A stretch of DNA of 64,000 nucleotides, taken from an uncultured Phascolarctobacterium sp. (GTDB lineage: Bacteria > Bacillota > Negativicutes > Acidaminococcales > Acidaminococcaceae). The position numbers were made by a program, and so were the translations under genes. Below are positions 1 through 64,000 of the stretch, piece after piece (position 1 is the stretch's first letter; the number at the start of each line of letters is the position of its first letter). The stretch spans positions 1-64,000 of the forward strand of contig CASEIL010000016.1 of NCBI GenBank assembly GCA_949288065.1, written 5' to 3'. Under the pieces are notes generated by a model that saw nothing but the letters and a program-made list of their open reading frames with translations, was not told where the DNA came from and made no database searches.

Positions 1-1
1 C

Positions 2-283
2 GATATGGCAATGCGCATTGAAGCTGCCCGCATGCTGGTTTACAAAGCCTGCTGGATGCGTGACCAGGGCATGGAATTCAGCAAGGAAGCTGCTATGGCT
101 AAATGCTATGCTGCCGATACCGCTATGGAAGTAACCACCAACGCCGTACAGATTATGGGCGGTTACGGTTACAGCCGCGAGTATCCGGTAGAAAAAATGA
201 TGCGCGACGCAAAAATTATGCAGATTTACGAAGGCACCAACCAGATTCAGCGCCTCGTTATCGCTAACAAAATTATATTCTAA
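2..283 (+). CDS. Acyl-CoA dehydrogenase, C-terminal fragment (5' end outside window)
   Basis: The reading frame is open from the first bases of the window, so the gene begins upstream and only about 93 C-terminal residues are visible. They match the C-terminal helical domain of the acyl-CoA dehydrogenase family: [22 protein letters not shown] followed by the [10 protein letters not shown] motif, which in the family lies around the FAD and the tetramer contact. The enzyme oxidises acyl-CoA thioesters to enoyl-CoA and passes electrons to ETF. Which acyl-CoA is used (butyryl-CoA is common in anaerobes) cannot be told from this piece. A strong terminator follows at once, so it ends its operon. 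Confidence 0.93.
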
Positions 284-296
284 TTTTAAACACACT

Positions 297-326
297 GCCC
301 GCTGCCTGAATGGCGGCGGGCTTTTG
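297..326 (+). terminator. Rho-independent terminator of the acyl-CoA dehydrogenase operon
   Basis: GCCCGCTGCC (297-306) pairs with GGCGGCGGGC (312-321), ten pairs with one G-U, with a 5-nt loop and a short TTTT run. Confidence 0.85.
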
Positions 327-340
327 TAATTTACGGCTGA

Positions 341-369
341 TTGAAAATAAGCGGCAAGTAGTTTATAAT
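341..369 (+). promoter_or_regulatory. Sigma-70 type promoter for lspA operon
   Basis: TTGAAA (341-346) and TATAAT (364-369) are separated by exactly 17 bp, about 38 bp before the lspA start, in an AT-rich spacer behind the previous terminator. Confidence 0.75.
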
Positions 370-813
370 AATACTATATAACTTAAATAAATTTACAGGA
401 GTAACTATGTGGCTTGTGTTGCTGCCTTTGGCAGTGGTTATTATGGACCAGCTTTCCAAATACGTTGTGGTGGAAAGCATGGCTTTGGGAGAGAGCATTC
501 CCATTATTGAGGGCATTTTTCATTTAACGTATATTTTAAACCCGGGTGCGGCGTTTGGCATGTTTGCGCATAACCGCCTGTTTTTTATCGCCATTGCGGT
601 GGTGGTAATTGGCGTTATCGCGTGGGCGCGCAAAGAAATTTTAGCATCGCCGCTGGAGGTTAAAGCAGGCTGCGGGCTGTTTTTGGGCGGTGCGGTTGGT
701 AACCTCATCGACAGGGCAAGGCAGGGCGTGGTAATTGATTTTTTTGATTTCCGCATCTGGCCGATTTTTAACATAGCAGATATTGCAATTTGTATTGGAG
801 TTGGACTGATAAT

Positions 814-2326
<1,513 letters not shown>

Positions 2327-2353
2327 AATATTTTTGCGCAGGGAGGGAGCAAC

Positions 2354-3010
2354 ATGGCAAAAACACCGTTTGAGCTGCGTACAGAGGCTTTGGCGCAGCG
2401 CGTAGTGAAAAATTTGCAGCGCCGTGCGTTTGAGGCATATTACTGCCCGACGAAGGAGGAGGCGCTGGCAAAGGCGTTGAGCCTTATCGACAAGGAGCAG
2501 TGCGTATCCTGGGGCGGCGGCATGACGCTGGAAGAAATGGGCCTTTTGGATACCTTAAGGACGCAGGGCTATAATATTATCGACCGCGACAGCGCGAAAG
2601 ACGCGGAAGAACGTATGGACCTTCTGCGCAAGGCGCTGACCTGCGACACCTTTTTTATGAGCACCAACGCTATGAGCGAGGACGGCGTGCTGGTGAATAT
2701 CGACGGCACCGGCAACCGCGTGGCGGCTATGGTGTTTGGCCCCAAGAGCGTTGTGGTTATTGCCGGCATTAACAAGGTTGTAAAAAGCTATGAGGACGCT
2801 GTGGCGCGCGCCCGTAACTATGCCGCGCCCATTAACGTGCAGCGCTTTGCCAATTTTAACCCGCCGTGCAAAGCGGGCGGGCACTGCTTTAACTGCACCG
2901 CGCCCGACAGCATTTGCAACTTTATTTTAACCACCCGCAAGGGCAGCACCATGAACGCGACCAAACCGAGAATTAAAGTAATTCTGGTCGGCGAAAATTT
3001 GGGCTATTAA
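2354..3010 (+). CDS. LUD-domain protein (LutC/YkgG-like)
   Basis: This 218-residue protein has the LUD (lactate utilisation, DUF162) fold: the WGGGMTLEEMG block near 53-63, MSTNAMSEDGVLVNIDGTGNR near 102-122 and VVVIAGINKVV near 133-143. A C-terminal cysteine cluster (Cys172, 178, 181, 188) could bind iron-sulfur or zinc. LutC proteins act with iron-sulfur partners in L-lactate oxidation, but no lutA or lutB lies nearby. Stand-alone LUD proteins of this type are common in anaerobes and have no proven role. The ribosome site GGAGGGAG precedes ATG 2354, and the gene ends the operon before a strong terminator. Confidence 0.85.
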   Translation: MAKTPFELRTEALAQRVVKNLQRRAFEAYYCPTKEEALAKALSLIDKEQCVSWGGGMTLEEMGLLDTLRTQGYNIIDRDSAKDAEERMDLLRKALTCDTFFMSTNAMSEDGVLVNIDGTGNRVAAMVFGPKSVVVIAGINKVVKSYEDAVARARNYAAPINVQRFANFNPPCKAGGHCFNCTAPDSICNFILTTRKGSTMNATKPRIKVILVGENLGY

Positions 3011-3030
3011 TAACCGAAAAAAGCAAATTA

Positions 3031-3069
3031 AAATCCCTGCGCGTTGGTAAAAAATGCGCAGGGATTTTT
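3031..3069 (+). terminator. Rho-independent terminator after the LUD gene
   Basis: AAATCCCTGCGC (3031-3042) pairs perfectly with GCGCAGGGATTT (3056-3067) and is followed by T residues. Confidence 0.9.
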
Positions 3070-3105
3070 GCTGAAAAATTTTTTAAAAATTTTTTAAAAA
3101 AGGGC

Positions 3106-3134
3106 TTGCATTTTTTATAAAATGCCGCTATAAT
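3106..3134 (+). promoter_or_regulatory. tRNA-Gln/tRNA-Glu promoter
   Basis: TTGCAT (3106-3111) and a perfect TATAAT (3129-3134) are 17 bp apart, 32 bp before the first tRNA. Confidence 0.85.
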
Positions 3135-3166
3135 ATATCTTGTGTTCAGGAGAACACAAAAGATAC

Positions 3167-3240
3167 TCCGGGATAGTGTAATGGTAGCACAAATGACTCT
3201 GGATCATTTTGTCTGGGTTCGAGTCCTAGTCCCGGAGCCA
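3167..3240 (+). tRNA. tRNA-Gln (anticodon CTG)
   Basis: A full cloverleaf is visible: acceptor TCCGGGA/TCCCGGA, D arm, anticodon stem AATGA/TCATT with loop CTCTGGA (anticodon CTG, reads CAG), T arm CTGGG-TTCGAGT-CCTAG, and an encoded CCA (3238-3240). It is the first of two tRNAs under one promoter. Confidence 0.95.
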
Positions 3241-3247
3241 TTTTTTT

Positions 3248-3322
3248 GGCGCTATGGTCAAGAGGCTAAGACGTCGCCCTCTCAAGGCGAAATCACGGGT
3301 TCGATTCCCGTTAGCGCTACCA
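3248..3322 (+). tRNA. tRNA-Glu (anticodon CTC)
   Basis: Acceptor GGCGCTA pairs with TAGCGCT (one G-U). The anticodon stem TCGCC/GGCGA holds loop CTCTCAA, giving anticodon CTC (reads GAG). The T arm is ACGGG-TTCGATT-CCCGT and CCA is encoded (3320-3322). Both tRNAs in this pair read codons ending in G. Confidence 0.95.
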
Positions 3323-3350
3323 ATGGCTTATAACTAAAAAAGTTAAATAA

Positions 3351-3385
3351 AAAACTCCAAGGCAATTATGCTTTGGAGTTTTTGT
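3351..3385 (+). terminator. Terminator after the tRNA pair
   Basis: AACTCCAA (from 3353) pairs with TTGGAGTT (to 3380), followed by TTT. Confidence 0.8.
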
Positions 3386-3398
3386 GTTGTTAGAAGTT

Positions 3399-3427
3399 TT
3401 GCAATTTGACATAAATAACGATATAAT
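3399..3427 (+). promoter_or_regulatory. Promoter for the DUF512-cobO-der-plsY operon
   Basis: TTGCAA (3399-3404) and TATAAT (3422-3427) have a 17-bp spacer. A perfect TTGACA at 3406-3411 lies too close to this -10 to serve it, but could pair with a shifted TATAAA at 3427-3432 (15 bp). Confidence 0.65.
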
Positions 3428-3464
3428 ATAAACTAACATAGTGTTTGTAAATAAAGGAGTATAT

Positions 3465-4745
3465 ATGCAGGGATTAATTAGCAGTGTAAAGCACGGCAGC
3501 CTGGCAGAGGCCGCAGGCATTAAAGCTGGCGAGGGTTTAACCGCCGTTAACGGCTGCGCTGTGCAGGATATTATAGATTTAAGCTTTTTGCTGGCAGATG
3601 AAGTGGTGGAGCTGACGCTTGCCGCTGCTGACGGCACGGAGCGCAAAGTAACAATTACCAAAAAGATAGATGAGGACCTGGGGCTGGAGTTTGAAAGCGC
3701 CGTTTTTGACAAGGTACAAACCTGTTACAACAAATGCGTTTTTTGCTTTGTGGACCAGATGATACCTGGCATGCGCAAGGGGCTGTATGTGCGCGACGAT
3801 GATTACCGTCTTTCGTTTTTGTATGGCAATTTTATTACCCTTACCAATATGAAGGACGAAGATTTTGAGCGCATCATTAAAACGCACCTTTCGCCGCTGT
3901 ATGTTTCGGTGCACGCTACCGACCCGGAAGTGCGCTGCAAAATGATGAATAACCGTTTTGCAGGCGAACTGATGGAAAAATTACAGCGTTTGTTTGACGC
4001 CGGTATTACCGTGCACACGCAAATTGTGTGCTGCCCCGGCTACAATGACGGCGACGTTTTAAAACGCACCTATGCCGATTTGCGCGCGCTGGCGCCGATG
4101 GTGGAAACCATGGCGGTGGTGCCGGTTGGCTTAACCAAAAACCGCGCGCATTTAACGCCGCTGCGACTGTTTACGCAGCAGGAAGCGGCCGAGATTGTAA
4201 CCATGGTAACCGAATGGCAGAAGGAATGCCGCCGGAGCCTTGGCAAATCGTTTGTGTACCTTGGCGACGAGTTTTACATCCTGGCAGGCATGCCGCTGCC
4301 GCAGGCAGAATGGTACGACGGCTTCCCGCAGCTGGAAAACGGCATCGGCCTGAGCCGCAACTTTTTGGAGGAGTGGCAGGAAGCGCAGAAAATTAAACAT
4401 CTTAAGGGCAGCGTAAACAGCGTTATCCCCGTAGGGACGAGCGCTTTTAAGGTTTTGCAGCCTATTATTGAGGAGTTTAACACGCAAACGGGCATGCAGC
4501 ACAGGCTGATTGCTGTTGAAAACGAGTTTTTTGGCAGCAGCGTTAACGTAACCGGGCTTTTGTGCGGGCACGACATTTTGCAGGCGGTGCAGGGCGCAGA
4601 AAGCGTTATTTTGCCGGAGGTTGTGTTAAACAGCGACGATTTATTTTTGGATGACATGAGTTACGCAGAGTTTTGCAAGGCCTGCGGCGTGCCGGTGCAC
4701 CGTGCGGCTACGGCGGGCGATTTGTACAAGCTGCTGCAAAGATAG
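3465..4745 (+). CDS. PDZ/radical SAM DUF512 family protein
   Basis: The 426-residue protein starts with a PDZ-like domain (about 1-65: LISSVKHGSLAEAAGIKAGE). A radical SAM cluster motif C87-x3-C91-x2-C94 follows, and then the DUF512 region. The family is widespread in Clostridia, Negativicutes and cyanobacteria and its reaction is not established. It is usually encoded beside der and plsY, as here. AAAGGAG stands 6 bases before ATG 3465. The upstream in-frame GTG 3441 has no ribosome site. A [4Fe-4S] cluster binding S-adenosylmethionine is inferred from the motif. Confidence 0.9.
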   Translation: MQGLISSVKHGSLAEAAGIKAGEGLTAVNGCAVQDIIDLSFLLADEVVELTLAAADGTERKVTITKKIDEDLGLEFESAVFDKVQTCYNKCVFCFVDQMIPGMRKGLYVRDDDYRLSFLYGNFITLTNMKDEDFERIIKTHLSPLYVSVHATDPEVRCKMMNNRFAGELMEKLQRLFDAGITVHTQIVCCPGYNDGDVLKRTYADLRALAPMVETMAVVPVGLTKNRAHLTPLRLFTQQEAAEIVTMVTEWQKECRRSLGKSFVYLGDEFYILAGMPLPQAEWYDGFPQLENGIGLSRNFLEEWQEAQKIKHLKGSVNSVIPVGTSAFKVLQPIIEEFNTQTGMQHRLIAVENEFFGSSVNVTGLLCGHDILQAVQGAESVILPEVVLNSDDLFLDDMSYAEFCKACGVPVHRAATAGDLYKLLQR

Positions 4746-4754
4746 GTGAAGGCC

Positions 4755-5279
4755 ATGCAGGGTTACGGCAGGTTACAGGTTTATACGGGCGACGGCAAGG
4801 GAAAAACCAGTGCGGCGCTGGGCGTGGCGTTTAGGGCGTGCGCACGCGGGGCAAGGGTTTTAATGCTGGCCTTTTTAAAGGACGACCCAGATTACAGCGA
4901 GGCGATAGGCGCGCACCTTTTGCCGGGCTTTTGCTTAAAGCAGGTGGGGCGCGACGCCTTTGTAAATTTTAAAAACCCGGACAAAATTGATTTGGACATG
5001 GCGCGCAGCGGCTGGGAGCTTGCCAAAAAGGCGATAGCAGGCCGCGAGGCGGACGTTATAATTTTGGATGAAATAAACATTGTTTTATGGGCGGGCATGC
5101 TGCCTGTGGACGAAGTGGTTGGTTTTCTGGCTGCGCATAAAGGCGGGGCAGAGGTTATCTGCACCGGGCGCGGGGCGCCGCAGGAACTGTGCGCCGCTGC
5201 CGACCTTGTAACGGATATGCAGGAAGTTAAGCACTATTTCCATTTGGGTGTAGCCTCAAGAGCAGGCATAGATTTTTAG
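4755..5279 (+). CDS. cobO: Cob(I)yrinic acid a,c-diamide adenosyltransferase (CobO/BtuR type)
   Basis: This enzyme transfers the 5'-deoxyadenosyl group from ATP to reduced cobalamin or corrinoid. The nucleotide loop GDGKGKTS is at 12-19. The DVIILDEINIVLWAGML block and the C-terminal TGRGAPQELCAAADLVTDM block are typical of CobO/CobA. Length 174 is normal. ATG 4755 has AGGTGA upstream; GTG 4746 directly after the previous stop is an alternative. No other corrin genes are nearby, so it may serve salvage and supply of adenosylcobalamin for B12-dependent enzymes encoded elsewhere. Confidence 0.93.
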   Translation: MQGYGRLQVYTGDGKGKTSAALGVAFRACARGARVLMLAFLKDDPDYSEAIGAHLLPGFCLKQVGRDAFVNFKNPDKIDLDMARSGWELAKKAIAGREADVIILDEINIVLWAGMLPVDEVVGFLAAHKGGAEVICTGRGAPQELCAAADLVTDMQEVKHYFHLGVASRAGIDF

Positions 5280-5295
5280 AGAGCGAGGTTATGAA

Positions 5296-6624
5296 ATGAG
5301 TAAACCGATAGTTGCCATTGTGGGCAGGCCTAATGTAGGCAAATCGACTTTATTTAATATTTTTGCCAACAGCCGCATTTCTATTGTAGAAGATACGCCG
5401 GGCGTAACGCGCGACCGTCTTTACGCCGAGGGCGACTGGCTTGACAACCAGTTTATGATGGTTGATACCGGCGGCATTGAGATTATGAACAGCGACGCTA
5501 TTGCCGTTTCTATCCGCCAGCAGGCGGAAATTGCCATTAAAGAGGCGGACGTTATTTTGTTTGTGTGCGACGCGCGCAGCGGCATTGTGCAGGAGGATGC
5601 CGATGTGGCAAGGATTTTGCGCAAAAGCGGCAAGCCGATTGTGCTGGCGGTGAACAAGGCAGATTCCCCCAAGCAGGAGCTGAACGTGTACGAGTTTTAC
5701 AACCTTGGTTTGGGCGAGCCGTTCCCGATTTCGGCAGCGAATCATTTGGGCATTGGCGACCTTTTGGACGCCGTTGTGGCGAAGTTCCCGCAGAATAAAA
5801 CGGGCGTGTTCGACAACGAGGAAGACCAGATTAAGGTAGCTCTTATCGGCCGCCCGAATGTTGGCAAGTCTTCTATTTTTAACTCGCTGGTAGGGCAGGA
5901 GCGCAGCATTGTCAGCGATGTTGCCGGCACTACGCGCGATGCGATTGATACGCCGGTGGTGCGCAACGGGCAGAAGTATTTGTTTATTGATACCGCCGGT
6001 ATGCGCCGCAAGGGCAAAATTGACGAGCCGATTGAAAAATACAGCATTATCCGCAGCCTGCGCGCGGTGGACCGCAGCGACGTGGTGCTGATGGTTATTG
6101 ACGCTGTGGACGGCGTTACCGAGCAGGACAAAAAAATTGCCGGTTATGCGCACGAGGCTGGCAAGGGCATTGTTATTGTTGTAAACAAGTGGGACGCTTA
6201 CGAAAAGGACGAAAACAGCACCCTGCGCTACACGGAAACGCTGCGCAAGGAACTGATTTTTATGCAGTATGCGCCCGTGGTGTATGTATCGGCGCTGACG
6301 AAGCAGCGTATTCACCGCCTGCCGGAGGTTATTAACTACGTTGCCGAGCAGAACGCGATGCGCATTGCCACCAGCGTGCTGAACCAGGTTATTGCCGACG
6401 CTGTGGCAGTTAACCCGCCGCCGACGGAAAAAGGCCAGCGCCTGAAGATTTTGTATGCAACGCAGGTTAAAATTAAACCGCCTACGTTTGTTATTTTTGT
6501 TAACGAGCCGGAGATTATGCATTTTTCGTACCAGCGTTACCTTGAAAACAAGCTGCGCGAGGCATTTGGTTTTGAGGGCACGCCGCTTACAATGATTATC
6601 CGCGGCAAAAAAGAGGACGAATAG
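5296..6624 (+). CDS. der: Ribosome-associated GTPase Der (EngA)
   Basis: Der is an essential GTPase for assembly of the 50S subunit. The two tandem G domains that define it are seen: P-loops GRPNVGKST at 10-18 and GRPNVGKSS at 185-193. NKAD and NKWD specificity motifs and a C-terminal KH-like domain (YQRYLENKLREAFGFEGTP) are also present. Length 442 is usual. GAGG lies 7 bases before ATG 5296. It sits between cobO and plsY in one apparent operon. Confidence 0.98.
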   Translation: MSKPIVAIVGRPNVGKSTLFNIFANSRISIVEDTPGVTRDRLYAEGDWLDNQFMMVDTGGIEIMNSDAIAVSIRQQAEIAIKEADVILFVCDARSGIVQEDADVARILRKSGKPIVLAVNKADSPKQELNVYEFYNLGLGEPFPISAANHLGIGDLLDAVVAKFPQNKTGVFDNEEDQIKVALIGRPNVGKSSIFNSLVGQERSIVSDVAGTTRDAIDTPVVRNGQKYLFIDTAGMRRKGKIDEPIEKYSIIRSLRAVDRSDVVLMVIDAVDGVTEQDKKIAGYAHEAGKGIVIVVNKWDAYEKDENSTLRYTETLRKELIFMQYAPVVYVSALTKQRIHRLPEVINYVAEQNAMRIATSVLNQVIADAVAVNPPPTEKGQRLKILYATQVKIKPPTFVIFVNEPEIMHFSYQRYLENKLREAFGFEGTPLTMIIRGKKEDE

Positions 6625-6635
6625 AGGCTGGGTAA

Positions 6636-7256
6636 ATGGATATTTTAGCATTTGTTTTATGGTTTGCCGTTGGCTTTGCGTTTGGTTCTGTCCCTTCGGG
6701 GCTGTGGCTGGTTAAGGCTATTCACGGCATTGATATACGCGAGTACGGCAGTAAAAATATCGGCAGCACCAACGTGTTCCGCACTGTTGGCGGCAAAACG
6801 GCGGCGCTGGTGCTACTCTGCGACGCTGGCAAGGGCATTTTGGCGGCTTATTTAGCGCAAACCTTTACCGGCGGCGATATGTACGCTGTGCTGTTTGCCG
6901 CTATTGGCGCGCTTTTGGGGCACAACTATTCGCTGTTTTTGGGCTTTAAGGGCGGCCGCGGCGTGGCAACGGGCCTTGGCTTACTCATCTTTTTAATGCC
7001 CCAGGTTAGCGGCATTTGCTTTTTGGTGTGGCTGGCCATTGTGCTTACCACGCGCTATGTATCGCTGGGCAGCTGCGTGGGCGCGTTGTGCGCACCGTGT
7101 TTAGCGTGGTATTTTGGCTACCCGCTGCCGGTGCTGCTGTTTGCAGGCGTAGCGGCGGCGTTTGTTATCATCCGCCACAAGGATAACATTAAGCGCCTTT
7201 TAAACGGCACCGAAAGCAAAATCCGTCAGGGACACGCGGAAGATTTAAAAAAATAA
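6636..7256 (+). CDS. plsY: Acyl-phosphate:glycerol-3-phosphate acyltransferase PlsY
   Basis: PlsY makes lysophosphatidic acid from acyl-phosphate and glycerol-3-phosphate, the first membrane step of phospholipid synthesis. The 206-residue protein has several membrane segments and the family motifs SVPSGLWL, GSKNIGSTNVFRTVG and GHNYSLFLGFKGGRGVAT. It begins 11 bp after der, and a strong terminator follows. It would feed the psd/pssA phosphatidylethanolamine route encoded at 13.3-14.7 kb. Confidence 0.97.
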   Translation: MDILAFVLWFAVGFAFGSVPSGLWLVKAIHGIDIREYGSKNIGSTNVFRTVGGKTAALVLLCDAGKGILAAYLAQTFTGGDMYAVLFAAIGALLGHNYSLFLGFKGGRGVATGLGLLIFLMPQVSGICFLVWLAIVLTTRYVSLGSCVGALCAPCLAWYFGYPLPVLLFAGVAAAFVIIRHKDNIKRLLNGTESKIRQGHAEDLKK

Positions 7257-7262
7257 TTATAT

Positions 7263-7303
7263 AAACACATTCTGTTTTTAACGGCAGAATGTGTTTTATT
7301 TTT
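7263..7303 (+). terminator. Terminator after plsY
   Basis: AAACACATTCTG (7263-7274) pairs perfectly with CAGAATGTGTTT (7285-7296), followed by a T-rich run. Confidence 0.9.
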
Positions 7304-7341
7304 TAAATTGCAAGAAAATTACGTCAAAAATTTTAAAACAT

Positions 7342-7395
7342 GTGGCTTTTACCACGAAACAATGTTATAATAACCTTATAATTGAGTGGTAAAAA
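7342..7395 (+). promoter_or_regulatory. Promoter region with inverted repeats before the ACT regulator, hom and thrB
   Basis: CTTTTACCAC (7346-7355) and GTGGTAAAAA (7386-7395) are inverted copies, nine of ten positions matching, centred exactly 40 bp apart. GTGG at 7342-7345 adds a third half-site and a small palindrome with CCAC 7352-7355. Two TATAAT boxes (7366-7371 and 7377-7382) lie between the copies, with no good -35. This fits a regulated promoter. The link to the downstream ACT protein is inference. Confidence 0.5.
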
Positions 7396-7415
7396 TTTTT
7401 TAAGGAGATGATTTC

Positions 7416-7859
7416 ATGACGGAAAAATCTACATTCTATCTTGTGAGAGAAGAGATTCTGCCTGAAGCAATTAAAAAAACCATTAAAGTAAAGGAAATTT
7501 TAAAACGCGGAGAAATCAGAACCATTAATGAAGCGGTAGAAAAAATGGGCCTGAGCCGCAGCGCTTATTACAAATATAAAGATTATGTGTTCCCGTTTTA
7601 TGAAGCGAGCAAAGAAAAAATCATTACCCTTTCGCTTTTGCTGGAGCATAAACCGGGCGTTTTAAGCCGCGTGCTGAACACGGTTGCGGGCGACAGCGGC
7701 AGCATTATGACCATCAATCAGGGCATCCCCTTACAGGGCGTTGCCAACACCACCATTTCCATCGAAACCAAAAACCTTACGGTGGATTTGGAAGCGCTTT
7801 TGGATAAACTGCGCATGATTGACGGCGTTAAACGCCTTGAGGTTCTGGGGCAGGTTTAA
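7416..7859 (+). CDS. thrR: ACT-domain transcription regulator, UPF0735 (ThrR/PheB type)
   Basis: The 147-residue protein has an N-terminal helix-turn-helix-like part (TINEAVEKMGLSRSAYYKY, about 38-56) and a C-terminal ACT domain (about 70-147, with LLLEHKPGVLSRVLNTVA). The family includes the Bacillus PheB protein, reported as ThrR, a DNA-binding repressor of hom-thrCB and an aspartokinase gene. Here the gene lies 32 bp before hom, followed by thrB, which supports a role in threonine control by amino-acid binding to the ACT domain. The gene name rests on family and context. AAGGAG precedes ATG 7416. Confidence 0.85.
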   Translation: MTEKSTFYLVREEILPEAIKKTIKVKEILKRGEIRTINEAVEKMGLSRSAYYKYKDYVFPFYEASKEKIITLSLLLEHKPGVLSRVLNTVAGDSGSIMTINQGIPLQGVANTTISIETKNLTVDLEALLDKLRMIDGVKRLEVLGQV

Positions 7860-7891
7860 GCCGCGCTAACTTTTTGTTCGGGGGGACTAAT

Positions 7892-9193
7892 TTGAAGGAT
7901 TGTATAAAAATCGGACTGCTGGGCACCGGTACGGTTGGCAGCGGCGTGCTGCACGTGCTGGAGCATAATGCAGATGAAATTGCCAAAAAGGCAGGCTGCA
8001 AAATAGAAATAAAAAAAATACTGGTACGTAACGCCCAAAAAGCGGCAGAGCTTGCCAAAAAATATGAGGTTACGGAAAACTTCGACGATATTGTAAATGA
8101 CCCGGAAATTGACATTGTGGTAGAACTCATCGGGCGCGAACACCCGGCGAAGGAATACATTGCCTCTGCCTTTGAGCATGGCAAAAACGTGGTTACCGCC
8201 AATAAGGACGTACTGGCCAAATACGGCAAGGAGCTGTTCCCGCTGGCGGAAGCCCACAATGTTGATTTTATGTTTGAAGGCTCTGTTGGCGGCGGTATAC
8301 CCATTATCCGCCCGTTAAAATCGTGCCTGGCGGCGAACCGCATTACATCTGTAATGGGCATTGTTAACGGCACCACCAACTACATGCTTACCAAAATGCT
8401 GCAGGATAACATGGATTACGACGATGTTCTGTGTGAGGCGCAGGAAAAAGGCTATGCCGAATCCGACCCGACGGCGGACGTTGGCGGGCTGGATGCTGCG
8501 CGCAAGCTGGTAATTTTAGCTTCCATCGCGTTTAATACGCGCATTAGCCTGGAGGACGTGCTGGTTTCCGGCATTGAGGATTTGAAGCTGTGCGATATTG
8601 AATACGCCAAGGAGCTGGGCTACACCATTAAACTTTTGGCGGTAGCCAAGCACGACGACGAAAAGGGCATTACCGTGTGCGTAAGGCCGACGATGCTGCC
8701 CGTAAGCCATCCGCTGGCAGGCGTAAACGATGTGTTTAACGCCGTGTTTGTGGAAGGCGACGCGCTGGGCGAGGCGATGTTTATGGGCCGCGGCGCGGGC
8801 GGGCTGCCTACGGCAAGCGCCGTTTGCGGCGATATTATCGATGTGGCGCGCAACATGGTGCATAAATCTACCGGGCGCATTAACTGCACCTGCTTTGATG
8901 AAAAGCACCTGTGCCGTTTGGAGGATATGCTTTCGCCGTTTTATATCCGCCTGCATGCGGCGGACAGGCCGGGCGTGCTGGCTGCTATTGCCGCCGCCTT
9001 TGCCGCGCAGAACGTGGGCATTAAAACGCTTATCCAAAAACAGTCCGTCGGCGATAAGCTGGCCGAACTGGTAATAATTACTTACCACGTTTCGGAGCTT
9101 GATATGCAGCTGGCGGTGCAGACCTTAAAAGGCCTGCCGGTTGTGGAATCCGTTTGCAGCGTTATCCACGTTGAGGACGGCAGTGTGGAGTAA
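7892..9193 (+). CDS. hom: Homoserine dehydrogenase with ACT domain
   Basis: The enzyme reduces aspartate semialdehyde to homoserine, the branch to threonine and methionine. The NAD(P) site IGLLGTGTVGSG lies at the N-terminus. The signature GIVNGTTNYMLTKM lies near residue 160. An ACT domain (DRPGVLAAIAAAFAAQNVGIK) closes the protein, as in threonine-inhibited enzymes. The start is taken as TTG 7892 with GGGGGG 7-12 bases upstream, giving 433 residues. An upstream TTG at 7874 would place the ribosome site inside the gene. thrB follows after 4 bp. Confidence 0.95.
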   Translation: MKDCIKIGLLGTGTVGSGVLHVLEHNADEIAKKAGCKIEIKKILVRNAQKAAELAKKYEVTENFDDIVNDPEIDIVVELIGREHPAKEYIASAFEHGKNVVTANKDVLAKYGKELFPLAEAHNVDFMFEGSVGGGIPIIRPLKSCLAANRITSVMGIVNGTTNYMLTKMLQDNMDYDDVLCEAQEKGYAESDPTADVGGLDAARKLVILASIAFNTRISLEDVLVSGIEDLKLCDIEYAKELGYTIKLLAVAKHDDEKGITVCVRPTMLPVSHPLAGVNDVFNAVFVEGDALGEAMFMGRGAGGLPTASAVCGDIIDVARNMVHKSTGRINCTCFDEKHLCRLEDMLSPFYIRLHAADRPGVLAAIAAAFAAQNVGIKTLIQKQSVGDKLAELVIITYHVSELDMQLAVQTLKGLPVVESVCSVIHVEDGSVE

Positions 9194-9197
9194 GCGT

Positions 9198-10115
9198 ATG
9201 AAAACAAAAGTAAAGGTTATCGTGCCGGCAACCTCGGCCAACTGCGGCCCGGGGTTTGACGTTTTAGGCGCGGCATGCAATTTATACAACGAATTTACAT
9301 ACGAGCTGACCAAACGCGGTTTTGAGCTGGAGGTTAAGGGAGAGGGCTGCGAGCGCTTGCAGGCCAGCGGCAAAAATTTGGCGTTTTCGTCCTTCTTCCG
9401 TTTGTGGAACGAGCTGACGGACCGCCGCTGCACGGGGCTTAAGGTTACCATGCACAACCGCATTCCGCTCTCGCGCGGATTGGGCAGCAGCAGCACGGCC
9501 ATTGTGGCGGGGCTGATGGCGGCTAACTTTTTAACCGGCAGCACGCTTACCAAGGAGCAGCTTGTGGATTACGCCACGGAAATTGAAGGGCACCCGGATA
9601 ACGTGGCGCCTGCGCTTTTGGGCGGATTTACCGTCAGCTACATGGCTTATGGCAAGGCTAACAGCCTGCGCTTTTTACCGGCGCGCGAGCTGCGCTTTAT
9701 CGCGGCCGTGCCGGAAGAGCCGCTTTCTACCTTTAAGGCGCGTCAGGCGATACCGGAAACCGTCAGCCATAAGGACGCGGTGTTTAACGCCGGGCGCAGC
9801 GCGCTGCTTGTGGGCGCACTTTTAACCGGCGAATACAAATACCTGCCCGACGCCATGGAGGACAGGCTGCACCAGCCATACCGCATGCCGCTTATTAACG
9901 GCACGCAGGCGGTGTTTAAGGCGGCTAAAAATGCCGGCGCTTACGGCGCGATTATCAGCGGCGCAGGCTCTACCTTAATGGCCTATGCCAGCCCCAAGGC
10001 TGATTGCGAGGCTATCGGCCAGGCGATGCAGCAGGCCTTTGCCAAAGCGGGGCAAAAATCGGTTTACCATATTTTAAAATTAGATACCGAAGGTGCAAGA
10101 ACAGTTAATAATTAA
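9198..10115 (+). CDS. thrB: Homoserine kinase
   Basis: ThrB phosphorylates homoserine for threonine synthase. It is a GHMP kinase: the N-terminal PATSANCGPGFDVLGAA block is followed by the ATP motif PLSRGLGSSSTAIVAG near residues 90-105 and a C-terminal ISGAGSTLMAY. Length 305 is usual. ATG 9198 has GGAG upstream, located in the last codons of hom. An in-frame ATG at 9141 lies inside hom and is rejected. thrC is not beside it, so threonine synthase must be encoded elsewhere. Confidence 0.96.
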   Translation: MKTKVKVIVPATSANCGPGFDVLGAACNLYNEFTYELTKRGFELEVKGEGCERLQASGKNLAFSSFFRLWNELTDRRCTGLKVTMHNRIPLSRGLGSSSTAIVAGLMAANFLTGSTLTKEQLVDYATEIEGHPDNVAPALLGGFTVSYMAYGKANSLRFLPARELRFIAAVPEEPLSTFKARQAIPETVSHKDAVFNAGRSALLVGALLTGEYKYLPDAMEDRLHQPYRMPLINGTQAVFKAAKNAGAYGAIISGAGSTLMAYASPKADCEAIGQAMQQAFAKAGQKSVYHILKLDTEGARTVNN

Positions 10116-10118
10116 TGC

Positions 10119-10147
10119 TTGACATTTGCGCTTAAGTTGTTTATAAT
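10119..10147 (+). promoter_or_regulatory. tRNA-Pro promoter
   Basis: Consensus TTGACA (10119-10124), 17-bp spacer, consensus TATAAT (10142-10147), 14 bp before the tRNA. Confidence 0.9.
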
Positions 10148-10160
10148 ATTACTTGTGTTT

Positions 10161-10234
10161 CGGGGCGTGGCTCAGCTTGGTAGAGCGCTTCCTTGGGGTG
10201 GAAGAGGTCGTGGGTTCGAATCCCGCCGCTCCGA
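10161..10234 (+). tRNA. tRNA-Pro (anticodon GGG)
   Basis: Acceptor CGGGGCG/CGCTCCG (one G-U), D stem GCTC/GAGC, anticodon stem CTTCC/GGAAG with loop TTGGGGT (anticodon GGG), and T arm GTGGG-TTCGAAT-CCCGC. CCA is not encoded, unlike the other tRNAs in this window. A terminator follows. Confidence 0.95.
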
Positions 10235-10256
10235 CTCCGACCATTCCGAAACAAAT

Positions 10257-10290
10257 GCCTTTACGGGAAATCCCCGTGAAGGCTTTTTTA
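10257..10290 (+). terminator. Terminator after tRNA-Pro
   Basis: GCCTTTACGGG (10257-10267) pairs with CCCGTGAAGGC (10273-10283) with one G-U, then TTTTTTA. It lies only about 30 bp before the next gene. Confidence 0.88.
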
Positions 10291-10316
10291 TATCCTGTCA
10301 AAAGGGGTGCAAGCTA

Positions 10317-10871
10317 ATGATTCGCAGCGTAAAACTTATTTGTGCCGAGTGCGGCGAAACCTTTGTGCCGCAGGACGGCGTTTTGTATTATAAGGATAAT
10401 TACATTAACAACACGGTGAAGGAGGCCAAATTTATCTGCCCGGCGTGCATACAAAAATGGCACGATAAATGGCAGATTGTAAATGCCGAGTTCCACGAGG
10501 TTGATTATGTAATGACTGTTACCATCGAGCTGGCAGACGGCACCGTTTACGAGGATTTGGACTGCACGCCGATGGACGGCAGCGTGGTGGTGGGCATGGA
10601 TGTTCCGCCCAAGGCGCAGCAAAAACTGTATGAGTTTTACCACGCGTGGGATATGGAGCGCAAGCGCGACGTGCTTAAATACTGCAACTTTAAGGATGAG
10701 TTTATGCGCACCAGCTTTAGCTGCGAAACCTACGGCGGCGAAAAATACGAGGATATTGCCTTCCGCGTAAACATTAAGGGCATTATGGAAACGGCTGTGC
10801 CGGTGCCCGATTATATTTTGAAACAGATTATTGACGCTTACAGCATTTACGAATTGCAGAACAGGGATTAA
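10317..10871 (+). CDS. Zinc-ribbon protein of unknown function
   Basis: The 184-residue protein begins with two CxxC pairs (ICAECGETF near residue 8 and FICPACIQKW near residue 40), together a likely zinc ribbon. The remainder is acidic and soluble. I do not recognise the family. AAAGGGG lies about 10 bases before ATG 10317. The frame is open further upstream through tRNA-Pro, which rules out a longer protein. It precedes prfC by 12 bp and is probably cotranscribed with it. Confidence 0.75.
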   Translation: MIRSVKLICAECGETFVPQDGVLYYKDNYINNTVKEAKFICPACIQKWHDKWQIVNAEFHEVDYVMTVTIELADGTVYEDLDCTPMDGSVVVGMDVPPKAQQKLYEFYHAWDMERKRDVLKYCNFKDEFMRTSFSCETYGGEKYEDIAFRVNIKGIMETAVPVPDYILKQIIDAYSIYELQNRD

Positions 10872-10883
10872 CGGGGGACAACA

Positions 10884-12494
10884 ATGCAGGAATTACTTGA
10901 AAAGATTGAAAAACGACGCACCTTTGCCATTATTTCGCATCCTGACGCCGGTAAAACGACGCTGACGGAAAAACTGCTTTTGTACGGCGGCGCTATTCAT
11001 CTTGCTGGCACGGTTAAGGCGCGCAAGAGCAACCGCCACGCTGTTTCCGACTGGATGGAAATTGAAAAGCAGCGCGGTATTTCCGTTACCAGCTCTGTTT
11101 TGCAGTTTGATTACGAGGGTTACCGTGTAAATATTCTGGATACGCCGGGCCATCAGGATTTCTCCGAGGACACCTACCGCACTTTGATGGCGGCAGACAG
11201 CGCCGTAATGCTGATTGACTGCGCTAAGGGCGTGGAGCCGCAGACGAAAAAACTGTTCTGGGTTTGCCACCGCCGCCGTTTGCCGGTGTTTACCTTTGTC
11301 AACAAGCTGGACCGTTACGGCCGCGACCCGTTTGATTTGATGGATGAAATTGAAAACGTGCTGGGCATCCGCGCGTACCCGATTAACTGGCCTATCGGCA
11401 TCGACGGCAACTACATTGGCGTGTACGACCGCGTTAAAAACCAGATTGAGCTGTTTGAAAACGACAGCAGCCACGGCTCGAAAATTTTAAAATCTACCAC
11501 GGGCAGCCTTGACGACCCGGAAATCCGCGCAGCTATCGGCGAAGATTTGTACAACAAGCTGTGCGAGGATATTGAGCTTTTAGATTTGGCCGGCGACGAG
11601 TTTGACATGGAAAAAGTAAACCGCGGCGAATTAACGCCGATGTTCTTCGGCAGCGCCATGACCAACTTCGGTGTGCGCAGCTTTTTGGAAAAATTCCTGG
11701 AGCTTTCGCCCATGCCGCAGCCGCGCATTTTGCAAAACGGCGATTTGCTCAGCCCGGATAACGAGCTGTTCAGCGCGTTTGTGTTTAAAATTCAGGCTAA
11801 TATGAACCCGGCGCACCGCGACCGCATCGCCTTTATGCGCATTTGCAGCGGCGTGTTTAAAAAGGGCATGACGGTGTACCACAAGCAGAGCGGCAAGCCC
11901 GTTAAGCTGGCGCAGCCGCAGCAGTTCCTCGCGCAGGAGCGCACGATTGTGGAAGAAGCATACCCCGGCGATATTATCGGCTTGTTCGACCCGGGCATTT
12001 TCGGCATCGGCGATTCGTTAAGCGATGAAAAGCTGAAAATTCAGTTTGAGGATTTCCCGGTATTCCCGCCGGAAATTTTTGCCCGCGTGCAGCCTAAGGA
12101 TTCCTTAAAGCGCAAACAGTTTGAAAAGGGCATTGTGCAGCTGGCGCAGGAGGGCGCCATTCAGGTATTCCGCCAGAAGGATTTGGGTATTGAAAGCTTT
12201 ATCGTCGGCGTGGTAGGCTCGCTGCAATTAGAGGTGCTTGAATACCGCCTGCTGAACGAATACAGCGCGCAGCTTTTAATGAACCAGCTTGGTTACAGCG
12301 TTGCCCGCTGGGTATATGCCGAAAACGAACAGGACATTGAAAACCTGAAAGGCCTTGACAACGGCATGCTGGTGTATGATAAAAAAGACCGCCCGGTAAT
12401 ACTTGTTAACAACGAGTGGGCGCTGAACTGGATTTTGAACCGCAACCCGAATTTGCAGTTCTTAACCGTTCCTTCGGACGTGGCAAAAATTTAA
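10884..12494 (+). CDS. prfC: Peptide chain release factor 3
   Basis: RF3 is a translational GTPase that recycles RF1/RF2 after termination. The G domain has HPDAGKTT at 19-26, DTPGHQDFSEDTYRTL and NKLDR. RF3-specific features are the early LLLYGGAIHLAGTVKARK segment and the DWMEIEKQRGISV switch region. Length 536 is usual. GGGGGA precedes ATG 10884. It is followed after 9 bp by tagA. Confidence 0.97.
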   Translation: MQELLEKIEKRRTFAIISHPDAGKTTLTEKLLLYGGAIHLAGTVKARKSNRHAVSDWMEIEKQRGISVTSSVLQFDYEGYRVNILDTPGHQDFSEDTYRTLMAADSAVMLIDCAKGVEPQTKKLFWVCHRRRLPVFTFVNKLDRYGRDPFDLMDEIENVLGIRAYPINWPIGIDGNYIGVYDRVKNQIELFENDSSHGSKILKSTTGSLDDPEIRAAIGEDLYNKLCEDIELLDLAGDEFDMEKVNRGELTPMFFGSAMTNFGVRSFLEKFLELSPMPQPRILQNGDLLSPDNELFSAFVFKIQANMNPAHRDRIAFMRICSGVFKKGMTVYHKQSGKPVKLAQPQQFLAQERTIVEEAYPGDIIGLFDPGIFGIGDSLSDEKLKIQFEDFPVFPPEIFARVQPKDSLKRKQFEKGIVQLAQEGAIQVFRQKDLGIESFIVGVVGSLQLEVLEYRLLNEYSAQLLMNQLGYSVARWVYAENEQDIENLKGLDNGMLVYDKKDRPVILVNNEWALNWILNRNPNLQFLTVPSDVAKI

Positions 12495-12503
12495 AGGTGC
12501 ATT

Positions 12504-13238
12504 ATGGAAAAAATAAAACCGTTTTATGTGCTTGACGTGCCCGTTTACCCGTATACCATGGACGGGGCTGTCAACTTTTTAAATTCGCAGATAAAAAATA
12601 AAAAGCAAACCTTTGTAGTAACCGCTAACGCGGAAATTATTATGATGTGCCAGAAGGACGCAGGCTATAAAAAAATCGTTTGCGGTGAGGCTGATTTGGT
12701 GCTGGCGGACGGCGCGGGCACCGTTTGGGCAGGGCGCAAGCTGGGGCACAACGTGCCGGAGCGCGTGGCAGGCTGCGATTTATTTGTAGAGCTGTGCAAG
12801 CTGGCTGCCAAAAAGGATTACAAGGTTTTCTTCTTCGGCGCAGCGCCGGGTATTGCCGAAGCCGCACGCGATAAGCTCCTTGCCGTCGCCCCGGGGCTTG
12901 TGGTGGCAGGCTGCCGCAACGGCTATTTTAAGGAAGAAGAAAACGCAGAAATTATCGAAGAAATCAATAACAGCGGCGCGGATATGCTGTTTATCGCGCT
13001 GGGCGCGCCGAAGCAGGAAAACTGGCTGGCACGCTTCAGGGCGGAGCTTAAACCGAATGTGCTGATGGGCGTGGGCGGCAGCTTTGACGTTTTGGCAGGC
13101 AAAATGGACCGCGCACCCCTGTGGATGCAGAAGGCATCGCTGGAATGGCTGTTCCGTTTGTACAAGCAGCCCAGCCGCATCGGCAGGATGATGGTGCTGC
13201 CGCAGTTTGTTGTGAAAGTTTTGCAAAGTAAAAAATAA
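12504..13238 (+). CDS. tagA: WecG/TagA/CpsF family glycosyltransferase
   Basis: The 244-residue family GT26 enzyme shows VVTANAEIIMMCQKD, DLVLADGAGTVW with the conserved Asp, and the C-terminal FDVLAGKMDRAPLWMQKASLEWLFRL block. Members transfer ManNAc or ManNAcA to undecaprenyl-linked GlcNAc (TagA in teichoic acid linkage, WecG in enterobacterial common antigen). In a diderm Firmicute a surface glycan or lipopolysaccharide-type substrate is likely. The sugar cannot be told from sequence. It is probably cotranscribed with prfC. Confidence 0.9.
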   Translation: MEKIKPFYVLDVPVYPYTMDGAVNFLNSQIKNKKQTFVVTANAEIIMMCQKDAGYKKIVCGEADLVLADGAGTVWAGRKLGHNVPERVAGCDLFVELCKLAAKKDYKVFFFGAAPGIAEAARDKLLAVAPGLVVAGCRNGYFKEEENAEIIEEINNSGADMLFIALGAPKQENWLARFRAELKPNVLMGVGGSFDVLAGKMDRAPLWMQKASLEWLFRLYKQPSRIGRMMVLPQFVVKVLQSKK

Positions 13239-13253
13239 GTTAAGTTTTTTAGG

Positions 13254-13282
13254 TAGACAAAAACAGTGACCTATACTATAAT
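13254..13282 (+). promoter_or_regulatory. Promoter for psd-pssA-glycosyltransferase operon
   Basis: TAGACA (13254-13259) and TATAAT (13277-13282) with a 17-bp spacer. The -10 box lies in the left arm of the following hairpin. Confidence 0.75.
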
Positions 13283-13321
13283 AATATGATGAACAAATGA
13301 TGTTTGTCATATTATTTTTTT
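13281..13321 (+). terminator. Terminator of prfC-tagA overlapping the psd promoter
   Basis: ATAATATGATGAACA (13281-13295) pairs, with one mismatch and one A-T/G-T alternation, with TGTTTGTCATATTAT (13301-13315), followed by seven T. A transcript started at the psd promoter would lack most of the left arm, so the hairpin should stop only readthrough from tagA. Confidence 0.7.
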
Positions 13322-13345
13322 GCAGTTATATAGAAAGGAGCAGCA

Positions 13346-13975
13346 ATGACGATAGTAAAAGATGGTTACCCGTTCATATTGGGCAGCCTGGCGGTGGCGC
13401 TGGCTGTCTGGTACTGGGCAGGAATCGTTTGGTGCATTCCCTTCCTCGTGCTTACGGCATATTTTGCTTACTTTTTCCGTAACCCGAACCGCGAAACCGA
13501 GCAGGACGGCTCGATTATCTATTCGCCGGCGGACGGCACGGTAATGGCAGTTGAGGATTTTTACGATGAGGAATACCTGAACGAGGACGCCGTAAAAGTT
13601 ACAATTTTCCTTTCTGTTTTTAATGTACATGTTAACCGCAGCCCCGTCAGCGGCGAGATTAAGTATCAGCGTTATACCTGCGGGCAGTTTGTGCCGGCGT
13701 ATGAAAAAAACGCTTCGTTTGAGAACGAACGCCACGCTATTGGCGTGCAGAACGACAATATGCGCGTGCTGATTATTCAGGTGGCGGGCTTACTCGCGCG
13801 CCGCATCGTATCGTGGGTTACGGTTGGGCACAAGCTCAGCCAGGGCGAGTGCTACGGCATGATTAAATTCGGCTCCAGCACAGAGCTGGTGCTGCCTAAA
13901 AATGTAGAAATTCTTGTTAAAAAAGGAGATGCCGTCACCGGCGGTAAATCCATTATCGGGAGGGTCATGGACTGA
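13346..13975 (+). CDS. psd: Phosphatidylserine decarboxylase (small, pyruvoyl type)
   Basis: The proenzyme removes CO2 from phosphatidylserine to give phosphatidylethanolamine. An N-terminal membrane segment is followed by SPADGTVMAVE, NVHVNRSPVSGEI and the self-cleavage motif FGSSTELVLP near residues 175-184, where cleavage before the first Ser makes the pyruvoyl group. At 209 residues it is the short (type II) form. AAAGGAG precedes ATG 13346. Its stop overlaps the pssA start by one base. Confidence 0.95.
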   Translation: MTIVKDGYPFILGSLAVALAVWYWAGIVWCIPFLVLTAYFAYFFRNPNRETEQDGSIIYSPADGTVMAVEDFYDEEYLNEDAVKVTIFLSVFNVHVNRSPVSGEIKYQRYTCGQFVPAYEKNASFENERHAIGVQNDNMRVLIIQVAGLLARRIVSWVTVGHKLSQGECYGMIKFGSSTELVLPKNVEILVKKGDAVTGGKSIIGRVMD

Positions 13976-14655
13976 TGGAATACCGTCGTATAATTCCTAA
14001 CAGCATCAGCGGCGCAAACCTGATGCTGGGTGTGCTTTCTATTTTTGAATCCGTTGCCGGAAATTTTGATTTGGCTGCTATTTACATTATTCTGGCCGTG
14101 GCCGTTGATGCCTGCGACGGGCGTGCGGCAAGGGCTTTGGGCGTTGCCGGCAAGTTCGGCGTGGAGATGGACTCGCTGTGCGATGTCTGCTCCTTCGGCG
14201 TGGCGCCTGCCGTAATGATGTATTACTATGGCATGACGGATTTTGGCATCTGGGGCCAGCTGATTGCAGGCCTGTTCCCGGTGTGGGGCGCAATGCGCCT
14301 GGCGCGTTTTAACATTAATTCTGATGTTATCCATGGTTATTTTCAAGGCATGCCTATCCCTGGCGGCGCGTGCGTGTTGGCGGCGTTTGTGCTTTCTGGT
14401 TACGATGTGCCGCAAACCTACATTGCCGTGCTGACCTTTGCTGTGGGCTGCATTTTGTACAGCTCCATCCGTTACCCGGATTTTAAAGGCAAGGGCAACC
14501 CGCTGTTTAAGGTGCCTGTTATTATCGGCTTTGCCATTGGCGCGTATATTTTGTACCTGCGCCCGGAAGGCTGGCCGTTTGTAATTATGTTTACCTACAC
14601 AATTATCGGTATTATTAATGCGGTTTATGTTAAACTGCTGCACAAGCAGCAATAG
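13975..14655 (+). CDS. pssA: CDP-diacylglycerol--serine O-phosphatidyltransferase
   Basis: The 226-residue membrane enzyme joins serine to CDP-diacylglycerol. The CDP-alcohol phosphotransferase motif D-G-x2-A-R-x8-G-x3-D-x3-D is seen from DGRAAR to DSLCD at about residues 47-70. Several membrane segments follow. It overlaps psd by one base (TGATG), so the two steps to phosphatidylethanolamine are translationally coupled. This lipid is typical of bacteria with an outer membrane. Confidence 0.96.
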   Translation: MEYRRIIPNSISGANLMLGVLSIFESVAGNFDLAAIYIILAVAVDACDGRAARALGVAGKFGVEMDSLCDVCSFGVAPAVMMYYYGMTDFGIWGQLIAGLFPVWGAMRLARFNINSDVIHGYFQGMPIPGGACVLAAFVLSGYDVPQTYIAVLTFAVGCILYSSIRYPDFKGKGNPLFKVPVIIGFAIGAYILYLRPEGWPFVIMFTYTIIGIINAVYVKLLHKQQ

Positions 14656-14675
14656 GTGTAAAGCGAGGAGCTTTT

Positions 14676-15956
14676 ATGACAACGTATTTTGATATAATAA
14701 TGATTCCTCTCCAGCTGTTAATCGTATTTTTTACCATTTATTATTTTACGCTTTCCTTTTTCGGGCTGGTGTACCGCAAAAAGTATAAAAAGGTTTACGA
14801 AGAAAAGCACACCTTTGCCATGGTTGTGTGCGCGCATAACGAGGAACGTGTTATCGGCGCGCTGGTAGAAAACCTGCACCTTTTAAATTATTCGGATAAA
14901 CTTTATGATATTTTTGTTGTTGCCGATAACTGCACGGATAAAACGGCAGAAGTAGCCCGCAAGGCCGGTGCGCAGGTGCACGAGCGCTTTAACGACACCG
15001 AAAAGGGCAAGGGCTTTGCCATGGACTGGATGTTTAACCGCCTGTTTAAAATGGAACGCCAGTATGATGCTGTGTGCGTGTTTGACGCCGATAACCTTGT
15101 ACACCCGGACTTTTTAAAAGAGATGAACAGCCGTCTTTGCAATGGCGAGCGTTTAATTCAGGGTTACCTTGATTCCAAAAACCCGAACGATACCTGGATT
15201 TCCGGAACTTTTTCCATTGCGTTCTGGGTTATTAACCACGTTTACCATCTGGCAAAATACAACATCGGCCTTTCCAGCTGCCTCGGCGGTACGGGCATGT
15301 GCATTTCTACCGATATTTTAAAACGCTATGGCTGGGGCGCAACCTGCCTTACGGAAGATATGGAATTTACCATGAAGGCCATTATGGAAGGCATCCCCAC
15401 AACGTGGGCGCACGATGCCATTGTGTACGACGAAAAGCCGCTGACCTTTAAGCAGTCGTGGAATCAGCGTAAGCGCTGGGCACAGGGACAGTTTGACGTC
15501 GGCAGCCGTTACATTGGCAAGCTGTTTAAAAAAGGCATTAAAGAGCGCAACCCCATTATGCTGGACGGCATTTTGCATTTGTTCCAGCCGTACTTTTTGC
15601 TGCTTTCAACATTCTATGTAATTTGCAGCTATATTTATATGTACTATCCGTTCTACACCAACGTGCTGTATTCCATTTTGCCGGTAGAGGTGTGGACACT
15701 GATTGGTATCGGGCAGTATGTGTTCCCGGTAATTGTTTTGTGGAAAATCCGCGCATCGTTTAAATCGTGGCTGTATTTACTGCTGTACCCGCTGTTTATT
15801 TACAGCTGGATTCCTATCGCCTTTGTGGGCTTCCTGCACAGGCACGAACACGAATGGAGCCATACCCTGCATACCCGCAACATTAAGTTTGACGAGGTTT
15901 TAATCCCCAAAAACGCAGAATTCGGTCCCAAACAGGTGGTATTCCCAAAAAAGTAG
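14676..15956 (+). CDS. Processive family 2 glycosyltransferase, membrane-bound
   Basis: The 426-residue protein has an N-terminal membrane segment, a cytoplasmic GT-A domain (about 45-290) and several C-terminal membrane segments. Family 2 motifs are FDADN (DxD), TEDME (catalytic acidic group) and QRKRWAQGQ (the QxxRW motif of processive enzymes such as cellulose, poly-GlcNAc or hyaluronan synthases). Substrate and product are unknown. It lies 20 bp after pssA with GCGAGGAG upstream, probably in the same operon. Two terminators follow. Confidence 0.9.
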   Translation: MTTYFDIIMIPLQLLIVFFTIYYFTLSFFGLVYRKKYKKVYEEKHTFAMVVCAHNEERVIGALVENLHLLNYSDKLYDIFVVADNCTDKTAEVARKAGAQVHERFNDTEKGKGFAMDWMFNRLFKMERQYDAVCVFDADNLVHPDFLKEMNSRLCNGERLIQGYLDSKNPNDTWISGTFSIAFWVINHVYHLAKYNIGLSSCLGGTGMCISTDILKRYGWGATCLTEDMEFTMKAIMEGIPTTWAHDAIVYDEKPLTFKQSWNQRKRWAQGQFDVGSRYIGKLFKKGIKERNPIMLDGILHLFQPYFLLLSTFYVICSYIYMYYPFYTNVLYSILPVEVWTLIGIGQYVFPVIVLWKIRASFKSWLYLLLYPLFIYSWIPIAFVGFLHRHEHEWSHTLHTRNIKFDEVLIPKNAEFGPKQVVFPKK

Positions 15957-16007
15957 TTACGCCGCCCCGCGGCGATGAAAAAAAGAATAAGGGGTAAAAA
16001 TAAACAG

Positions 16008-16047
16008 GCCATCACGCTTTTAATGAGTGTGATGGCTTATTTTTTTG
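16008..16047 (+). terminator. Terminator after the glycosyltransferase
   Basis: GCCATCAC (16008-16015) pairs with GTGATGGC (16029-16036), followed by TTATTTTTTT. Confidence 0.85.
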
Positions 16048-16090
16048 TTTAGCGGTCTTTATTTTGTCCGCTTTATTGACGAAACGCCTT

Positions 16091-16129
16091 GCCGAAGTGC
16101 AAATTTTTTCTTTGCACTTCGGCTTTTTT
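16091..16129 (+). terminator. Second, perfect terminator in the spacer
   Basis: A 13-bp perfect stem, GCCGAAGTGCAAA (16091-16103) with TTTGCACTTCGGC (16111-16123), then TTTTTTAT. It is 45 bp after the first terminator and has no gene of its own before it. Confidence 0.88.
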
Positions 16130-16154
16130 ATACCTTAATAACGAGGCGCAAAAA

Positions 16155-16270
16155 GCCGCAAGCCGCTCCTGGTGCGGCTGGAGCGGCACTGCGGCGCCGG
16201 AACATCTCCCGCCCATAGTAAAGTCCGCTTGCGCTAGCGTGCGGACTTTTGCTTGCGGGGGGGGAGATGG
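16155..16270 (+). other. GC-rich stem-loop cluster before autotransporter 1
   Basis: Three nested or adjacent stems can be drawn. GCCGC-AA-GCCGCTCC (16155-16169) pairs with GGAGCGGC-ACT-GCGGC (16180-16195). CATCTCCCGC (16203-16212) pairs with the G-rich run ending GGAGATG (16254-16268). Inside the latter, AAAGTCCGC (16220-16228) pairs with GCGGACTTT (16241-16249). No open frame of note is present. The region could be an RNA, a terminator cluster or a remnant. Confidence 0.45.
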
Positions 16271-16281
16271 TTTGATATAAT
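16253..16281 (+). promoter_or_regulatory. Autotransporter 1 promoter
   Basis: TTGCGG (16253-16258), 17-bp G-rich spacer, TATAAT (16276-16281). The same TTGCG-R-GGGGG layout with TGATATAAT recurs before autotransporter 2 (61493-61520). Confidence 0.6.
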
Positions 16282-16299
16282 ATCAGTGGATATAGTAAA

Positions 16300-16335
16300 G
16301 CATAGTGCGGCATTAAACAAAATGCCGCACTATGC
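16300..16335 (+). other. Perfect 15-bp hairpin in the autotransporter 1 leader
   Basis: GCATAGTGCGGCATT (16300-16314) and AATGCCGCACTATGC (16321-16335) are perfect inverted copies around a 6-nt loop, between the promoter and the ribosome site. There is no T-run, so it is not a terminator. mRNA protection or control of expression is possible. Confidence 0.75.
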
Positions 16336-16359
16336 ATAGAACTGGAAGGGGTAATGTAA

Positions 16360-19300
16360 ATGAAACGGAACAAAAATTTAGAAAGGGCAGTTATTTTAGG
16401 CCTGCTGTTAAGCACGGGTGTATATGGAAGTGCTTGGGCGGAAGATATTCAGAGCGGTGGTTTATGGACTGACGCAAATAAAGAAGTAGAAGCTGGAGAT
16501 AATTTAATTATTACTACTAATAGTATAGGCGTTGGATTTAATGGAACGGTTAATGTAAAAGACGGCGATTTAACAGTTAATGCAGGTTCTAATGGCGTAG
16601 AAAGTGGCTATACTGAAACAGCCCAAGTAAATATTTTAGCTAATAATATTGTTATAAATTCTGGAGCTAATGGTATTTTTGTATCAAAAGGTGACGGCGG
16701 TATTTTTAGTTCCAATAGAGGCTATGTTGTAATTGGTGAAGAAGATGGGCGTAAAATTGACAGTTTGACTATTCTGGCTGATGGACAAGGTATTGATAAT
16801 AAAAAAGGTAAAACAGAAATTTATGGTTCAGATAATAGTGTTATAAATATACATTCAACAGGTAATGGTGGAATAAATCCTAATCAGGCTGCAATAAACA
16901 ATGAGGGTAGTGGGGATAACGGAGTAGTTATAGTTGAAGGTGGTTCTATTAAACTTACAGCTGATACAGGAAATGGTGTAACCAACAATAGTGGTACAAC
17001 AACGCTTACATCAAAAAAAGTTATTATTGATGCTGATGTAGACGGAATACGTAATACTTCTGGTAAGGTTACTTTAAATACAGCTGAGCAAAATAGTATT
17101 AGTGCTGAAAGTAATGGTATAAACAACACAAGTAGTGGAACAATTGATATTAGTACGCAAACAAATAATATTATTACAGCTAAAGAAACAGGTATTTCAG
17201 CACAAAATGGTGTTGTTAATGTAACAGCAGGCACAAAGAATATTATCAATGCAGGCATACTTACTCAAAATATTGAAGATAAAAATATTGTATATGGCAA
17301 TAGTTTAGCTGTAAAAGCTGGTAATGAATTAAAATTAGGAAGTTTTGATCTTTCAAAGTCAGGTAATGTTAATTTAATGTCTGATAATAATTATATTAGC
17401 GGCGCTGTATATGCTAATGTTAAAGATACTAATGTAACAATAAAAGGAAATAATAATACTGCCGCCAACTACGTTTATTCTGCCGCTGTTATTGATGGCG
17501 CAGGTGATTTAGCTGGTAAAAAAACGACTGAAAATGGTGACGGAACAGTTACAACCACCGGCATGGACGTTGTTTCTGCTTTGTATGCTGAAGAAGGCGC
17601 AAATATTAACCTTTCAGGCGTGAATAATGTTCAAACATATTATGGTGACCCTTCTGACGAACATACTTCTGAAAGAGCTGTTTGGGCATATAAAGGTGCA
17701 AATATAACTATCGACGGTACAACAAATATCAGCACTTACGCATACGAAGTATCACCTGAAGATAAGGATATTGCCATTGCGGCTGGTACAGCAACGAAAT
17801 TAGATAGTGGTGATTTTACGGATGAAGCTCTTAGCAAAGTAGAGATGGCTAATGTAAATTTAAACTATCAGGCAGGCAGTTCCATCACTGGTGATATTTT
17901 GGCTGCTTATGGCGGCGAAGTGAATATTACGGACGCTAACCCTGCAACTATGTCTGTTGGCAGAAGTGGTGGTGCAACTGGTATTGCTATAACCGGTAAC
18001 CTGCTTGCCGGTAACACCGGTAAACTTACTGTTGACCTTGGCAATGGCGGCAGCTTAACTGGCCGTGCCGATGATTACGGCGATGCCAGCACTGAACACA
18101 TTACGCTTTACAACCCTGCATTTAGCAGTAATATTATACAAGGCGGCGATGTTACGCTCAACATGGGTGACGACAGCAAGTGGAATGTGCAGGGCCAAAG
18201 CTGGATTACCAATGTTAATACCAATGGCAATGTAACCATAGATTTAACCAATGCACAAAATGAGTATGAAAACTACAATTCCCACGCTTTAACCATTCGC
18301 AATTTAAACGGCGATGCTAACATTAAAATGAACCTTGACGGTGAGAGAAGCCAGAGCGATATGCTGTATATCGGGCAGGGCAGCGGCGAATATAATATCG
18401 AGCTGGCAGAGCTGGTAACTGTTGAAGATATGTATGCAAATCTTGATGATAATACTAAATTCAGCGGTTTACGTTTTGCAACTGTTGGCAAAGGTTCGGA
18501 CGTTAAATTTAATGTAACTGCCAAAGGGCAGGGCTTTAATAATGTTGTTTATACTGTTGATACCGACGTTTATGGTTCTGCTGTAAGCGAACATGAAAAT
18601 GATGCCTACAACGGCGGTGATGATACTACTTTATACAAACCTGGCAATGACGCAGTGAATGATTTATTAAACGGAAGCCAAACAGAGTCCGCTGAAAGTG
18701 GTGTTGCAACCTTAGCAGCAAATGATATAATGCTGCTGGCTGATGAAGCTGAAACCGTAAATGAGAATGAAGATAATCATCTCAACTATAAACTGGTAGA
18801 TATGAAAGCTGACGGGCTTACCGACGCAGGTAAAACCATGCTGAATATGAGCCGCGCTAACTACAGCAACGCTATTTACATGGACAGACTGAACAAACGC
18901 CTTGGCGAAGCACGCTACATTAACGACGACCCCGAAGAGGACGAAGGTATGTGGGTACGCATCCGCCACGACCGCATTGGTAAGGAAGATGCCTTCCGCA
19001 GCCAGAACACCATGTATGAACTGGGCTACGACAAACGTCAGGAATGTGACAACGGCAAACGCCGCGTAGGTTTTGCGGTTGACTATATGCACGGCGATAC
19101 CGGTTACAGCGACATTGCGGGCAAGGGCGAAATTGACCGTTACGGCTTGTGGCTGTATGATACCTGGACCGGCAACAAAGGGCACTATGTAGACTATGTT
19201 GCTAAATGGGGACACCTGCAAAACGATTTTGAAGTTTACAACATGGGCGATAATGAAAAAGTAACCGGCGATTATAGCAACAATGTATTCAGCATCAGCG

Positions 19301-19746
19301 CCGAATATGGACGCAAGAAAGATATGGGCAACGACTGGTACATTGAACCGCAGGCACAGTTGCAGCTGGCGCGTGTAACCGGTGCAGACTATGTAACCAG
19401 CCAGGGCACCAAAGTAAGTGTGGACGGCATTAACAGCTTAATCGGGCGTGCAGGCTTCCGTCTTGGCAAAGACTTTGGCGAAGAAAAACAAAGCACTGTT
19501 TACTTTAAAGCAGACGTGCTGCACGAGTTCCTGGGTGACCAGACCATCCGCGCGCTGGACGGAACTACTGGCGGCGATTGGCAGAGTGTTGACTACGAAA
19601 ACAAAGGCACCTGGTATGATATTGGTATCGGCTATGCAGCAATGTTAAGCCAGAGCACCTATGCGTTTATTGATTTGGAACAATCCTTTGGCAACGATAA
19701 CGACGATACCTATCAGATTAACGCAGGCGTACGCTGGACGTTTTAA
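16360..19746 (+). CDS. Autotransporter 1 (type V secretion), outer-membrane beta-barrel
   Basis: The 1128-residue protein has a signal peptide (cleavage after Ala27, SAWA). A long Asn/Thr/Gly-rich passenger of beta-helix type follows (about 30-780), then a linker and a C-terminal autotransporter barrel (about 860-1128). The barrel ends in NAGVRWTF, the expected C-terminal aromatic signal. In the first half of the passenger, imperfect repeats of about 20-25 residues carry the theme A-x-x-x-G-I-x-N-x-S-G. That part is visibly AT-rich while the barrel has the composition of the rest of the chromosome. GAAGGGG precedes ATG 16360. The passenger is probably an adhesin exposed at the surface; its ligand is unknown. 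Confidence 0.9.
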   Translation: MKRNKNLERAVILGLLLSTGVYGSAWAEDIQSGGLWTDANKEVEAGDNLIITTNSIGVGFNGTVNVKDGDLTVNAGSNGVESGYTETAQVNILANNIVINSGANGIFVSKGDGGIFSSNRGYVVIGEEDGRKIDSLTILADGQGIDNKKGKTEIYGSDNSVINIHSTGNGGINPNQAAINNEGSGDNGVVIVEGGSIKLTADTGNGVTNNSGTTTLTSKKVIIDADVDGIRNTSGKVTLNTAEQNSISAESNGINNTSSGTIDISTQTNNIITAKETGISAQNGVVNVTAGTKNIINAGILTQNIEDKNIVYGNSLAVKAGNELKLGSFDLSKSGNVNLMSDNNYISGAVYANVKDTNVTIKGNNNTAANYVYSAAVIDGAGDLAGKKTTENGDGTVTTTGMDVVSALYAEEGANINLSGVNNVQTYYGDPSDEHTSERAVWAYKGANITIDGTTNISTYAYEVSPEDKDIAIAAGTATKLDSGDFTDEALSKVEMANVNLNYQAGSSITGDILAAYGGEVNITDANPATMSVGRSGGATGIAITGNLLAGNTGKLTVDLGNGGSLTGRADDYGDASTEHITLYNPAFSSNIIQGGDVTLNMGDDSKWNVQGQSWITNVNTNGNVTIDLTNAQNEYENYNSHALTIRNLNGDANIKMNLDGERSQSDMLYIGQGSGEYNIELAELVTVEDMYANLDDNTKFSGLRFATVGKGSDVKFNVTAKGQGFNNVVYTVDTDVYGSAVSEHENDAYNGGDDTTLYKPGNDAVNDLLNGSQTESAESGVATLAANDIMLLADEAETVNENEDNHLNYKLVDMKADGLTDAGKTMLNMSRANYSNAIYMDRLNKRLGEARYINDDPEEDEGMWVRIRHDRIGKEDAFRSQNTMYELGYDKRQECDNGKRRVGFAVDYMHGDTGYSDIAGKGEIDRYGLWLYDTWTGNKGHYVDYVAKWGHLQNDFEVYNMGDNEKVTGDYSNNVFSISAEYGRKKDMGNDWYIEPQAQLQLARVTGADYVTSQGTKVSVDGINSLIGRAGFRLGKDFGEEKQSTVYFKADVLHEFLGDQTIRALDGTTGGDWQSVDYENKGTWYDIGIGYAAMLSQSTYAFIDLEQSFGNDNDDTYQINAGVRWTF

Positions 19747-19808
19747 GTGAGTCGCCATTTAGTGACGAGCTGAAAGCGAAGTCAATAAATGTGCCAGCAA
19801 ACTTGTGC

Positions 19809-19888
19809 AGATTTTGCGATTGAAGAACGAGCAAAATCTACGAACATTAATATCCAATAAAAGGGAGCTTTGCTCCCTTTTATTTTTA
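19809..19888 (+). terminator. Inverted repeat and terminator after autotransporter 1
   Basis: AGATTTTGC (19809-19817) and GCAAAATCT (19831-19839) form a first stem. AAAAGGGAGC (19859-19868) with GCTCCCTTTT (19872-19881), followed by ATTTTTAT, is the terminator. Nothing else is seen in 19747-19924. Confidence 0.88.
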
Positions 19889-19924
19889 TAAATTATATTC
19901 CATACAAATTTCACCATCCTTTTA

Positions 19925-19954
19925 TTGACATCATACCTTCTGATAGGGTAAAAT
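19925..19954 (+). promoter_or_regulatory. Promoter for the DUF1292 gene
   Basis: TTGACA (19925-19930), 18-bp spacer, TAAAAT (19949-19954). Confidence 0.7.
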
Positions 19955-19994
19955 AAGCCTGATTAACCTTGAATTTTTAGAAAGAGGTGCACAA

Positions 19995-20345
19995 ATGGAA
20001 GATAGTAAAGATTTTGAGCTTGAGCATGACCATATCGACGAAGAAGAAATTGTAGTATTTACCGACGAAGACGGCAACGAAATGTACTTCCGCGAGGAAA
20101 TGGTAATCCCCGTGGGCGAAAAGAGTTTTGCCGTGCTTTGCGCACTTGATGTTGACGGCTGCGAGTGCGGCGATGAAGAGTGCCACTGCCACGATGAAGA
20201 GGACGATGACGACGATAACGTGGTTATTGCCCGCATCGACTTTGACGAAGACGGCAACGAAACTTATCTTGCCCCGACCGACGAGGAATTTGAAGAGGTT
20301 AAAGCCGCTTACGAAAAACTCGTTGAAGAATGGGACGAAGAATAA
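19995..20345 (+). CDS. DUF1292 acidic protein (YrzB-like)
   Basis: This small, very acidic protein (116 residues) contains the DUF1292 theme: IVVFTDEDGNEMYFR, then FAVLCAL, and later VIARIDFDEDGNETYLAPTDEEFEEV. A central Asp/Glu/His/Cys-rich stretch (about 55-77) could bind metal. In Firmicutes yrzB-type genes lie close to mltG and ruvX, and mltG follows here after a terminator. Function is unknown. AAAGAGG precedes ATG 19995. Confidence 0.88.
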   Translation: MEDSKDFELEHDHIDEEEIVVFTDEDGNEMYFREEMVIPVGEKSFAVLCALDVDGCECGDEECHCHDEEDDDDDNVVIARIDFDEDGNETYLAPTDEEFEEVKAAYEKLVEEWDEE

Positions 20346-20354
20346 AAGTTTGCC

Positions 20355-20382
20355 TGCCGGGCCTTGTGCCCGGCATTTTTTA
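20355..20382 (+). terminator. Terminator after the DUF1292 gene
   Basis: TGCCGGGC (20355-20362) with GCCCGGCA (20368-20375) and a run of six T. Confidence 0.9.
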
Positions 20383-20409
20383 AGTACAACAGTTTAGGGG
20401 CAGTAAAGT

Positions 20410-21423
20410 ATGAGAAGATTATTGCCGTTTATAATGAGCTTTGCGCTGGTAATTTTTGTGGCGGCGTACTGGGTGCTTAACTACACCGGCAACAACGCCT
20501 CGCTGGCGGATGGCAAAACCTACACCGTAACCGTCGAAAACGGCATGACGGCGGCGGACATTGCCAATATGCTGCACAGGCAAAAGCTCATCAAAAAGCC
20601 GGAAGGCTTCCGCATAGAAGCGCGTATTATGGGGCTGGAGGGCAAATTGCAGGCCGGCAGCTATGAGATACCGGCGGGCATTTCCAACACCGAAATTATA
20701 GATATTTTGGCGCGCGGGCAGGTTAAAACCGTAAGCTTTACCGTGCCGGAGGGCTACACCGTAGAAAAAACGGCGGCCAAGCTGGCGGCGGAAGGCCTGG
20801 GCGACGCTGAAAAGTTTAAAGAGGCGGCGCGCAACTACACGCCTTACAAATATATGGAAACCAATAACCAGAGCGTAATTTACAAGGCGGAGGGCTTTAT
20901 CTTTCCTTCAACCTACCAGTTTAACGACAGCATGACGGAAAAGGATATGCTGGCGATGATGGTTAAGGAGTTTAACACGCAGATTAACCGCGAAAAAATC
21001 GGCGAAGCCGCCGCCAAAGCGGATATGCCGCTGCGCGACGTTGTAACCATCGCTTCGATGGTAGAGCTGGAAGCAGTTTACCCGGAGGAGCAGCCGCGCA
21101 TTGCAGGCGTATTTTTGCGCCGCTTGCAGATTTATATGCCGATACAGTCCGATACCACCATTCAATACATTTTGGGCGGCGAGCAGAAGGAAGAAATCAC
21201 CTTCGCCGATACGGAAATCCAAAACCCGTACAACACCTATGTTAACGCAGGTTTGCCGCCGGGGCCGATTGGCAGCCCGGGCTTATCCGCCCTTAAGGCG
21301 GTGCTGAACCCGGAAAAGACGGATTATTTGTATTTTGTGGCGGAAAAAGACGGGCACCACCGGTTTACGCGCACCTACGAGGAGCATTTGCAGGCGATAG
21401 AGGAAATTCACGGAAAACAGTAA
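20410..21423 (+). CDS. mltG: Endolytic murein transglycosylase MltG
   Basis: MltG cuts nascent glycan strands in the membrane and sets their length. The 337-residue protein has one N-terminal membrane segment (about 5-27), a LysM-like region (NGMTAADIANMLHRQKLIK) and the YceG catalytic domain. The latter shows ASMVELEAVYPEEQPRIAGVF with conserved Glu residues, then QSDTTIQY and YNTYVNAGLPPGPIGSPG. The catalytic Glu is in the ASMVELEA block. It is followed 9 bp later by the U32 peptidase, a common pairing in Firmicutes. Confidence 0.95.
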   Translation: MRRLLPFIMSFALVIFVAAYWVLNYTGNNASLADGKTYTVTVENGMTAADIANMLHRQKLIKKPEGFRIEARIMGLEGKLQAGSYEIPAGISNTEIIDILARGQVKTVSFTVPEGYTVEKTAAKLAAEGLGDAEKFKEAARNYTPYKYMETNNQSVIYKAEGFIFPSTYQFNDSMTEKDMLAMMVKEFNTQINREKIGEAAAKADMPLRDVVTIASMVELEAVYPEEQPRIAGVFLRRLQIYMPIQSDTTIQYILGGEQKEEITFADTEIQNPYNTYVNAGLPPGPIGSPGLSALKAVLNPEKTDYLYFVAEKDGHHRFTRTYEEHLQAIEEIHGKQ

Positions 21424-21432
21424 AGGATAAAA

Positions 21433-22665
21433 ATGACGGAAAAATTATTTAAGCCGGAGCTTTTGGCGCCGGCAGGAAACATGGAAAAGTGCAAAATGGC
21501 GCTGCTTTACGGTGCGGACGCCGTTTACCTTGGCGGCAAAATGTTTGGGCTGCGCGCTTTTGCCAACAATTTTGAGCTGGACGAGATTAAAGAGGCGTGC
21601 GCTTTTGCCCATTCGTTAGGCAAAAAGGTTTATGTAACCGTAAATATTTTTGCGCATAACAGCGATATTGAAAAATTGCCGGATTATTTGCTGGGGCTGG
21701 AGGCCGCCGGTGCGGACGCGCTTTTAATAAGCGATTTGGGCGTGTGGAGCGTTGCCCGCCGCGTGGTGCCCAACATGCCGCTGCACGTCAGCACGCAGGC
21801 CAACACCACCAACTGGGCGGGCGTGGAAGCGTGGAAGGCGCTGGGCGCTGAGCGCGTTGTGCTGGCGCGCGAGCTTTCGCTGGCTGAGATTGCGGAAATT
21901 GGCGCTAAATGCGATATTGAGCTGGAAGCATTTGTGCACGGCGCAATGTGCATATCTTACAGCGGGCGCTGCCTTTTAAGCAGCTACCTTACCGGGCGCG
22001 ACGGCAACCGCGGCGCGTGTGCGCAGGCCTGCCGCTGGGAATATACCCTGCACGAAAAGAACCGCCCCGGCGAGAACTACGACCTTGAGGAAGATTCGCA
22101 CGGCACCTATGTAATGAACAGCAAGGATTTGTGCCTTTTGGCGCGCATTCCGCAGCTTGTTAAAGCGGGCGTGTGCAGCTTAAAAATTGAAGGGCGCATG
22201 AAGAGCGTGCATTATGTGGCAACCGTGGTCAGCGTGTACCGCAAGGCTATCGACGCCTTTATGGCGGACCCGGAAGGCTACAAAGTGCAGCCCGAATGGC
22301 TGGAAGAGCTGAACAAAGTATCGCACCGCCCTTACACCGAAGGCTTTGCCTTTGGCACGCCCGGCGCGGATGCGCAGGTTTACACCACCAGCAGCTACGA
22401 GCAGACGCACGATTTTGTAGGCATTGTGCTGGGCTACGACGAAGCCAATAAAAAAGCGCTGATTGAGCAGCGCAACAATGTAAAAAGCGGTGAAGAGCTG
22501 GAGCTTTTAATGCCGGACGGCACCTTGATGCCGTTGGTTTTGGCGGATATGACGGACGCAGAAGGCACGCCGATAGACTGCGCGCCGCACGCACGCCAGC
22601 ATTTTTACATCAGTTGCGGCACCAAATTACTGCCAAATTCGCTTTTGCGGAGGAAAATTTTATGA
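21433..22665 (+). CDS. Peptidase U32 family protein (TrhP/YrrO type)
   Basis: The 410-residue protein starts with PELLAPAGNMEKCKMALLYGADAVYLGG and has the family signature EAFVHGAMCISYSGRCLLS (near 170-190) and SLKIEGRMKSVHYVA. Cysteines in the GRCLLSSY and RGACAQACRW blocks probably hold an iron-sulfur cluster. Members annotated as collagenase-like peptidases act in tRNA hydroxylation (TrhP, prephenate-dependent ho5U synthesis). This shorter form behind mltG resembles Bacillus YrrN/YrrO. The gene overlaps the next one by ATGA. Confidence 0.92.
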   Translation: MTEKLFKPELLAPAGNMEKCKMALLYGADAVYLGGKMFGLRAFANNFELDEIKEACAFAHSLGKKVYVTVNIFAHNSDIEKLPDYLLGLEAAGADALLISDLGVWSVARRVVPNMPLHVSTQANTTNWAGVEAWKALGAERVVLARELSLAEIAEIGAKCDIELEAFVHGAMCISYSGRCLLSSYLTGRDGNRGACAQACRWEYTLHEKNRPGENYDLEEDSHGTYVMNSKDLCLLARIPQLVKAGVCSLKIEGRMKSVHYVATVVSVYRKAIDAFMADPEGYKVQPEWLEELNKVSHRPYTEGFAFGTPGADAQVYTTSSYEQTHDFVGIVLGYDEANKKALIEQRNNVKSGEELELLMPDGTLMPLVLADMTDAEGTPIDCAPHARQHFYISCGTKLLPNSLLRRKIL

Positions 22666-22886
22666 GCGATGACCGAAGTATAATATATGTGCGCGTTGCG
22701 CCGGAACGCATTGCTGATGTGAACTGGATTATGGAAGGCTACGAGCATCTGGCGCTTGTAAGCACTATCGACCCGGCAGAAGGCGTGGTTAAGCTTTTGG
22801 GCACGCCCGATACCTACAACGATGTTATGGAAATAATTGAAAACATGCCCTTTACGGCAGAGGTTTTAGAAACCGAACCCGTATAA
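22662..22886 (+). CDS. DUF4911 small protein
   Basis: This 74-residue protein (IIYVRVAPERIADVNWIMEGYEHLALVSTI) belongs by its look to DUF4911, a family next to U32 peptidases in Clostridia and Negativicutes. It resembles a ferredoxin-fold or regulatory domain: short, no membrane segment, no cysteines. ATG 22662 overlaps the upstream stop by four bases (ATGA) with GCGGAGG upstream, so translation is coupled to the U32 gene. Function is unknown. Confidence 0.8.
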   Translation: MSDDRSIIYVRVAPERIADVNWIMEGYEHLALVSTIDPAEGVVKLLGTPDTYNDVMEIIENMPFTAEVLETEPV

Positions 22887-22891
22887 ACAGT

Positions 22892-22921
22892 AAGCCCTGT
22901 GCACCGCGCGCAGGGCTTTTG
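22892..22921 (+). terminator. Terminator after the DUF4911 gene
   Basis: AAGCCCTG-TGC (22892-22902) pairs with GCGCAGGGCTT (22908-22918), then TT. Confidence 0.8.
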
Positions 22922-23004
22922 TATGCTGACGCCGAAATTAAAACTGTGGTATAATTAAATAAGGGTATGCGGCGCGATATTTGCGTAATTTTATGCGGCA
23001 AATA

Positions 23005-23033
23005 GTGACATTGCGCCATGTTTATGATAAAAT
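23005..23033 (+). promoter_or_regulatory. Promoter for M24 peptidase-efp
   Basis: GTGACA (23005-23010), 17 bp, TAAAAT (23028-23033). A second TATAAT further upstream near 22950 may be another start. Confidence 0.6.
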
Positions 23034-23073
23034 ATATAAGTATTATTGTTTAAGAAGGAATGGTGGAATAGAA

Positions 23074-24138
23074 ATGATGCAGCGTTTGGGCAGGTTTTTA
23101 AGCCTGATGGCTTCCGAAGGCCTGGATTGCGTTATCGTCAAAGATATTCCTACAATCCGTTATTTAACGGGCTTCCGCGGCGACAGCAGCCTGCTTTACG
23201 CCGACAGCAAAAGCACGGTGCTGATAACGGACGGTCGCTACACAACGCAGGCGCAGGGCGAGGTTGCTAAGTTTTGCAGGGTGTTTACCTATAAGGATAA
23301 CATCTGGCGGGCGGCCGCAGATTTTGTGGGCACGCATACCAAGGTTGGCTTTGACGGCGCAGCTTACAGTTACAACGATTACAACAGCCTTAGGGCTGAG
23401 CTGCCGGACAAAACTCTGGCCAGCATTGATTTGAAGTACCTGCGCATGGTGAAGGACGAGCGCGAGCTGAACCTGATGTGGAAGGCGTTTAAGATTGCCG
23501 ACCGGGCGTTTTTGAAGCTGCTGCCGGAGATTAAGCCGGGCATGACGGAAAAGGCGCTGGCTGCAAGGCTTGAATACTACATGAGCAGCATGGGCAGCGA
23601 AAAGCCTTCGTTTGATACCATTATTGCTTCCGGCGCACGCAGCGCGCTGCCGCACGGCATGGCAAGCGATAAGGAAATTGAAATAGGCGATTTTATTACC
23701 TTCGATTTCGGTGCTGTGTACGACGGCTACCATTCTGATATGACGCGCACTGTTGTTTTGGGCATGGCCAATTCGTGGCATAAAGAGATTTATACCATTG
23801 TGGAAGAAGCCCAGTGGCGCGGCTTAAAGGCTGCCAAACCCGGCATGACCGGTGCAGAGCTGGACGCTATTGTGCGGGATTACATAACCTCGCGCGGCTA
23901 CGGCGAAAATTATGTGCACGGGCTGGGGCACGGCGTAGGGCTTGAGATTCACGAGATGCCCAACATTAATAAACGCGGTACTGATGTTGTGCTTGCACCA
24001 GGCATGACGTTCAGCATAGAACCAGGTATTTACATTCCCGGCAAGGGCGGTGTACGTATCGAAGACACGGTTGTATTGACGGATGACGGCGCGAAAGTGC
24101 TGTGCGGCGTTAAAAAGCAACTGATGGAGATTGTTTAA
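23074..24138 (+). CDS. M24B Xaa-Pro aminopeptidase (YqhT type)
   Basis: The 354-residue protein has a creatinase-like N-terminal domain (YLTGFRGDSSLLYADS) and a pita-bread metallopeptidase domain. Its metal ligands lie in DFGAVYDGYHSDMTRT (two Asp), HGLGHGVGLEIHE (His) and the two late Glu in SIEPGIYI and VRIEDTVVL. It removes N-terminal residues before proline. GGTGGA stands 7 bases before ATG 23074. The in-frame extension to 22981 would cover the promoter. It precedes efp by 25 bp, the usual Firmicutes order. Both deal with proline-rich proteins, though a functional link is inference. Confidence 0.93.
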   Translation: MMQRLGRFLSLMASEGLDCVIVKDIPTIRYLTGFRGDSSLLYADSKSTVLITDGRYTTQAQGEVAKFCRVFTYKDNIWRAAADFVGTHTKVGFDGAAYSYNDYNSLRAELPDKTLASIDLKYLRMVKDERELNLMWKAFKIADRAFLKLLPEIKPGMTEKALAARLEYYMSSMGSEKPSFDTIIASGARSALPHGMASDKEIEIGDFITFDFGAVYDGYHSDMTRTVVLGMANSWHKEIYTIVEEAQWRGLKAAKPGMTGAELDAIVRDYITSRGYGENYVHGLGHGVGLEIHEMPNINKRGTDVVLAPGMTFSIEPGIYIPGKGGVRIEDTVVLTDDGAKVLCGVKKQLMEIV

Positions 24139-24163
24139 TTTTAAATAAACAGGAGGAGCATTT

Positions 24164-24721
24164 ATGATTTCAACCAACGAATTTAAAACAAACGTAACTG
24201 TTACCATCGACGGCGACGCATGGCAGGTTGTTGAGTTTCAGCATGTAAAACCGGGTAAAGGCGCTGCTTTTGTCCGTGCAAAAATGCGCAACCTCTGTAC
24301 CGGCGCTGTTGTAGAACGTACCTTCAATGCCGGCGAGCGTATGCCGAAGGCTCACATTGACCGCCGTGCTATGCAGTTCCTGTATGAATCTGACGGTATG
24401 TATGTGTTCATGGACAATGAAACCTACGAACAGTCCGAACTGACTAAGGAACAGCTTGGCAACGCCATCAACTTCCTTAAAGAGAACATGGACGCTAAAA
24501 TTATGATTTACAGCGGCCGCGTTATCGGCGTTGACCTGCCGAACACTGTTGAGCTGACTGTTGTTAAAACCGACCCGGGCATCCGCGGCGATACGGCTAC
24601 CGGCGGCAGCAAACCCGCAACTATGGATACCGGCTATGTTGTTAAAGTGCCTCTGTTCATCAACGAAGGCGACGTACTCAACATTGATACCCGCACTGGC
24701 GAATACATTTCCCGCGCTTAA
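24164..24721 (+). CDS. efp: Translation elongation factor P
   Basis: EF-P relieves ribosome stalling at polyproline. The 185-residue protein has the N-terminal KOW-like domain with [12 protein letters not shown], where Lys32 at the PGKG tip is the residue modified in several bacteria, and two OB-type domains ending [19 protein letters not shown] precedes ATG 24164. No epmA or epmB is nearby. A strong terminator follows. Confidence 0.98.
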
Positions 24722-24758
24722 CTGAGCGCCGCTTAGCTAAAAATCAATACTAAATAAC

Positions 24759-24789
24759 AAAGGGCTGAACGTAATGTTCAGCCCTTTTA
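24759..24789 (+). terminator. Terminator after efp
   Basis: AAAGGGCTGAAC (24759-24770) with GTTCAGCCCTTT (24776-24787), perfect 12 pairs, then T. It isolates efp from locus A. Confidence 0.92.
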
Positions 24790-24805
24790 CTATATAAATA
24801 TGCAC

Positions 24806-24834
24806 TTGTCTTAAAGATGAAAGTCTGTTACAAT
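24806..24834 (+). promoter_or_regulatory. Locus A sense promoter
   Basis: TTGTCT (24806-24811), 17-bp spacer, TACAAT (24829-24834). A start a few bases later begins the RNA with the 43-nt stretch (24833-24875) that is identical in locus B. Confidence 0.75.
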
Positions 24835-24840
24835 AAACAG

Positions 24841-24952
24841 GCAAATGTGCTGCCATAACGGTAGGCGGTTAGCCCCTCTGCGGAGGGACTGTGACCCTCC
24901 GATGAAATAGAAATCCGGCATAAGCCGGAAATACTATGAAGGAGGGGATAGC
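24841..24952 (+). other. Structured leader of locus A peptide
   Basis: From 5' to 3' the leader holds: CTGCC-ATAAC-GGTAG hairpin; CCCTC (from 24874) pairing with GAGGG (24882-24886); a single-stranded ACCCTCC (24894-24900) complementary to the ribosome site GGAGGG(G) at 24941-24947; and a CCGGC-ATAA-GCCGG hairpin (24915-24928). Locus B keeps the same order with changed but still paired bases. The leader probably hides the ribosome site until refolded. Confidence 0.6.
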
Positions 24953-25054
24953 GTGGATATTTTAGCATTGTTAATAACCTTCACTGGTTATACAATAGCT
25001 GTATTTTCCCTGGGCTATACCCTTGGGAAAGATATTGCCCGCAAAAACAGATAA
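24953..25054 (+). CDS. Small single-membrane-helix peptide, candidate type I toxin (locus A)
   Basis: GTG 24953 opens a 33-residue frame with AAGGAGGGG at the right distance. The peptide is one hydrophobic helix (about residues 4-25) ending in a charged, basic tail (GKDIARKNR). It shares GYTI-x-VF-x-x-GYT-x-GKDI with the 31-residue peptide at 61007. Size and layout resemble holin-like or Fst/BsrG type I toxins. The ATG at 24936 is in another frame and gives only nine codons. The convergent RNA promoter at 25157-25184 supports an RNA-controlled gene. Activity is not shown by sequence. Confidence 0.72.
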   Translation: MDILALLITFTGYTIAVFSLGYTLGKDIARKNR

Positions 25055-25150
25055 CAACCGCCAGAGCCTTGGAAACTTAGCGGTTGTTACTGTGTAATAA
25101 CTTTATTAGTTTTGTGGGCTGACCGTCTATCGGCAGCCTTTTGCGTTTCT
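25040..25150 (-). ncRNA. Predicted convergent antisense RNA of locus A
   Basis: A minus-strand promoter (next entry) would start an RNA near 25150 that ends at the shared stem, about 110 nt. Its 5' part folds into GGCUGCCG-AUAGA-CGG-U-CAGCC. Its 3' half is complementary to the 3' end of the peptide mRNA including the loop 25062-25079. Locus B keeps both parts. Predicted only; no expression data. Confidence 0.6.
25052..25089. terminator. Shared (bidirectional) terminator stem of locus A
   Basis: TAACAACCGC (25052-25061) pairs perfectly with GCGGTTGTTA (25080-25089) around an 18-nt loop. On the minus strand a T-rich stretch (complement of 25042-25050) follows, so it should stop the antisense RNA. 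On the plus strand the T-run is poor. Confidence 0.65.
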
Positions 25151-25156
25151 ATAATT

Positions 25157-25184
25157 ATTATAGCAAACGTGGGGCAAAAGTCAA
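25157..25184 (-). promoter_or_regulatory. Locus A antisense promoter
   Basis: On the minus strand TTGACT (25184-25179), 16-bp spacer, TATAAT (25162-25157). The identical arrangement stands in locus B (61231-61204). Confidence 0.75.
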
Positions 25185-25193
25185 ATTTTGTTT

Positions 25194-25224
25194 AGTAGTA
25201 ATACTTACTACTGTGTAGTATAAT
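25194..25224 (+). promoter_or_regulatory. Palindrome and -10 box before the 25265 gene
   Basis: AGTAGTAATACTTACTACT (25194-25212) is a perfect palindrome of 8-bp arms around TAC. It covers the -35 position of a TATAAT at 25219-25224, and a further TAGTA follows. It looks like a repressor operator. The regulator is unknown and none is encoded beside it. Confidence 0.55.
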
Positions 25225-25264
25225 TAACCTGTAAGGCAAAAATTTTAGCGGGCGGTGAGGGTTT

Positions 25265-25939
25265 ATGGACAAGATTAAAATGCTGCTTGTGATAACGGTT
25301 TTAATTGCTTTAAGCACGTTGTTTTACAGCGTGCAGGGTATGCAGCAGGTGCATTCTGCCGGTGAATACAAGGATTTGGGCGTGTACACGTTTTACCCGC
25401 AAAGGGTAGCACCGCTGCAAAAGGAGACTAACTTTAGCGGCAGGTTGAAGCGCACGAACCCAACAACGACCGTTTACGCCGTTGATTATTGGACGGAGCA
25501 AAATAAAACCAAAAAATTGCAGGCGCTGGCTGAAGAAGAAAGCCTGCCGGAACCCAAAAACTGGCGCGAAAAAATTGAACGCGGCAAACAGCTGCGCGAC
25601 AAGCTGCGCCCGGTGCAGGAATATGAATACCTTTTGGAAACAGGCGGCATAGAAAGCGAAGCGCAAGAAATTCTGGCAGAAGGCAAACCCATTCAGCGCC
25701 GCGTGCTTGCCATACCGGCAGAAGATGCTTATATTACGGTTGAAGCAAATAGGACGGCAGAGGATTATGCAGATAAGCAAACCGGCTTCAACAAAAATCT
25801 CGCCATGGCGTCGCTGACATATCTCGCCGCTGTCGGTGCGTACTATCTTGTTAAGCGTTTTTCCAACAACCAAAATAACTCCCGCAAGGGTAATAAAAAA
25901 TACTCCCGTTTTGTGGCGGGAGTATTTTTATCGGCATAA
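25265..25939 (+). CDS. Hypothetical protein with N- and C-terminal membrane segments
   Basis: The 224-residue protein begins with a hydrophobic helix (about 5-22), then a charged, helix-rich middle with WREKIERGKQLRDKLRPVQEYEYLL near the centre, a second hydrophobic helix (about 180-196) and a basic tail. I recognise no family. GGGCGGTGAGGG precedes ATG 25265. The last dozen codons (211-222) lie inside a perfect terminator hairpin, so the gene may have grown into its terminator or the true end may have been altered. It probably sits in the envelope. It is convergent with uraA. Confidence 0.7.
   Translation: MDKIKMLLVITVLIALSTLFYSVQGMQQVHSAGEYKDLGVYTFYPQRVAPLQKETNFSGRLKRTNPTTTVYAVDYWTEQNKTKKLQALAEEESLPEPKNWREKIERGKQLRDKLRPVQEYEYLLETGGIESEAQEILAEGKPIQRRVLAIPAEDAYITVEANRTAEDYADKQTGFNKNLAMASLTYLAAVGAYYLVKRFSNNQNNSRKGNKKYSRFVAGVFLSA
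25895..25929. terminator. Bidirectional terminator inside the 3' end of the 25265 gene
   Basis: AAAAATACTCCCG (25896-25908) with CGGGAGTATTTTT (25917-25929): perfect 13-bp stem with A-run before and T-run after, serving both the plus gene and uraA on the minus strand. Confidence 0.85.
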
Positions 25940-25971
25940 CGCCGAGTTTTAAATTGTATCAGCCGTAAGGC

Positions 25972-27222
25972 TTAGATATGGTTTAAAAATCCTAAACGGT
26001 CGAGGATTTTAAAGGTGACGCTGAGCACGATAGCAACCAGCGTTGCCAGCACCATGCCCTGCACGCTGATGGTACCGAAGGTAAGTTTGGCGCCGCTAAG
26101 GCCGATAATCATAATAACGGCGGTCATAACAAGGTTGGAGGATTTGCTGTAATCAACCCTGCTTTCAACCAGCACGCGCAGGCCGCTGGCAGCAATTACG
26201 CCGAACAGCAGAATGCACACGCCGCCCATTACCGGCACGGGAATGCTGTGAATAAGCTCGCTGAGCTTGCCGATGAAGGAAAGCAGAATGGCAAACACTG
26301 CCGCGCCGCCGATAACCCACACGCTGTACACCTTGGTGATGGCCATAACGCCGATGTTTTCGCCATAAGTGGTGTTAGGCGTTGCGCCAAAGAAGCCGGA
26401 CAGAATGTTGGAGCAGCCGTCGGCAAACAGGGAGCGGGACAGACCCGGGTCTTTAATAAGGTTGCGGTCCACAATGTTGCCGGTAACAACCAGGTGGCCA
26501 ATGTGTTCGGCCAGCACAACCAGCGCCGCAGGCGCGATGATTAAAATGGCGTCAAGATTGAACACAGGGCTGTAAAAATGCGGAACCTGGAACCACGGTG
26601 CGTTGATGACGGGCGTTAAATCGACAAGGCCCATAAAAAGCGCCATTACATAGCCGCAGATAACGGCGAACAGCACCGGAATAATGCCGAGGAAACCGCG
26701 GAAGGCTACGGAGCCGAGAATGGCCACGCCCAGCGTAAACATCGAAACGATGATGTGGTCAGGGTTAATGTTTTCGCCAGTCAGGCCCGCCATATTGGCA
26801 GCGGTCGGCGCAAGCTCAAGGCCGATAACGGCGATAATGGCGCCCATGCACGCCGGAGGGAAGATAACGTCAATCCAGCCGGTGCCGGTTGCTTTGATAA
26901 GTGCGGAGAATAAAATAAAAATTAAACCGAACACGATAAAGCCGGACTGCGCGTCGTGGTAGCTCGAAGTGGCCATAATGGCAAGCACCGGCGAAATGAA
27001 CGCGAAGCTGGAGCCAAGATAGGACGGGATGCGCCCTTTGGTGATGAACAGATACAGCAGCGTGCCGATACCGTTCATAAACAGGCACGTTGTGGGGCTT
27101 ACATTAAACAAAAACGGAACGAGCACCGTGGAGCCGAACATTGCAAACAAGTGCTGGATGCTGAGCGGAATGTTCAGCGCAAGCGGCGGGCGTTCTTCAA
27201 CCTGGATAATTCTTTTTTCCAT
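25972..27222 (-). CDS. uraA: Uracil permease (NCS2 family, UraA type)
   Basis: This proton-driven uracil importer in the inner membrane has about 416 residues with the hydrophobic pattern of NCS2 carriers. The key blocks are LAEHIGH (the Glu and His that face uracil in UraA) and NTTYGENIGVMAITKV (the second substrate Glu). The start is ATG 27222 with GAGG 8 bases upstream; ATG 27228 would be only 2 bases from it. It stands alone on the minus strand. Control by PyrR or pyrimidines is possible but no attenuator was seen. Confidence 0.94.
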   Translation of the reverse strand: MEKRIIQVEERPPLALNIPLSIQHLFAMFGSTVLVPFLFNVSPTTCLFMNGIGTLLYLFITKGRIPSYLGSSFAFISPVLAIMATSSYHDAQSGFIVFGLIFILFSALIKATGTGWIDVIFPPACMGAIIAVIGLELAPTAANMAGLTGENINPDHIIVSMFTLGVAILGSVAFRGFLGIIPVLFAVICGYVMALFMGLVDLTPVINAPWFQVPHFYSPVFNLDAILIIAPAALVVLAEHIGHLVVTGNIVDRNLIKDPGLSRSLFADGCSNILSGFFGATPNTTYGENIGVMAITKVYSVWVIGGAAVFAILLSFIGKLSELIHSIPVPVMGGVCILLFGVIAASGLRVLVESRVDYSKSSNLVMTAVIMIIGLSGAKLTFGTISVQGMVLATLVAIVLSVTFKILDRLGFLNHI

Positions 27223-27259
27223 GCGCATAACCTCTTTTCTAAATTTTTAAACCTATACT

Positions 27260-27288
27260 ATTTTAATGTGTTTTGCCGTAAATGGCAA
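27260..27288 (-). promoter_or_regulatory. uraA promoter
   Basis: Minus strand TTGCCA (27288-27283), 17 bp, TAAAAT (27265-27260). Confidence 0.6.
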
Positions 27289-27414
27289 GGCATTATGCCG
27301 TTTTTGCCCGGCAAATTTTAACTTTGCAAAAAATTTTTAAAATATCCGCCGCGGGCGTGGAATATCAACCTGCGGTTTGATATAATAAAGTAGCAGTATT
27401 TTACGAAACGGGTG

Positions 27415-28257
27415 ATGTTTTTGCTGACAAATGTAAACAGCCTCATCAAAACCATCGGCATTTTAGATGTGATAGATATTTTGGTGGTGGCGTATTTTCT
27501 TTTTAGAATTTACCTGATGCTGAAAAACACCAGGGCTGCCGTGCTGGTTAAGGGCCTCTTAACGCTGGGCGCGATTATGTTCATCAGCCGGTGGCTTAAT
27601 TTGCACGTTATCAGCTGGGTGCTGGAAAAAAGCATGACGGTGCTGATTGTGGCGCTGCCGATAGTGTTTCAGCCGGAGCTGCGGCGCGCTTTGGAGCAGA
27701 TTGGCCGCGGCAGGTTGTTCCGTAAGCAGGGCGAGCTGGACGAATACGAGGTGGACGAGATGGTTAATTCCATTACATCTGCCGCCGTGGTTATGAGCCG
27801 CCGCAAGCTGGGCGCTTTAATTGTTATCGAGCGCGAGATTGGCTTAGAGGAGCGCATCGAAACGGGCGTGGCTATCGACGGGCTTATCAGCGACAGCCTT
27901 TTGTTAAACATTTTTGAAAAGGACACGCCGCTGCACGACGGCGCGGTAATAATCCGCGGCAACCGCATTGCAGCCGCCAGCTGCTTACTTCCGCTTACCG
28001 AGATGCGCAACCTGAGCCAGGAGCTTGGCACGCGCCACAGGGCGGCGCTGGGCATTTCGGAGCAGTCGGACGCTGTTATACTGGTAGTAAGCGAGGAATC
28101 GGGCACGATTTCGCTGGCGCGCAACGGCACCTTGCAGCGTTATTTAACGGCGGACGATGTGAAGGAGTTTTTAAAGGCTTCCATCACGCGCCCCAAAACC
28201 GATTTTAAACAGATAGTAAAAGAAAAAATCCGTGAATACAGAGGTGACAATAAATGA
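27415..28257 (+). CDS. cdaA: Diadenylate cyclase CdaA
   Basis: CdaA makes cyclic di-AMP from two ATP at the membrane. Three N-terminal membrane helices (within residues 1-85) precede the DAC (DisA_N) domain with its two motifs LHDGAVII (DGA) and GTRHRAALG (RHR). ATG 27415 is preferred; GTG 27412 is directly before it. A TATAAT at 27381-27386 is the likely -10. The stop overlaps the cdaR start, and glmM follows two genes later, the known cdaA-cdaR-glmM grouping that ties c-di-AMP to cell-wall precursor supply. Confidence 0.97.
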   Translation: MFLLTNVNSLIKTIGILDVIDILVVAYFLFRIYLMLKNTRAAVLVKGLLTLGAIMFISRWLNLHVISWVLEKSMTVLIVALPIVFQPELRRALEQIGRGRLFRKQGELDEYEVDEMVNSITSAAVVMSRRKLGALIVIEREIGLEERIETGVAIDGLISDSLLLNIFEKDTPLHDGAVIIRGNRIAAASCLLPLTEMRNLSQELGTRHRAALGISEQSDAVILVVSEESGTISLARNGTLQRYLTADDVKEFLKASITRPKTDFKQIVKEKIREYRGDNK

Positions 28258-29180
28258 AGCAGTTTTTGGAGCGTGAGAATTTAATTCCGCGTATCGTCAC
28301 CCTGATTGTTGCCTGCGGCTTGTGGCTGTATGTTATGAGCGAGCAGAACCCGATGATTGAACGCGATTTTGTTGTTAAATTGCAGCAGCGCAATGTTGCC
28401 GAAAATACCGTGGTGCTGAACGCGCCGGATAATGTTAAGGTGAAGGTTAGCGGGCAGCGCAGCGTTTTGGGCGGCATTACCGAAAAAGAGGTTGTGGCCT
28501 ACATTGACTGCGCCGGGCTGGACGCCGGTCAGCAGTACATCCCTGTCAAGGCGCAGTTCCCCGAGGGTGAGGTAATGGAGGTTTACCCGAACAATATTTA
28601 TGTGTATATCGACCGCATCAGCTCGCGCACGATGCCGGTTGAAACTATGGTTATAGGCCTGCCTGCCAACGATTACGCGCTGAGCAGGCAGGAGGTTGCG
28701 CCCGAAACGGTTGAGGTGCGCGGCGCCAGCCACCGCCTGGACGCGATGGTGAAGGTTGTCGCCCCGGTTGACGTAAGCGAAAAAGAGCGCGATTTTGAGC
28801 TGGACAGCCATTTGGTGGCTATTAGCGACACGGGCGCAGAAATGCACGATTTGGCGATTGAGCCTGCCACAGCGCATATTAAGGCCAGCCTTGTGCGCCA
28901 GATGATTACCGCCGAGCTGCCGGTGCTGGTAAGCACCACGGGCGAACTTGCCGACGGCGCCAAACTGGTTAAGGCCGTGGCAGAGCCTGAGCGCGTTAAA
29001 ATTTTGGCAGAGCCGAGCGTGGCGCACAGCATTGTGGCGGTGCATACCAAACAGGTTGATTTAAGCCGCCTGCGTGCGGACAGCAAAGTGGACGTGGAGC
29101 TTGACCTGCCCAACAAGGTTATGTGCGATACTAAAACGGTTACGGTGCACCTTGAAACTGAAGGAGAACAGAAAGAATAA
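28254..29180 (+). CDS. cdaR: CdaR (YbbR-domain) regulator of diadenylate cyclase
   Basis: The 308-residue protein has one N-terminal membrane segment (about 12-28, PRIVTLIVACGLWLYVMSEQ) and an extracytoplasmic region of repeated YbbR domains (for example PDNVKVKVSGQRSVLGGI and PETVEVRGASHRLDAMVKVVA). In Firmicutes CdaR binds CdaA and modulates c-di-AMP synthesis. Its ATG overlaps the cdaA stop by four bases, so the two are translationally coupled. Confidence 0.93.
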   Translation: MKQFLERENLIPRIVTLIVACGLWLYVMSEQNPMIERDFVVKLQQRNVAENTVVLNAPDNVKVKVSGQRSVLGGITEKEVVAYIDCAGLDAGQQYIPVKAQFPEGEVMEVYPNNIYVYIDRISSRTMPVETMVIGLPANDYALSRQEVAPETVEVRGASHRLDAMVKVVAPVDVSEKERDFELDSHLVAISDTGAEMHDLAIEPATAHIKASLVRQMITAELPVLVSTTGELADGAKLVKAVAEPERVKILAEPSVAHSIVAVHTKQVDLSRLRADSKVDVELDLPNKVMCDTKTVTVHLETEGEQKE

Positions 29181-30779
29181 ATGCAGTTAAGGATAAATAA
29201 TGTAAGGATTGCTCTTGCGGCGGACACCGGCCTGCGTGAGGCGGCTGCCCGCAAGCTGGGGCTGAAAAAGCAGGATATTGCGGGTGTGAAGGTTTTGCGC
29301 CGCGCGGTGGATGCAAGGCGTAAAAACAACATCGTCATTAACTACCACCTGCTGGCGGAGGTTGACGCGCCTGCAAGGCTTGTTAACCGCCTGCTGCGGG
29401 ATAAGGACGTTATGCGTTTTGAAGCGGCCAAACCCATTGCCCCCGTGCTGGGCAGCGAGAAAATGGCGGCGCGGCCCATTGTTATCGGCGCAGGGCCTGC
29501 GGGGCTGGTGGCGGCGCTGGAGCTGGCACGTTACGGCTACAAGCCGCTGCTCTTAGAGCGCGGCAAAAAAATAGCCGCCCGCGTGGACGACGTACAGCGC
29601 TTTTGGCAAAAGGGCGAGTTTAACCCCGAAAGCAATGTGCAGTTTGGCGAGGGCGGCGCAGGCACCTTTAGCGACGGCAAGCTGACGACGCGCGTTAACG
29701 ACCCGGTGATGAACGATATTTTGCAGCTGTTTGTTAACTCCGGTGCGCCGGAGGAAATCCTGTGGGAGCAGAAGCCCCACGTCGGTACGGATAAGCTGCG
29801 CGCGATGGTAACGGGCTTAAACCGGATGATTTGTGAGCTGGGCGGCGAAATCCGTTTTGAAGCGAAGGTTAGTGATTTTATTATAGAAGGAAACGCCGTT
29901 AAAGGCGTGGTGCTGGCGGGCGGCGAAAGGCTTTACGCACCGGCGGTTATTTTGGCGTGCGGGCACAGCGCGCGCGATACTTACGCCATGCTGGCGGAGC
30001 GCAAAATTGCCGTGCAGCCCAAGGCGTTTGCCATTGGCGTGCGCATTGAGCACCCGCAGGATTTGATTGACCGCGCGCAGTACGGTGAATTTGCCGGGCA
30101 CCCCAAACTGGGTGCTGCCGATTATGCGCTGGTTTGGCATAACAGCGAAAGCACGCGCACGGCGTATTCGTTTTGCATGTGCCCGGGCGGGCAGGTGGTT
30201 GGCGCTGCCAGCGAAACGGGCGGCGTGGTTGTAAATGGTATGAGCATGTATAAGCGCGACAGCGGCGTTGCCAACAGCGCGCTTGTGGTTAACGTAACGC
30301 CTGAGGATTTTGGCACAAATGCGCTTGACGGCGTGGAGTTTCAGCGCAGGTGGGAGCGTTTGGCGTTTAAGTTTGGCGGCGGCAGCTATTACGCACCGGC
30401 GCAGAATTTTAAAACCTTTTTAGATGGCACTGCGCCCAGCACGGAAGCGCTTGTTAAACCAAGCTGCCTGCCGGGCATAACGGCGTGCAGTTTAGATAAC
30501 GTGCTGCCGGATTACGTTACGGCAACGCTGCGCGGCGGCATACAGGCCTTTGGGCAGCGCTTAAAAGGCTACGACGACGGCGGCGCATTACTGACGGGTG
30601 TGGAAACACGCACCAGCGCACCCCTGCGCATTATGCGCGGGGAGGATAAAGAATCCGTATCGCACAAGGGCTTGTACCCCTGCGGCGAAGGGGCGGGCTA
30701 CGCCGGCGGCATTATGAGTGCGGCGCTGGATGGCTACCATGTGGCGCGTGCGGTAATGGCGCGCTTTGCGCCGTTTTGA
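29181..30779 (+). CDS. FAD-dependent oxidoreductase of the FAD_oxidored/HI0933-like group
   Basis: The 532-residue protein has an N-terminal domain of about 90 residues (DTGLREAAARKLGLKKQDIAGVKVLRRAVDARRK) before a Rossmann FAD site, PIVIGAGPAGLVAALELARYGYKPLLLERG. It ends with GLYPCGEGAGYAGGIMSAALDGYHVA, typical of the large uncharacterised family often called NAD(P)/FAD-dependent protein, COG2509. It starts directly at the cdaR stop (TAAATG). No substrate is known. The cdaAR-COG2509-glmM order recurs in anaerobic Firmicutes as far as I recall. Confidence 0.88.
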   Translation: MQLRINNVRIALAADTGLREAAARKLGLKKQDIAGVKVLRRAVDARRKNNIVINYHLLAEVDAPARLVNRLLRDKDVMRFEAAKPIAPVLGSEKMAARPIVIGAGPAGLVAALELARYGYKPLLLERGKKIAARVDDVQRFWQKGEFNPESNVQFGEGGAGTFSDGKLTTRVNDPVMNDILQLFVNSGAPEEILWEQKPHVGTDKLRAMVTGLNRMICELGGEIRFEAKVSDFIIEGNAVKGVVLAGGERLYAPAVILACGHSARDTYAMLAERKIAVQPKAFAIGVRIEHPQDLIDRAQYGEFAGHPKLGAADYALVWHNSESTRTAYSFCMCPGGQVVGAASETGGVVVNGMSMYKRDSGVANSALVVNVTPEDFGTNALDGVEFQRRWERLAFKFGGGSYYAPAQNFKTFLDGTAPSTEALVKPSCLPGITACSLDNVLPDYVTATLRGGIQAFGQRLKGYDDGGALLTGVETRTSAPLRIMRGEDKESVSHKGLYPCGEGAGYAGGIMSAALDGYHVARAVMARFAPF

Positions 30780-30781
30780 TA

Positions 30782-30810
30782 TTGCTAAATCGGCGAAAGC
30801 CTGCTATAAT
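30782..30810 (+). promoter_or_regulatory. glmM promoter
   Basis: TTGCTA (30782-30787), 17 bp, TATAAT (30805-30810). Confidence 0.8.
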
Positions 30811-30860
30811 ACTTGCGGCAAAAAGATTTAAACTTTACATATAAATTGGAGGTTTTATGA

Positions 30861-32201
30861 ATGGCTCGTTTATTTGGTACTGACGGTGTGCGCGGCGTCG
30901 CTAACGTAGAGCTGACGCCGGAGCTGGCGTTTAAGCTGGGGCGCGCTGCCGCTTCTTACTTTGGCAGGGAAACACGCAACCCTAAAATTATCATCGGGCG
31001 CGATACACGTTTAAGCGGCACGATGCTGGAGGCAGCGCTGGCAGCAGGCATCTGCTCTGCCGGCGGCAATGCGCATTTGCTGGGCGTAATCCCTACGCCG
31101 GCGGTTTCGTACTTAACCAGCAAGCTGCACGCTAACGCTGGTGCGGTAATTTCTGCCAGCCACAACCCGTTTGAAGATAACGGCATTAAGTTTTTCTCGC
31201 AAACCGGGCACAAGCTGCCGGATGCCGTTGAGGACGAGATTGAGGCGATGGTTGCTGCTGAGCACGACAGCAGCAAAAACCCGCGCGGTTCTTCCGTGGG
31301 GCGCGTTATTAACGAAGAAGCGATGGACAAAATGTACATTGACCATATTGTAAGCAGCGCACCCACCAAGCTGAACGGCTTAAAGGTGGTTATGGACTGC
31401 TCTAACGGCGCTAACAGCTTAATTGCGCCGGTAATTTTGCGTACCCTTGGCGCGCAGGTTATTACCATTTTTAACAAGCCTAACGGCATTAATATTAACA
31501 ACGGCTGCGGCAGCACGCATTTGGAGGCCTTGCAGGAAAAAGTGCTGGAAGAGGGTGCTGACGTGGGCATTGCCAACGACGGCGACGCCGACCGCTGCCT
31601 TGCTGTGGACGAAAACGGCAAAGCGCTGGACGGCGACCAGATTATGCTCATCTGCGCTTTGGAGCTGATGAAAAAGAAAGAGCTGCACGACAATGTGCTG
31701 GTAACCACCGTTATGAGCAACGTAGGCCTGCATAAAGCGATGGCCGAGCACGGCGGGCGCTGCGTAAAAACCAATGTCGGCGACCGTTATGTGCTGGAAG
31801 AAATGCTGCGCGGCGGTTACAGCATCGGCGGCGAGCAGAGCGGGCATATTATTTTCAGCAAATACGCTAAAACCGGCGACGGCATTTTAACGGCGGTACA
31901 GCTTTTGGGCGCGATGGTTAAAAACAACAAACGCCTGTCCGAGCTGGGTGCGCTGATGACCAAATACCCGCAAATCCTTTTAAATGTGCGCGTGAAGGAT
32001 AAATATGGCTGGGAGGACAACGCCGCTATTAAAGAAGTTATCAAAAAATATCAGGACGAGCTGGGCGACAACGGGCAAATCCTTGTGCGTGCATCCGGCA
32101 CCGAGCCTTTAATCCGCATTATGGCGGAAGGCCCCGTGCAGGAGCGCCTGGAGAACATTGTGGGCGCGATTGGCGAAGTTGTTACGCGCGAGCTTGGCTG
32201 A
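30861..32201 (+). CDS. glmM: Phosphoglucosamine mutase
   Basis: GlmM converts glucosamine-6-phosphate to glucosamine-1-phosphate for UDP-GlcNAc. The phosphoserine is Ser100 in ISASHNPFEDNG, the metal loop is NDGDADR, the sugar-binding loop is GGEQSGHI, and RASGTEPLIRI binds phosphate. Length 446 is usual. GGAGG lies 8 bases before ATG 30861; ATG 30857 is out of frame. It is followed by glmS under its own promoter and ribozyme, so the two steps of aminosugar supply stand together. Confidence 0.98.
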   Translation: MARLFGTDGVRGVANVELTPELAFKLGRAAASYFGRETRNPKIIIGRDTRLSGTMLEAALAAGICSAGGNAHLLGVIPTPAVSYLTSKLHANAGAVISASHNPFEDNGIKFFSQTGHKLPDAVEDEIEAMVAAEHDSSKNPRGSSVGRVINEEAMDKMYIDHIVSSAPTKLNGLKVVMDCSNGANSLIAPVILRTLGAQVITIFNKPNGININNGCGSTHLEALQEKVLEEGADVGIANDGDADRCLAVDENGKALDGDQIMLICALELMKKKELHDNVLVTTVMSNVGLHKAMAEHGGRCVKTNVGDRYVLEEMLRGGYSIGGEQSGHIIFSKYAKTGDGILTAVQLLGAMVKNNKRLSELGALMTKYPQILLNVRVKDKYGWEDNAAIKEVIKKYQDELGDNGQILVRASGTEPLIRIMAEGPVQERLENIVGAIGEVVTRELG

Positions 32202-32208
32202 TTTAACA

Positions 32209-32237
32209 TTGACCGCATTGTAAAAATATAGTAAAAT
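32209..32237 (+). promoter_or_regulatory. glmS promoter
   Basis: TTGACC (32209-32214), 17 bp, TAAAAT (32232-32237), directly before the leader hairpin and ribozyme. Confidence 0.75.
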
Positions 32238-32242
32238 AAAGT

Positions 32243-32302
32243 AACTGCAAAGGTGCCGCATGGGACAGCCAGGCCTGTGCGGCACAAAATGTATTTGCAG
32301 TT
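32243..32302 (+). other. Leader hairpin just before the glmS ribozyme cleavage site
   Basis: AACTGCAAA (32243-32251) pairs with TTTGCAGTT (32294-32302), and inside it GTGCCGCA (32253-32260) with TGCGGCAC (32278-32285), all perfect. The stem ends about four bases before the predicted cleavage point. Confidence 0.75.
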
Positions 32303-32305
32303 TCA

Positions 32306-32445
32306 AGCGCAAGTGCCGCCAAGCGGCAGACGAGGCGGAGGTTTATCGAATAGTCAGCGGGTGCCTCCCGGCCGGCTGCGGGCCGAAAGCAGAATGACAA
32401 AACCCCATGGCAACGCGGGGGACAAAACATCTGCGGCAGAACTGG
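32306..32445 (+). promoter_or_regulatory. glmS ribozyme (glucosamine-6-phosphate riboswitch)
   Basis: The leader contains the glmS ribozyme core in order: A|GCGC at 32306-32310 (self-cleavage between A32306 and G32307), a P2-like stem TGCCGCC-AA-GCGGCA (32314-32328), GACGAGGCGGAGGTTTATCGA (32329-32349), AGCGGGTGCCTCC whose GCCTCC pairs back to GGAGG, a GC-rich P3 (CGGCCGGCTGCGGGCCG), and a 3' domain with CCCC/GGGG stem and ACAAAAC. In the family, glucosamine-6-phosphate acts as cofactor and cleavage leads to mRNA decay, giving feedback on GlmS. Confidence 0.93.
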
Positions 32446-32471
32446 CAAATAACCTTGAGGAGGATTTTAAT

Positions 32472-34301
32472 ATGTGTGGTATTGTTGGTTACGTTGGCAA
32501 CGCTCAGGCAGCGCCTTTTTTGCTGGACGGAATGAGCAAGCTGGAATACCGCGGCTATGATTCCGCCGGTATTGCCGTTTACGAAAAGGACGGCATCCGT
32601 GTGGAAAAATGCGTTGGGCGCCTTGACGCGCTGCGCCACAAGCTGGAGGGCAAAATGCCTGTTGGCACTATGGGCATCGGCCATACGCGCTGGGCTACGC
32701 ACGGCCGCCCGAGCGACCGCAACTCGCATCCGCATACGGATGAAAGCGGCAACTTTGTTGTTGTGCATAACGGCATTATCGAAAACTATTTAATGCTGAA
32801 AGAGCAGCTGATTGCCAAAGGGCAGAAGTTTGCTTCCGACACCGATACCGAAATTGTGGCGCATCTGTTTGCCGATTTTTACGAAGGCGACATGGAAGAA
32901 GCCGTTAAAAAAGTTTTAAGAACCATCGAAGGCTCTTACAGTTTGGTATTTATGTGCAAGGCCGAGCCGGATAAGCTCATCTGCACCAAAAAGGATAACC
33001 CGCTCATCATCGGCCTGGGCGAGGGCGAAAACTTTATCGCGTCCGATATTCCGGCGATTATTGCCAAAACGCGCCGCACCTACATTATGAGCGACGGCGA
33101 AATTGCCACCGTTACCCGCGAGGGCGTATGGGTGCAGGACATTAACGGCACGCCGATTACCAAAAAAGTTTTTGAAGTTAACTGGAATGCCGAAGCTGCC
33201 GAAAAAGGCGGGTTTGAGCATTTTATGCTGAAAGAAATTTACGAGCAGCCGAAAGCTATTAAAGACACCATGCGCGGCCGCCTTGCCGAAAACGGCACGG
33301 AAATTAATTTTGCCGAGCTGGGCTGGACTGCCGAGGACTTTACCGGCATCAGCAAAATCTTTATCGTAGCGTGCGGCACTGCTTACCACGCCGGCATCGT
33401 CGGCAAATACTATCTGGAAAACCTGGCGCGCATCCCCGTTGAGGTGGATATTGCCAGCGAATTCCGCTACCGCAACCCGCTGGTTGACGCTAACTGCTTA
33501 ACCATCGTCATCAGCCAGAGCGGTGAAACCATTGATACCTTAGCAGCTTTGAAGGAAGCAAAACGCCTTGGCAGCCGCACTTTGGCGGTTACCAACGTGG
33601 TTGGCTCTTCCATCGCCCGTGAGGCGGACCAGGTTGTTTACACCTACGCCGGGCCGGAAATTGCCGTTGCCTCCACCAAGGCTTACACCACGCAGCTTTT
33701 GGTAATGCTTATGCTGGCCGTTTATGTGGGCCGCCTGCGCGGGACGCTTAGTGAAGCGAAAGCCGCAGAGCTGGCAGAAGGCCTGCACAAAGTGCCGGAA
33801 CAGCTGCACGACATGCTGGAAAACGTAGACCAGATTAAAGTGTTTGCGCGCAACTACGGCAGCTGCCTTGATGCGTTCTTCTTGGGCCGCAGCCTTGACT
33901 ACGCCGTTGCGCTGGAAGGCGCGCTGAAACTGAAGGAAATCAGCTACATTCACGCCGAAGCGTATGCCGCAGGCGAACTTAAGCATGGCACTTTGGCGCT
34001 GATTGTTGAAGGCGTGCCGGTAATTGTGCTGGCAACGCAGGAGGACGTTTACGACAAAACCGTAAGCAATTTGCAGGAAGTTAAAGCGCGCGAGGCGATG
34101 GTTATTGCCATTGCGCTGGAAGGCGACGACAGCATTGCCAAATACGCCGACCACGTTATTTACATTCCGCGTGCGGGCAAGGAACTGGCGCCGCTGCTGG
34201 CAGTTTTGCCTTTGCAGTTACTTGCGTACTATGCAGCGCTTACCCGCGGCTGCGACGTGGACAAACCGCGCAACCTTGCCAAATCTGTAACAGTAGAATA
34301 A
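32472..34301 (+). CDS. glmS: Glutamine--fructose-6-phosphate aminotransferase (isomerizing)
   Basis: GlmS makes glucosamine-6-phosphate from fructose-6-phosphate and glutamine. The start must be ATG 32472 because the catalytic Cys of the glutaminase domain follows the initiator Met (MCGIVGYVG). The frame is open further upstream only because it runs through the ribozyme. The glutaminase domain spans about 1-235. Two SIS isomerase domains follow with ACGTAYHAG, SQSGETIDTL and the C-terminal DKPRNLAKSVTVE. Length 609 is normal. TTGAGGAGG is the ribosome site. Confidence 0.98.
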   Translation: MCGIVGYVGNAQAAPFLLDGMSKLEYRGYDSAGIAVYEKDGIRVEKCVGRLDALRHKLEGKMPVGTMGIGHTRWATHGRPSDRNSHPHTDESGNFVVVHNGIIENYLMLKEQLIAKGQKFASDTDTEIVAHLFADFYEGDMEEAVKKVLRTIEGSYSLVFMCKAEPDKLICTKKDNPLIIGLGEGENFIASDIPAIIAKTRRTYIMSDGEIATVTREGVWVQDINGTPITKKVFEVNWNAEAAEKGGFEHFMLKEIYEQPKAIKDTMRGRLAENGTEINFAELGWTAEDFTGISKIFIVACGTAYHAGIVGKYYLENLARIPVEVDIASEFRYRNPLVDANCLTIVISQSGETIDTLAALKEAKRLGSRTLAVTNVVGSSIAREADQVVYTYAGPEIAVASTKAYTTQLLVMLMLAVYVGRLRGTLSEAKAAELAEGLHKVPEQLHDMLENVDQIKVFARNYGSCLDAFFLGRSLDYAVALEGALKLKEISYIHAEAYAAGELKHGTLALIVEGVPVIVLATQEDVYDKTVSNLQEVKAREAMVIAIALEGDDSIAKYADHVIYIPRAGKELAPLLAVLPLQLLAYYAALTRGCDVDKPRNLAKSVTVE

Positions 34302-34310
34302 TATACCTTG

Positions 34311-34340
34311 CAAAGCCGGAGCTTCTTCCGGCTTTGTTTT
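34311..34340 (+). terminator. Terminator after glmS
   Basis: CAAAGCCGGA (34311-34320) with TCCGGCTTTG (34327-34336), then TTTT. Confidence 0.9.
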
Positions 34341-34357
34341 ACTATGGGGGTGGTTAT

Positions 34358-34887
34358 ATGCCGCAGCATATTAGGGTTGTTAGCTATAACCCAAAATGGC
34401 CGCTGGAATATGAACGCGAAAAACAAAAAATTACGGCAATTTTAAAAGGCAACTGCGTTAAGATATGGCATATCGGCAGCACAGCTGTGCCGGGGCTGGC
34501 TGCCAAGCCCGTTATTGATATTATGGCGGCGGTGCAAAGCCTTGAAGCGGTTGATGCTGTTGCCGGTGAGTTTGCCCAAACAGGCTATGAATATTTGGGC
34601 GAGTTTGGCATACCGGGCAGGCGCTATTTGCGCAAGGGCGGGGATGAACGGACGCACCAAATCCATATCTTCCGCATAAGCGACAGGGAAAATTTAAACC
34701 GTATCTTGCCTTTAGGGATTTTATGCGTAAACACACCCAAGAGCGCGAGGAATATGCCGCTTTAAAAAAGCTGCTGGCGGAAAAATACCCTTACGATATT
34801 GAAGGCTACTGTGAGGGCAAGGACGCTTTTGTAAAGAAAATAGAAAAACTGGCGCTGGCAGAATTTGCCGCAGCCAGCAGGTTTTAA
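34358..34887 (+). pseudogene. GrpB/UPF0157 family gene broken by a one-base deletion
   Basis: Frame one (from ATG 34358 with GGGGGTGG upstream) reads a normal GrpB family N-terminus: VVSYNPKWPLEYERE, IWHIGSTAVPGLAAKPVIDIM and RYLRKGGDERTHQIHIF. After about 34702 the family sequence continues in another frame (FRDFMRKHTQEREEYAALKK ... EKYPYDIEGYCEGKDAFV) to TAA 34885-34887. Insertion of one C after 34702 would restore the expected R-H-L-A-F-R-D. The break is recent, since the downstream frame is intact to its end, or it is a sequencing error. The family is nucleotidyltransferase-like and of unknown role. Confidence 0.82.
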
Positions 34888-34903
34888 CAGAGGGGGCAGT
34901 AAA

Positions 34904-35545
34904 ATGGATTGCAAAGTTATCGACATTGAAAAATGGGAACGCAGGGAGTTTTTTGAGCATTACATAAACGCCGTGCCCTGCACTTACAGCCTGACGGTTA
35001 AAATTGATGTTACGAATGTTAAATGCCAAAACTTAAAACTCTTTACGGCGCTGTTGTACTGTTTAACCAAAACTGTAAACAAATACGAGGAGTTCCGCAC
35101 CGCCCTGCGCAACGACGGCGAGCTTGTGGTGTACAGCGCCATGCAGCCAAGCTATACCGTGTTCCATAAGGATAGCAAAACCTTCAGCAACCTGTGGACG
35201 GAGTTTACGGAGGATTATGCTGCATTTGTAAGGCGCTATGAGGCGGACGTGGAAAAATACGGCAAGGTAGAAGGTTTTGTGGCTAAACCCAATGTGCCGG
35301 AAAACAGCTTTACCGTTTCTGCACTGCCGTGGATTAGTTTTGAAGGCTTTAACCTTAACGTAAAAGGCTTTGATTACTTGCTGCCTATATTTACCGTTGG
35401 CAAATGTACGGAAGCCGGTGGGCGCTATACACTGCCGCTGGCGGTGCAGGTGCACCACGCCGTGTGCGACGGCTACTGCGCAAGCTGCTTTATTAACGAT
35501 TTGCAGGCAGAGCTTGATAATTTGGCAGGCATAGAAAATAAATAA
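34904..35545 (+). CDS. Chloramphenicol O-acetyltransferase-like protein, type A
   Basis: The 213-residue protein matches the classic CAT family along its length: KVIDIEKWERREFFEHY near the start, CTYSLTVKIDVT, SYTVFHKDSKTFSNLWTEF, TVSALPWISFEGFNLNV and the active-site HHAVCDG (residues 184-190) with the catalytic His. The family acetylates chloramphenicol with acetyl-CoA, but relatives of unknown substrate exist. The length fits a full enzyme. GAGGGGG precedes ATG 34904. It lies 17 bp after the broken grpB, with no mobile-element ends nearby. Resistance is inferred only. Confidence 0.85.
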   Translation: MDCKVIDIEKWERREFFEHYINAVPCTYSLTVKIDVTNVKCQNLKLFTALLYCLTKTVNKYEEFRTALRNDGELVVYSAMQPSYTVFHKDSKTFSNLWTEFTEDYAAFVRRYEADVEKYGKVEGFVAKPNVPENSFTVSALPWISFEGFNLNVKGFDYLLPIFTVGKCTEAGGRYTLPLAVQVHHAVCDGYCASCFINDLQAELDNLAGIENK

Positions 35546-35555
35546 TAACAGCAAA

Positions 35556-35590
35556 AAACTCCCGCCTTTAAAGGGCGGGGGTTAATTTTT
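35556..35590 (+). terminator. Terminator after the cat-like gene
   Basis: AACTCCCGCC (35557-35566) with GGCGGGGGTT (35574-35583), then a T-run. Confidence 0.9.
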
Positions 35591-35603
35591 TTATAAAAAG
35601 GGG

Positions 35604-35636
35604 TTGCCAAAAGATGAAAGTTAGCGTATACTAACT
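35604..35636 (+). promoter_or_regulatory. ompM promoter with overlapping palindrome
   Basis: TTGCCA (35604-35609), 17 bp, TATACT (35627-35632). AGTTAGCGTATACTAACT (35619-35636) is palindromic with 6-bp arms and covers the -10 box, a plausible operator. A leader of about 105 nt follows before ATG 35744. Confidence 0.65.
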
Positions 35637-35743
35637 AAAGTAATGAATAAGCTAAAACTACCAAATAAAAAGCAAGGCAACTTGGAAACTTGCGCTAAAC
35701 TTTGGCAGCAGCGGCTTAAAAAAGTTTTAAGGAGGAATCCGTA

Positions 35744-36919
35744 ATGAAAAAATCTTTAGTTCTTGCTATGGCAATGGCGCTGGGCGTAACTGCCAGCGCT
35801 TATGCCGCCAACCCCTTTAGCGATGTACCGGCAGGGCACTGGGCTTACGACGCTGTTAACAAATTAGCGGCAGAAGGCGTGGTTGATGGTTACCCCGACG
35901 GCACTTACGGCGGCGATAAACTTATGACCCGCTACGAGATGGCGCAGATTGTAGCCAAAGCTATGGCGAAAGGCGCTAACGTAGACAAGCTGGCGGCAGA
36001 ATTTGCCGACGAACTGGACAGCCTTGGCGTGCGCGTGGCAAACCTTGAAAAGAAGGCTGACAACGTAAAAATTACCGGCGAAATCCGCGCCTCCTATCGT
36101 GATGTGGACGGCGACGTGAAGGGCAACGAAGGCCTTCTGCGCAGCCGCCTGTGGGTAAACGGCCAGATTAACGAGGACTGGGCTTACACCGGCATGTTTG
36201 AAAATAATCAGGAGTTTACCAACAGCACCGGCGACGATGATATCGACTTTGCCCGCGCTTATGTAGAAGGCCGCATCGGCGGGCTGGACGTTGTGGCAGG
36301 CCGCTATAACGAAGTAACCTTCAGCGGCAATATCCTTGATGCGAACCTTGATATGGCAAAGGTTTCTTACGGCGATAAAATTAAAGTATCCGCGGCAGCG
36401 GGCAAGGCTTTTGACAGCGTAGATGTTGATGACACAACCCTGCTTGGCAGCGACGACAGAATTTACATTGGCACTTTGGAGGCCGCGCTGGGCGACGTTG
36501 ACGCTTACGTTGCGTATTTTAAAACCAACACCGCCCGTGATAAAGAGATTTGGAATGTGGGCGCAAGCTACGGCTTTGGCGATTTTACGCTGAGCAGCGA
36601 ATACATGCGCGGCGATAAGGAATACTACAACGCCGGCAAGGACGGCTGGTGGGCAGACCTGGCATGGAAGGGCGCTGAGGCGGATGTGCCGGGCAGCTAC
36701 GGCATCCACGCGGGTTACTATGACCAGAGCCCGAGCGCTTACATTATGCCGACGACCGACGCCGAATACTTTACCGACGGCTACAAGGGTTGGAACGTGG
36801 GCGTAAGCTACACCTTTGCTAAAAACATTGTGGGCATGGTAAACTACTGGGATATGGAAGCGCAAACCAGTAATGACGATGCGCAGACCATCTTCAGCGA
36901 ACTGTACTTTATGTTCTAA
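35744..36919 (+). CDS. ompM: OmpM-type outer-membrane porin with SLH domain
   Basis: The 391-residue precursor has a signal peptide (cleavage after Ala21, AYA). An SLH domain follows (FSDVPAGHWAYDAV at 25-38, GYPDGTYGGDKLMTRYEMA at 49-67), then a short coiled coil (about 80-105) and a beta-barrel of about 280 residues ending in FMF. This is the OmpM/Mep45 plan of Negativicutes: the SLH domain holds polyamine-modified peptidoglycan and so tethers the outer membrane, while the trimeric barrel is a porin. AAGGAGGAA precedes ATG 35744. The promoter and palindrome suggest regulated, abundant expression. Confidence 0.95.
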   Translation: MKKSLVLAMAMALGVTASAYAANPFSDVPAGHWAYDAVNKLAAEGVVDGYPDGTYGGDKLMTRYEMAQIVAKAMAKGANVDKLAAEFADELDSLGVRVANLEKKADNVKITGEIRASYRDVDGDVKGNEGLLRSRLWVNGQINEDWAYTGMFENNQEFTNSTGDDDIDFARAYVEGRIGGLDVVAGRYNEVTFSGNILDANLDMAKVSYGDKIKVSAAAGKAFDSVDVDDTTLLGSDDRIYIGTLEAALGDVDAYVAYFKTNTARDKEIWNVGASYGFGDFTLSSEYMRGDKEYYNAGKDGWWADLAWKGAEADVPGSYGIHAGYYDQSPSAYIMPTTDAEYFTDGYKGWNVGVSYTFAKNIVGMVNYWDMEAQTSNDDAQTIFSELYFMF

Positions 36920-36940
36920 ACAATAAAAAATTAATTAATC

Positions 36941-36977
36941 GCAAAAAGGGCGGCTTTAGGGCTGCCCTTTTTGCTTT
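36941..36977 (+). terminator. Terminator after ompM
   Basis: GCAAAAAGGGC (36941-36951) with GCCCTTTTTGC (36964-36974). Confidence 0.85.
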
Positions 36978-36987
36978 GGGGGCAGAT

Positions 36988-37020
36988 AAAAAGGATGAAC
37001 TTTAATGGCTCATCCTTTTT
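36988..37020. terminator. Second, bidirectional terminator between ompM and the hydrolase
   Basis: AAAAAGGATGA (36988-36998) with TCATCCTTTTT (37010-37020), perfect 11-bp stem, facing the 3' end of the minus-strand hydrolase. Confidence 0.85.
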
Positions 37021-37049
37021 GCTGTTATATAGTTTTGCTTTGGTAAATT

Positions 37050-38216
37050 TTATTTTGCCAGCGGAATGGAGAATTCCGTTAAGCCTTTGGGCTGCGGGCC
37101 GGTGTGGGGCTTTTCTTTGCCGTCCAGCCCTTTTTGGTGCAGCCAGTTTTCCATCAGGTTGGCAATTTCAATATTGTTTTTATCGGCAAAGGGCGCGTGG
37201 GTGTTGCCTTTAATGCCTAAATCGGGCAAGCTTATAAGGGTTGCGTCGCCGCCGCGTGCGTTAACTTCTTTAACAAAGGTTTCGGCGTAAGCTTTGGAGA
37301 GCCGCCATACATCTACATTAAAAATTTCGCTGGGCTCGGTGGCAATGTTATCGCCGTAGATGATTAAAATGGGTATTTTGGTGAGCTTGTTAAATTCAGC
37401 CTCCGGGACGATGATGGGCTGGAGCATCTCATAAGCCAGCGCGTTTTTGTAGGGTTGCGCGGGTGCAGTTACGCCCTGCGGCAGCACAACCTGCCCCGGC
37501 TCGTAGGCAACAACGGCTTTAATTTTATCACTTGCCATGGCGCTGAACCAGCCATACTGCCCGCTGTTGGAGTGTGTCAGTAAAACGGCGGGGCCTGTTT
37601 CTTCGGCAAGAGCAGCCATAGTTTGCCCCATAAAAATGCGGTGCTCATCGGTGCGCGGCTCTACGCCGGTGTTAAAGGTTTGCTGGCGGAAGAACTGGTC
37701 TACTGCGTCCGGCGTCAGCGGAAACTGCGAATTTTTATAAACGGTAGCGCTTTCTCCCGGCTGCCAGATGCCGTTGCGGAAGGCTTCCCAAACACCGCCT
37801 TCACTGGCGGAGGTGGGGTGCTTGCCGGCGTCATCACTTGCGGCGTGGGTGTAACCTGCCCTGCCGCGGCGCGGCTGGTCAATGATGTACACAGCCCAGT
37901 CATCGCGCGTTAAAAGCGCCTGGTAACCTTCGCGGCCATCCGGCGTGCTTTCCCAGCTGCGGCCCGATTGCCCCATGCCGTGCCACATAATTAAGGGGTA
38001 GGTGCGTGCGCCCTCGGGCACATAATACTGCGCGTAGCCGTGGTCGCCGTGAAAGGTGCCGCCGCCGGGCAGCTGTGTGACCGTGCCGCCAAACAGCAGG
38101 CTGCCCATGGTTTTCAGTTCAATGGTGCCTTCGCTTTGCGCCGCATAGGCGGATATGGGCATAACGGCAAGGGTTGCTGCGATGGTTAAGGCCTGTAATT
38201 TTTTGGTGAATTTCAT
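37050..38216 (-). CDS. Exported alpha/beta hydrolase (esterase-like)
   Basis: The 388-residue precursor has a signal peptide (MKFTKKLQALTIAATLAVMP, cleavage near residue 25). The alpha/beta-hydrolase core shows PLIMWHGMGQSGRSWE (oxyanion region), THSNSGQYG with the likely nucleophile Ser in an S-N-S-G elbow, PILIIYGDNIA, and a late His in GNTHAPF. It should act in the periplasm on an ester; the substrate is unknown. GGAGG precedes ATG 38216. A TetR family gene is divergent and an inverted repeat lies between them, so regulation by that protein is likely. Confidence 0.88.
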   Translation of the reverse strand: MKFTKKLQALTIAATLAVMPISAYAAQSEGTIELKTMGSLLFGGTVTQLPGGGTFHGDHGYAQYYVPEGARTYPLIMWHGMGQSGRSWESTPDGREGYQALLTRDDWAVYIIDQPRRGRAGYTHAASDDAGKHPTSASEGGVWEAFRNGIWQPGESATVYKNSQFPLTPDAVDQFFRQQTFNTGVEPRTDEHRIFMGQTMAALAEETGPAVLLTHSNSGQYGWFSAMASDKIKAVVAYEPGQVVLPQGVTAPAQPYKNALAYEMLQPIIVPEAEFNKLTKIPILIIYGDNIATEPSEIFNVDVWRLSKAYAETFVKEVNARGGDATLISLPDLGIKGNTHAPFADKNNIEIANLMENWLHQKGLDGKEKPHTGPQPKGLTEFSIPLAK

Positions 38217-38267
38217 TGTGCATCCTCCTTTTAATACGCTTGTGGTTTTTAATACTCTCGTGTTGCT

Positions 38268-38312
38268 TAACTTTGTTATCTGTATTATAATTTAAGCAAA
38301 GTTAGGGGGCAA
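38268..38312 (-). promoter_or_regulatory. Hydrolase promoter with inverted repeat
   Basis: Minus strand TTGCCC (38312-38307), 17 bp, TATAAT (38289-38284). TAACTTTG (38268-38275) and CAAAGTTA (38297-38304) are perfect inverted copies flanking the -10 box, each joined to TTGCTTAA/TTAAGCAA. Likely operator of the divergent TetR protein. Confidence 0.6.
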
Positions 38313-38369
38313 TGGCCGCATTTGCCAATCTGCGGCTTATGCCACAGTTTTTAAAAAGTGGGGTGCAAC

Positions 38370-38957
38370 ATGGCTGAAAAAACCGATTTGCGCATTACAA
38401 AAACCTTAAAAGCCATCCGCACGGCGTTTAAAGAGATGGTGCTGACGCTGAAGCCTGCGGAAATTACCGTTAAGGAGCTGACGGAGCGCGCCGCCGTAAA
38501 CCGCAAAACCTTTTATTTGCATTACGACAGTATTGAAGCGCTGTATGAGGAATTTATCCGCAGCGTTGCCGATGGTTTTGGCCGTGAGCTTGCCAAAACC
38601 ACCGTGCAGTTTGGCGCGGGCGCTTTTAATATGCCCAATATCAACAGGGTGTTTTTTACATATTATTCCGGCGACGCTTTGGCTGAAAGGCTTATTTGCA
38701 ACCCGCATTACCGCAGCTATTTTAACAGGGTTGCTGCACTCACCTTGCAGCGTACGCTGGATGAATTTAACCCTTACAGGCATTTGCCGCAGGCAGAGCA
38801 GAACATAATTTTTACTTTTTTGTGCGAGGCTTCTGTGGATATGTTTTGCAAATGGGTGGAGGACGGCAAGCAAATTCCGCCGGAGCGGGTGATTGAAATG
38901 ACTTCTGAACTTTTAATGCACGGGCAACTGGGTTTTGCCAAAATGGCAGCAAAGTAA
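38370..38957 (+). CDS. TetR family transcriptional regulator
   Basis: The 195-residue protein has an N-terminal TetR helix-turn-helix (about 18-50: KEMVLTLKPAEITVKELTERAAVNRKTFYLHYDS) and an all-helical C-terminal ligand domain of the short type (TetR_C_7-like). GTGGGGTG precedes ATG 38370; the in-frame GTG 38358 is the ribosome site itself. It is divergent from the exported hydrolase and probably controls it and itself. The ligand is unknown. Confidence 0.92.
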   Translation: MAEKTDLRITKTLKAIRTAFKEMVLTLKPAEITVKELTERAAVNRKTFYLHYDSIEALYEEFIRSVADGFGRELAKTTVQFGAGAFNMPNINRVFFTYYSGDALAERLICNPHYRSYFNRVAALTLQRTLDEFNPYRHLPQAEQNIIFTFLCEASVDMFCKWVEDGKQIPPERVIEMTSELLMHGQLGFAKMAAK

Positions 38958-38971
38958 GGGGGCGCAGCCTG

Positions 38972-39018
38972 CTCCCGCCGCTATCTCTTCAGAGAGATAG
39001 CTTTGTCTGGCGGGGCAC
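38972..39018 (+). other. Hairpin in the spacer after the TetR gene
   Basis: GCTATCTCT and AGAGATAGC pair closely, and an outer CCCGCC/GGCGGG can extend the stem. No T-run follows. The rest of 39019-39170 is AT-rich and then purine-rich (AAAGAAAAG-type runs). A TATAAT-like site with palindromic surroundings (GATTAT/ATAATC near 39065-39081) may be a promoter. Confidence 0.4.
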
Positions 39019-39170
39019 GGTTGTTACCACTGCTTACTTACGTTAGTAGTTAGGGAACAAGGTAGATTATATATAATAATCTTTTAACTTATGCTGAACA
39101 AGGTTAGAACGTAGCACGCCAAAGAAAAGATAAAGAGAAAAAACAGGCAAAAAAGAGAAAAGAAAAGAAA

Positions 39171-39288
39171 CTCTCAACCACATAAACGGTAAATTAACAC
39201 AAAAATTAACCGGCCTTAAAAATTTTTGCACAAATTTTTTCGTCAGCAGTTAATTTTTTAAGGCAAAAGGCGTTTATATGGCTGAGAG
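39171..39288 (+). promoter_or_regulatory. Structured leader that can hide the ribosome site of the amidase remnant
   Basis: CTCTCA..CATAAACG (39171-39188) pairs, with two mismatches in 18, with CGTTTATATGGCTGAGAG (39271-39288). Between them GCCTTAAAAA (39213-39222) pairs with TTTTTAAGGC (39255-39264). The right outer arm ends in the ribosome site GAGAGGAG of ATG 39300. Confidence 0.5.
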
Positions 39289-39299
39289 GAGTTGTTAAA

Positions 39300-39806
39300 A
39301 TGATTATCGTAAACCCAGTTCAAATCAGCTACAAGCGCCTGGCGGAGGTGGCGGCGCGCAGCCGCGGGCAGATAAACCGCATCTACCTGCACTGGACGGC
39401 GGGGCATTATGACGATGTGTACGACGATTACCACATCAACATCGGCGCGGGCGGCGAGCTGTACATTACCTGCGAGGAGCCATGTGCTGCGCTGCGGGGG
39501 CAAGCGCCATCCGCGGAAGCGAAACGGATTTTGGAAAAGAACCGCCGACGCAGCTGCAAATTGAAGCGATGGCCAAGGCTGTGGCGGTTTTAACCTACGC
39601 GCTGGGGCTGGAGATTAAACTTTTAACTGTTACAACGCATTGCGAGGCGGCGCTGTTTGACGGCTACGGCCCGCACAGCGGCGACCCGGACACGCGCTGG
39701 GATTTGTGGTATTTGCCCGACAGGCCTCTTTACGCCGGGCGGCAATGTCATCCGCGGCAAGGCCGAGTGGTACAGGCAGTACATTGGCAGGCGCGAATGG
39801 GCTTAA
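39300..39806 (+). pseudogene. Decayed N-acetylmuramoyl-L-alanine amidase (phage endolysin type)
   Basis: Three frame segments join into one amidase-like protein. The first segment reads VNPVQISYKRLAE.. and GQINRIYLHWTAGHYDDVYDDYH (39300 to about 39480). In another frame follow CCAAGASAIRGSETDFGKEPPT.. and DTRWDLWYLP to about 39730. Back in the first frame, GGNVIRGKAEWYRQYIG runs to TAA 39804-39806. The middle lacks the stretch expected between CEE and CCA (the family has a Trp-His-rich segment there). The pieces match phage and prophage lysins that cut the glycan-peptide bond. The gene is dead or its product very abnormal; it marks an old phage remnant. Confidence 0.8.
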
Positions 39807-39860
39807 CGGCGGCGGCTAAATGGTGTATAATAAGGGCAGACTATTTTGACGGAGGTTTTT

Positions 39861-40526
39861 ATGAGCGAACCGAGTATAGAAGAAGTGCGCGACGCGCTGG
39901 ACAGCTGGGAGTTTTTAAAGGGGCTGCCGCCCGATATTGACGGCTTTACGCTGCATCAGGACAGGGACATAGACGGGCTGGTGCTGAACATTGCGTCCTA
40001 CCGCAACGACGCCATCCGCTGCCGCATGGATATTACCTACACCAGCGAAACATTTGATTATGTGCCGGTGAAAACCGTGGGGCTGCACCAGTACCGCGAC
40101 ATCCGCTTTTTTTTCAGGGATCGCGACCGTTTTGCCCTGCATGTTAAGGACCGCCTGCCGGAGCTGGTGCATGCGGTGGATATCCGCGCGCGGCATAATT
40201 TGGGCGTGATTATTGAGGAAACAGGCCTGCCCGCTTGGACTTACGGCGAAAAGCTGCCGCCGAAGATTGGGCGCTTTGAGCTGTACATCCGCCCCGAAAA
40301 CGCGATTGAATATATTAACGGCAGCATAATTTTTTTGGATTACAGTGATTTTAGCACCGGCGACCAGATTGTGTTTTTGTATAACCGCTTCCGCGATGAA
40401 TTTTTTGCCGAAACCAAGCACGCCTTAAAGCCAGATAACATTACAACCTTTGATTGTAAGAGCCTTGCCGATTTGGAAGTGCTTTTGGATGAGAAGCTGG
40501 AGCGTTTTTTGCTTGATTTTAAATAA
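39861..40526 (+). CDS. Hypothetical soluble protein
   Basis: The 221-residue acidic protein has no signal peptide or membrane segment and no motif I can name. Charged, aromatic-rich strands (for example RFELYIRPENAIEYINGSIIFLDYSDFSTGDQIVFLYNRFRDEFF) suggest an alpha/beta fold. GACGGAGG lies 7 bases before ATG 39861, and a TATAAT at 39826-39831 could be its promoter. It lies between the amidase remnant and the tRNA cluster and might be chromosomal or a leftover of the same element. Confidence 0.7.
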   Translation: MSEPSIEEVRDALDSWEFLKGLPPDIDGFTLHQDRDIDGLVLNIASYRNDAIRCRMDITYTSETFDYVPVKTVGLHQYRDIRFFFRDRDRFALHVKDRLPELVHAVDIRARHNLGVIIEETGLPAWTYGEKLPPKIGRFELYIRPENAIEYINGSIIFLDYSDFSTGDQIVFLYNRFRDEFFAETKHALKPDNITTFDCKSLADLEVLLDEKLERFLLDFK

Positions 40527-40541
40527 ATTTAAGTTTTGGGG

Positions 40542-40570
40542 TTGACATAATGATGTAAATACCCTATAAT
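40542..40570 (+). promoter_or_regulatory. Promoter of the tRNA-Asp/Cys/Leu cluster
   Basis: Consensus TTGACA (40542-40547), 17 bp, consensus TATAAT (40565-40570), 18 bp before tRNA-Asp. Confidence 0.92.
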
Positions 40571-40588
40571 ATCACATGTAGCTTTTAT

Positions 40589-40665
40589 GGCCCGGTGGTT
40601 CAGTTGGTTAGAATGCCGCCCTGTCACGGCGGAGGTCGTGGGTTCGAGTCCCATCCGGGTCGCCA
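40589..40665 (+). tRNA. tRNA-Asp (anticodon GTC)
   Basis: Acceptor GGCCCGG/CCGGGTC (one G-U), anticodon stem CCGCC/GGCGG with loop CTGTCAC (anticodon GTC), T arm GTGGG-TTCGAGT-CCCAT, encoded CCA (40663-40665). Confidence 0.95.
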
Positions 40666-40706
40666 TTGCCTCGGGGTCGCGAGTTCGAATCTCGTTTTCC
40701 GCTCCA
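40666..40706 (+). pseudogene. Truncated tRNA-Gly, 3' half only
   Basis: Directly after the tRNA-Asp CCA come 41 bases ending in GCGAG-TTCGAAT-CTCGT (T arm), TTTCCGC (3' acceptor strand), T and CCA. This equals the 3' half of a bacterial tRNA-Gly(GCC), and TTGCC at the left edge may be a trace of the anticodon loop. The 5' acceptor strand, D arm and anticodon stem are missing, so it cannot work as a tRNA. Confidence 0.85.
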
Positions 40707-40712
40707 CATTAC

Positions 40713-40786
40713 GGCGACATAGCCAAGCGGTAAGGCAGAGGTCTGCAAAACCTTTATCCCCGGTTCGATTCCGGGTGTCGCCTCCA
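40713..40786 (+). tRNA. tRNA-Cys (anticodon GCA)
   Basis: Acceptor GGCGACA/TGTCGCC, D stem GCC/GGC, anticodon loop CTGCAAA (anticodon GCA), T arm CCCGG-TTCGATT-CCGGG, encoded CCA (40784-40786). Confidence 0.95.
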
Positions 40787-40793
40787 TAATTTT

Positions 40794-40882
40794 GCCGGAG
40801 TGGCGGAATTGGCAGACGCAAGGGACTTAAAATCCCTCGGGGAGTGATCCCCGTACCGGTTCAAGTCCGGTCTTCGGCACCA
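40794..40882 (+). tRNA. tRNA-Leu (anticodon TAA)
   Basis: A class II tRNA of 89 nt: acceptor GCCGGAG/CTTCGGC, anticodon stem AGGGA/TCCCT with loop CTTAAAA (anticodon TAA), long variable arm CGGGGAGTGATCCCCG, T arm ACCGG-TTCAAGT-CCGGT, encoded CCA. Confidence 0.95.
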
Positions 40883-40892
40883 TGGTTAAGTA

Positions 40893-40926
40893 TAGCAGTG
40901 TTACAACAGTAGCACTGCTTTTTTGA
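40893..40926 (+). terminator. Terminator of the tRNA cluster
   Basis: AGCAGTG (40894-40900) with CACTGCT (40913-40919), followed by TTTTTT. Confidence 0.85.
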
Positions 40927-41050
40927 TTGCTAAAAATAGTGATATTATAGAGAATTTAGTATATAATAATATATGAAATTAGTATAAATATATCAAAAAT
41001 GTATAATAATCAATCGGAAAATGTTATAAAATATATAAAAGGAGAAAACG

Positions 41051-41311
41051 ATGCCTGAAATAAGCCTTTTTTATGGAATTAGAATAACAATGAATTGGGA
41101 TGAACATAATCCACCGCATTTTCATGTAGAATATGCTGGTTTTAAAGCAGTAGTATCAATTTTAGAATGTGTTATTATGAGAGGTGCTATTCCTAACCGG
41201 CAGTTAAAAATGGTTTTAGCATGGACAGTAATTCATCAGGACGAGCTTATGCAAAACTGGGAACTGGCACGCATGAAGAAACCTTTAAATAGAATTAATC
41301 CACTTATTTGA
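41051..41311 (+). CDS. DUF4160 protein
   Basis: The 86-residue protein shows the DUF4160 theme: a short strand, GIRITMNWDEHNPPHFHVEYAGFKA with the N-P-P-H-F-H core, and RQLKMVLAWTVIHQDELMQNWELA. DUF4160 and DUF2442 genes are often found side by side, as here, and are suspected toxin-antitoxin-like pairs; neither role is proven. AAAAGGAG precedes ATG 41051. The region is AT-rich compared with the surrounding chromosome and starts just behind the tRNA cluster, which suggests acquisition. Confidence 0.88.
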   Translation: MPEISLFYGIRITMNWDEHNPPHFHVEYAGFKAVVSILECVIMRGAIPNRQLKMVLAWTVIHQDELMQNWELARMKKPLNRINPLI

Positions 41312-41329
41312 TTTATAGGGGGAGATATT

Positions 41330-41656
41330 ATGAAACAGGAATTAGATAAGCGTCATTTTATGCCAGCGGCGTTGCAAGTATTGCCGACTGATGATTTTGG
41401 CATTTATGTTTACTGCAACGATGGTACAGTAAGATATTATAATGCTAAAGAACTTTTAAAACCTGATACGGTGTTTGAACCGTTAATGGATATAAATGAA
41501 TTTAAAAATCGCCTTACCGTGATGAATGGAACTATTGCATGGGATATGACTGGTGAACGTGATGAATATAAATGTGTTGACCTTGACCCATGTATGTTTG
41601 AAGAATTGCCGATTGTAGATGACCCGCTTGAAAAAGCTGAAGAGAAAACTGCATAA
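41330..41656 (+). CDS. DUF2442 protein
   Basis: The 108-residue acidic protein fits DUF2442: ALQVLPTDDFGIYVYCNDGTVRYYNAKELL, FKNRLTVMNGTIAWDMTGERDEYKCVDLDPCMFEE. The gene is 18 bp after DUF4160 with GGGGGAGA upstream, so the two form one transcript. In such pairs the acidic DUF2442 partner is the more likely binding or antitoxin-like protein; this is inference. Confidence 0.88.
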   Translation: MKQELDKRHFMPAALQVLPTDDFGIYVYCNDGTVRYYNAKELLKPDTVFEPLMDINEFKNRLTVMNGTIAWDMTGERDEYKCVDLDPCMFEELPIVDDPLEKAEEKTA

Positions 41657-41669
41657 TATTTTAAATAAC

Positions 41670-41706
41670 AAAACACCCGGGTTAGCAAAATAACTCGGGT
41701 GTTTGT
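41670..41706. terminator. Bidirectional terminator between DUF2442 and higA
   Basis: AAACACCCGGGTTA (41671-41684) with TAACTCGGGTGTTT (41691-41704), one mismatch. Confidence 0.88.
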
Positions 41707-41719
41707 GTATTTGATAGGT

Positions 41720-42037
41720 TTATAAGGATTGTTTGGCTGGTTTAAGCGGCACAATGGCCAGAGTTTTGCCAAGAGGCACAAGCAGCTTTAAAATGGTAGA
41801 AATTTGCGGGTTGTTAGTGCCTTTTTCAATTCTGGCAATAACCGGCTGTTTAACGCCGGAAATTTCTTCAAGCTGTTTTTGCGTTAATCCTTTTTCGTGG
41901 CGTGCTTTAATAATTTCGCCTATAAGGGCTACGCGCAAATCACTGGCAGCAATTTCTTCGGGTGTAAAAAATTCTTTTTCAAATTCATCCCAGCTTTGGC
42001 CAATAGCGGGGTTGTTTTTTATTAAATTATTATTCAT
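41720..42037 (-). CDS. higA: HigA-type antitoxin, XRE helix-turn-helix
   Basis: The 105-residue protein has an XRE HTH (about 40-95: [49 protein letters not shown]) and an N-terminal acidic part that probably wraps the toxin. Toxin gene first, antitoxin second is the HigBA order. Its start overlaps the toxin stop by 8 bases. It should bind the two palindromes over the promoter (42412-42458) and repress the pair. Confidence 0.9.
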
Positions 42038-42392
42038 TGCTAAGCCCCCTTTGTTTAATATCTTCTAATTCACGTTTGGCTTTTTTTATTTCTGCTTTAG
42101 GAGTTTTTTGTGTCTTTTTCATAAATGCATGTAGTAAAATAAAACTATTATTTATCCATGCTGCAAATAATATTCTATCACGTAATGGACGCAGTTCCCA
42201 AATTTCTCCATCAAGATGCTTTAAATATGGTTCACCAATGGTAGTGCCATAGATACTTAATGCTTTTACATAATCGCGTATTTTATTTGCTTTAATACGG
42301 CTATCTTTGTTATCATGCTTAATTAAATCGTTTAAATAATCGGCAACGGGCTGATTGCCTTTGCGGTTCTTATAAAAGTATATATTGTACAC
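42030..42392 (-). CDS. higB: HigB/Gp49-like (RelE superfamily) toxin
   Basis: The 120-residue basic protein matches the phage-derived Gp49-like/HigB group: [41 protein letters not shown] and [25 protein letters not shown]. In the family these are ribosome-dependent mRNA endonucleases. The WELRP..RILF block and the lysines of the C-terminal helix carry the active surface. It overlaps higA. GGGAGCT precedes ATG 42392. Confidence 0.92.
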
Positions 42393-42411
42393 TCATACAG
42401 CTCCCTTCAAA

Positions 42412-42458
42412 ATTATTATAACTTAAAAGTTATAATAATTCAATAACTTTTAAGTTAT
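42412..42458 (-). promoter_or_regulatory. higBA promoter with two palindromic operators
   Basis: A perfect 28-bp palindrome (42412-42439) and a perfect 16-bp palindrome (42443-42458) share the core ATAACTT-WW-AAGTTAT, with centres 25 bp apart. On the minus strand TTGAAT (42443-42438) and TATAAT (42420-42415) with 17-bp spacer lie within them, so binding would block RNA polymerase. Confidence 0.85.
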
Positions 42459-42480
42459 ATTTAATAAGTTTGTCAGAACA

Positions 42481-42512
42481 AAAAAGACTTTGCCTTTCAG
42501 CAAAGTCTTTTA
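42481..42512. terminator. Terminator after the small zinc-ribbon gene
   Basis: AAAAGACTTTGC (42482-42493) with GCAAAGTCTTTT (42500-42511), perfect, usable on both strands. It terminates the minus-strand gene 42525-42719. Confidence 0.85.
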
Positions 42513-42524
42513 ATGTTTCAGCGT

Positions 42525-42719
42525 TTACCCCCTCGGTTCGTAATCTAAAAAGCTTTTGCCGCCGCAGATGGGGCAGACGGGGTCTTTAAACAAAAAGTAG
42601 TAAATGGCGTAAAAAAACAGCCAGGTGCCGCCGGTAAAAAACGTCAGCAGCAGCAAAATAAAGTAGTTTACTTTTTTCTCGGGTTTAATCATGCGGTGGC
42701 AGTAGTTGCAGTATTTCAC
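42525..42719 (-). CDS. Small zinc-ribbon membrane protein
   Basis: The 64-residue protein has CNYCHRMI at 4-11 and CPICGGKS near 49-56, which together form a split zinc ribbon. A hydrophobic segment of about 25 residues lies between them (FILLLLTFFTGGTWLFFYAIYYFLF). This plan resembles small LITAF-like or zinc-ribbon-TM proteins of unknown role. The ribosome site GAGGTGAGAAG precedes the ATG. It has its own terminator. The layout (cysteines on both sides of the helix or hairpin) supports a real gene. Confidence 0.75.
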   Translation of the reverse strand: MKYCNYCHRMIKPEKKVNYFILLLLTFFTGGTWLFFYAIYYFLFKDPVCPICGGKSFLDYEPRG

Positions 42720-43052
42720 GGCTTCTCACCTCGTTGTTAAATTTATCCTTAAGTTTATCTTACACTAAAAGCGCGCAAAAATAAAGGCGGGGTAAAAATT
42801 TATCGCGCCGTGGCGCAGATTTTGCTGTTTACCTGTGCTTTACGTTGTGTTTACGGCAATTTTATTTGCGCTGGTTTTTGAAAATAATGTTTTAAAATAT
42901 GTTTTTTAAGTTTTAAAAACGGCTTTCAGGCTTGATTTTGGGGCTTATTTTGTAATATAATAGATTAGTCGCATAAGAAGCTGGCGGCATTTTGATTTTT
43001 TGCATTACCCCGCTGCCGTGTGCAGCCAAAAAAGAGAGGAAGAAAGACTTTT
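42720..43052 (+). promoter_or_regulatory. Gene-free spacer with typA promoter
   Basis: TTGATT (42932-42937), 18 bp, TATAAT (42956-42961) should drive typA, leaving a leader of about 85 nt. The remainder is AT-rich; I see no gene or clear hairpin in it. Confidence 0.6.
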
Positions 43053-44870
43053 ATGATAAGAAATGATTTGCGCAACATTGCCATTATTGCCCACGTTGAC
43101 CACGGCAAGACTACCCTTGTGGACGCTATGCTGAAGCAGAGCGGCGTTTTTAGGGCTAACGAGCGCGTTGAGGAGCGCGTTATGGACTCCAACGCTTTGG
43201 AGCGCGAGCGCGGCATTACGATTTTGGCCAAAAACACGGCTGTTATGCATAACGGCACAAAAATTAATATTTTGGATACCCCGGGCCATGCCGATTTTGG
43301 CGGCGAGGTTGAACGCGTTTTAACGATGGTTGACGGCGTTTTGCTTTTGGTTGACGCTTACGAAGGCCCGATGCCGCAGACGAAGTACGTTTTGCGCAAG
43401 GCTTTGGAGCGCAATTTGAAGCCGATTGTTGTTATTAACAAGATTGACCGTCCGGACCAGCGCGTTGATGAGGTTATCGACGAGGTTCTGGATTTGTTTA
43501 TTGAGCTGGACGCTAACGACGAGCAGCTGGAGTTCCCGGTTGTGTTAACCTCTGCCCGCAACGGCATTGCCAAACTTTCGATGGATGAGGAGAGCGACAA
43601 CCTTGAGCCGCTGTTCCGCGTAATTTTGGAGAACATCCCTGCGCCGGACGTTGACGTGGACGCCCCGCTGCAAATGCTTGTTAATACGCTTGATTACGAC
43701 GATTATGTAGGCCGTATTGTGGTTGGCCGCGTGGTGCGCGGCACTATTCACAACGGTGAAAACATTACCTTAATGGATAAAGCAGGCCAGCGCAAGGCTA
43801 AAATTGGCCGCCTGTACACCTATCAGGGCTTAAAACGCGTGGAGGTGGACGAGGTTGCCGCCGGCGATATTGTGGCGCTGATTGGCCTTGCTGACGCTAA
43901 CATTGGCGACACCATTGCCGACGCTGAAAACCCGGAACAGCTGGAGGGCATCAGCATCGACGAGCCGACGCTTTCCATGACTTTTTCCGTTAACACCAGC
44001 CCGTTTGCAGGCCGTGAGGGCGAGTTTGTAACCAGCCGCCATCTGCGCGACCGCCTGTTTAAAGAGGTTAAAACCAACGTGGCCATGCGCCTTGAAGAAA
44101 CCGAAAGCCCGGATTCCTACATTGTTAAGGGCCGCGGCGAGCTGCATATTTCTATTTTAATTGAAACGATGCGCCGCGAGGGCTACGAATTGCAGGTTGG
44201 CAAGCCGAAGGTTATTATGCACCGCGACGAAAACGGCCAGCTGCTTGAGCCTATGGAAGCGCTGACGATTGACGTGCCGCAGGACTTTATGGGCGCCGTT
44301 ATGGAAGGCCTGGGCCTGCGCAAGGCAGAGCTGCAAAACATGACGGAAATGGCAGGCTACCTGCGCATGGAATTTTTAATTCCGGCGCGCGGCCTTATCG
44401 GCTTCCGCAACCAGTTTTTAACCGACACCAAGGGCAACGGCGTTATGAACCACGTTTTTGCAGGCTATGCGCCTTATAAAGGCGATATTCCGGGCCGTAC
44501 CCGCGGCAGCCTTGTTGCGTTTGAAGCAGGCGAAACCACCTCTTACGGCATCAGCAACGCGCAGGAGCGCGGCACCATGTTCATCGTGCCGGGCGAACAG
44601 GTTTACGAAGGCCAGATTATCGGCGAAAACAGCCGCGAGGACGATATGGACGTTAACCCGTGCAAAAAGAAACATGTCAGCAACATGCGTGCTTCCGGCA
44701 GCGACGACGCCATCCGCCTCATCCCGCCCAAAACCTTCTCGCTGGAGCAGGCTTTGGAGCATATTAACGACGACGAGCTTGTTGAAGTAACGCCGAAAAG
44801 CATCCGCATGCGCAAAAAAATTCTCGACAGGGTTGAACGCGGCAGAATGCGCGCACGCAACAAACAATAA
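43053..44870 (+). CDS. typA: Translational GTPase TypA/BipA
   Basis: TypA is a ribosome-binding GTPase needed for stress and low-temperature growth. The 605-residue protein has the P-loop [31 protein letters not shown]-like domains and the TypA-specific C-terminal part ([32 protein letters not shown]). ATG 43053 gives the family start [18 protein letters not shown]. The frame is open to 43020 but without homology. The ribosome site (AGAGGAAG) is further away than usual. Confidence 0.97.
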
Positions 44871-44958
44871 ATTTTCTGCCAAGGCAGGATTTTAAAAACT
44901 TTTGTGGAAGTATTTACATTACATTAGCTGATTATGAATTTGGACGGAGGCACAGGAG

Positions 44959-45318
44959 ATGGACTTGAAAAACACTGCTTTAAAGTTTTGGCATACAGAT
45001 AACGAAGATGTTAGCTACGGCGGGCCTTGCCTTGTAAAATCCGGGCACATGGATATTTTGGTGCGCACCCCGCGCCAGTTCAGTGATGTGCGCGAATACG
45101 CCGACGCGTTAATGTCCGGTTCCACGCTGATGATTTCGTTTGAAGCGGTGGACTGCGTTATGCGCAACCGTATTTTCGATTATTTGAACGGCGTAAGCTA
45201 TATTATCGGCGCGCGCGTATCCAAGGTGCAGGACGATATGCTTTTGTATGCACCGGCATCCGTAGAAATTAACAAAGAAGCAGGCAAAAAAGCCTCCCGC
45301 TCCTGGCTTGGCAAATAA
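44959..45318 (+). CDS. sepF: SepF-domain cell-division protein
   Basis: The 119-residue protein contains the SepF domain: RTPRQFSDVREYADALMSGSTLMISFEAVD, RNRIFDYLNGVSYIIGARVSKVQDDMLLYAPASVEI. SepF anchors FtsZ to the membrane and bundles it. The N-terminal amphipathic membrane anchor usual in SepF is short or lacking here. The gene also stands alone and not in the division cluster, so it may be a second SepF-like protein. GGACGGAGG precedes ATG 44959. Confidence 0.85.
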   Translation: MDLKNTALKFWHTDNEDVSYGGPCLVKSGHMDILVRTPRQFSDVREYADALMSGSTLMISFEAVDCVMRNRIFDYLNGVSYIIGARVSKVQDDMLLYAPASVEINKEAGKKASRSWLGK

Positions 45319-45340
45319 CGTGCAAATTTAAAATGTAATA

Positions 45341-45376
45341 AAAACCCCGGTACGCTTTTGCGTATCGGGGTTTTGT
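45341..45376. terminator. Terminator after sepF
   Basis: AAAACCCCGGTACGC (45341-45355) with GCGTATCGGGGTTTT (45360-45374), one G-U/mismatch; T-runs on both sides. Confidence 0.9.
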
Positions 45377-45418
45377 GTGTTTAGGCGTATTAAATTTATT
45401 TTTTGCTCGTCTTTATCT

Positions 45419-45631
45419 TTAACCCCCAACTACTACGCTTCCATTATCATCTGCTTGCGGGGGCAAGGGCGGGGTAATGTGTTCGGTAAGCTGTTTTTGA
45501 AGCGTGTCGCACTGCTGCTGCACGGCGTTAAGCTCGTCGTTAAGGTCGTTAATTTGCTGCTGCTGCGCCACGATGAGCGAGAATAAGATGAGCAATAATA
45601 TTAAAAAAAGCCAGGTACGTTTGTTTTGCAT
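45419..45631 (-). CDS. Small membrane protein with coiled coil
   Basis: The protein of about 70 residues starts MQNKRTW and has one membrane helix (LFLILLLILFSLIVA). A Gln/Asn-rich coiled coil with heptad leucines follows (QQQINDLNDELNAVQQQCDTLQKQL), then a proline-rich tail. It resembles a FtsL/DivIC-like or lipoprotein-like bitopic protein but has no recognised family. GAGGTGG precedes ATG 45631. It is next to yoeB on the same strand; a link is not evident. Confidence 0.6.
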   Translation of the reverse strand: MQNKRTWLFLILLLILFSLIVAQQQQINDLNDELNAVQQQCDTLQKQLTEHITPPLPPQADDNGSVVVGG

Positions 45632-45660
45632 AACTGCCACCTCACTGTTATATATTGGTT

Positions 45661-45921
45661 TTATTCTTCATAGTGCCCGCGGCAGGAAAGTATTACAAGG
45701 TTGCCGTGCGCGTCGATAACGTAAACTAAGCGGTTGGCGTGGTCAATCCGCCTGCTGAAGCTCTCGCGGTAACGCAGGCGCTCCGGCTTGCCGGTGCCTT
45801 CTAACGGCCCATTGCGGTCAATATCGCGGATTAGTTCATTAATTTTTTTAAGTGTTTTCTTATCCTGTGTTTGCCAGTAAAGGTAATCTAACCAGCCATC
45901 GTCAGTCCATAATTTGTTCAT
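45661..45921 (-). CDS. yoeB: YoeB/Txe family toxin
   Basis: The 86-residue protein matches YoeB along its length: LWTDDGWLDYLYWQTQDKKTLKKINELIRDI near the start, GTGKPERLRYRESFSRRIDHANRLVY and the C-terminal VILSCRGHYEE with the conserved His-Tyr. Family members are ribosome-dependent endonucleases that cut mRNA in the A site. The gene starts two bases after the yefM stop, so the antitoxin is made first. Confidence 0.95.
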   Translation of the reverse strand: MNKLWTDDGWLDYLYWQTQDKKTLKKINELIRDIDRNGPLEGTGKPERLRYRESFSRRIDHANRLVYVIDAHGNLVILSCRGHYEE

Positions 45922-45923
45922 GG

Positions 45924-46169
45924 TTAGTCCTCAATAAGCTCGTGCTTGCGCAGGTTACCAGCGGCAATCTGCGCGTAGCCGCGGTCAAGTTTGGCAAGGT
46001 ATTCTGCGTTGCGGGCGGCTTTGGCAAGCTGGTTATAGTTATCGAGGCTGATGATAACAACGTTTTTTTCTTCTTTGCGGGTAACAATAACAACTTCATT
46101 ATTGTCGGTAGCTTCGTCGCAATAGTTTTTTAAATTATTGCGGATGGTAGAATAATTAACGGCTAACAT
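45924..46169 (-). CDS. yefM: YefM/Phd family antitoxin
   Basis: The 81-residue protein begins MLAVNYSTIRNNLKNYCDEA, the typical YefM start (DNA-binding Phd fold), followed by EVVIVTRKEEKNVVIISLDNYNQL. The acidic C-terminus should bind YoeB. AGGAGG precedes ATG 46169; the frame continues upstream without a ribosome site. It should repress its own promoter through the TGTACA palindrome at 46199-46214. Confidence 0.95.
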   Translation of the reverse strand: MLAVNYSTIRNNLKNYCDEATDNNEVVIVTRKEEKNVVIISLDNYNQLAKAARNAEYLAKLDRGYAQIAAGNLRKHELIED

Positions 46170-46198
46170 AACAGGCCTCCTTATCATTTATTGTCAAG

Positions 46199-46230
46199 AA
46201 TATTGTACAATATTTTGTTTATTTTTGCAA
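46199..46230 (-). promoter_or_regulatory. yefM-yoeB promoter and operator
   Basis: Minus strand TTGCAA (46230-46225), 17 bp, TACAAT (46207-46202). The -10 box lies in a perfect 16-bp palindrome AATATTGTACAATATT (46199-46214). Its TGTACA core is the one known for YefM operators in E. coli. Confidence 0.85.
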
Positions 46231-46241
46231 GGATTTTATAC

Positions 46242-46312
46242 TTGCCACAAAACGGCGGATTTATGGTATAATAAACTGACAAAGCATTAGCGCCCCGGTT
46301 GGAGCGCTTTTT
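46242..46312 (+). promoter_or_regulatory. Helicase promoter and leader hairpin
   Basis: TTGCCA (46242-46247) and TATAAT (46267-46272), spacer 19 bp. In the leader AGCGC..CC (46289-46296) pairs with GG..GCGCT (46300-46308), followed by TTTT, which looks like an attenuator just 35 bp before the start. Confidence 0.55.
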
Positions 46313-46344
46313 AAATAGAATTTTTGATTGAAAAGAGGGATTAT

Positions 46345-47595
46345 ATGTTACCAAGCTTTAAGGATATGAAGGTGCCGGAAAATATTATTGCGGCGCTGAA
46401 AAACATGGGCATTAATAAACCCATGCCGGTGCAGGCGCAGGCTATTCCCGCGCTTTACGCCGGGCGTGATGTTATTGCGCGCGCGCAGACGGGCACGGGC
46501 AAAACTTTAGCCTTTTTGGTGCCGCTGGCGCAGCGGATTGATGTCACCAAGGCGTATGCACAGGCTTTGATTGTTACGCCGACGCGTGAGCTGGCGCAGC
46601 AGATTGCCACGGAGTTTAAGCGCTTAACCGGCAAGGAAAGCGCCATTAAGGTGCTGGCTGTTACCGGCGGGCGCGATTTTGATTTGCAAAAGCACAAACT
46701 GGAAAATGTGTGCCACGTTTTAATCGGCACGCCGGGGCGCTTGCTCGACCATATCCGCAAGGGCAATGTCAGCCTGGGCGGTGTGGATTATTTTGTGCTG
46801 GACGAAGTGGACGAGATGTTGAAGCAGGGCTTTATCGACGATGCGGCAGAGCTTTTAGGCATGACATCGCCGCAAAGGCAGGTTATGCTGTGCAGCGCCA
46901 CGCTGAGCGAGGAGGTGCGCAAGCTGGGCCGCAAGATTACGGTGAACCCTGTTTTGATTGACATTAACCCGAACGAGGCGACGGTGGACACGATTAAGCA
47001 GATTTGCATTAAAACCACCGACGAATACCGTGACCGCGCCGTGGCTGCGCTTATTGACCGTTACAACCCGTATTTAATGATAGTTTTTTGCTTCAGCAAG
47101 GAGCGCGCCAACGCACTGGGCGACGTGCTGGGCGGCATGGGCTACAACGTGGACGTGTTGACTGGCGAGCTTTCGCAGGCGAAACGCAAAACGGTTATGA
47201 AAAAGTTCCGCGACGCGAAGCTGCAAATTTTGGTGGCGAGCGATATTGCGGCGCGCGGGCTGGATATTGAGGGTGTTACGCACGTTGTAAACTACGATAT
47301 TCCGCACGATGTTGACTGGTATGTGCACCGCATTGGCCGCACAGGGCGTGCTGGCAACGACGGCATTGCCGTTACGCTGTACACGGCGGACGAGGTAAAA
47401 TGGCTGCGCAATATCGAAATGAAACTGAACATCCGCATGGAAAAACAAAATTTGGAGGGCAAGGTTATTGCCCGCCGCGAACCTGCGCCTGCTCCGAAGA
47501 AAAAGCCTTCTGCGCCCAAGCGCGGCAAAAACGCCGTGGCGGATAAGCGCAAAGCGCCGAAAACAGGCAGCAACCGCAGGCAGAAACGCAAATAG
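46345..47595 (+). CDS. cshA: DEAD-box ATP-dependent RNA helicase (CshA type)
   Basis: The 416-residue protein shows the motifs in order: PMPVQAQAIP (Q), ARAQTGTGKT (I), PTRELAQQ (Ia), TPGRLLDHI (Ib), VLDEVDEM (II, here DEVD instead of DEAD), SATL (III), DIAARGLDIEG (V) and HRIGRTGRAG (VI). A basic tail (APKKKPSAPKRGKNAVADKRKAP) binds RNA. Such enzymes remodel RNA in ribosome assembly and decay. The DEVD variation of motif II is unusual but occurs. GAGGGA precedes ATG 46345. Confidence 0.93.
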   Translation: MLPSFKDMKVPENIIAALKNMGINKPMPVQAQAIPALYAGRDVIARAQTGTGKTLAFLVPLAQRIDVTKAYAQALIVTPTRELAQQIATEFKRLTGKESAIKVLAVTGGRDFDLQKHKLENVCHVLIGTPGRLLDHIRKGNVSLGGVDYFVLDEVDEMLKQGFIDDAAELLGMTSPQRQVMLCSATLSEEVRKLGRKITVNPVLIDINPNEATVDTIKQICIKTTDEYRDRAVAALIDRYNPYLMIVFCFSKERANALGDVLGGMGYNVDVLTGELSQAKRKTVMKKFRDAKLQILVASDIAARGLDIEGVTHVVNYDIPHDVDWYVHRIGRTGRAGNDGIAVTLYTADEVKWLRNIEMKLNIRMEKQNLEGKVIARREPAPAPKKKPSAPKRGKNAVADKRKAPKTGSNRRQKRK

Positions 47596-47603
47596 GTGAT
47601 GAT

Positions 47604-47966
47604 ATGTTAACGAAGGAAAAACGCAATAAAATTATAGCCGGGGCACTGGTGCTTTCGATGCTGGCGGGCGTGGCAGGCTGCGGCAACGACGAAGCCGAAC
47701 AGCAGGAGGAAAACGGCCAGAGTAATAGCACGATGATGTACCCGTGGTGGATGTTCTGGCACTGGCCGATGTTTGGCGGCACTACAACTAATGTAAGGCA
47801 AACGCCTGCGCCGGGCACGCAGGCAGGTAGTGAAGGCAACGCACAAAGCAAGGTTACGGGCACGGAAGCTGCTAAAACCGGCGCTACAACCAGCAAGGTG
47901 CAGAGCCCCACAACCGGCAAAACCGGCATTAGCAGCGGCAGCGCGCGCAGCAGCGCAGTATCGTAA
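47604..47966 (+). CDS. Small lipoprotein with Trp-rich motif
   Basis: The 120-residue precursor has a lipobox ending at Cys26 (LAGVAGC). The mature part has an acidic Gln/Glu stretch, then the striking aromatic segment MMYPWWMFWHWPMFGG (about 44-59), and a Thr/Ser/Gly-rich low-complexity tail. I know no family. It directly precedes a glutathionylspermidine-synthase-like gene (11 bp). In enterobacteria ygiC/yjfC genes likewise stand beside a small exported or lipoprotein gene (ygiB), so an envelope role with the ligase is plausible. It needs LspA. Confidence 0.75.
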   Translation: MLTKEKRNKIIAGALVLSMLAGVAGCGNDEAEQQEENGQSNSTMMYPWWMFWHWPMFGGTTTNVRQTPAPGTQAGSEGNAQSKVTGTEAAKTGATTSKVQSPTTGKTGISSGSARSSAVS

Positions 47967-47977
47967 GGAGGGCGGCC

Positions 47978-49243
47978 ATGCTGAAAAAACAATCGTGGAT
48001 TGATAATTTGGACGAAAAAATTATTCCTTACATCGACGCGCCCGATTACGAAACTCGCTACCCAACCTTAAGCCCGCTGTACATCAGCGCCGGCGAAAAG
48101 GAGAAGGTGCAGTTTATTGCGCGCGAGGTGTACAATGTGATGGCAAAACTGGCGGAGGACGTGCGCAGCAAGGGCGACGTGATGCCGATTGACGTTATTA
48201 ACATGACGCCGAAGCTGACGCCGTTTATTGCCGATGACGACAGTGATTACGTTACCAACATTGCCCGCCTTGATTTTGTGAAGGCGAAGGACGGCACCTA
48301 CAAGGTTGTGGAAATTAACGCCGATACGCCCTGCGCGATGCCGGAGGCGTTTTATGGCAATGCCGTGGCGCAAAAGTATTTTGCGGGCGGTGAGGCGCCG
48401 GTGCACAACGCAGAACTGATTGAGCCTTTTGTGGAGCTTTTAAAAACCACGCTTAAGGGCCGCATTAATTTAACAGGCGTAAACATAACACTGGCCGCCA
48501 ACGATGAATACGCCGAGGACTGGGCGAACATGCAGTACCTTAAAAACGCTTTGGCGGATTATGTGGCGGCGCATTTTGACGAGTATGAATTTGTTAACGT
48601 GCGTGCGGCAAGGCTGATTGACCTGGTGGTGAAGGACGACGGTGTTTACCACGACGACGGCGAAGGCGAATATAAAATTGACGTTTTGTACCGCCTGCAC
48701 CCGCTGGAGCTTTTGATGGACGACGAAAGCAGCGACGGCTATCCCGTTGGCTTAAAGCTGATGGATTTGGCAAATATGCACAAGGTAATTTTGGTGAACC
48801 CTATAAAAGCCATTTTGATGCAGAACAAGGCGATGCTGGCGATTGCGCATTACCTTGCGGAAAACACCAATTATTTTGACGCTGCCGCAAGGCAGGTTGT
48901 GCGTACCAACATTGCCGAAACCAGCATGGACGCGCAGGCGTTCAGCGGGCGTAAGTTTCTTAAAAAGCCTATTTTTGGGCGCGAGGGCTGCAATATTTCC
49001 ATCATTGAGCCGGACGGCACTTTTAGCTATGAGGCGGAAGAAGCCGACGACTGCGCCGATATTTACCAGGAATTTATCGACAGCGAGCTGGTAAACGTGG
49101 AAACCGACGCCGGGCGCTGGGAGGGCAAGCTGACCTATTCCTGCTTTGTCATCAACGGCAAACCGTCCGAGCTTTTTGTGCGCTTCAGCCCGTACGATAT
49201 TACCGGCATTGAAGCACTGTTTGTGCCGGTAGTTGTAAAATAA
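47978..49243 (+). CDS. Glutathionylspermidine synthase-like ATP-grasp ligase (YgiC/YjfC family)
   Basis: The 421-residue protein has the GSP-synthase C-terminal ATP-grasp fold: RLDFVKAKDGTYKVVEINADTPCAMPEAF (substrate and metal residues), VNIAE-like ETSMDAQAFSGRKFLKKPIFGREGCNISII, and a final WEGKLTYSCFVINGKPSELFVRFSPYDITG. It lacks the amidase half of true glutathionylspermidine synthases. In E. coli the YgiC/YjfC relatives were linked to peptide-bond ligation of unknown product. Substrate is unknown here. GGAGGGC precedes ATG 47978. Confidence 0.88.
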   Translation: MLKKQSWIDNLDEKIIPYIDAPDYETRYPTLSPLYISAGEKEKVQFIAREVYNVMAKLAEDVRSKGDVMPIDVINMTPKLTPFIADDDSDYVTNIARLDFVKAKDGTYKVVEINADTPCAMPEAFYGNAVAQKYFAGGEAPVHNAELIEPFVELLKTTLKGRINLTGVNITLAANDEYAEDWANMQYLKNALADYVAAHFDEYEFVNVRAARLIDLVVKDDGVYHDDGEGEYKIDVLYRLHPLELLMDDESSDGYPVGLKLMDLANMHKVILVNPIKAILMQNKAMLAIAHYLAENTNYFDAAARQVVRTNIAETSMDAQAFSGRKFLKKPIFGREGCNISIIEPDGTFSYEAEEADDCADIYQEFIDSELVNVETDAGRWEGKLTYSCFVINGKPSELFVRFSPYDITGIEALFVPVVVK

Positions 49244-49246
49244 AAT

Positions 49247-49274
49247 AAAGCCGGTGGCAGCGCCGGCTTTTTTA
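49247..49274 (+). terminator. Terminator after the ligase gene
   Basis: AAGCCGG (49248-49254) with CCGGCTT (49263-49269), followed by TTTTT. Confidence 0.85.
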
Positions 49275-49295
49275 TATTCTGCCCTGGCAGAGAAA

Positions 49296-49324
49296 TTGCT
49301 TTATACACGGATAAGTTGTATAAT
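49296..49324 (+). promoter_or_regulatory. gltX promoter
   Basis: TTGCTT (49296-49301), 17 bp, TATAAT (49319-49324). Confidence 0.8.
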
Positions 49325-49362
49325 TATAATGTTGTAGAGTTTTTTATTGAGGAGACGATGAA

Positions 49363-50826
49363 ATGAACGAAATTCGCGTGCGTTTTGCACCCAGCCCTAC
49401 TGGTTATTTACATATCGGCGGCGCAAGGACGGCCCTGTTTAACTGGCTGTTTGCCCGCAAAAACGGCGGCAAACTGGTGCTGCGCATTGAAGATACCGAT
49501 ACTGAACGCTTGAAAGAGGACAGCGTAAGCCAGATTTTAACCAGCCTTAAATGGCTGGGCCTGAACTGGGACGAAGGCCCGGAAGTTGGCGGCGAAGTAG
49601 GCCCGTACTTCCAGAGCGAGCGCCTGCCGCTGTATAAGGAAGTTGCCCAGCGCCTGCTGGACGAGGGCAAGGCATACTATTGCTTCTGCACTCCGGCTGA
49701 TTTGGAGGCGCAGCGCGAAAAACAGCGCGCGCTTAAACAGCCGTTCCGCTATGCGCGCACCTGCCGCGATATCCCTGTGGAAGAAGCTAAAGCGCGTGTG
49801 GCTGCGGGCGAACCGTATTCCGTGCGTTTAAAAATACCGACAGAGGGCAACTTAACCGTGCACGATTTAATTCACGGCGACGTTACCTTTGATTTAACTC
49901 AGTTTGACGATTTTGTAATTGTAAAAAGCAACGGCATGCCTACCTATAACTTTGCTGTTGTTGTAGATGACCATTTAATGCGTATCAGCCACGTGCTGCG
50001 CGCCGAAGAGCATTTAAGCAACACGCCGAAGCAGATTTTAATGTACGAGGCCTGCGGCTTTGAGGTGCCTAAATTCGGCCACATGCCGATGATACTTGCG
50101 CCGGACCGCAGCAAATTGAGCAAGCGCCATGGCGCGACCAGCGTTGAGGAGTTCCGCAGCCAGGGCTATTTGAACAAGGCCATTGTAAACTACCTTACGC
50201 TTTTAGGCTGGGGCCCCGGCGATGAGCGCGAAATTTTCAGCCTTGAAGAAACCGTTAAGCTGTTTGAACTGGAGCAGATGAGCAAAAAAGCCGCTGTTTA
50301 CGACGTTAAAAAACTGACATGGATGAACGGCCAGTATTTAAGCAGCCTGCCGCTGGAAGAAATTTTGCCGGAGGCAGAACCATTCTTTGTAAAAGCAGGG
50401 CTTGTTACGGAAGAATGGCTGAAAGAAAACAAAGAATATTTTGCTAAATTAGTTGACGTTGTACGCGTGCGCGTAAAAACCTTGCAGGAGGTTGCCGACG
50501 CATCCGAATACTTCTTTAAAGATGTGGAAAGCTACGACGAAAAGGGCGTTGCCAAACACTTTAAACCGGAAGCAGTTGAGCTTTTAACTGCCTGCATTGA
50601 AGGCATTAAGGCGCTGCCCGAATTTACTTTGGAAACTACCGAAGCGCTGTACAACAAAATTGCCGAAGAACATGGTTTATCTTTGGGCAAAGCTATCCAC
50701 CCGACGCGCCTTGCGCTGACCGGACGCACCGTAAGCCCCGGTTTGTTTGACGTTATGGTGCTTTTAGGACGTGAAAAATGCCTGGAGCGCATGGAAAAAG
50801 CAGTTGAGTTTATTAAAAATATGTAA
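49363..50826 (+). CDS. gltX: Glutamyl-tRNA synthetase
   Basis: A class I synthetase of 487 residues that charges tRNA-Glu (and possibly tRNA-Gln when a GatCAB amidotransferase exists). The HIGH motif is YLHIGGAR (15-22) and the KMSKS motif is DRSKLSKRHG (near 248-257). The anticodon-binding helical domain follows. GAGGAGACG precedes ATG 49363. It opens the group gltX-chagasin protein-zapA-U32-mutS2. Confidence 0.98.
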   Translation: MNEIRVRFAPSPTGYLHIGGARTALFNWLFARKNGGKLVLRIEDTDTERLKEDSVSQILTSLKWLGLNWDEGPEVGGEVGPYFQSERLPLYKEVAQRLLDEGKAYYCFCTPADLEAQREKQRALKQPFRYARTCRDIPVEEAKARVAAGEPYSVRLKIPTEGNLTVHDLIHGDVTFDLTQFDDFVIVKSNGMPTYNFAVVVDDHLMRISHVLRAEEHLSNTPKQILMYEACGFEVPKFGHMPMILAPDRSKLSKRHGATSVEEFRSQGYLNKAIVNYLTLLGWGPGDEREIFSLEETVKLFELEQMSKKAAVYDVKKLTWMNGQYLSSLPLEEILPEAEPFFVKAGLVTEEWLKENKEYFAKLVDVVRVRVKTLQEVADASEYFFKDVESYDEKGVAKHFKPEAVELLTACIEGIKALPEFTLETTEALYNKIAEEHGLSLGKAIHPTRLALTGRTVSPGLFDVMVLLGREKCLERMEKAVEFIKNM

Positions 50827-50844
50827 TAACGGAGGTATGGAAGG

Positions 50845-51684
50845 ATGAAGATTACCGGACTGTTTTTGGCTTTGATGATGATGGCTTCCATAGCTTTTGC
50901 GGAGCAGCCCGCCACCGTGTACAGCCGTGTGCTGACAGGCAGCGTAACCGGCGTAATGCCCGAAACCGACGGGCTGGACAATGTTGACCTGCAAAAAAGC
51001 GCCAACAGCGTGCTGCGTAATGCCGCCGACAGCATTACCAAACAGCTTGGCAGCTGCAATCTTTCCTACACCGTAACGCTGAACCGCCCCACCGTTGTAG
51101 GCATTTTGCTGAAGGCCGAGGGCGCTTCGGGCGTGCTTTACAAGGGCATTAATATTGATTTAACTACCGGCCGTGAGCTGGCGCTGACGGATATTTTCCG
51201 CGAAGGCAATGGCAGGGCTGAGGTTACTGGTGCGTATTACCACGCATTGCTGGGCGAGAATGGGCTGATGCTGTGCAGTTCCGCCGGTAGTGCTTACGAC
51301 AGGGTAGTGCCCTACAAGGATTTGCTGCCGTTTATCCGCGCCGCCGCGGCCAACCGCCTTTTGCCGATTACCAAATTAACCAACGCCGTTGAAGGGCGTG
51401 TGGTGCCGGTTAAGCCGGGCGCACTGCTTGCCATTAAGCTGGACGCCAACCGCAGCACCGGTTACAGCTGGGGGCTGACGAGCACCGACGCTGCCAATGT
51501 GTATGAGGTAGGCCGCTCCTACATTATGCCGATGAACATGGACAGCCAGGCAGGCGTAATGGGCAGCGAAATTATTTTTATTGCCGTGCAGAACCCCGGC
51601 GATTACAGCGTAACGCTGGAATATAAGCGCGGCTGGGAAATGATGGGCGTGCAGAGCTTCAGCTTTGATATTGCCGCCCGCTGA
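50845..51684 (+). CDS. Exported protein: DUF3298-like domain joined to a chagasin (I42) inhibitor domain
   Basis: The 279-residue precursor has a signal peptide (cleavage after AFA, residue 19). The first part has a DUF3298/RsiV-type block (VLYKGINIDLTTGRELALTDIFREG, about 98-122). The last about 100 residues carry the three loops of chagasin cysteine-protease inhibitors: NRSTGYSWGL (for NPTTGY), GVMGSEIIFIAV (for GxGG..F) and YKRGWE (for RPW). In the family these loops fill the active site of papain-like proteases. It is periplasmic or surface-bound. The pairing of the two domains is uncommon in my experience. GGAGG precedes ATG 50845. Confidence 0.82.
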   Translation: MKITGLFLALMMMASIAFAEQPATVYSRVLTGSVTGVMPETDGLDNVDLQKSANSVLRNAADSITKQLGSCNLSYTVTLNRPTVVGILLKAEGASGVLYKGINIDLTTGRELALTDIFREGNGRAEVTGAYYHALLGENGLMLCSSAGSAYDRVVPYKDLLPFIRAAAANRLLPITKLTNAVEGRVVPVKPGALLAIKLDANRSTGYSWGLTSTDAANVYEVGRSYIMPMNMDSQAGVMGSEIIFIAVQNPGDYSVTLEYKRGWEMMGVQSFSFDIAAR

Positions 51685-51695
51685 CGGAGGGTTAA

Positions 51696-51938
51696 ATGGA
51701 TAAAAAAACCATTACCGTAACGATTTTTAACGAGCAGTATAACTTAACGAGCGGGCTGCCGAAGGAGGATACCGACGCGATTGCCGCGATGGTGGACGAA
51801 AAAATGCAGCAGCTTGCCGAAAAAACGCACGTGGTAAAAACCGAGCGCGTTGCCGTGTGGGCGGCGCTTGATTTTGCCGGTGAGCTTTACAAGCTGCACA
51901 GGGAATACGCCAAACTTTTGGCGGCAGCTAAAGAATAA
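51696..51938 (+). CDS. zapA: Cell-division protein ZapA
   Basis: The 80-residue protein fits ZapA: KKTITVTIFNEQYNLTSGLPKEDTDAIAAMVDEKMQQLAEK, then a coiled-coil helix VAVWAALDFAGELYKLHREYAKLL. ZapA bundles FtsZ filaments at midcell. GACGGAGGG precedes ATG 51696. Its stop overlaps an ATG of the next gene, and the zapA-U32-mutS2 order is common in Firmicutes. Confidence 0.93.
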   Translation: MDKKTITVTIFNEQYNLTSGLPKEDTDAIAAMVDEKMQQLAEKTHVVKTERVAVWAALDFAGELYKLHREYAKLLAAAKE

Positions 51939-51949
51939 TGGTGAATGCA

Positions 51950-54421
51950 ATGAAAACTGCAAAAACGATAGAACTGCTGGCCCCGGCGGGAAGCTGGGAG
52001 GCGCTGGAGGCAGCCGTTAACGCCGGAGCCGACGCTGTTTACATGGGCGGCAAGGCGTTTGGCGCGCGCCAGTATGCCAGCAATTTTGACAGAGAAGAAC
52101 TGACCCGGGCTGTGTACTTTGCACACATGCACCGGGTAAGGCTGTATATAACGGTTAACACTTTGGTGGATGACGCCGAAATGGCTGACCTTGCCGATTA
52201 CCTGCTGTTTTTAAACAATGTGGGTGTGGATGGCATTATTGTGCAGGATTTGGGCGTTATTAATTTGGCGCGCAAATTAGTGCCGCAGCTGCCGCTGCAC
52301 GCCAGCACGCAGATGACGGTAACCAGCCTGGCAGGCGTGCGCCTGTGCAAGGCAAGCGGCATGGAACGCGCCGTGCTGGCACGCGAGCTGAACATTAAGG
52401 ATATTAAAACCATCTGCCAGAGCACGGATACCGAAATTGAAGTGTTTATTCACGGGGCGCTGTGCGTTTGTTACAGCGGCCAGTGCCTGATGAGCAGCTT
52501 GATTGGCGGGCGCAGCGGCAACCGCGGGCGCTGTGCGCAGCCCTGCCGTTTGCCTTACAAGCTGACCGATAAAAACGGCAAGGATATGCTGGCGGGCACG
52601 GATGCAGGGCAGTACCTTTTAAGCCCGAAGGATTTAAACACTTTGGAAATTTTGCCGCAGCTGATTGAGGCAGGCGTAACCAGCTACAAAATTGAAGGGC
52701 GCATGAAACGCCCCGAATATGTAGCCGTGGTGGTAGATGCGTACCGCCGCGCTATCGACAGCTACCTGGCGGGCAATTACAACGTGCCGCCGCAGGATTT
52801 GGCAAATATAGAACAGATTTTTAACCGCGACTTTACCACTGCCTATATGGTTAGCCGCCCCGGCAGAACCATGATGAGCGACCGCCGCCCCAACAACCGC
52901 GGCGTAATGGTAGGGCGCGTGGTTAAATTGTTTAAAGGCGAAAACAAGGCCGCCGTAAAGCTTGATAAAGCTGTAAGCCTTGGCGACGGGTTGGAATTTT
53001 GGGTTAAAGTAGGCGGCCGCGTGGGCACTACTATTAACAAAATGACGCAGGATGGGCGCGAGGTAACAAGTGCGCAGCCCGGCACGCAGGTTGTTATCGA
53101 CGTGCCTAACGGCGTGCGCATGAACGACCGCGTGTTCCGTACCTTCGACGCGGAGCTGATGGCTTATGCAGGCAGGTTCTACGGCGATAAGGCGAAACGC
53201 CGCATACCGGTGGACGCTGTGGTAACCGCCAAAATGGGGCAGCCCTTAACCGTGCTGCTGACGGATGACGAAGGCAACACCGGCTTTGGCGAAACTAATT
53301 TTATTACGGAAGCCGCCCGCAAGCATGCGCTTGACGAGGCCGCCGTGCGCAAGCAGGTGGACCGCCTCGGCACGACGGAATACGTTTTAAATAACCTTAC
53401 GGTTGATTTGGACGACGGCGTAATGGTGCCGATGAGCGAAATCAACGAGGCGCGCCGCATGGCAGCCGAAGCGCTGGACGCAGCACGTCTTGAAGCCTTC
53501 GCGCCTAAGCGCACCGAAAAACACAAGGTAGATGTTCCTCTGGTGCGGCCGGAAAAGAAAGTGCCCAAAAAGCACGCGCTTTTAACCGTGCGCTGCGATA
53601 CGGTGGGCAAGGCTAAGGCAGCCCTTGCCGCCGGTGCGGATTATATCATCTTCGGCGGCGATTTGTTCAGCACGAAGGTTATTACCGACGCCGACTACGA
53701 ACAGGTGGCAGAACTTGCCAGTCAGTACGGTGCCAAATGGGCAGCAGGCACGCCGCGTATTATCAGCCAGGGGCAGGAGGCATTTTATGCTAAGCAGTTT
53801 GCCAAATGGCAGGCGCTGAACCCGGACGCTGTTTACATTAATAATGTTGGTTTATGGCAGCTGGCGAAGGAAAACTGCACCACGCCGCTGTGGGCGGATA
53901 TGGCGCTGAACATTTACAACAGCCAGTGCCTTGATTTTTGGCAGAGCCTTGGCGCGAAGGGCGCTGTTTTAAGCGCGGAGCTGACCTTAAAACAGGTTGA
54001 GCATTTGTGTGCCGTAAGCAAAATGCCGCTGGAATGCCTTGTGCAGGGGCGCATTGAAATGATGGTTTCGGAATACTGCGCCGCCGGCAGCTTTTTGGGA
54101 GATTTGCACAAGGGCAAATGCAGCTTTAACTGCCGCGAGCCGCTGTTTTTAAACGACCGCAAGGCTGCGAGCTTCCCACTGGTTACGGACCAGAACTGCC
54201 GCATGCACGTTTTAAACGCGCACGACCTTTCGATGCTGGCTAACCTTAAAGCCGTGCAGGAGGCAGGCGTGGAGCGCCTTTTGATTGACGCGCGCTATTA
54301 CACGGAGGACGAAACGGCCAAAACCGTGGCGCTTTACAAAGGCGTGCAGGAGGGCAGCCTGACGCAGGAGGATAACCTGCCGCACACCACGCGCGGGCAC
54401 TACTTCCGCGGCGTTTTATAA
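51950..54421 (+). CDS. Large peptidase U32 protein with DUF3656 and a second U32-like half
   Basis: The 823-residue protein starts with a U32 domain (ELLAPAGSWEALEAAVNAGADAVYMGGK, then EVFIHGALCVCYSGQCLMSSL and YKIEGRMKRPEYVAVV). A DUF3656-type middle follows (about 300-530), then a second, weaker U32-like half (ALLTVRCDTVGKAKAALAAGADYIIFGG .. LECLVQGRIEMMVSEYCA). Family members RlhA and TrhP hydroxylate RNA (23S C2501 and tRNA U34), and this long form resembles RlhA. ATG 51950 has GGTGA at the right distance; ATG 51938 overlaps the zapA stop and is the alternative. Cysteines in the CGSGNRGRCAQPC-like region may hold Fe-S. Confidence 0.92.
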   Translation: MKTAKTIELLAPAGSWEALEAAVNAGADAVYMGGKAFGARQYASNFDREELTRAVYFAHMHRVRLYITVNTLVDDAEMADLADYLLFLNNVGVDGIIVQDLGVINLARKLVPQLPLHASTQMTVTSLAGVRLCKASGMERAVLARELNIKDIKTICQSTDTEIEVFIHGALCVCYSGQCLMSSLIGGRSGNRGRCAQPCRLPYKLTDKNGKDMLAGTDAGQYLLSPKDLNTLEILPQLIEAGVTSYKIEGRMKRPEYVAVVVDAYRRAIDSYLAGNYNVPPQDLANIEQIFNRDFTTAYMVSRPGRTMMSDRRPNNRGVMVGRVVKLFKGENKAAVKLDKAVSLGDGLEFWVKVGGRVGTTINKMTQDGREVTSAQPGTQVVIDVPNGVRMNDRVFRTFDAELMAYAGRFYGDKAKRRIPVDAVVTAKMGQPLTVLLTDDEGNTGFGETNFITEAARKHALDEAAVRKQVDRLGTTEYVLNNLTVDLDDGVMVPMSEINEARRMAAEALDAARLEAFAPKRTEKHKVDVPLVRPEKKVPKKHALLTVRCDTVGKAKAALAAGADYIIFGGDLFSTKVITDADYEQVAELASQYGAKWAAGTPRIISQGQEAFYAKQFAKWQALNPDAVYINNVGLWQLAKENCTTPLWADMALNIYNSQCLDFWQSLGAKGAVLSAELTLKQVEHLCAVSKMPLECLVQGRIEMMVSEYCAAGSFLGDLHKGKCSFNCREPLFLNDRKAASFPLVTDQNCRMHVLNAHDLSMLANLKAVQEAGVERLLIDARYYTEDETAKTVALYKGVQEGSLTQEDNLPHTTRGHYFRGVL

Positions 54422-54429
54422 GGAGAATT

Positions 54430-56796
54430 ATGGCTAAGTTTGCAATACAAACATTAGAATTTGATAAAGTTAAGGAAATGCTGGCAGCCAAAACCGCCAC
54501 CAGCCTTGGGCGCGAGCGCGTAATGAATATGCGCATTGAAAGCGATTTTGCCGCCGTAAAAAAATTGCAGGAAGAAACGGCAGAAGCCCTGCGCTTACTC
54601 GACGACGGCAAGCGTTTTCCCTTCGGCGGGGCGTATAACATTCTGCCGCAGGTTAAACGAGCGCGCATCGGCAGCGTGCTGGAGCCGGAGGAGCTGATGC
54701 AGGTAGGCACAACCTGCGAGGCCTTGCGCAGCGTAAAGCAGTTTTTGGCAGGCGAGGCGGAAGCAGCGCCGCAACTGGCGGAATATGCCAATGAGCTGGA
54801 AGCATTCCCGAAAATTGAACGCTTAATTACCGGCGCTATCAGCGAGAAGGGCGAAATATTGGACAGCGCCAGCACCAAGCTGGCAGGGCTGCGCACCGGC
54901 GTGCAGGTTGCCAAAAACCGCGTGCGCGAAAAGCTGGACAGCATTTTGCACGACCCTAACAACCAGAAGTATTTTCAGGATGCTTTGGTTACCATGCGCG
55001 GCGACCGCTATGTAATACCCATTAAGCAGGAATACCGTTTTAACTTCCCTGGCGTGGTGCACGACCAGTCGGGCAGCGGCGCAACACTGTTTATTGAGCC
55101 GATGGCGGTGGTAAACCTTAACAACGATATTAAGCGTTACCTGGCGCAGGAGCAGGAAGAAATTGAGCGTATCCTGCGCAGTATATCGGGCGCAGTCGGC
55201 GCGGAAGCCGATAAAATCATCCGCGCTATGGAGCAGTTTACGGAACTTGATTTTATCGCTGCGCGCGCATATTTAGCGCAGCAGCAAAAGGCCGTGCGCC
55301 CGGTGGTGAACCTTAGCGGCGGCATAGAAATTGCCAAAGGCCGCCACCCGCTTTTGGACCCGACCAAGGTTGTGCCGCTGGATATTGAAATTGGCGGCAG
55401 GTTTAACACGCTTTTAATAACCGGCCCTAACACCGGCGGCAAAACCGTCGCCATTAAGGCGGTGGGCCTGTTTATGCTGATGGTGCAGGCAGGGCTGTTT
55501 GTACCGGCGGCCAGCGCCAAAATGCCGGTGGTAAGCGCGGTTTACGCCGATATTGGCGACGAGCAGAGCATTGAGCAGAGCTTAAGTACCTTCTCCGGCC
55601 ACATGACGAACATGGTGGATATTTTAAAGCAGGTTAAAGCGGGCGAGCTGGTTTTGATAGACGAATTGTGCGCAGGCACCGACCCGAACGAGGGCGCGGC
55701 GCTGGCCATGTCGATACTGGAACACCTGCACTGCCGCGGCGTGCTGACGATTGTTACCACGCATTACAGCGAGCTGAAAACCTTTGCTTACGGGCGCCCG
55801 GGCATGGAAAACGCCAGCGTGGAGTTTGACCCGGTAACGTTGCGCCCCACTTATCGCTTACTTATGGGCGTGCCGGGCAGCAGCAACGCGTTTAACATCA
55901 GCCGCAGGCTGGGCTTGAGCGAAGAGATTATAGAAAATGCGGGCAGCTTTTTAACGCAGGAGCATGTGCACATGGAAGACGTGCTGAAAGAGCTGGAAGG
56001 CGAGCGCCGCGAATACGAAAGCCAGAACCGCGAAATACGCAGCTTAAAGGCTGAAAGCGAGCGCATTAAAAACGAACTGGCGCAGCAGAAGAAAGAGCTG
56101 GAACACCGCAAAAACGAAATTTTGCGCAAGGCACGCGAGCAGGCGGACGAGCTTTACCGCAGCAGCCGCCGCGAAACGGAAGCCGTGTTGAAAGAGCTGC
56201 GCAAGATGAAAACAGATTTTGACGCGAAGCAGTTACAGCAGGCAGCGGAAGAGGCACGCAAAAAGCTGCAAAAAAGCTTTGCCAGCGAAACCCCTGTGCC
56301 GGAGGGCGAGCCCTTAACGGCGCAGACGGCTAAAGTTGGGCAAACGGTATTTTTAAAGAACTTAGGCAAGGATGGCACCATTACTGCCGTTAACGGCAAC
56401 GAGGTTACGGTGCAGGTGGGTATTTTAAAAACCACTGTTAAGGCTAAGGACTGCATTGCCATGCGCGGCAAGGCCAAAAGCAACGCTGCGCAGGAAAGCT
56501 TCGGCAAAAAACGCAAGGGCTTTGCGCACCAGTTTTTTGTGCAAAAAAGTATCGGCGCGCGCACCGAGGTTGACGTGCGCGGCATGACGATGGACGAAGC
56601 CATTCCCGCTGTCGATAAGGCTATGGACGACGCGCTTCTGGCAGGGCTTACCAGCCTGCGCATCATTCACGGCAAAGGCACGGGCGCGCTTAAAGCCGGG
56701 CTTACGGCGTACCTATCCACGCACAGGGCAGTAAAATCGCTTGCCGAAGCGCCCTTAAACGAGGGCGGCAGCGGCGCTACGATTATTAATTTTTAG
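54430..56796 (+). CDS. mutS2: Endonuclease MutS2
   Basis: The 788-residue protein has the MutS core with Walker A GPNTGGKTV (about 336-344) and Walker B LVLIDELCAGTDP. A long coiled-coil region (EDVLKELEGERREYESQNREIRSLKAE...) and a C-terminal Smr nuclease domain (EVDVRGMTMDEAIPAVDKA, RIIHGKGTGALK) follow. MutS2 suppresses homologous recombination and in Bacillus also rescues collided ribosomes. It lacks the MutS mismatch-recognition domain as expected. AAGGAGAA precedes ATG 54430. Confidence 0.97.
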   Translation: MAKFAIQTLEFDKVKEMLAAKTATSLGRERVMNMRIESDFAAVKKLQEETAEALRLLDDGKRFPFGGAYNILPQVKRARIGSVLEPEELMQVGTTCEALRSVKQFLAGEAEAAPQLAEYANELEAFPKIERLITGAISEKGEILDSASTKLAGLRTGVQVAKNRVREKLDSILHDPNNQKYFQDALVTMRGDRYVIPIKQEYRFNFPGVVHDQSGSGATLFIEPMAVVNLNNDIKRYLAQEQEEIERILRSISGAVGAEADKIIRAMEQFTELDFIAARAYLAQQQKAVRPVVNLSGGIEIAKGRHPLLDPTKVVPLDIEIGGRFNTLLITGPNTGGKTVAIKAVGLFMLMVQAGLFVPAASAKMPVVSAVYADIGDEQSIEQSLSTFSGHMTNMVDILKQVKAGELVLIDELCAGTDPNEGAALAMSILEHLHCRGVLTIVTTHYSELKTFAYGRPGMENASVEFDPVTLRPTYRLLMGVPGSSNAFNISRRLGLSEEIIENAGSFLTQEHVHMEDVLKELEGERREYESQNREIRSLKAESERIKNELAQQKKELEHRKNEILRKAREQADELYRSSRRETEAVLKELRKMKTDFDAKQLQQAAEEARKKLQKSFASETPVPEGEPLTAQTAKVGQTVFLKNLGKDGTITAVNGNEVTVQVGILKTTVKAKDCIAMRGKAKSNAAQESFGKKRKGFAHQFFVQKSIGARTEVDVRGMTMDEAIPAVDKAMDDALLAGLTSLRIIHGKGTGALKAGLTAYLSTHRAVKSLAEAPLNEGGSGATIINF

Positions 56797-56892
56797 CAAT
56801 AAAACCAAATTGGCACAATTATTTAGTGTATACAGATTGTGTTAATTATGGTACAATATTTATATAGGCATTTTTATTATGGGGGGAACCTG

Positions 56893-58122
56893 ATGGCTAT
56901 ACTGGTAAAAAAATTCGGCGGCAGCTCCGTTGCCACGCCGGAGAAAATTCACGGCATTGTAGACAGGGTGCTGAAGGAAAAACAGCCGGAAGATAAGGTT
57001 GTTATCGTTGTATCGGCAATGGGCGACAGCACCGACGACCTTTTAACGCTGGCCGGGCGCGTCAACCCGGATATGCCCAAGCGCGAGCTGGATATGCTGC
57101 TCGCAACCGGCGAGCAGGTGACCATCGCCTTAATGGCGGGGGCGTTTTGCGCCAAGGGGCAGCCTGCGGTATCGTTTACCGGCGCACAGGCAGGCATTAA
57201 AACTAACGATAAATACAGCAAGGCCAGCATTATAGATGTGGAAGCCGGGCGTGTTAAACAGGCGCTTGACGAAGGCAAGGTTGTAATTGTGGCGGGATTT
57301 CAGGGCATTACCGAAGGCGGCGACATTACCACTTTGGGCCGCGGCGGCAGCGACACCACTGCCGTTGCTGTTGCAGCGGGGCTTAAAGCAGATATGTGCG
57401 ACATTTACACTGACGTTGACGGTGTTTACACCGCCGACCCGCGCATTGTGCCTAACGCCAAAAAGCTTGACGAAATTACCTTTGCGGAAATGCTGGAGCT
57501 GGCAAGGCTCGGCGCAGGCGTAATGCAGCCGCGCGCAGTGGAATACGGCGAGCACAACGGCGTCGCCATCCATGTGCGTTCAACATTTCACGAGGTACCG
57601 GGAACTATTATCAGGGGGGAATATACAGTGCAGGAGAAAAAATTTGTTATCCGCGGCGTAGCGCACGACACCAATGTAGCAAAGCTGGCGGCACGCGGTG
57701 TGCCGGATGAACCGGGCGTAGCCTATAAAATTTTTGCGGCGCTGGCCGACGCCAACGTAGACGTTGACATGATTGTACAAAGCGCCAGCGTGCAGCAGAA
57801 CAAAAACGATATACTCTTTACCGTAGCCAAAACCGATATGGCGGAAGCCCTGGGCGTTTTGGAAAAATTAAAGGCTGAAATGCCTTTCGACAAGGTAGAC
57901 CTTGAAGTAAACGTAGCCAAGGTTTCCATCGTCGGCGCAGGCATGCTGGGCAGCCCGGGTATTGCAGCGGGCATGTTTGGCGCGCTGGCAGGCGCAGGCA
58001 TTAACATCGGCGTAATCAGCACATCAGAAATCAGTATTTCGTGCCTTGTGCCGGCAGAGGACGTAACCAAAGCGGTTAACGCTATCCACGCGCATTTCTT
58101 CCCGCAGGAAGCGGAACACTGA
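56893..58122 (+). CDS. lysC: Aspartate kinase (alpha subunit), with internal beta start
   Basis: The enzyme phosphorylates aspartate, the first step to lysine, threonine and methionine. The 409-residue protein has the kinase motif VKKFGGSSVATPEK (5-18), TDVDGVYTADPR and two ACT domains (about 265-405). The start is ATG 56893 with GGGGGGAAC upstream. A second in-frame start, GTG 57628, has its own strong GGGGGGA ribosome site, as in the alpha/beta aspartokinase II of Bacillus. No lysine riboswitch fits in the 96-bp upstream gap. It is not beside hom, whose ACT enzyme is at 7892. Confidence 0.95.
   Translation: MAILVKKFGGSSVATPEKIHGIVDRVLKEKQPEDKVVIVVSAMGDSTDDLLTLAGRVNPDMPKRELDMLLATGEQVTIALMAGAFCAKGQPAVSFTGAQAGIKTNDKYSKASIIDVEAGRVKQALDEGKVVIVAGFQGITEGGDITTLGRGGSDTTAVAVAAGLKADMCDIYTDVDGVYTADPRIVPNAKKLDEITFAEMLELARLGAGVMQPRAVEYGEHNGVAIHVRSTFHEVPGTIIRGEYTVQEKKFVIRGVAHDTNVAKLAARGVPDEPGVAYKIFAALADANVDVDMIVQSASVQQNKNDILFTVAKTDMAEALGVLEKLKAEMPFDKVDLEVNVAKVSIVGAGMLGSPGIAAGMFGALAGAGINIGVISTSEISISCLVPAEDVTKAVNAIHAHFFPQEAEH
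57614..57630 (+). promoter_or_regulatory. Internal ribosome site and GTG start for aspartokinase beta subunit
   Basis: GGGGGGA (57614-57620), 7-base spacer, GTG 57628-57630, in frame with lysC (codon 246). It would give a 164-residue protein holding only the two ACT domains. Confidence 0.75.
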
Positions 58123-58148
58123 TTGATATAACTTAGGGGGTAATAACC

Positions 58149-59396
58149 ATGCTGACAAGTATTGCGGCAAACCATGCCAAGGGTAAATCCGCAGAAGACA
58201 GTATTTTTGCAGCTAACGCAGCCTGCGTTGCCAAAGCTAAAGAGGTAGGCGCTGCCAACGTAACCAACGCTACCATCGGCGCCATTTTGGACGAGGACGA
58301 AAAGCTCGTCTGCCTGCCGACGGTTGATAAGGTTTTCCGCAGCCTTTCTACCGATGAGCTTATTGCTTACGCACCTATTTCCGGCCTGCCGGATTATCTG
58401 GAAGAAGTTATTAACGCAGCCTTCGGCGACAGCAAACCGGAAGGCTATATGGCGGCAGTTGCCACCAGCGGCGGCACCGGCGTTATCCACCATGCGGTGT
58501 GGAACTATATGGACGAAGGCGAAACTGCCCTTACCAGCGACTGGTACTGGGACCCGTACAGCGTTTTGTGCAACGACATGGGGCGCAAACTTGATACCTA
58601 CACCATGCTGGACGAAAACAACAAATACAACCTGCCTGCCTTAAAAGCCAAGGTTGAAGAAATTTTAAGCAGGCAGAAAAGCCTGCTCCTTATCATCAAC
58701 ACTCCGGCGCATAACCCTACCGGTTACAGCCTGAGCGAGGACGATATGCAGGGCGTTATTGATATTTTAAAGGGCGCAACCGCTGGCACGGATAAAACCG
58801 TAACACTGCTTTTAGATATTGCCTACATCGACTACGCAGGCGAGCGCCAGGCAGTGCGCAAATTCTTTAAAAAGATTTCTAACCTGCCGTCTAACATTTT
58901 AACAATCGTTGCTTACAGCATGAGCAAGGGCTTTACCATGTATGGCCAGCGCACCGGCGCGATGATTGGCGTATCTTCCTCCAAAGAGGTTATTGATGAG
59001 TTTAAAGGCATCAACCAGTACACCAGCCGCGCAACCTGGTCTAACATTAACCGCCCGGCCATGAAAACCCTGGCCACGGTTTATAAAGACCCTGAGCTTC
59101 TGGCAGCAGTGCAGAAGGAACGCAACGATTATTACGAAATGATTAAGGCCCGCGCCGACCTGTTTATGAAGGAAGCAGATGAATGCGGTTTAAAATGCCT
59201 GCCTTATATCGCAGGTTTCTTCCTGTCCATTCCGGACAGCGACCCGGAAGCAGTTTGCAATAAATTGCACGAGAACAACATTTTTGCAGTGCCGCTTAAA
59301 GCAGGCGTGCGCATAGCTCTGTGCGCAGTACCGCTTAAAAAAATCGGCGGCATGGCTGCTAAAATTAAAGCTGCACAGGATGCAGTACATAAATAA
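58149..59396 (+). CDS. Class I/II pyridoxal-phosphate aminotransferase
   Basis: The 415-residue fold type I aminotransferase shows ATSGGTGVIHHAVWNYMDEGE (cofactor phosphate loop), NTPAHNPTGYSLSEDD (the NPTG motif), LLLDIAYIDYAG (Asp/Tyr binding the cofactor) and YSMSKGFTMYGQRTGAMIG with the Schiff-base Lys. It resembles aromatic/aspartate aminotransferases of Negativicutes and Clostridia. The exact amino donor is unknown. It lies 26 bp after lysC and 57 bp before the cysteine desulfidase gene, so a role in amino acid fermentation is likely. Confidence 0.92.
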   Translation: MLTSIAANHAKGKSAEDSIFAANAACVAKAKEVGAANVTNATIGAILDEDEKLVCLPTVDKVFRSLSTDELIAYAPISGLPDYLEEVINAAFGDSKPEGYMAAVATSGGTGVIHHAVWNYMDEGETALTSDWYWDPYSVLCNDMGRKLDTYTMLDENNKYNLPALKAKVEEILSRQKSLLLIINTPAHNPTGYSLSEDDMQGVIDILKGATAGTDKTVTLLLDIAYIDYAGERQAVRKFFKKISNLPSNILTIVAYSMSKGFTMYGQRTGAMIGVSSSKEVIDEFKGINQYTSRATWSNINRPAMKTLATVYKDPELLAAVQKERNDYYEMIKARADLFMKEADECGLKCLPYIAGFFLSIPDSDPEAVCNKLHENNIFAVPLKAGVRIALCAVPLKKIGGMAAKIKAAQDAVHK

Positions 59397-59453
59397 TTTA
59401 ATGACTTGAATTTTTGCGAGGGGAATCTTGAAATAAGTAAGGAGAGATGTATT

Positions 59454-60737
59454 GTGATTAAAACAGACATGAAGTACAAAGCTTATATTCAGATTCTGGA
59501 GGAAGAGCTCAAACCCGCAATGGGCTGTACCGAGCCGATTTCTTTGGCCTACGCGGCGGCAGTTGCTGCAAAGTATATGGACGGCCTGCCGGACAAAGTA
59601 TTGGTTGAAGCAAGCGGCAGCATTATTAAAAATGTAAAATCGGTAATCGTCCCCAACACCAACCACATGAAGGGCATTCCTGTGGCAGCGGCTATCGGCA
59701 TTATTGCCGGCAACCCGGACAAAGAACTGGAAGTTTTAGCCGACGTTACCCCCGAACAGATTGCCCAAATGCAGGACTTTTTGCAGCATACCGAAATTAC
59801 CACCAAACACATCGAGCTGGGCTGCACCTTTGACATTATCATTACCCTGTACCAGGGCGAGCATTATGTAAAAGTGCGCATCGCCAACGACCACACTAAC
59901 GTAGTGCTGATTGAAAAAGACGGCGAAAAACTTAAATACATTCCCGTTACCGGCGAAACCAACGAAGGTCTTACCGACAGGACTTTGCTGAACCTGGCAG
60001 ATATTTATGATTTTGCCAACACCGTTGATGTGGAAGATATTAAGCATGTTATCGACCCGCAGATTAAATGCAACATGGCTATCGCCGAAGAAGGTTTGCG
60101 CGGCAACTACGGCGCTAATATCGGCAGTGTGCTTTTGGCAATGGCTGGCGAGAACCCGGATGTACGCACCCGTGCGCGTGCTATGGCGGCAGCAGGCAGC
60201 GACGCCCGCATGAACGGCTGCGAAATGCCGGTTGTAATCTGCTCCGGCAGCGGCAACCAGGGCATGACTACCTCCGTGCCGGTAATTGTTTATGCTAAAG
60301 AGCTGGGCGTAACGGAAGAAAAGATGTACCGCGCTTTGGTATTGGCAACTTTGGTAACTGTTCACGAAAAAACTCCTATCGGCGTGCTTAGCGCCTTCTG
60401 CGGCGCAGTAAGCGCAGGCGCAGGTGCAGGTGCAGGCATTGCTTATCTGCACGGCGCAACGCTGGAAGAAATCGGCCACACCATTATCAACGCTGTTGGC
60501 GTAACCAGCGGCATGATTTGCGACGGCGCTAAAGCTTCCTGCGCAGGCAAAATTGCCAACTCCGTTGAAGCAGGCATTGTTGGCTACAACATGTGCAAAA
60601 TGGGCAACAACTACCAGAGCGGCGACGGCATCGTTGGCAAAGACGTGGAAGAAACCCTTGCCAACGTGGGCACCCTTGCAAAACAGGGCATGGAAAAAAC
60701 CAACGAAGTTATTATCGACATTATGATTAAAGAGTAA
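59454..60737 (+). CDS. cyuA: L-cysteine desulfidase CyuA (UPF0597 / serine dehydratase-like)
   Basis: The 427-residue protein fits the CyuA/YhaM family: ELKPAMGCTEPISLAYAAA near the start, VVICSGSGNQGMTTSVPV, HEKTPIGVLSAFCGAVSAGAGAGAGIAYL and GMICDGAKASCAGKIANSVEAG. Conserved cysteines hold a [4Fe-4S] cluster. The enzyme splits L-cysteine into pyruvate, ammonia and sulfide. GTG 59454 has AAGGAGAG at 7 bases. An upstream TTG 59406 lacks a ribosome site. No cyuP transporter is in view. Confidence 0.92.
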   Translation: MIKTDMKYKAYIQILEEELKPAMGCTEPISLAYAAAVAAKYMDGLPDKVLVEASGSIIKNVKSVIVPNTNHMKGIPVAAAIGIIAGNPDKELEVLADVTPEQIAQMQDFLQHTEITTKHIELGCTFDIIITLYQGEHYVKVRIANDHTNVVLIEKDGEKLKYIPVTGETNEGLTDRTLLNLADIYDFANTVDVEDIKHVIDPQIKCNMAIAEEGLRGNYGANIGSVLLAMAGENPDVRTRARAMAAAGSDARMNGCEMPVVICSGSGNQGMTTSVPVIVYAKELGVTEEKMYRALVLATLVTVHEKTPIGVLSAFCGAVSAGAGAGAGIAYLHGATLEEIGHTIINAVGVTSGMICDGAKASCAGKIANSVEAGIVGYNMCKMGNNYQSGDGIVGKDVEETLANVGTLAKQGMEKTNEVIIDIMIKE

Positions 60738-60772
60738 GGCTTTTGCGCCTTATAATTTAATTGCGGAAATGC

Positions 60773-60804
60773 AAAATCCCCGTACCATTTGGTGCGGGGA
60801 TTTG
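60773..60804 (+). terminator. Terminator after cyuA
   Basis: AAATCCCCGTACC (60775-60787) with GGTGCGGGGATTT (60791-60803), one G-U, then GTG; a short A/T run on both sides. Confidence 0.85.
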
Positions 60805-60862
60805 TGTATATAAAGGAGTAGCAAACAAATTTAAAAATATAAACAAAAATATGTTCGCTATC

Positions 60863-60891
60863 TTTACGGATTTATATTTTTGTGTTATCAT
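60863..60891 (+). promoter_or_regulatory. Locus B sense promoter
   Basis: TTTACG (60863-60868), 17 bp, TATCAT (60886-60891). Weaker than in locus A, in the same position relative to the 43-nt identical stretch (60890-60932). Confidence 0.6.
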
Positions 60892-60897
60892 AAACAG

Positions 60898-61006
60898 GCA
60901 AATGTGCTGCCATAACGGTAGGCGGTTAGCCCTCCCTTTGGAGGACTATGTGAAAACCCTCCAAAAGTAAAACGGTATACACCGGAATACAGAAAGGAGG
61001 GGTAGT
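60898..61006 (+). other. Structured leader of locus B peptide
   Basis: The order is as in locus A: the identical 5' block; CCCTCC (60930-60935) against GGAGG (60940-60944); ACCCTCC (60957-60963) against the ribosome site GGAGGGG (60997-61002 region); and CGGT-ATAC-ACCG (60973-60984) in place of CCGGC-ATAA-GCCGG. Paired positions changed together between the two loci. Confidence 0.6.
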
Positions 61007-61102
61007 ATGGACGTTATTGATTTTTTAACCGTATTTGGTTATACAATAACAGTTTTTGCCATTGGTTATACTATTGGCAAGGATATATCCAGAAAAAAGT
61101 AA
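61007..61102 (+). CDS. Small single-membrane-helix peptide, candidate type I toxin (locus B)
   Basis: ATG 61007 opens 31 codons after AAAGGAGGGG. The peptide has one hydrophobic helix (about residues 3-23) and the basic tail GKDISRKK. It shares GYTI-x-VF-x-x-GYT-x-GKDI with locus A, although the DNA of the coding part has diverged much more than the leader. It is followed by the same stem and the same opposite promoter. Holin-like or Fst-type membrane toxin is the best guess; a signalling or regulatory peptide cannot be excluded. Confidence 0.72.
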   Translation: MDVIDFLTVFGYTITVFAIGYTIGKDISRKK

Positions 61103-61197
61103 CAACCGCCGTAGCTTCGCAAACTTAGCGGTTGTTACCTTTTGATAATGACTTATAATTTGCGGCTAACCGTCTATCGGCAGCCATTTGCATTTCT
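61090..61197 (-). ncRNA. Predicted convergent antisense RNA of locus B
   Basis: It starts near 61197 from the minus-strand promoter and ends at the shared stem with a six-T run, about 105-110 nt. Its 5' hairpin GGCUGCCG-AUAGA-CGG-U-UAGCC keeps the loop of locus A with a paired change (G-C to G-U). Predicted only. Confidence 0.62.
61099..61138. terminator. Shared (bidirectional) terminator stem of locus B
   Basis: GTAACAACCGC (61099-61109) with GCGGTTGTTAC (61128-61138), 11 perfect pairs. Plus strand: CTTTTTG follows. Minus strand: a run of six T (complement of 61093-61098) follows directly, a strong terminator for the antisense RNA. Confidence 0.75.
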
Positions 61198-61203
61198 ATA
61201 ACT

Positions 61204-61231
61204 ATTATAACAAACCCAGCCAAAAAGTCAA
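61204..61231 (-). promoter_or_regulatory. Locus B antisense promoter
   Basis: Minus strand TTGACT (61231-61226), 16-bp spacer, TATAAT (61209-61204), same boxes and spacing as locus A. Confidence 0.78.
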
Positions 61232-61243
61232 ATAAAGTAAAAC

Positions 61244-61277
61244 ACTCTCATACCGATTGTATGAGAGTTTATTTTTT
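61244..61277 (+). terminator. Terminator after locus B
   Basis: ACTCTCATAC (61244-61253) with GTATGAGAGT (61259-61268), perfect, then TTATTTTTT. Confidence 0.88.
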
Positions 61278-61310
61278 ATCTATTACGCAATATTCTGTTT
61301 TAGATTTTTT

Positions 61311-61357
61311 AACGCCTGCTTGTGGTTTTTACTAACCGCGGCAGGCGTTATTTTTTT
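61311..61357 (+). terminator. Second terminator after locus B
   Basis: AACGCCTGC (61311-61319) with GCAGGCGTT (61341-61349); inside, GTGGTT with AACCGC; then ATTTTTTT. Between 61358 and 61492 I see no gene; AAGACA/TGTCTT near 61469-61494 could form a small hairpin. Confidence 0.85.
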
Positions 61358-61492
61358 AGCCTTGGCAGAGTATAAAGAATTAAATTTTGTTGTTTTGCTT
61401 TGTAAATAGAACCGTAACAGGCGGGGGCAAGCCCGGCAGGGAAAAAGTTTCCCAAGACCAGTAAAAGTAAGACACACGCAAACCTGAATGTC

Positions 61493-61552
61493 TTGCGAGG
61501 GGGTAAAGATATGATATAATTTTAATATAAATTAACCGGCATAAGGCCGGTT
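61493..61552 (+). promoter_or_regulatory. Autotransporter 2 promoter and leader hairpin
   Basis: TTGCGA (61493-61498), 16 bp with GGGGG, TATAAT (61515-61520). In the leader AACCGGC (61534-61540) pairs with GCCGGTT (61546-61552). Promoter boxes, G-run and leader hairpin repeat the layout of autotransporter 1. Confidence 0.6.
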
Positions 61553-61572
61553 GAGGGAAAGAGGTTGTGTAT

Positions 61573-64000
61573 ATGAAACGGAAAAATTTGGAAAAGGCGA
61601 TAGTATTGAGCTTAATATTAGGCAGTTTTAGTGTGCCTGTATGGGCAGGAGATGTTATATTAGAGCAGAAAAATTTACATTTTACAGGTGGATATTCAAA
61701 AGATTATGATGGGAATTTAACTATATTAAATACTGTTAATGGTCATAATTATAATTCTGATGATTTTAGAAGAAATGAAGGTACTGGCTCTGTAAGTGGA
61801 GAATTAGGTTCAGGCATAGTGTTGTGGAACACTGGTGCTGGTTTAAATGTTGCAAAAGATTTATTTATAAGCATTAGGCCTGATGATTGGCAAGGTGATA
61901 AAATTTCTGAAAGAAGACAAGGTATTCAAATGCAATATGGAGCAACAATGGGCGTAGGTGGCAATACTACGATCATTGTAGATAACTATTTTCATTCTGA
62001 ATCTAATGATAATTTAGGATTGCGTGAAGAGGTTAAACCAAACACTCAACAAGGTATTAATATTTATGGTGATAATACGGACTTAAATTTAATAGGCAAT
62101 TTGGATATTACAATGCTTAATGGTAACCGTTCAATGGGCATTTTAGCTTATGATAATGCTAATTTGAATGTTGGCGGTAATACTACAATAACAGTTAAGA
62201 ATGCTCCATATTATGCTTATGGTATTTCTAATGTTGAAAATAACCAGAATTATTCTTTAAATAGTCCGGATAAAACGGCGAATTTACATTTTCAAGGTGA
62301 TTTGACTATTGAAACAGAAGGTGGTAATAATTCTATTGGCATCAATTTAAAAGAAAGCAATAATAATTATAATGCAAAAGCGATTACTGTTGATGGACAT
62401 CTTGATATTACAGCAAAAGGTGCAACTGCATATAATTATAAAACTGATTTACAAACTTTTCCTAATAGTGTTTCTAACTATGGTGTATATCTGTATCAGG
62501 TTACTGGTTCTACATTTAATACGGCTGATATAAAAACAATTTCTAAAGGTGAAGATGTAGAATCCATAGGTTCTTATGTTTATTGGCATTCTGATTCCGT
62601 TTTTAACGGCGATGTTAAGTATACTACGCAGGCAGATGATAATGCGGTTGCTATATCTGCGCTGGCAAGAGCTGGTAGCGATATTGATTATAAAAGAGGA
62701 TTAGTTGCTGATGGCAAGATAGTATTGAATGCTGTTGGCAATACTTGGGGAGAAGGTTCTAAAATAAAAGTAAATTCTTCAGAAAATGTTGATTCTATTG
62801 TGCAGCTTAATGGCAATATTGTTGTTGGTAAAACAGATGCAGCAATGGTAAGGGGTGAAACTTATGATACTGTTGTAGATACCGATACAACAAAAAATAT
62901 AATTACTGCTAATTTATTAAATGCAAATTCGCATTTTACTGGCACTAATGAATATGGCAATGAAGGTGGATATGATAAATCGCAAAGTGAAATTGATTTA
63001 ACATTTAAAAATGGTGCCAAGTGGAATATGACTGACAGTACCAATGTTACTGACTTAGTATTAGCTGATAGCGCAGCTTTAAATATGAATTATAATGCTG
63101 GTGATACCTTCCGTACATTAAATGCTAAAACAATGAATGGTGAAGGCGGGATTGTAAATATGAATATTGACGCTAGCAAAAATACTGCTAGCGACCGTTT
63201 GTACATTGAAGATACGCATAACGGAATCCACTACATTACTTTAAACAATGTTGGCGCAGATACTGAAGGTGCCAAGGGAACTGTGCTTGTAAGCGTCGGT
63301 ACAGAAAACGGTGAGTTTAAGGCTAATGATAGCGAAGGCGCGCTGTATTGGAACCGTTATGATCTTGTTCAGCAAGATAGCTTAGAAGAAGGATATACCA
63401 AAGATTGGGTTTTAAACGAAATTGAGCTTGTAGATGACAAGACTACTACTGCTGTCGGTGCTATTATGGGCGCAAATGCTTTGAATTATTATACTTGGCG
63501 TGCTGAAAATGATCAGCTTATGCGCCGTATGGGCGAACTTCGCAATAATGGCGAAGATGAACAGGGTGCTTGGTTCCGTGTACATGGAAATAAAATCAGC
63601 CGTGACGATAATGTAGCCTTTGAAAACCAGTATACTAGCTATGAGTTTGGCTATGACCAAGTAACAAAACAAACAGAAGATATAACCCGTTACACCGGCG
63701 CTGCCTTAAGCTATACGGACGGCGACAGCAGCTATGAATGTGGCAGCGGCGAAAACCACAGCAAAGCAATAGCGTTTTATAATACCGATATTTATAAGAG
63801 CGGACACTATCTGGATTTGGTATTTAAGTATGCCAATATGGATAATGATTTTAATGTTTATGATACCAACAACAATAAAATCAGTGGAGAATATAAAAAT
63901 ACCGGCATAAGCGTAAGCGCAGAATATGGACGCAAAAACGATATGCAAAACGGTTGGTATATTGAACCGCAGGCTCAGTTAACACTTGGGTATTTTGGCG
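61573..64000 (+). CDS. Autotransporter 2, 3' end outside window
   Basis: The frame is open from ATG 61573 (GAGG upstream) to the window edge, 809 codons. A signal peptide resembles that of autotransporter 1 (MKRKNLEKAIVLSL.., cleavage after VWA, residue 25). The AT-rich, Asn/Thr/Gly-rich passenger of beta-helix type carries repeated G-N-T-T-I-T/I-V and L-x-I-T-x-x-G themes. From about residue 660 the autotransporter barrel begins (GAWFRVHGNKISRDDN..) and shows SAEYGRKNDMQNGWYIEPQAQL, almost the same as in autotransporter 1. The last part of the barrel is missing because the window ends. Probably a surface adhesin. Confidence 0.9.
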   Translation, partial: MKRKNLEKAIVLSLILGSFSVPVWAGDVILEQKNLHFTGGYSKDYDGNLTILNTVNGHNYNSDDFRRNEGTGSVSGELGSGIVLWNTGAGLNVAKDLFISIRPDDWQGDKISERRQGIQMQYGATMGVGGNTTIIVDNYFHSESNDNLGLREEVKPNTQQGINIYGDNTDLNLIGNLDITMLNGNRSMGILAYDNANLNVGGNTTITVKNAPYYAYGISNVENNQNYSLNSPDKTANLHFQGDLTIETEGGNNSIGINLKESNNNYNAKAITVDGHLDITAKGATAYNYKTDLQTFPNSVSNYGVYLYQVTGSTFNTADIKTISKGEDVESIGSYVYWHSDSVFNGDVKYTTQADDNAVAISALARAGSDIDYKRGLVADGKIVLNAVGNTWGEGSKIKVNSSENVDSIVQLNGNIVVGKTDAAMVRGETYDTVVDTDTTKNIITANLLNANSHFTGTNEYGNEGGYDKSQSEIDLTFKNGAKWNMTDSTNVTDLVLADSAALNMNYNAGDTFRTLNAKTMNGEGGIVNMNIDASKNTASDRLYIEDTHNGIHYITLNNVGADTEGAKGTVLVSVGTENGEFKANDSEGALYWNRYDLVQQDSLEEGYTKDWVLNEIELVDDKTTTAVGAIMGANALNYYTWRAENDQLMRRMGELRNNGEDEQGAWFRVHGNKISRDDNVAFENQYTSYEFGYDQVTKQTEDITRYTGAALSYTDGDSSYECGSGENHSKAIAFYNTDIYKSGHYLDLVFKYANMDNDFNVYDTNNNKISGEYKNTGISVSAEYGRKNDMQNGWYIEPQAQLTLGYFG

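Follow-up and report, generated by a model that had tools for sequence, protein, structure and literature searches.

Promoters with a homopolymeric run in the spacer have been described for a small number of genes in Neisseria and Treponema. In porA of Neisseria meningitidis, a poly-G run is situated in the promoter spacer of an outer-membrane protein gene and its length alters the spacer (PMC7864442, PMC3899988), and in tp0126 of Treponema pallidum, a G-run occupies the spacer of an OmpW-like gene, the transcription being best at a spacer of 17 bp, which is given as the optimum for both tp0126 and porA (PMC7864442). Concerning fetA of Neisseria, a homopolymer between the -10 and -35 sets the level of transcription (PMC5320596). 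A different arrangement is represented by the invertons of gut bacteria, which have inverted repeats near promoters, a survey giving a median of 11 per Negativicutes-like genome (PMC11892184). It should be pointed out that all four sources are cited here from excerpts.

The present study concerns a stretch of 64,000 nucleotides (designated hereafter as the window) from an uncultured Phascolarctobacterium sp., in which two autotransporter genes are preceded by promoter-like sequences. These share with the first three systems the homopolymeric run located between the -35 and the -10, and with the invertons the inverted repeats nearby. The reading favoured here—albeit with a modest lean—is that of a sigma-A-type promoter, the slippable G-run of which would tune the expression of surface genes. 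Among the literature matches listed, all of them open papers, none described a G-run promoter or a slippage switch in Negativicutes, and a term search of two papers on Veillonella autotransporters gave no hit for "phase variation" or "phase variable".

Two G-run promoters in the window

Both promoters are located on the plus strand. In promoter 1 (copy 1), the -35-like hexamer TTGCGG (16253-16258), agreeing with the TTG/TTT plus G-run consensus common to 85 representative promoters, is followed by a spacer run of G (16257-16264) and the extended -10 TGATATAAT (16273-16281, with TATAAT at 16276-16281), which gives the layout TTGC-GGGGGGGG-AGATGGTT-TGATATAAT over 16253-16281 with 8 G and a spacer of 17. 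In promoter 2 (copy 2), the corresponding elements are the hexamer TTGCGA (61493-61498), the interrupted tract GAGGGGG (61497-61503) and the same extended -10 (61512-61520, with TATAAT at 61515-61520), i.e. TTGC-GAGGGGG-TAAAGATA-TGATATAAT over 61493-61520 with a spacer of 16. The initial annotation, which had described TTGCG plus a purine followed by a G-run in both promoters and spacers of 17 and 16 bp, agrees with this (TTGCGG with 8 G in copy 1 and TTGCGA with GAGGGGG in copy 2). Its "eight or nine G" in copy 1 narrows to exactly eight, and the five G it reported in copy 2 are indeed present as GGGGG but are better understood as a tract of 7 G interrupted by a single A, because the 14 other promoters resembling copy 2, coming from six genomes of the same genus, have an uninterrupted run of 7 G (12 promoters) or 8 G (two promoters). 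The tract of copy 2 has thus probably arisen from 7 G by one G to A change, as judged from these relatives, and, being interrupted, is expected to slip little.

Behind promoter 1 there are a leader hairpin with a perfect 15-bp stem (16300-16335; fold, z -7.0), the ribosome-binding site GGAAGGGG (16344-16351) and a gene for an autotransporter of 1128 aa (16360-19746; PF03797, E 1.2e-42). Behind promoter 2, a weak hairpin of 9 pairs including one G-U (61532-61554; fold, z -2.6) precedes a gene for an autotransporter of 926 aa (61573-64000, the frame extending beyond the window as far as contig position 64350; PF03797, E 2.5e-31). Both proteins are of type Va, possessing the C-terminal PF03797 beta-domain above the curated cut-off. 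The two leader hairpins exist, but they are not a part of a common architecture; among the leaders behind promoters of this type a z below -2 was reached in 13 of 84, and in 2 of 13 within the window's genus, so that the hairpin was rejected as a shared module.

The pairing of a G-run with TATAAT in the window is beyond chance: with both strands taken together there are 72 TATAAT sites, and at least five consecutive G occur in the preceding 24 bases in two of them, these two being promoters 1 and 2. Rfam, applied to the window alone at the gathering threshold, gave no match at the promoters and found glmS and six tRNAs elsewhere; the glmS riboswitch/ribozyme match (32295-32444) is positioned at the start of a 682-aa frame (32253-34301).

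Occurrence of the promoter type and the genes behind it

The assembly containing the window has 1.83 Mb in 44 contigs and is 88% complete. The pattern TTGCGNGGGGN{5,18}TATAAT has 6 matches in it, the reversed pattern having none. There are 23 distinct runs of at least 7 G in the genome, 11 of which come after a TTGC or TTTACT -35; these 11 have a -10-like hexamer behind them in ten cases and a contig end in one. The genome has seven autotransporter genes, plus one weak short match. The G-run promoter is found directly before the two window genes, the gene on contig C2 and the first of the two genes on contig C9, the second C9 gene sitting behind the first and seeming to be the second in an operon. 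The gene on contig C13 begins at the contig end, which has 20 bases in common with the end of contig C22, itself carrying the G-run promoter, and the gene on contig C4 has no G-run promoter within the 170 bases before it. One gene for an SLH protein (contig C1) has the G-run promoter, too. Concerning the region upstream of promoter 1, the stretch of about 16062-16263 (188-202 bp, with nested palindromes and ending in the G-run) recurs twice elsewhere in the genome with 94-96% identity. These copies are located at the start of contig C22 and at the end of contig C27, the latter stopping exactly in the G-run.

Since promoter regions within the genome are 91-96% alike over 124-202 bp, the resemblance between promoters 1 and 2 could reflect nothing more than common ancestry of duplicated autotransporter genes, devoid of regulatory meaning; this is, however, very improbable, because the same anatomy occurs with unrelated flanks and in several families before genes for SLH proteins, sugar transferases, HTH proteins and ShlB transporters. 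The pattern GGGGGGGN{3,12}TGNTATAAT, i.e. 7 G plus the extended -10 TGnTATAAT, gave 220 matches (2 with the reversed pattern), runs longer than 7 G being counted more than once through overlapping starts and no -35 being required. The matches come from 60 of 380 Negativicutes genomes, the other 320 having none, and the positive genomes cover the window's own family (21), a second family designated f15 (31), family f10 (two) and six other families (one each). With the tighter pattern GTCTTGCGGGGGGN{6,14}TATAAT, a search over 84,980 species yielded 54 stretches, of which 51 belong to records bearing Negativicutes names, some of them type strains—Phascolarctobacterium, Selenomonas, Schwartzia, Anaerovibrio, Veillonella and their kin—and the remaining three (Saccharibacteria, Pirellulales and Lentimicrobium) look like chance. 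Several promoters of this type occur in P. faecium DSM 14760. The promoter type is far from universal in the window's family, since the TTGC form with at least 6 G was found in 15 of its 59 genomes. Viral contigs were rejected as carriers, with two matches, neither having the extended -10.

In total, 156 sites were gathered, mostly from loci picked by patterns demanding a G-run, so that short runs are under-sampled among them; six sites were filtered out and then seven unrelated or chance ones were removed (L039, L086, L088, L122, L160, L161 and L182). The 85 representatives, whose upstream regions are less than 72% identical to each other, define the consensus AAAT-GTCTTGC, followed by the G-run, ACA at -10 to -8 and GTG at -4 to -2 relative to TATAAT. 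Their runs consist of 7 G in 48 cases, 8 G in 24, 9 G in nine, 10 G in three and 6 G in one, and the extended -10 has its T in 95% and its G in 81%. The spacer, measurable at 140 sites, is 16 in 100, 17 in 17, 15 in nine, 18 in seven and 19 in seven of them, the last group including promoters in which TATTAT three bases earlier would make a spacer of 16. The length of the G-run and that of the rest of the spacer compensate each other (r -0.41).

The genes downstream code for autotransporters, YadA-like adhesins, ShlB transporters, SLH proteins, sugar transferases and small HTH regulators. In 80 downstream frames of the 85 representatives (five shorter than 50 aa were left out), Pfam recognised HTH_3 in 11, ShlB in eight, the YadA head in six, SLH in six, sugar transferase in three, MBOAT in two and the autotransporter beta-domain in two, the C-terminal domains being under-counted as many frames are cut by locus ends. 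According to a home-made rule, 75 of the 116 downstream genes begin with a stretch resembling a signal peptide, compared with 77 of 217 neighbours (P 5e-7), the neighbours being drawn from 51 of the 54 tighter-pattern loci and not from whole genomes. The products are thus surface-exposed with exceptions, such as the HTH regulators and other non-surface genes, and the initial annotation, ascribing the promoter to both autotransporters, was right for these two but too narrow, unrelated surface genes in several families having it as well. In several families of gut and rumen bacteria, a single anatomy stands before adhesins, parts of type V secretion, SLH proteins and polysaccharide genes, and it can serve there as a sequence predictor of surface operons.

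As to the HTH proteins, four genera of the window's family (g2, g10, g16 and g17) have up to 12 matches per genome to XRE-type proteins of about 110 aa, several of the genes being directly behind the promoter. As a general regulator these proteins were rejected: strong matches go with these four genera, but the proteins are not required, since the genera g1, g5 and g6 have the promoters and one weak match or none.

Length variation of the G-run

The length of the run was compared in 26 disjoint pairs of promoters with at least 85% upstream identity. It differs by 1-2 G in 11 pairs and is unchanged in 15, and the upstream DNA of the same 26 pairs shows four indels in 1820 columns, its A/T runs of at least 5 differing in 1 of 20; by arithmetic, this amounts to indels being about 25 times as frequent per base in the G-run as in the upstream DNA. 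The rest of the spacer has the same length in 9 of the 11 differing pairs, so the spacer itself changes (e.g. 18/16, 17/16 and 16/15). One differing pair, with spacers of 17 and 16, is formed by copy 1 and the related promoter that this genome has on contig C22. In two genomes of family f15, 1109 aligned columns with 95.1% identity contain two single-base gaps, one of which is in the G-run. Some of the differences in G-length could be assembly errors.

Promoters similar to copy 1 in other species of the genus have 7, 8 or 9 G, corresponding to spacers of 16, 17 and 18; the genomes G003, G004, G005 and G001 have 7, 9, 7 and 8 G, respectively. The first three share their upstream DNA as far as the promoter itself (1471 bp at 90% for G004 and G005), G001 and G005 have 737 bp in common further upstream of it, and window copy 1 shares with these promoters only the last ~190 bp. 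Near-identical promoters with 7 and 8 G also occur within one genome, namely L171/L219 in G035 and L172/L226 in G030; L219 and L226 have the visible start of an SLH protein behind them, each of the four loci is near a contig end, and the pairs may be paralogues or assembly variants. In this material of one genome per species, the run is hypervariable relative to its flanks between species and between paralogues.

A search by DNA likeness, with no threshold on run length, gave 24 promoters, the window copies included: 18 with 7 G, four with 8 G, one with 9 G and the interrupted copy 2. It comprised nine matches of copy 1 type, one of them truncated at a contig end 7 G into the run, and 19 of copy 2 type, from which four leader-only ones (L288, L291, L292 and L296) were left out. 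At least 7 uninterrupted G are therefore present in 23 of the 24, it being noted that the G-run itself contributes to likeness matches. Among the sequences compared, the G-run is the part of the promoter that varies most in length, but it is maintained at 7 G or more.

This genome has a full-length mutS1 frame, and mutS1 was above the cut-off in 18 of the 21 genomes searched, so that the loss of mismatch repair was rejected as the cause of slippage. The window also contains a MutS-like frame (54430-56796), probably MutS2, with the match at contig position 55159-56082.

The variability of the run against its flanks in the close pairs supports, at the level of the DNA sequence, a porA-like, slip-tunable promoter. 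In such a scheme, both window genes would be served by one vegetative promoter of the sigma-A type, spread over several Negativicutes families and consisting of a putative weak -35 (TTGC, TTGT, TTGA or TTTAC), 7-10 G at once behind it, ACA-like bases and TGnTATAAT, usually with a spacer of 16. Replication slippage at the G-run would occasionally add or remove a G, shifting the spacer to 15, 17 or 18 and altering the way RNA polymerase bridges its two contacts, so that the expression levels of adhesins, outer-membrane proteins and surface polysaccharide would be inherited and yet able to revert. Copy 1, with 8 G and a spacer of 17, would then be one step from the usual 16, and copy 2, with its broken tract and a spacer of 16, would be a locked version. 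We infer that the promoter is active, that it slips in living populations and that expression responds. By analogy, the spacer being usually 16 and its optimum 17 in tp0126 and porA, the gain of one G might raise expression.

A fast switch is disfavoured, because 7 G dominates, which is short for rapid slippage, 15 of the 26 pairs are unchanged and mutS1 is full-length, by which slippage should be suppressed; a mere slip site is disfavoured as well, since at least 7 G are kept. The run length may rather be a slow dial of expression. The slip-site idea of the initial annotation is supported by sequence comparison, 11 of the 26 close pairs having runs of unequal length, but the strong preference for 7 G, the full-length mutS and the interrupted tract of copy 2 limit it. 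On the whole, what that annotation observed has been confirmed in part and its interpretation is supported in part.

The G-run might also be a fixed working part of the promoter, its sequence or DNA shape being read by RNA polymerase or a putative regulator and its changes in length being tolerated noise. This is a serious possibility, although on balance a doubtful one: the uninterrupted runs in 23 of 24 promoters, the placement immediately behind -35 elements of several types, the constant distance of ACA and GTG from the -10, the spacer of mostly 16 and the presence of mutS are all consistent with it, whereas the 25-fold excess of indels and the broken tract of copy 2 are not, and second-order selection for slippage would keep long runs too. 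Both accounts may be true, a working element being also mutable.

The inverted repeat and the described systems

At many sites, the -35 coincides with the right arm of an inverted repeat of the form CAAGAC-N31-GTCTTG. Promoter 2 has CAAGAC (61453-61458) and GTCTTG (61490-61495) separated by 31 nt (61453-61495 as a whole, plus strand), the right arm overlapping the -35. Promoter 1 has nested repeats, upstream of and including the promoter (16203-16269, plus strand), with the outer arms CATCTCCC (16203-16210) and GGGAGATG (16262-16269), the latter including the end of the G-run, and the inner arms AAAGTCCGC (16220-16228) and GCGGACTTT (16241-16249).

Perfect arms of at least 7 bases were found in 64 of 143 sites (66 of 150 before the removal of the seven loci) against 2.7% in shuffles, with a loop of 28-36 nt in 51 of the 64, and the arm pairs covary between sites (AACAAGAC/GTCTTGTT, AGCAAGAC/GTCTTGCT, GGCAAGTT/AACTTGCC and GACAAGCT/AGCTTGTC). 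For arms ending at the G-run, a cis match of at least 7/8 was seen in 24 of 85, arms swapped between sites giving a mean of 12.5 and a maximum of 21 in 2000 trials. These figures, together with the invertons counted in Negativicutes-like genomes (PMC11892184, in the excerpt mentioned above), would fit a switch residing in the repeat instead of the G-run, the repeat bounding an invertible segment or being the operator of a dimeric regulator. Such a switch is nevertheless improbable. With arms placed 7 bases further upstream, the mean match is not above that of swapped arms (P 0.20), although 8 of 85 reach 7/8, the mean after swapping being 1.5. An inversion of the DNA enclosed by the arms was rejected, since the 68 loops compared in assemblies, at 75% or more, yielded 61 pairs in direct and 0 in inverted orientation, i.e. 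no loop in both orientations. Moreover, the -10 lies outside the repeat, and many sites from Selenomonadaceae records lack it, the repeat therefore not being needed for the promoter type. A dimeric regulator is a guess as to the role of the repeat, and a regulator acting in addition to the G-run is possible.

A more ambitious synthesis, rather speculative at present, would see the 7-G run as a third core element, together with ACA-nnn-GTG in front of TATAAT and an often cis-paired repeat across the -35, marking in many Negativicutes a surface regulon with a putative factor and run length as its dial. Returning to the slippable sigma-A-type promoter, if the run is a dial, the commensal surface would vary heritably and, in our view, strain comparisons may discard this variation as homopolymer noise.

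Compared with the described systems, porA is one gene with reported effects on expression, whereas here many unrelated surface genes have a common extended -10 and usually a spacer of 16. The same holds for tp0126, a single gene with a reported expression effect, in contrast to a putative promoter type repeated before many genes. The run of fetA differs in being poly-C, of 10-14 in the strains given (PMC5320596, as excerpted), and in belonging to a single gene. Unlike the gut-bacterial invertons, finally, the promoters described here show no inverted orientation and their repeat does not enclose the whole promoter.

Follow-up and report, generated by a model that had tools for sequence, protein, structure and literature searches.

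A candidate type I toxin-antitoxin module with complementary mRNA ends in Phascolarctobacterium

Introduction

Does locus A, a short locus in a 64,000-nucleotide stretch of DNA from an uncultured Phascolarctobacterium sp. (referred to here as the window), encode a type I toxin-antitoxin system, and if so, does it belong to a known family? A sequence-only reading of the window had put forward such a system, in which the mRNA of a one-helix peptide is opposed by a convergent RNA. From the parts of the locus, their conservation, selection on the reading frame and covarying RNA pairings, all of which can be read from the sequences compared here, we conclude that locus A is very probably a type I toxin-antitoxin module; its relatives keep the selected frame, both promoters, the antisense terminator and the overlap of the two RNAs at their 3′ ends. 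In a literature search that lay mostly outside subscription journals we found no report of a type I system from Phascolarctobacterium or from other Negativicutes, and a description under another name is possible.

Results

Organization of locus A

The promoters, leader, ribosome site, open reading frame (ORF) and stem attributed to locus A are all found in the sequence at the expected positions (Table 1), and the antisense promoter is the top promoter match within the 10 kb scanned. The layout is far beyond chance, because the predicted mRNA and antisense RNA have folding z-scores of −8.3 and −5.7 respectively against dinucleotide shuffles, there are eight copies in the genome, and about 85 loci overall. 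The stem at the stop codon had been proposed as a terminator on both strands, and only half of this proposal survives: the stem is perfect over 10 bp, but a U tract follows it on the − strand only (ATCTGTTTTTG), so it is best taken as the likely terminator of the antisense RNA. For the sense RNA, the second hairpin and its TTTT are a more probable end than the stop-codon stem.

Table 1. Positions in the window of the features of locus A and of its second copy, locus B.
Feature	Position	Strand	Basis or remark
Sense promoter TTGTCT-17-TACAAT	24806-24834	+	Sequence, promoter scan
Structured 5′ leader of peptide mRNA	24841-24952	+	Best-conserved part of family; leader covariance model
5′ arm of end-closing pairing: GCTGCC, loop, GGTAGGCGGTTAGCCCC	24849-24876	+	Complementary to 25116-25138, covaries
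Leader segment 1, CCCCTC	24873-24878	+	Alternative pairing partner
Leader segment 2, CGGAGGG	24881-24887	+	Alternative pairing partner
Leader segment 3, CCCTCCG	24895-24901	+	Alternative pairing partner
Shine-Dalgarno GGAGGGG (segment 4)	24941-24947	+	Pairs with segment 3 in predicted full-length fold
GTG ORF, 33 aa, putative toxin peptide, VDILALLITFTGYTIAVFSLGYTLGKDIARKNR	24953-25054	+	Hydrophobic helix, basic tail
Stop-codon stem (25052-25061/25080-25089)	25052-25089	both	Sequence, folding
3′ hairpin (25116-25138) and TTTT; 3′ arm of end-closing pairing	25116-25142	+	Folding, complementarity
Predicted antisense RNA (putative antitoxin), ~110 nt	25042-25150	−	Promoter and terminator
Antisense promoter TTGACT-16-TATAAT, TG ahead of second hexamer	25184-25157	−	11/12 consensus
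Locus B, second copy	60863-61231	+	DNA search, leader model
Locus B promoter	60863-60891	+	Sequence
Locus B ORF (MDVIDFLTVFGYTITVFAIGYTIGKDISRKK)	61007-61102	+	Sequence
Locus B 3′ hairpin	61164-61185	+	Sequence
Locus B antisense promoter	61231-61204	−	Sequence

Genomic copies and their spread in the genus

A DNA search, on which the copy count rests, returned eight full copies and one fragment from the genome to which the window belongs; in an alignment none of the eight lacks either promoter, the leader, the ORF or either of the two stems. Locus B, which had been named as a related second locus, was confirmed as such. The five congeners searched have 4–11 matches apiece, fragments counted, and exact leader matches among named genome records all come from uncultured Phascolarctobacterium. 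Locus A is absent from the orthologous site in congener G001, where both flanking genes are present, and was not found downstream of efp in G002–G004. At the site of locus B, congener G002 has a copy and G004 a 5′-truncated remnant, and there is no copy in G001, G003 or G005. This pattern of presence and absence at the orthologous sites of both loci indicates that copies are gained and lost over time. The G001 site between efp and the next gene, which lacks locus A, holds another inverted-repeat element (L150; CAGGAAACCACTGTTTA ... TAAACAGTGGTTTCCTG). The window also contains a glmS ribozyme at 32295-32444 (+), scoring 78 bits.

The peptide reading frame

An ORF of 23–38 codons with a Shine-Dalgarno-like site, ending just 5′ of the CCGCC of the stem, is present at 85 loci, a set biased toward fitting loci by a search that demanded this stem anchor. 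Nearly all of the encoded peptides have a single hydrophobic stretch and a basic tail, and their sequences vary widely, from the genus type GYTxGKD to MSNYETLSIVLMILAIVVTLLIALIENKK, MNYVTYSDLIQIGILIVSFLVLLQGKKK and MEIVEHIDTILEWISKILVIAVTIRNFHKEK. Among 32 distinct copies from the genus pS is 0.524 and pN is 0.249 (pN/pS 0.47), and diversity at the first, second and third codon positions is 0.365, 0.119 and 0.448 respectively; together these values argue that the frame is under purifying selection. The last 15 nt of the ORF are 58% A, against 25% in the ORF body. Since the A's of the tail codons are the U tract on the − strand, the basic tail and the antisense terminator would seem to be encoded by the same bases.

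The sequence-only reading had named relatives that keep the RNA and lose the peptide frame as evidence that would count against it. We found one clear case, L097 (G222:C25:46333-46392), in which the leader, stem and 3′ hairpin are kept and the ORF is deleted, whereas 85 loci retain the frame. L097 lies ~1.3 kb from a selenocysteine tRNA.

The leader and the closed ends of the mRNA

The leader (GCUGCC...GGUAGGCGGUUAGCC) and the 3′ end of the mRNA (GGCUGACCGUC...GGCAGC) are complementary in sequence. At 40 divergent loci the predicted leader:3′ end duplex averages −44.2 kcal/mol for cognate pairs versus −36.1 kcal/mol (sd 0.57) for permuted ones, and none of 100,000 permutations, which ignore the kinship of the loci, was as good; a smaller set of loci was also tested for this complementarity. 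Most positions of the outer helix vary on both sides (at one there are 25 G-C and 25 A-U pairs), although these compensatory counts use pairs taken from the predicted duplexes and so weigh less than the permutation test. Two outer-helix positions keep a G·U pair in 50 and 40 of 57 loci respectively, which suits pairing between RNA segments rather than DNA ends. At L098, L102 and L128 the outer helix is very different (for example GCTATCACAC versus GTGTATAGC) and is still largely complementary to the 3′ end.

Within the leader, the pairings of segments 1 and 2 (0/20,000), 2 and 3 (0/20,000), and 3 and the ribosome site (94/20,000) all outperform permuted combinations, with small effects. These pairings are mutually incompatible, and this suggests that the segments act as a switch that alternately masks and frees the ribosome site. 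In AapA it is the 3′ end that covers the ribosome site, which becomes accessible on trimming (PMC6733600), and by analogy with AapA and hok we expected activation by 3′ trimming here. The calculation shows no such effect: the mean unpaired probability of the ribosome site at 74 loci is 0.31 at full length and 0.27 without the 3′ end. End-closing might instead serve in protection against nucleases or in timing during transcription.

Promoters and the antisense RNA

The sense promoter is conserved at 73 loci (mean score 9.75 versus 7.21 for shuffled sequences), and 97% of these loci retain the antisense promoter (10.76 versus 7.21), the −10 box of which lies mostly 14–22 nt from the 3′ hairpin. 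The likely terminator of the antisense RNA forms a folded domain at every locus (mean −22 kcal/mol). An RNA of ~110 nt from the opposite strand that overlaps only the 3′ end of the mRNA, as proposed earlier, is thus predicted from a conserved promoter and terminator, and in the eight genome copies the predicted overlap is ~91–107 nt. Pairing of antisense RNA and mRNA in these copies is far better for cognate than for non-cognate combinations (−198 versus −104 kcal/mol), with the exception of one nearly identical pair, and the modules are therefore probably largely independent of one another. Being complementary to the mRNA 3′ end, the antisense RNA has a 5′ part that is similar to the leader, and it is predicted that antisense RNA and leader can occupy the same site at the mRNA 3′ end.

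Distribution across the phylum

Two covariance models built on the leader were used for searches, R1 and the broader R2; R2 matches the window at 24843-24905 (E 4e-19), locus A being among the sequences from which it was built. A covariance-model search of Negativicutes genomes had been suggested earlier as a check, and R1 matches 65 of 300 such genomes. Among 398 genomes of the phylum R1 matches 12 and R2 matches 20, and inspection by eye identified, among the 20, ten genomes outside the class that carry the complete arrangement or the greater part of it (G367, G439, G468, G501, G514, G539, G615, G625, G646 and G655). Four R2 matches (L171, L173, L174 and L176) and one R1 match (L108) look like chance hits in coding DNA. 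A few viral contigs carry loci; L142, L143, L145 and L146, on contigs classed as viral, keep the scaffold and encode a dissimilar peptide (MEIVEHIDTILEWISKILVIAVTIRNFHKEK). Plasmid records queried with locus A and phage records queried with its relative L107 gave no matches.

Relation to known families

No Rfam 15 family matches the locus at its gathering score, and ranking by E-value revealed none near its threshold; a MicC-like match (29 bits, where 90 are needed) arises by chance from the efp terminator. Scans of the peptides with Pfam and NCBIfam gave no accepted match, and no match to the Fst or Ldr profiles. Matches to Proton_antipo_N of 14–21 bits are below the cut-off and most likely reflect a single hydrophobic helix.

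The best-surviving alternative is that locus A is a diverged member of the holin-like toxin family Hol_Tox (PF16935), a kinship that the sequence-only reading had thought possible. The layouts are alike, Hol_Tox loci with matching 5′ and 3′ ends are present in the genome and class, and some distant relatives of locus A encode peptides that score 10–16 bits. However, locus A and its close relatives have no Hol_Tox match, the best relative (16.1 bits) falls short of the 23.3-bit cut-off, and 12 Hol_Tox loci searched with the leader model gave no convincing match (12 bits at best). We also found no series of loci that connects, above threshold, the leader and peptide of the locus A family with those of Hol_Tox, and we consider membership unlikely. 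Genuine Hol_Tox loci sit separately in the window's own genome. The mRNA ends of Hol_Tox loci are likewise complementary (cognate −43.2, non-cognate −27.4), as at L061, L062, L065 and L071 (in G001, G000, G003 and G021 respectively), so that the Hol_Tox loci of the class and locus A have this design in common but differ in sequence; complementary mRNA ends may be a general design of holin-like toxins.

Among the closest characterized systems are TxpA/RatA and BsrG/SR4 of Bacillus subtilis (PMC6562991). These, the Hol_Tox loci and locus A are all chromosomal, encode a short one-helix peptide and have a convergent antisense RNA, predicted in locus A, that overlaps at the 3′ ends only, whereas locus A stands apart in a peptide that scores below the Hol_Tox cut-off, in a leader RNA not detected in Hol_Tox loci of the class and in an ORF of only ~30 aa. 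AapA/IsoA of Helicobacter pylori is, like the locus A family, chromosomal and multi-copy, with leader hairpins that mask the ribosome site and an mRNA closed by long-distance 5′-3′ pairing, a feature conserved in the locus A family. The Fst RNA I/RNA II system (par, Enterococcus pAD1) shares with locus A the convergent layout and a short membrane peptide. Fst RNA I/RNA II works through direct repeats (PMC4147584), whereas the main leader/3′ end repeat of locus A is inverted. A six-base repeat (GCGGTT) is present in both the leader and the 3′ stem of locus A, by which the antisense RNA may also touch the leader, and antisense:leader pairing is only slightly better than shuffled (−18.4 versus −16.5). 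By these comparisons the locus A family appears to resemble known type I systems in how it works and to be filed under none of them.

Discussion

The best reading of locus A is a module that works like TxpA/RatA or BsrG/SR4, with its ends closed as in AapA/IsoA and with an RNA scaffold of its own. For its transcription, degradation route, toxicity and neutralization we infer the following course. The + strand would give a peptide mRNA of ~300 nt, poorly translated when free since the leader segment CCCUCC would mask its ribosome site and the leader would pair with the 3′ end. The − strand would give the ~110-nt RNA, which would start just past the mRNA 3′ end and reach back into the last codons, pairing with the mRNA over ~105 nt to form a duplex most likely destined for RNase III; antisense pairing leads to RNase III cleavage in TxpA/RatA (PMC6562991). 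Should the antisense RNA be lost or exhausted, the one-helix peptide would be made and would harm the cell's own membrane. Because the 5′ part of the antitoxin copies the leader, the two may compete for the mRNA 3′ end, a use of one site for which the literature searched offered no counterpart. The strong covariation makes the function of end-closing directly testable.

A non-toxic small membrane protein, its level set by the antisense RNA, would leave much the same traces, and the sequence itself proves no toxicity. Single-helix peptides of such a length are not toxic in every case. The wide variation of the peptide while the RNA scaffold stays constant, the many paralogues and the presence and absence at orthologous sites nevertheless fit a toxin module better, and we regard a harmless peptide as improbable. 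A MITE-like dispersed, non-autonomous element, with inverted repeats for transposition and an incidental ORF, would account for the ~25 bp 5′/3′ inverted repeat, the many copies and the empty orthologous site but is extremely improbable, given that conservation extends beyond the repeat to both promoters, that the ORF is under purifying selection, and that the retained G·U pairs fit RNA and not DNA ends.

Taking locus A as a type I module, the wider proposition, which we judge evenly balanced, is that it belongs to a phylum-wide family defined by its RNA, in which a constant scaffold of alternative-pairing leader, closed mRNA ends and convergent antitoxin would carry exchangeable membrane peptides with no detectable mutual relation. 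The RNA family is absent from Rfam 15 and could provide a handle for recognizing many unannotated ORFs of 23–38 codons in Negativicutes and in other members of the phylum. Outside the class, G615 has nine leader matches and encodes the peptide MTYELYGAIIATLTLVVAVIALVRKK at L168 and L185, which are possibly a bridge to loci of the Hol_Tox type.
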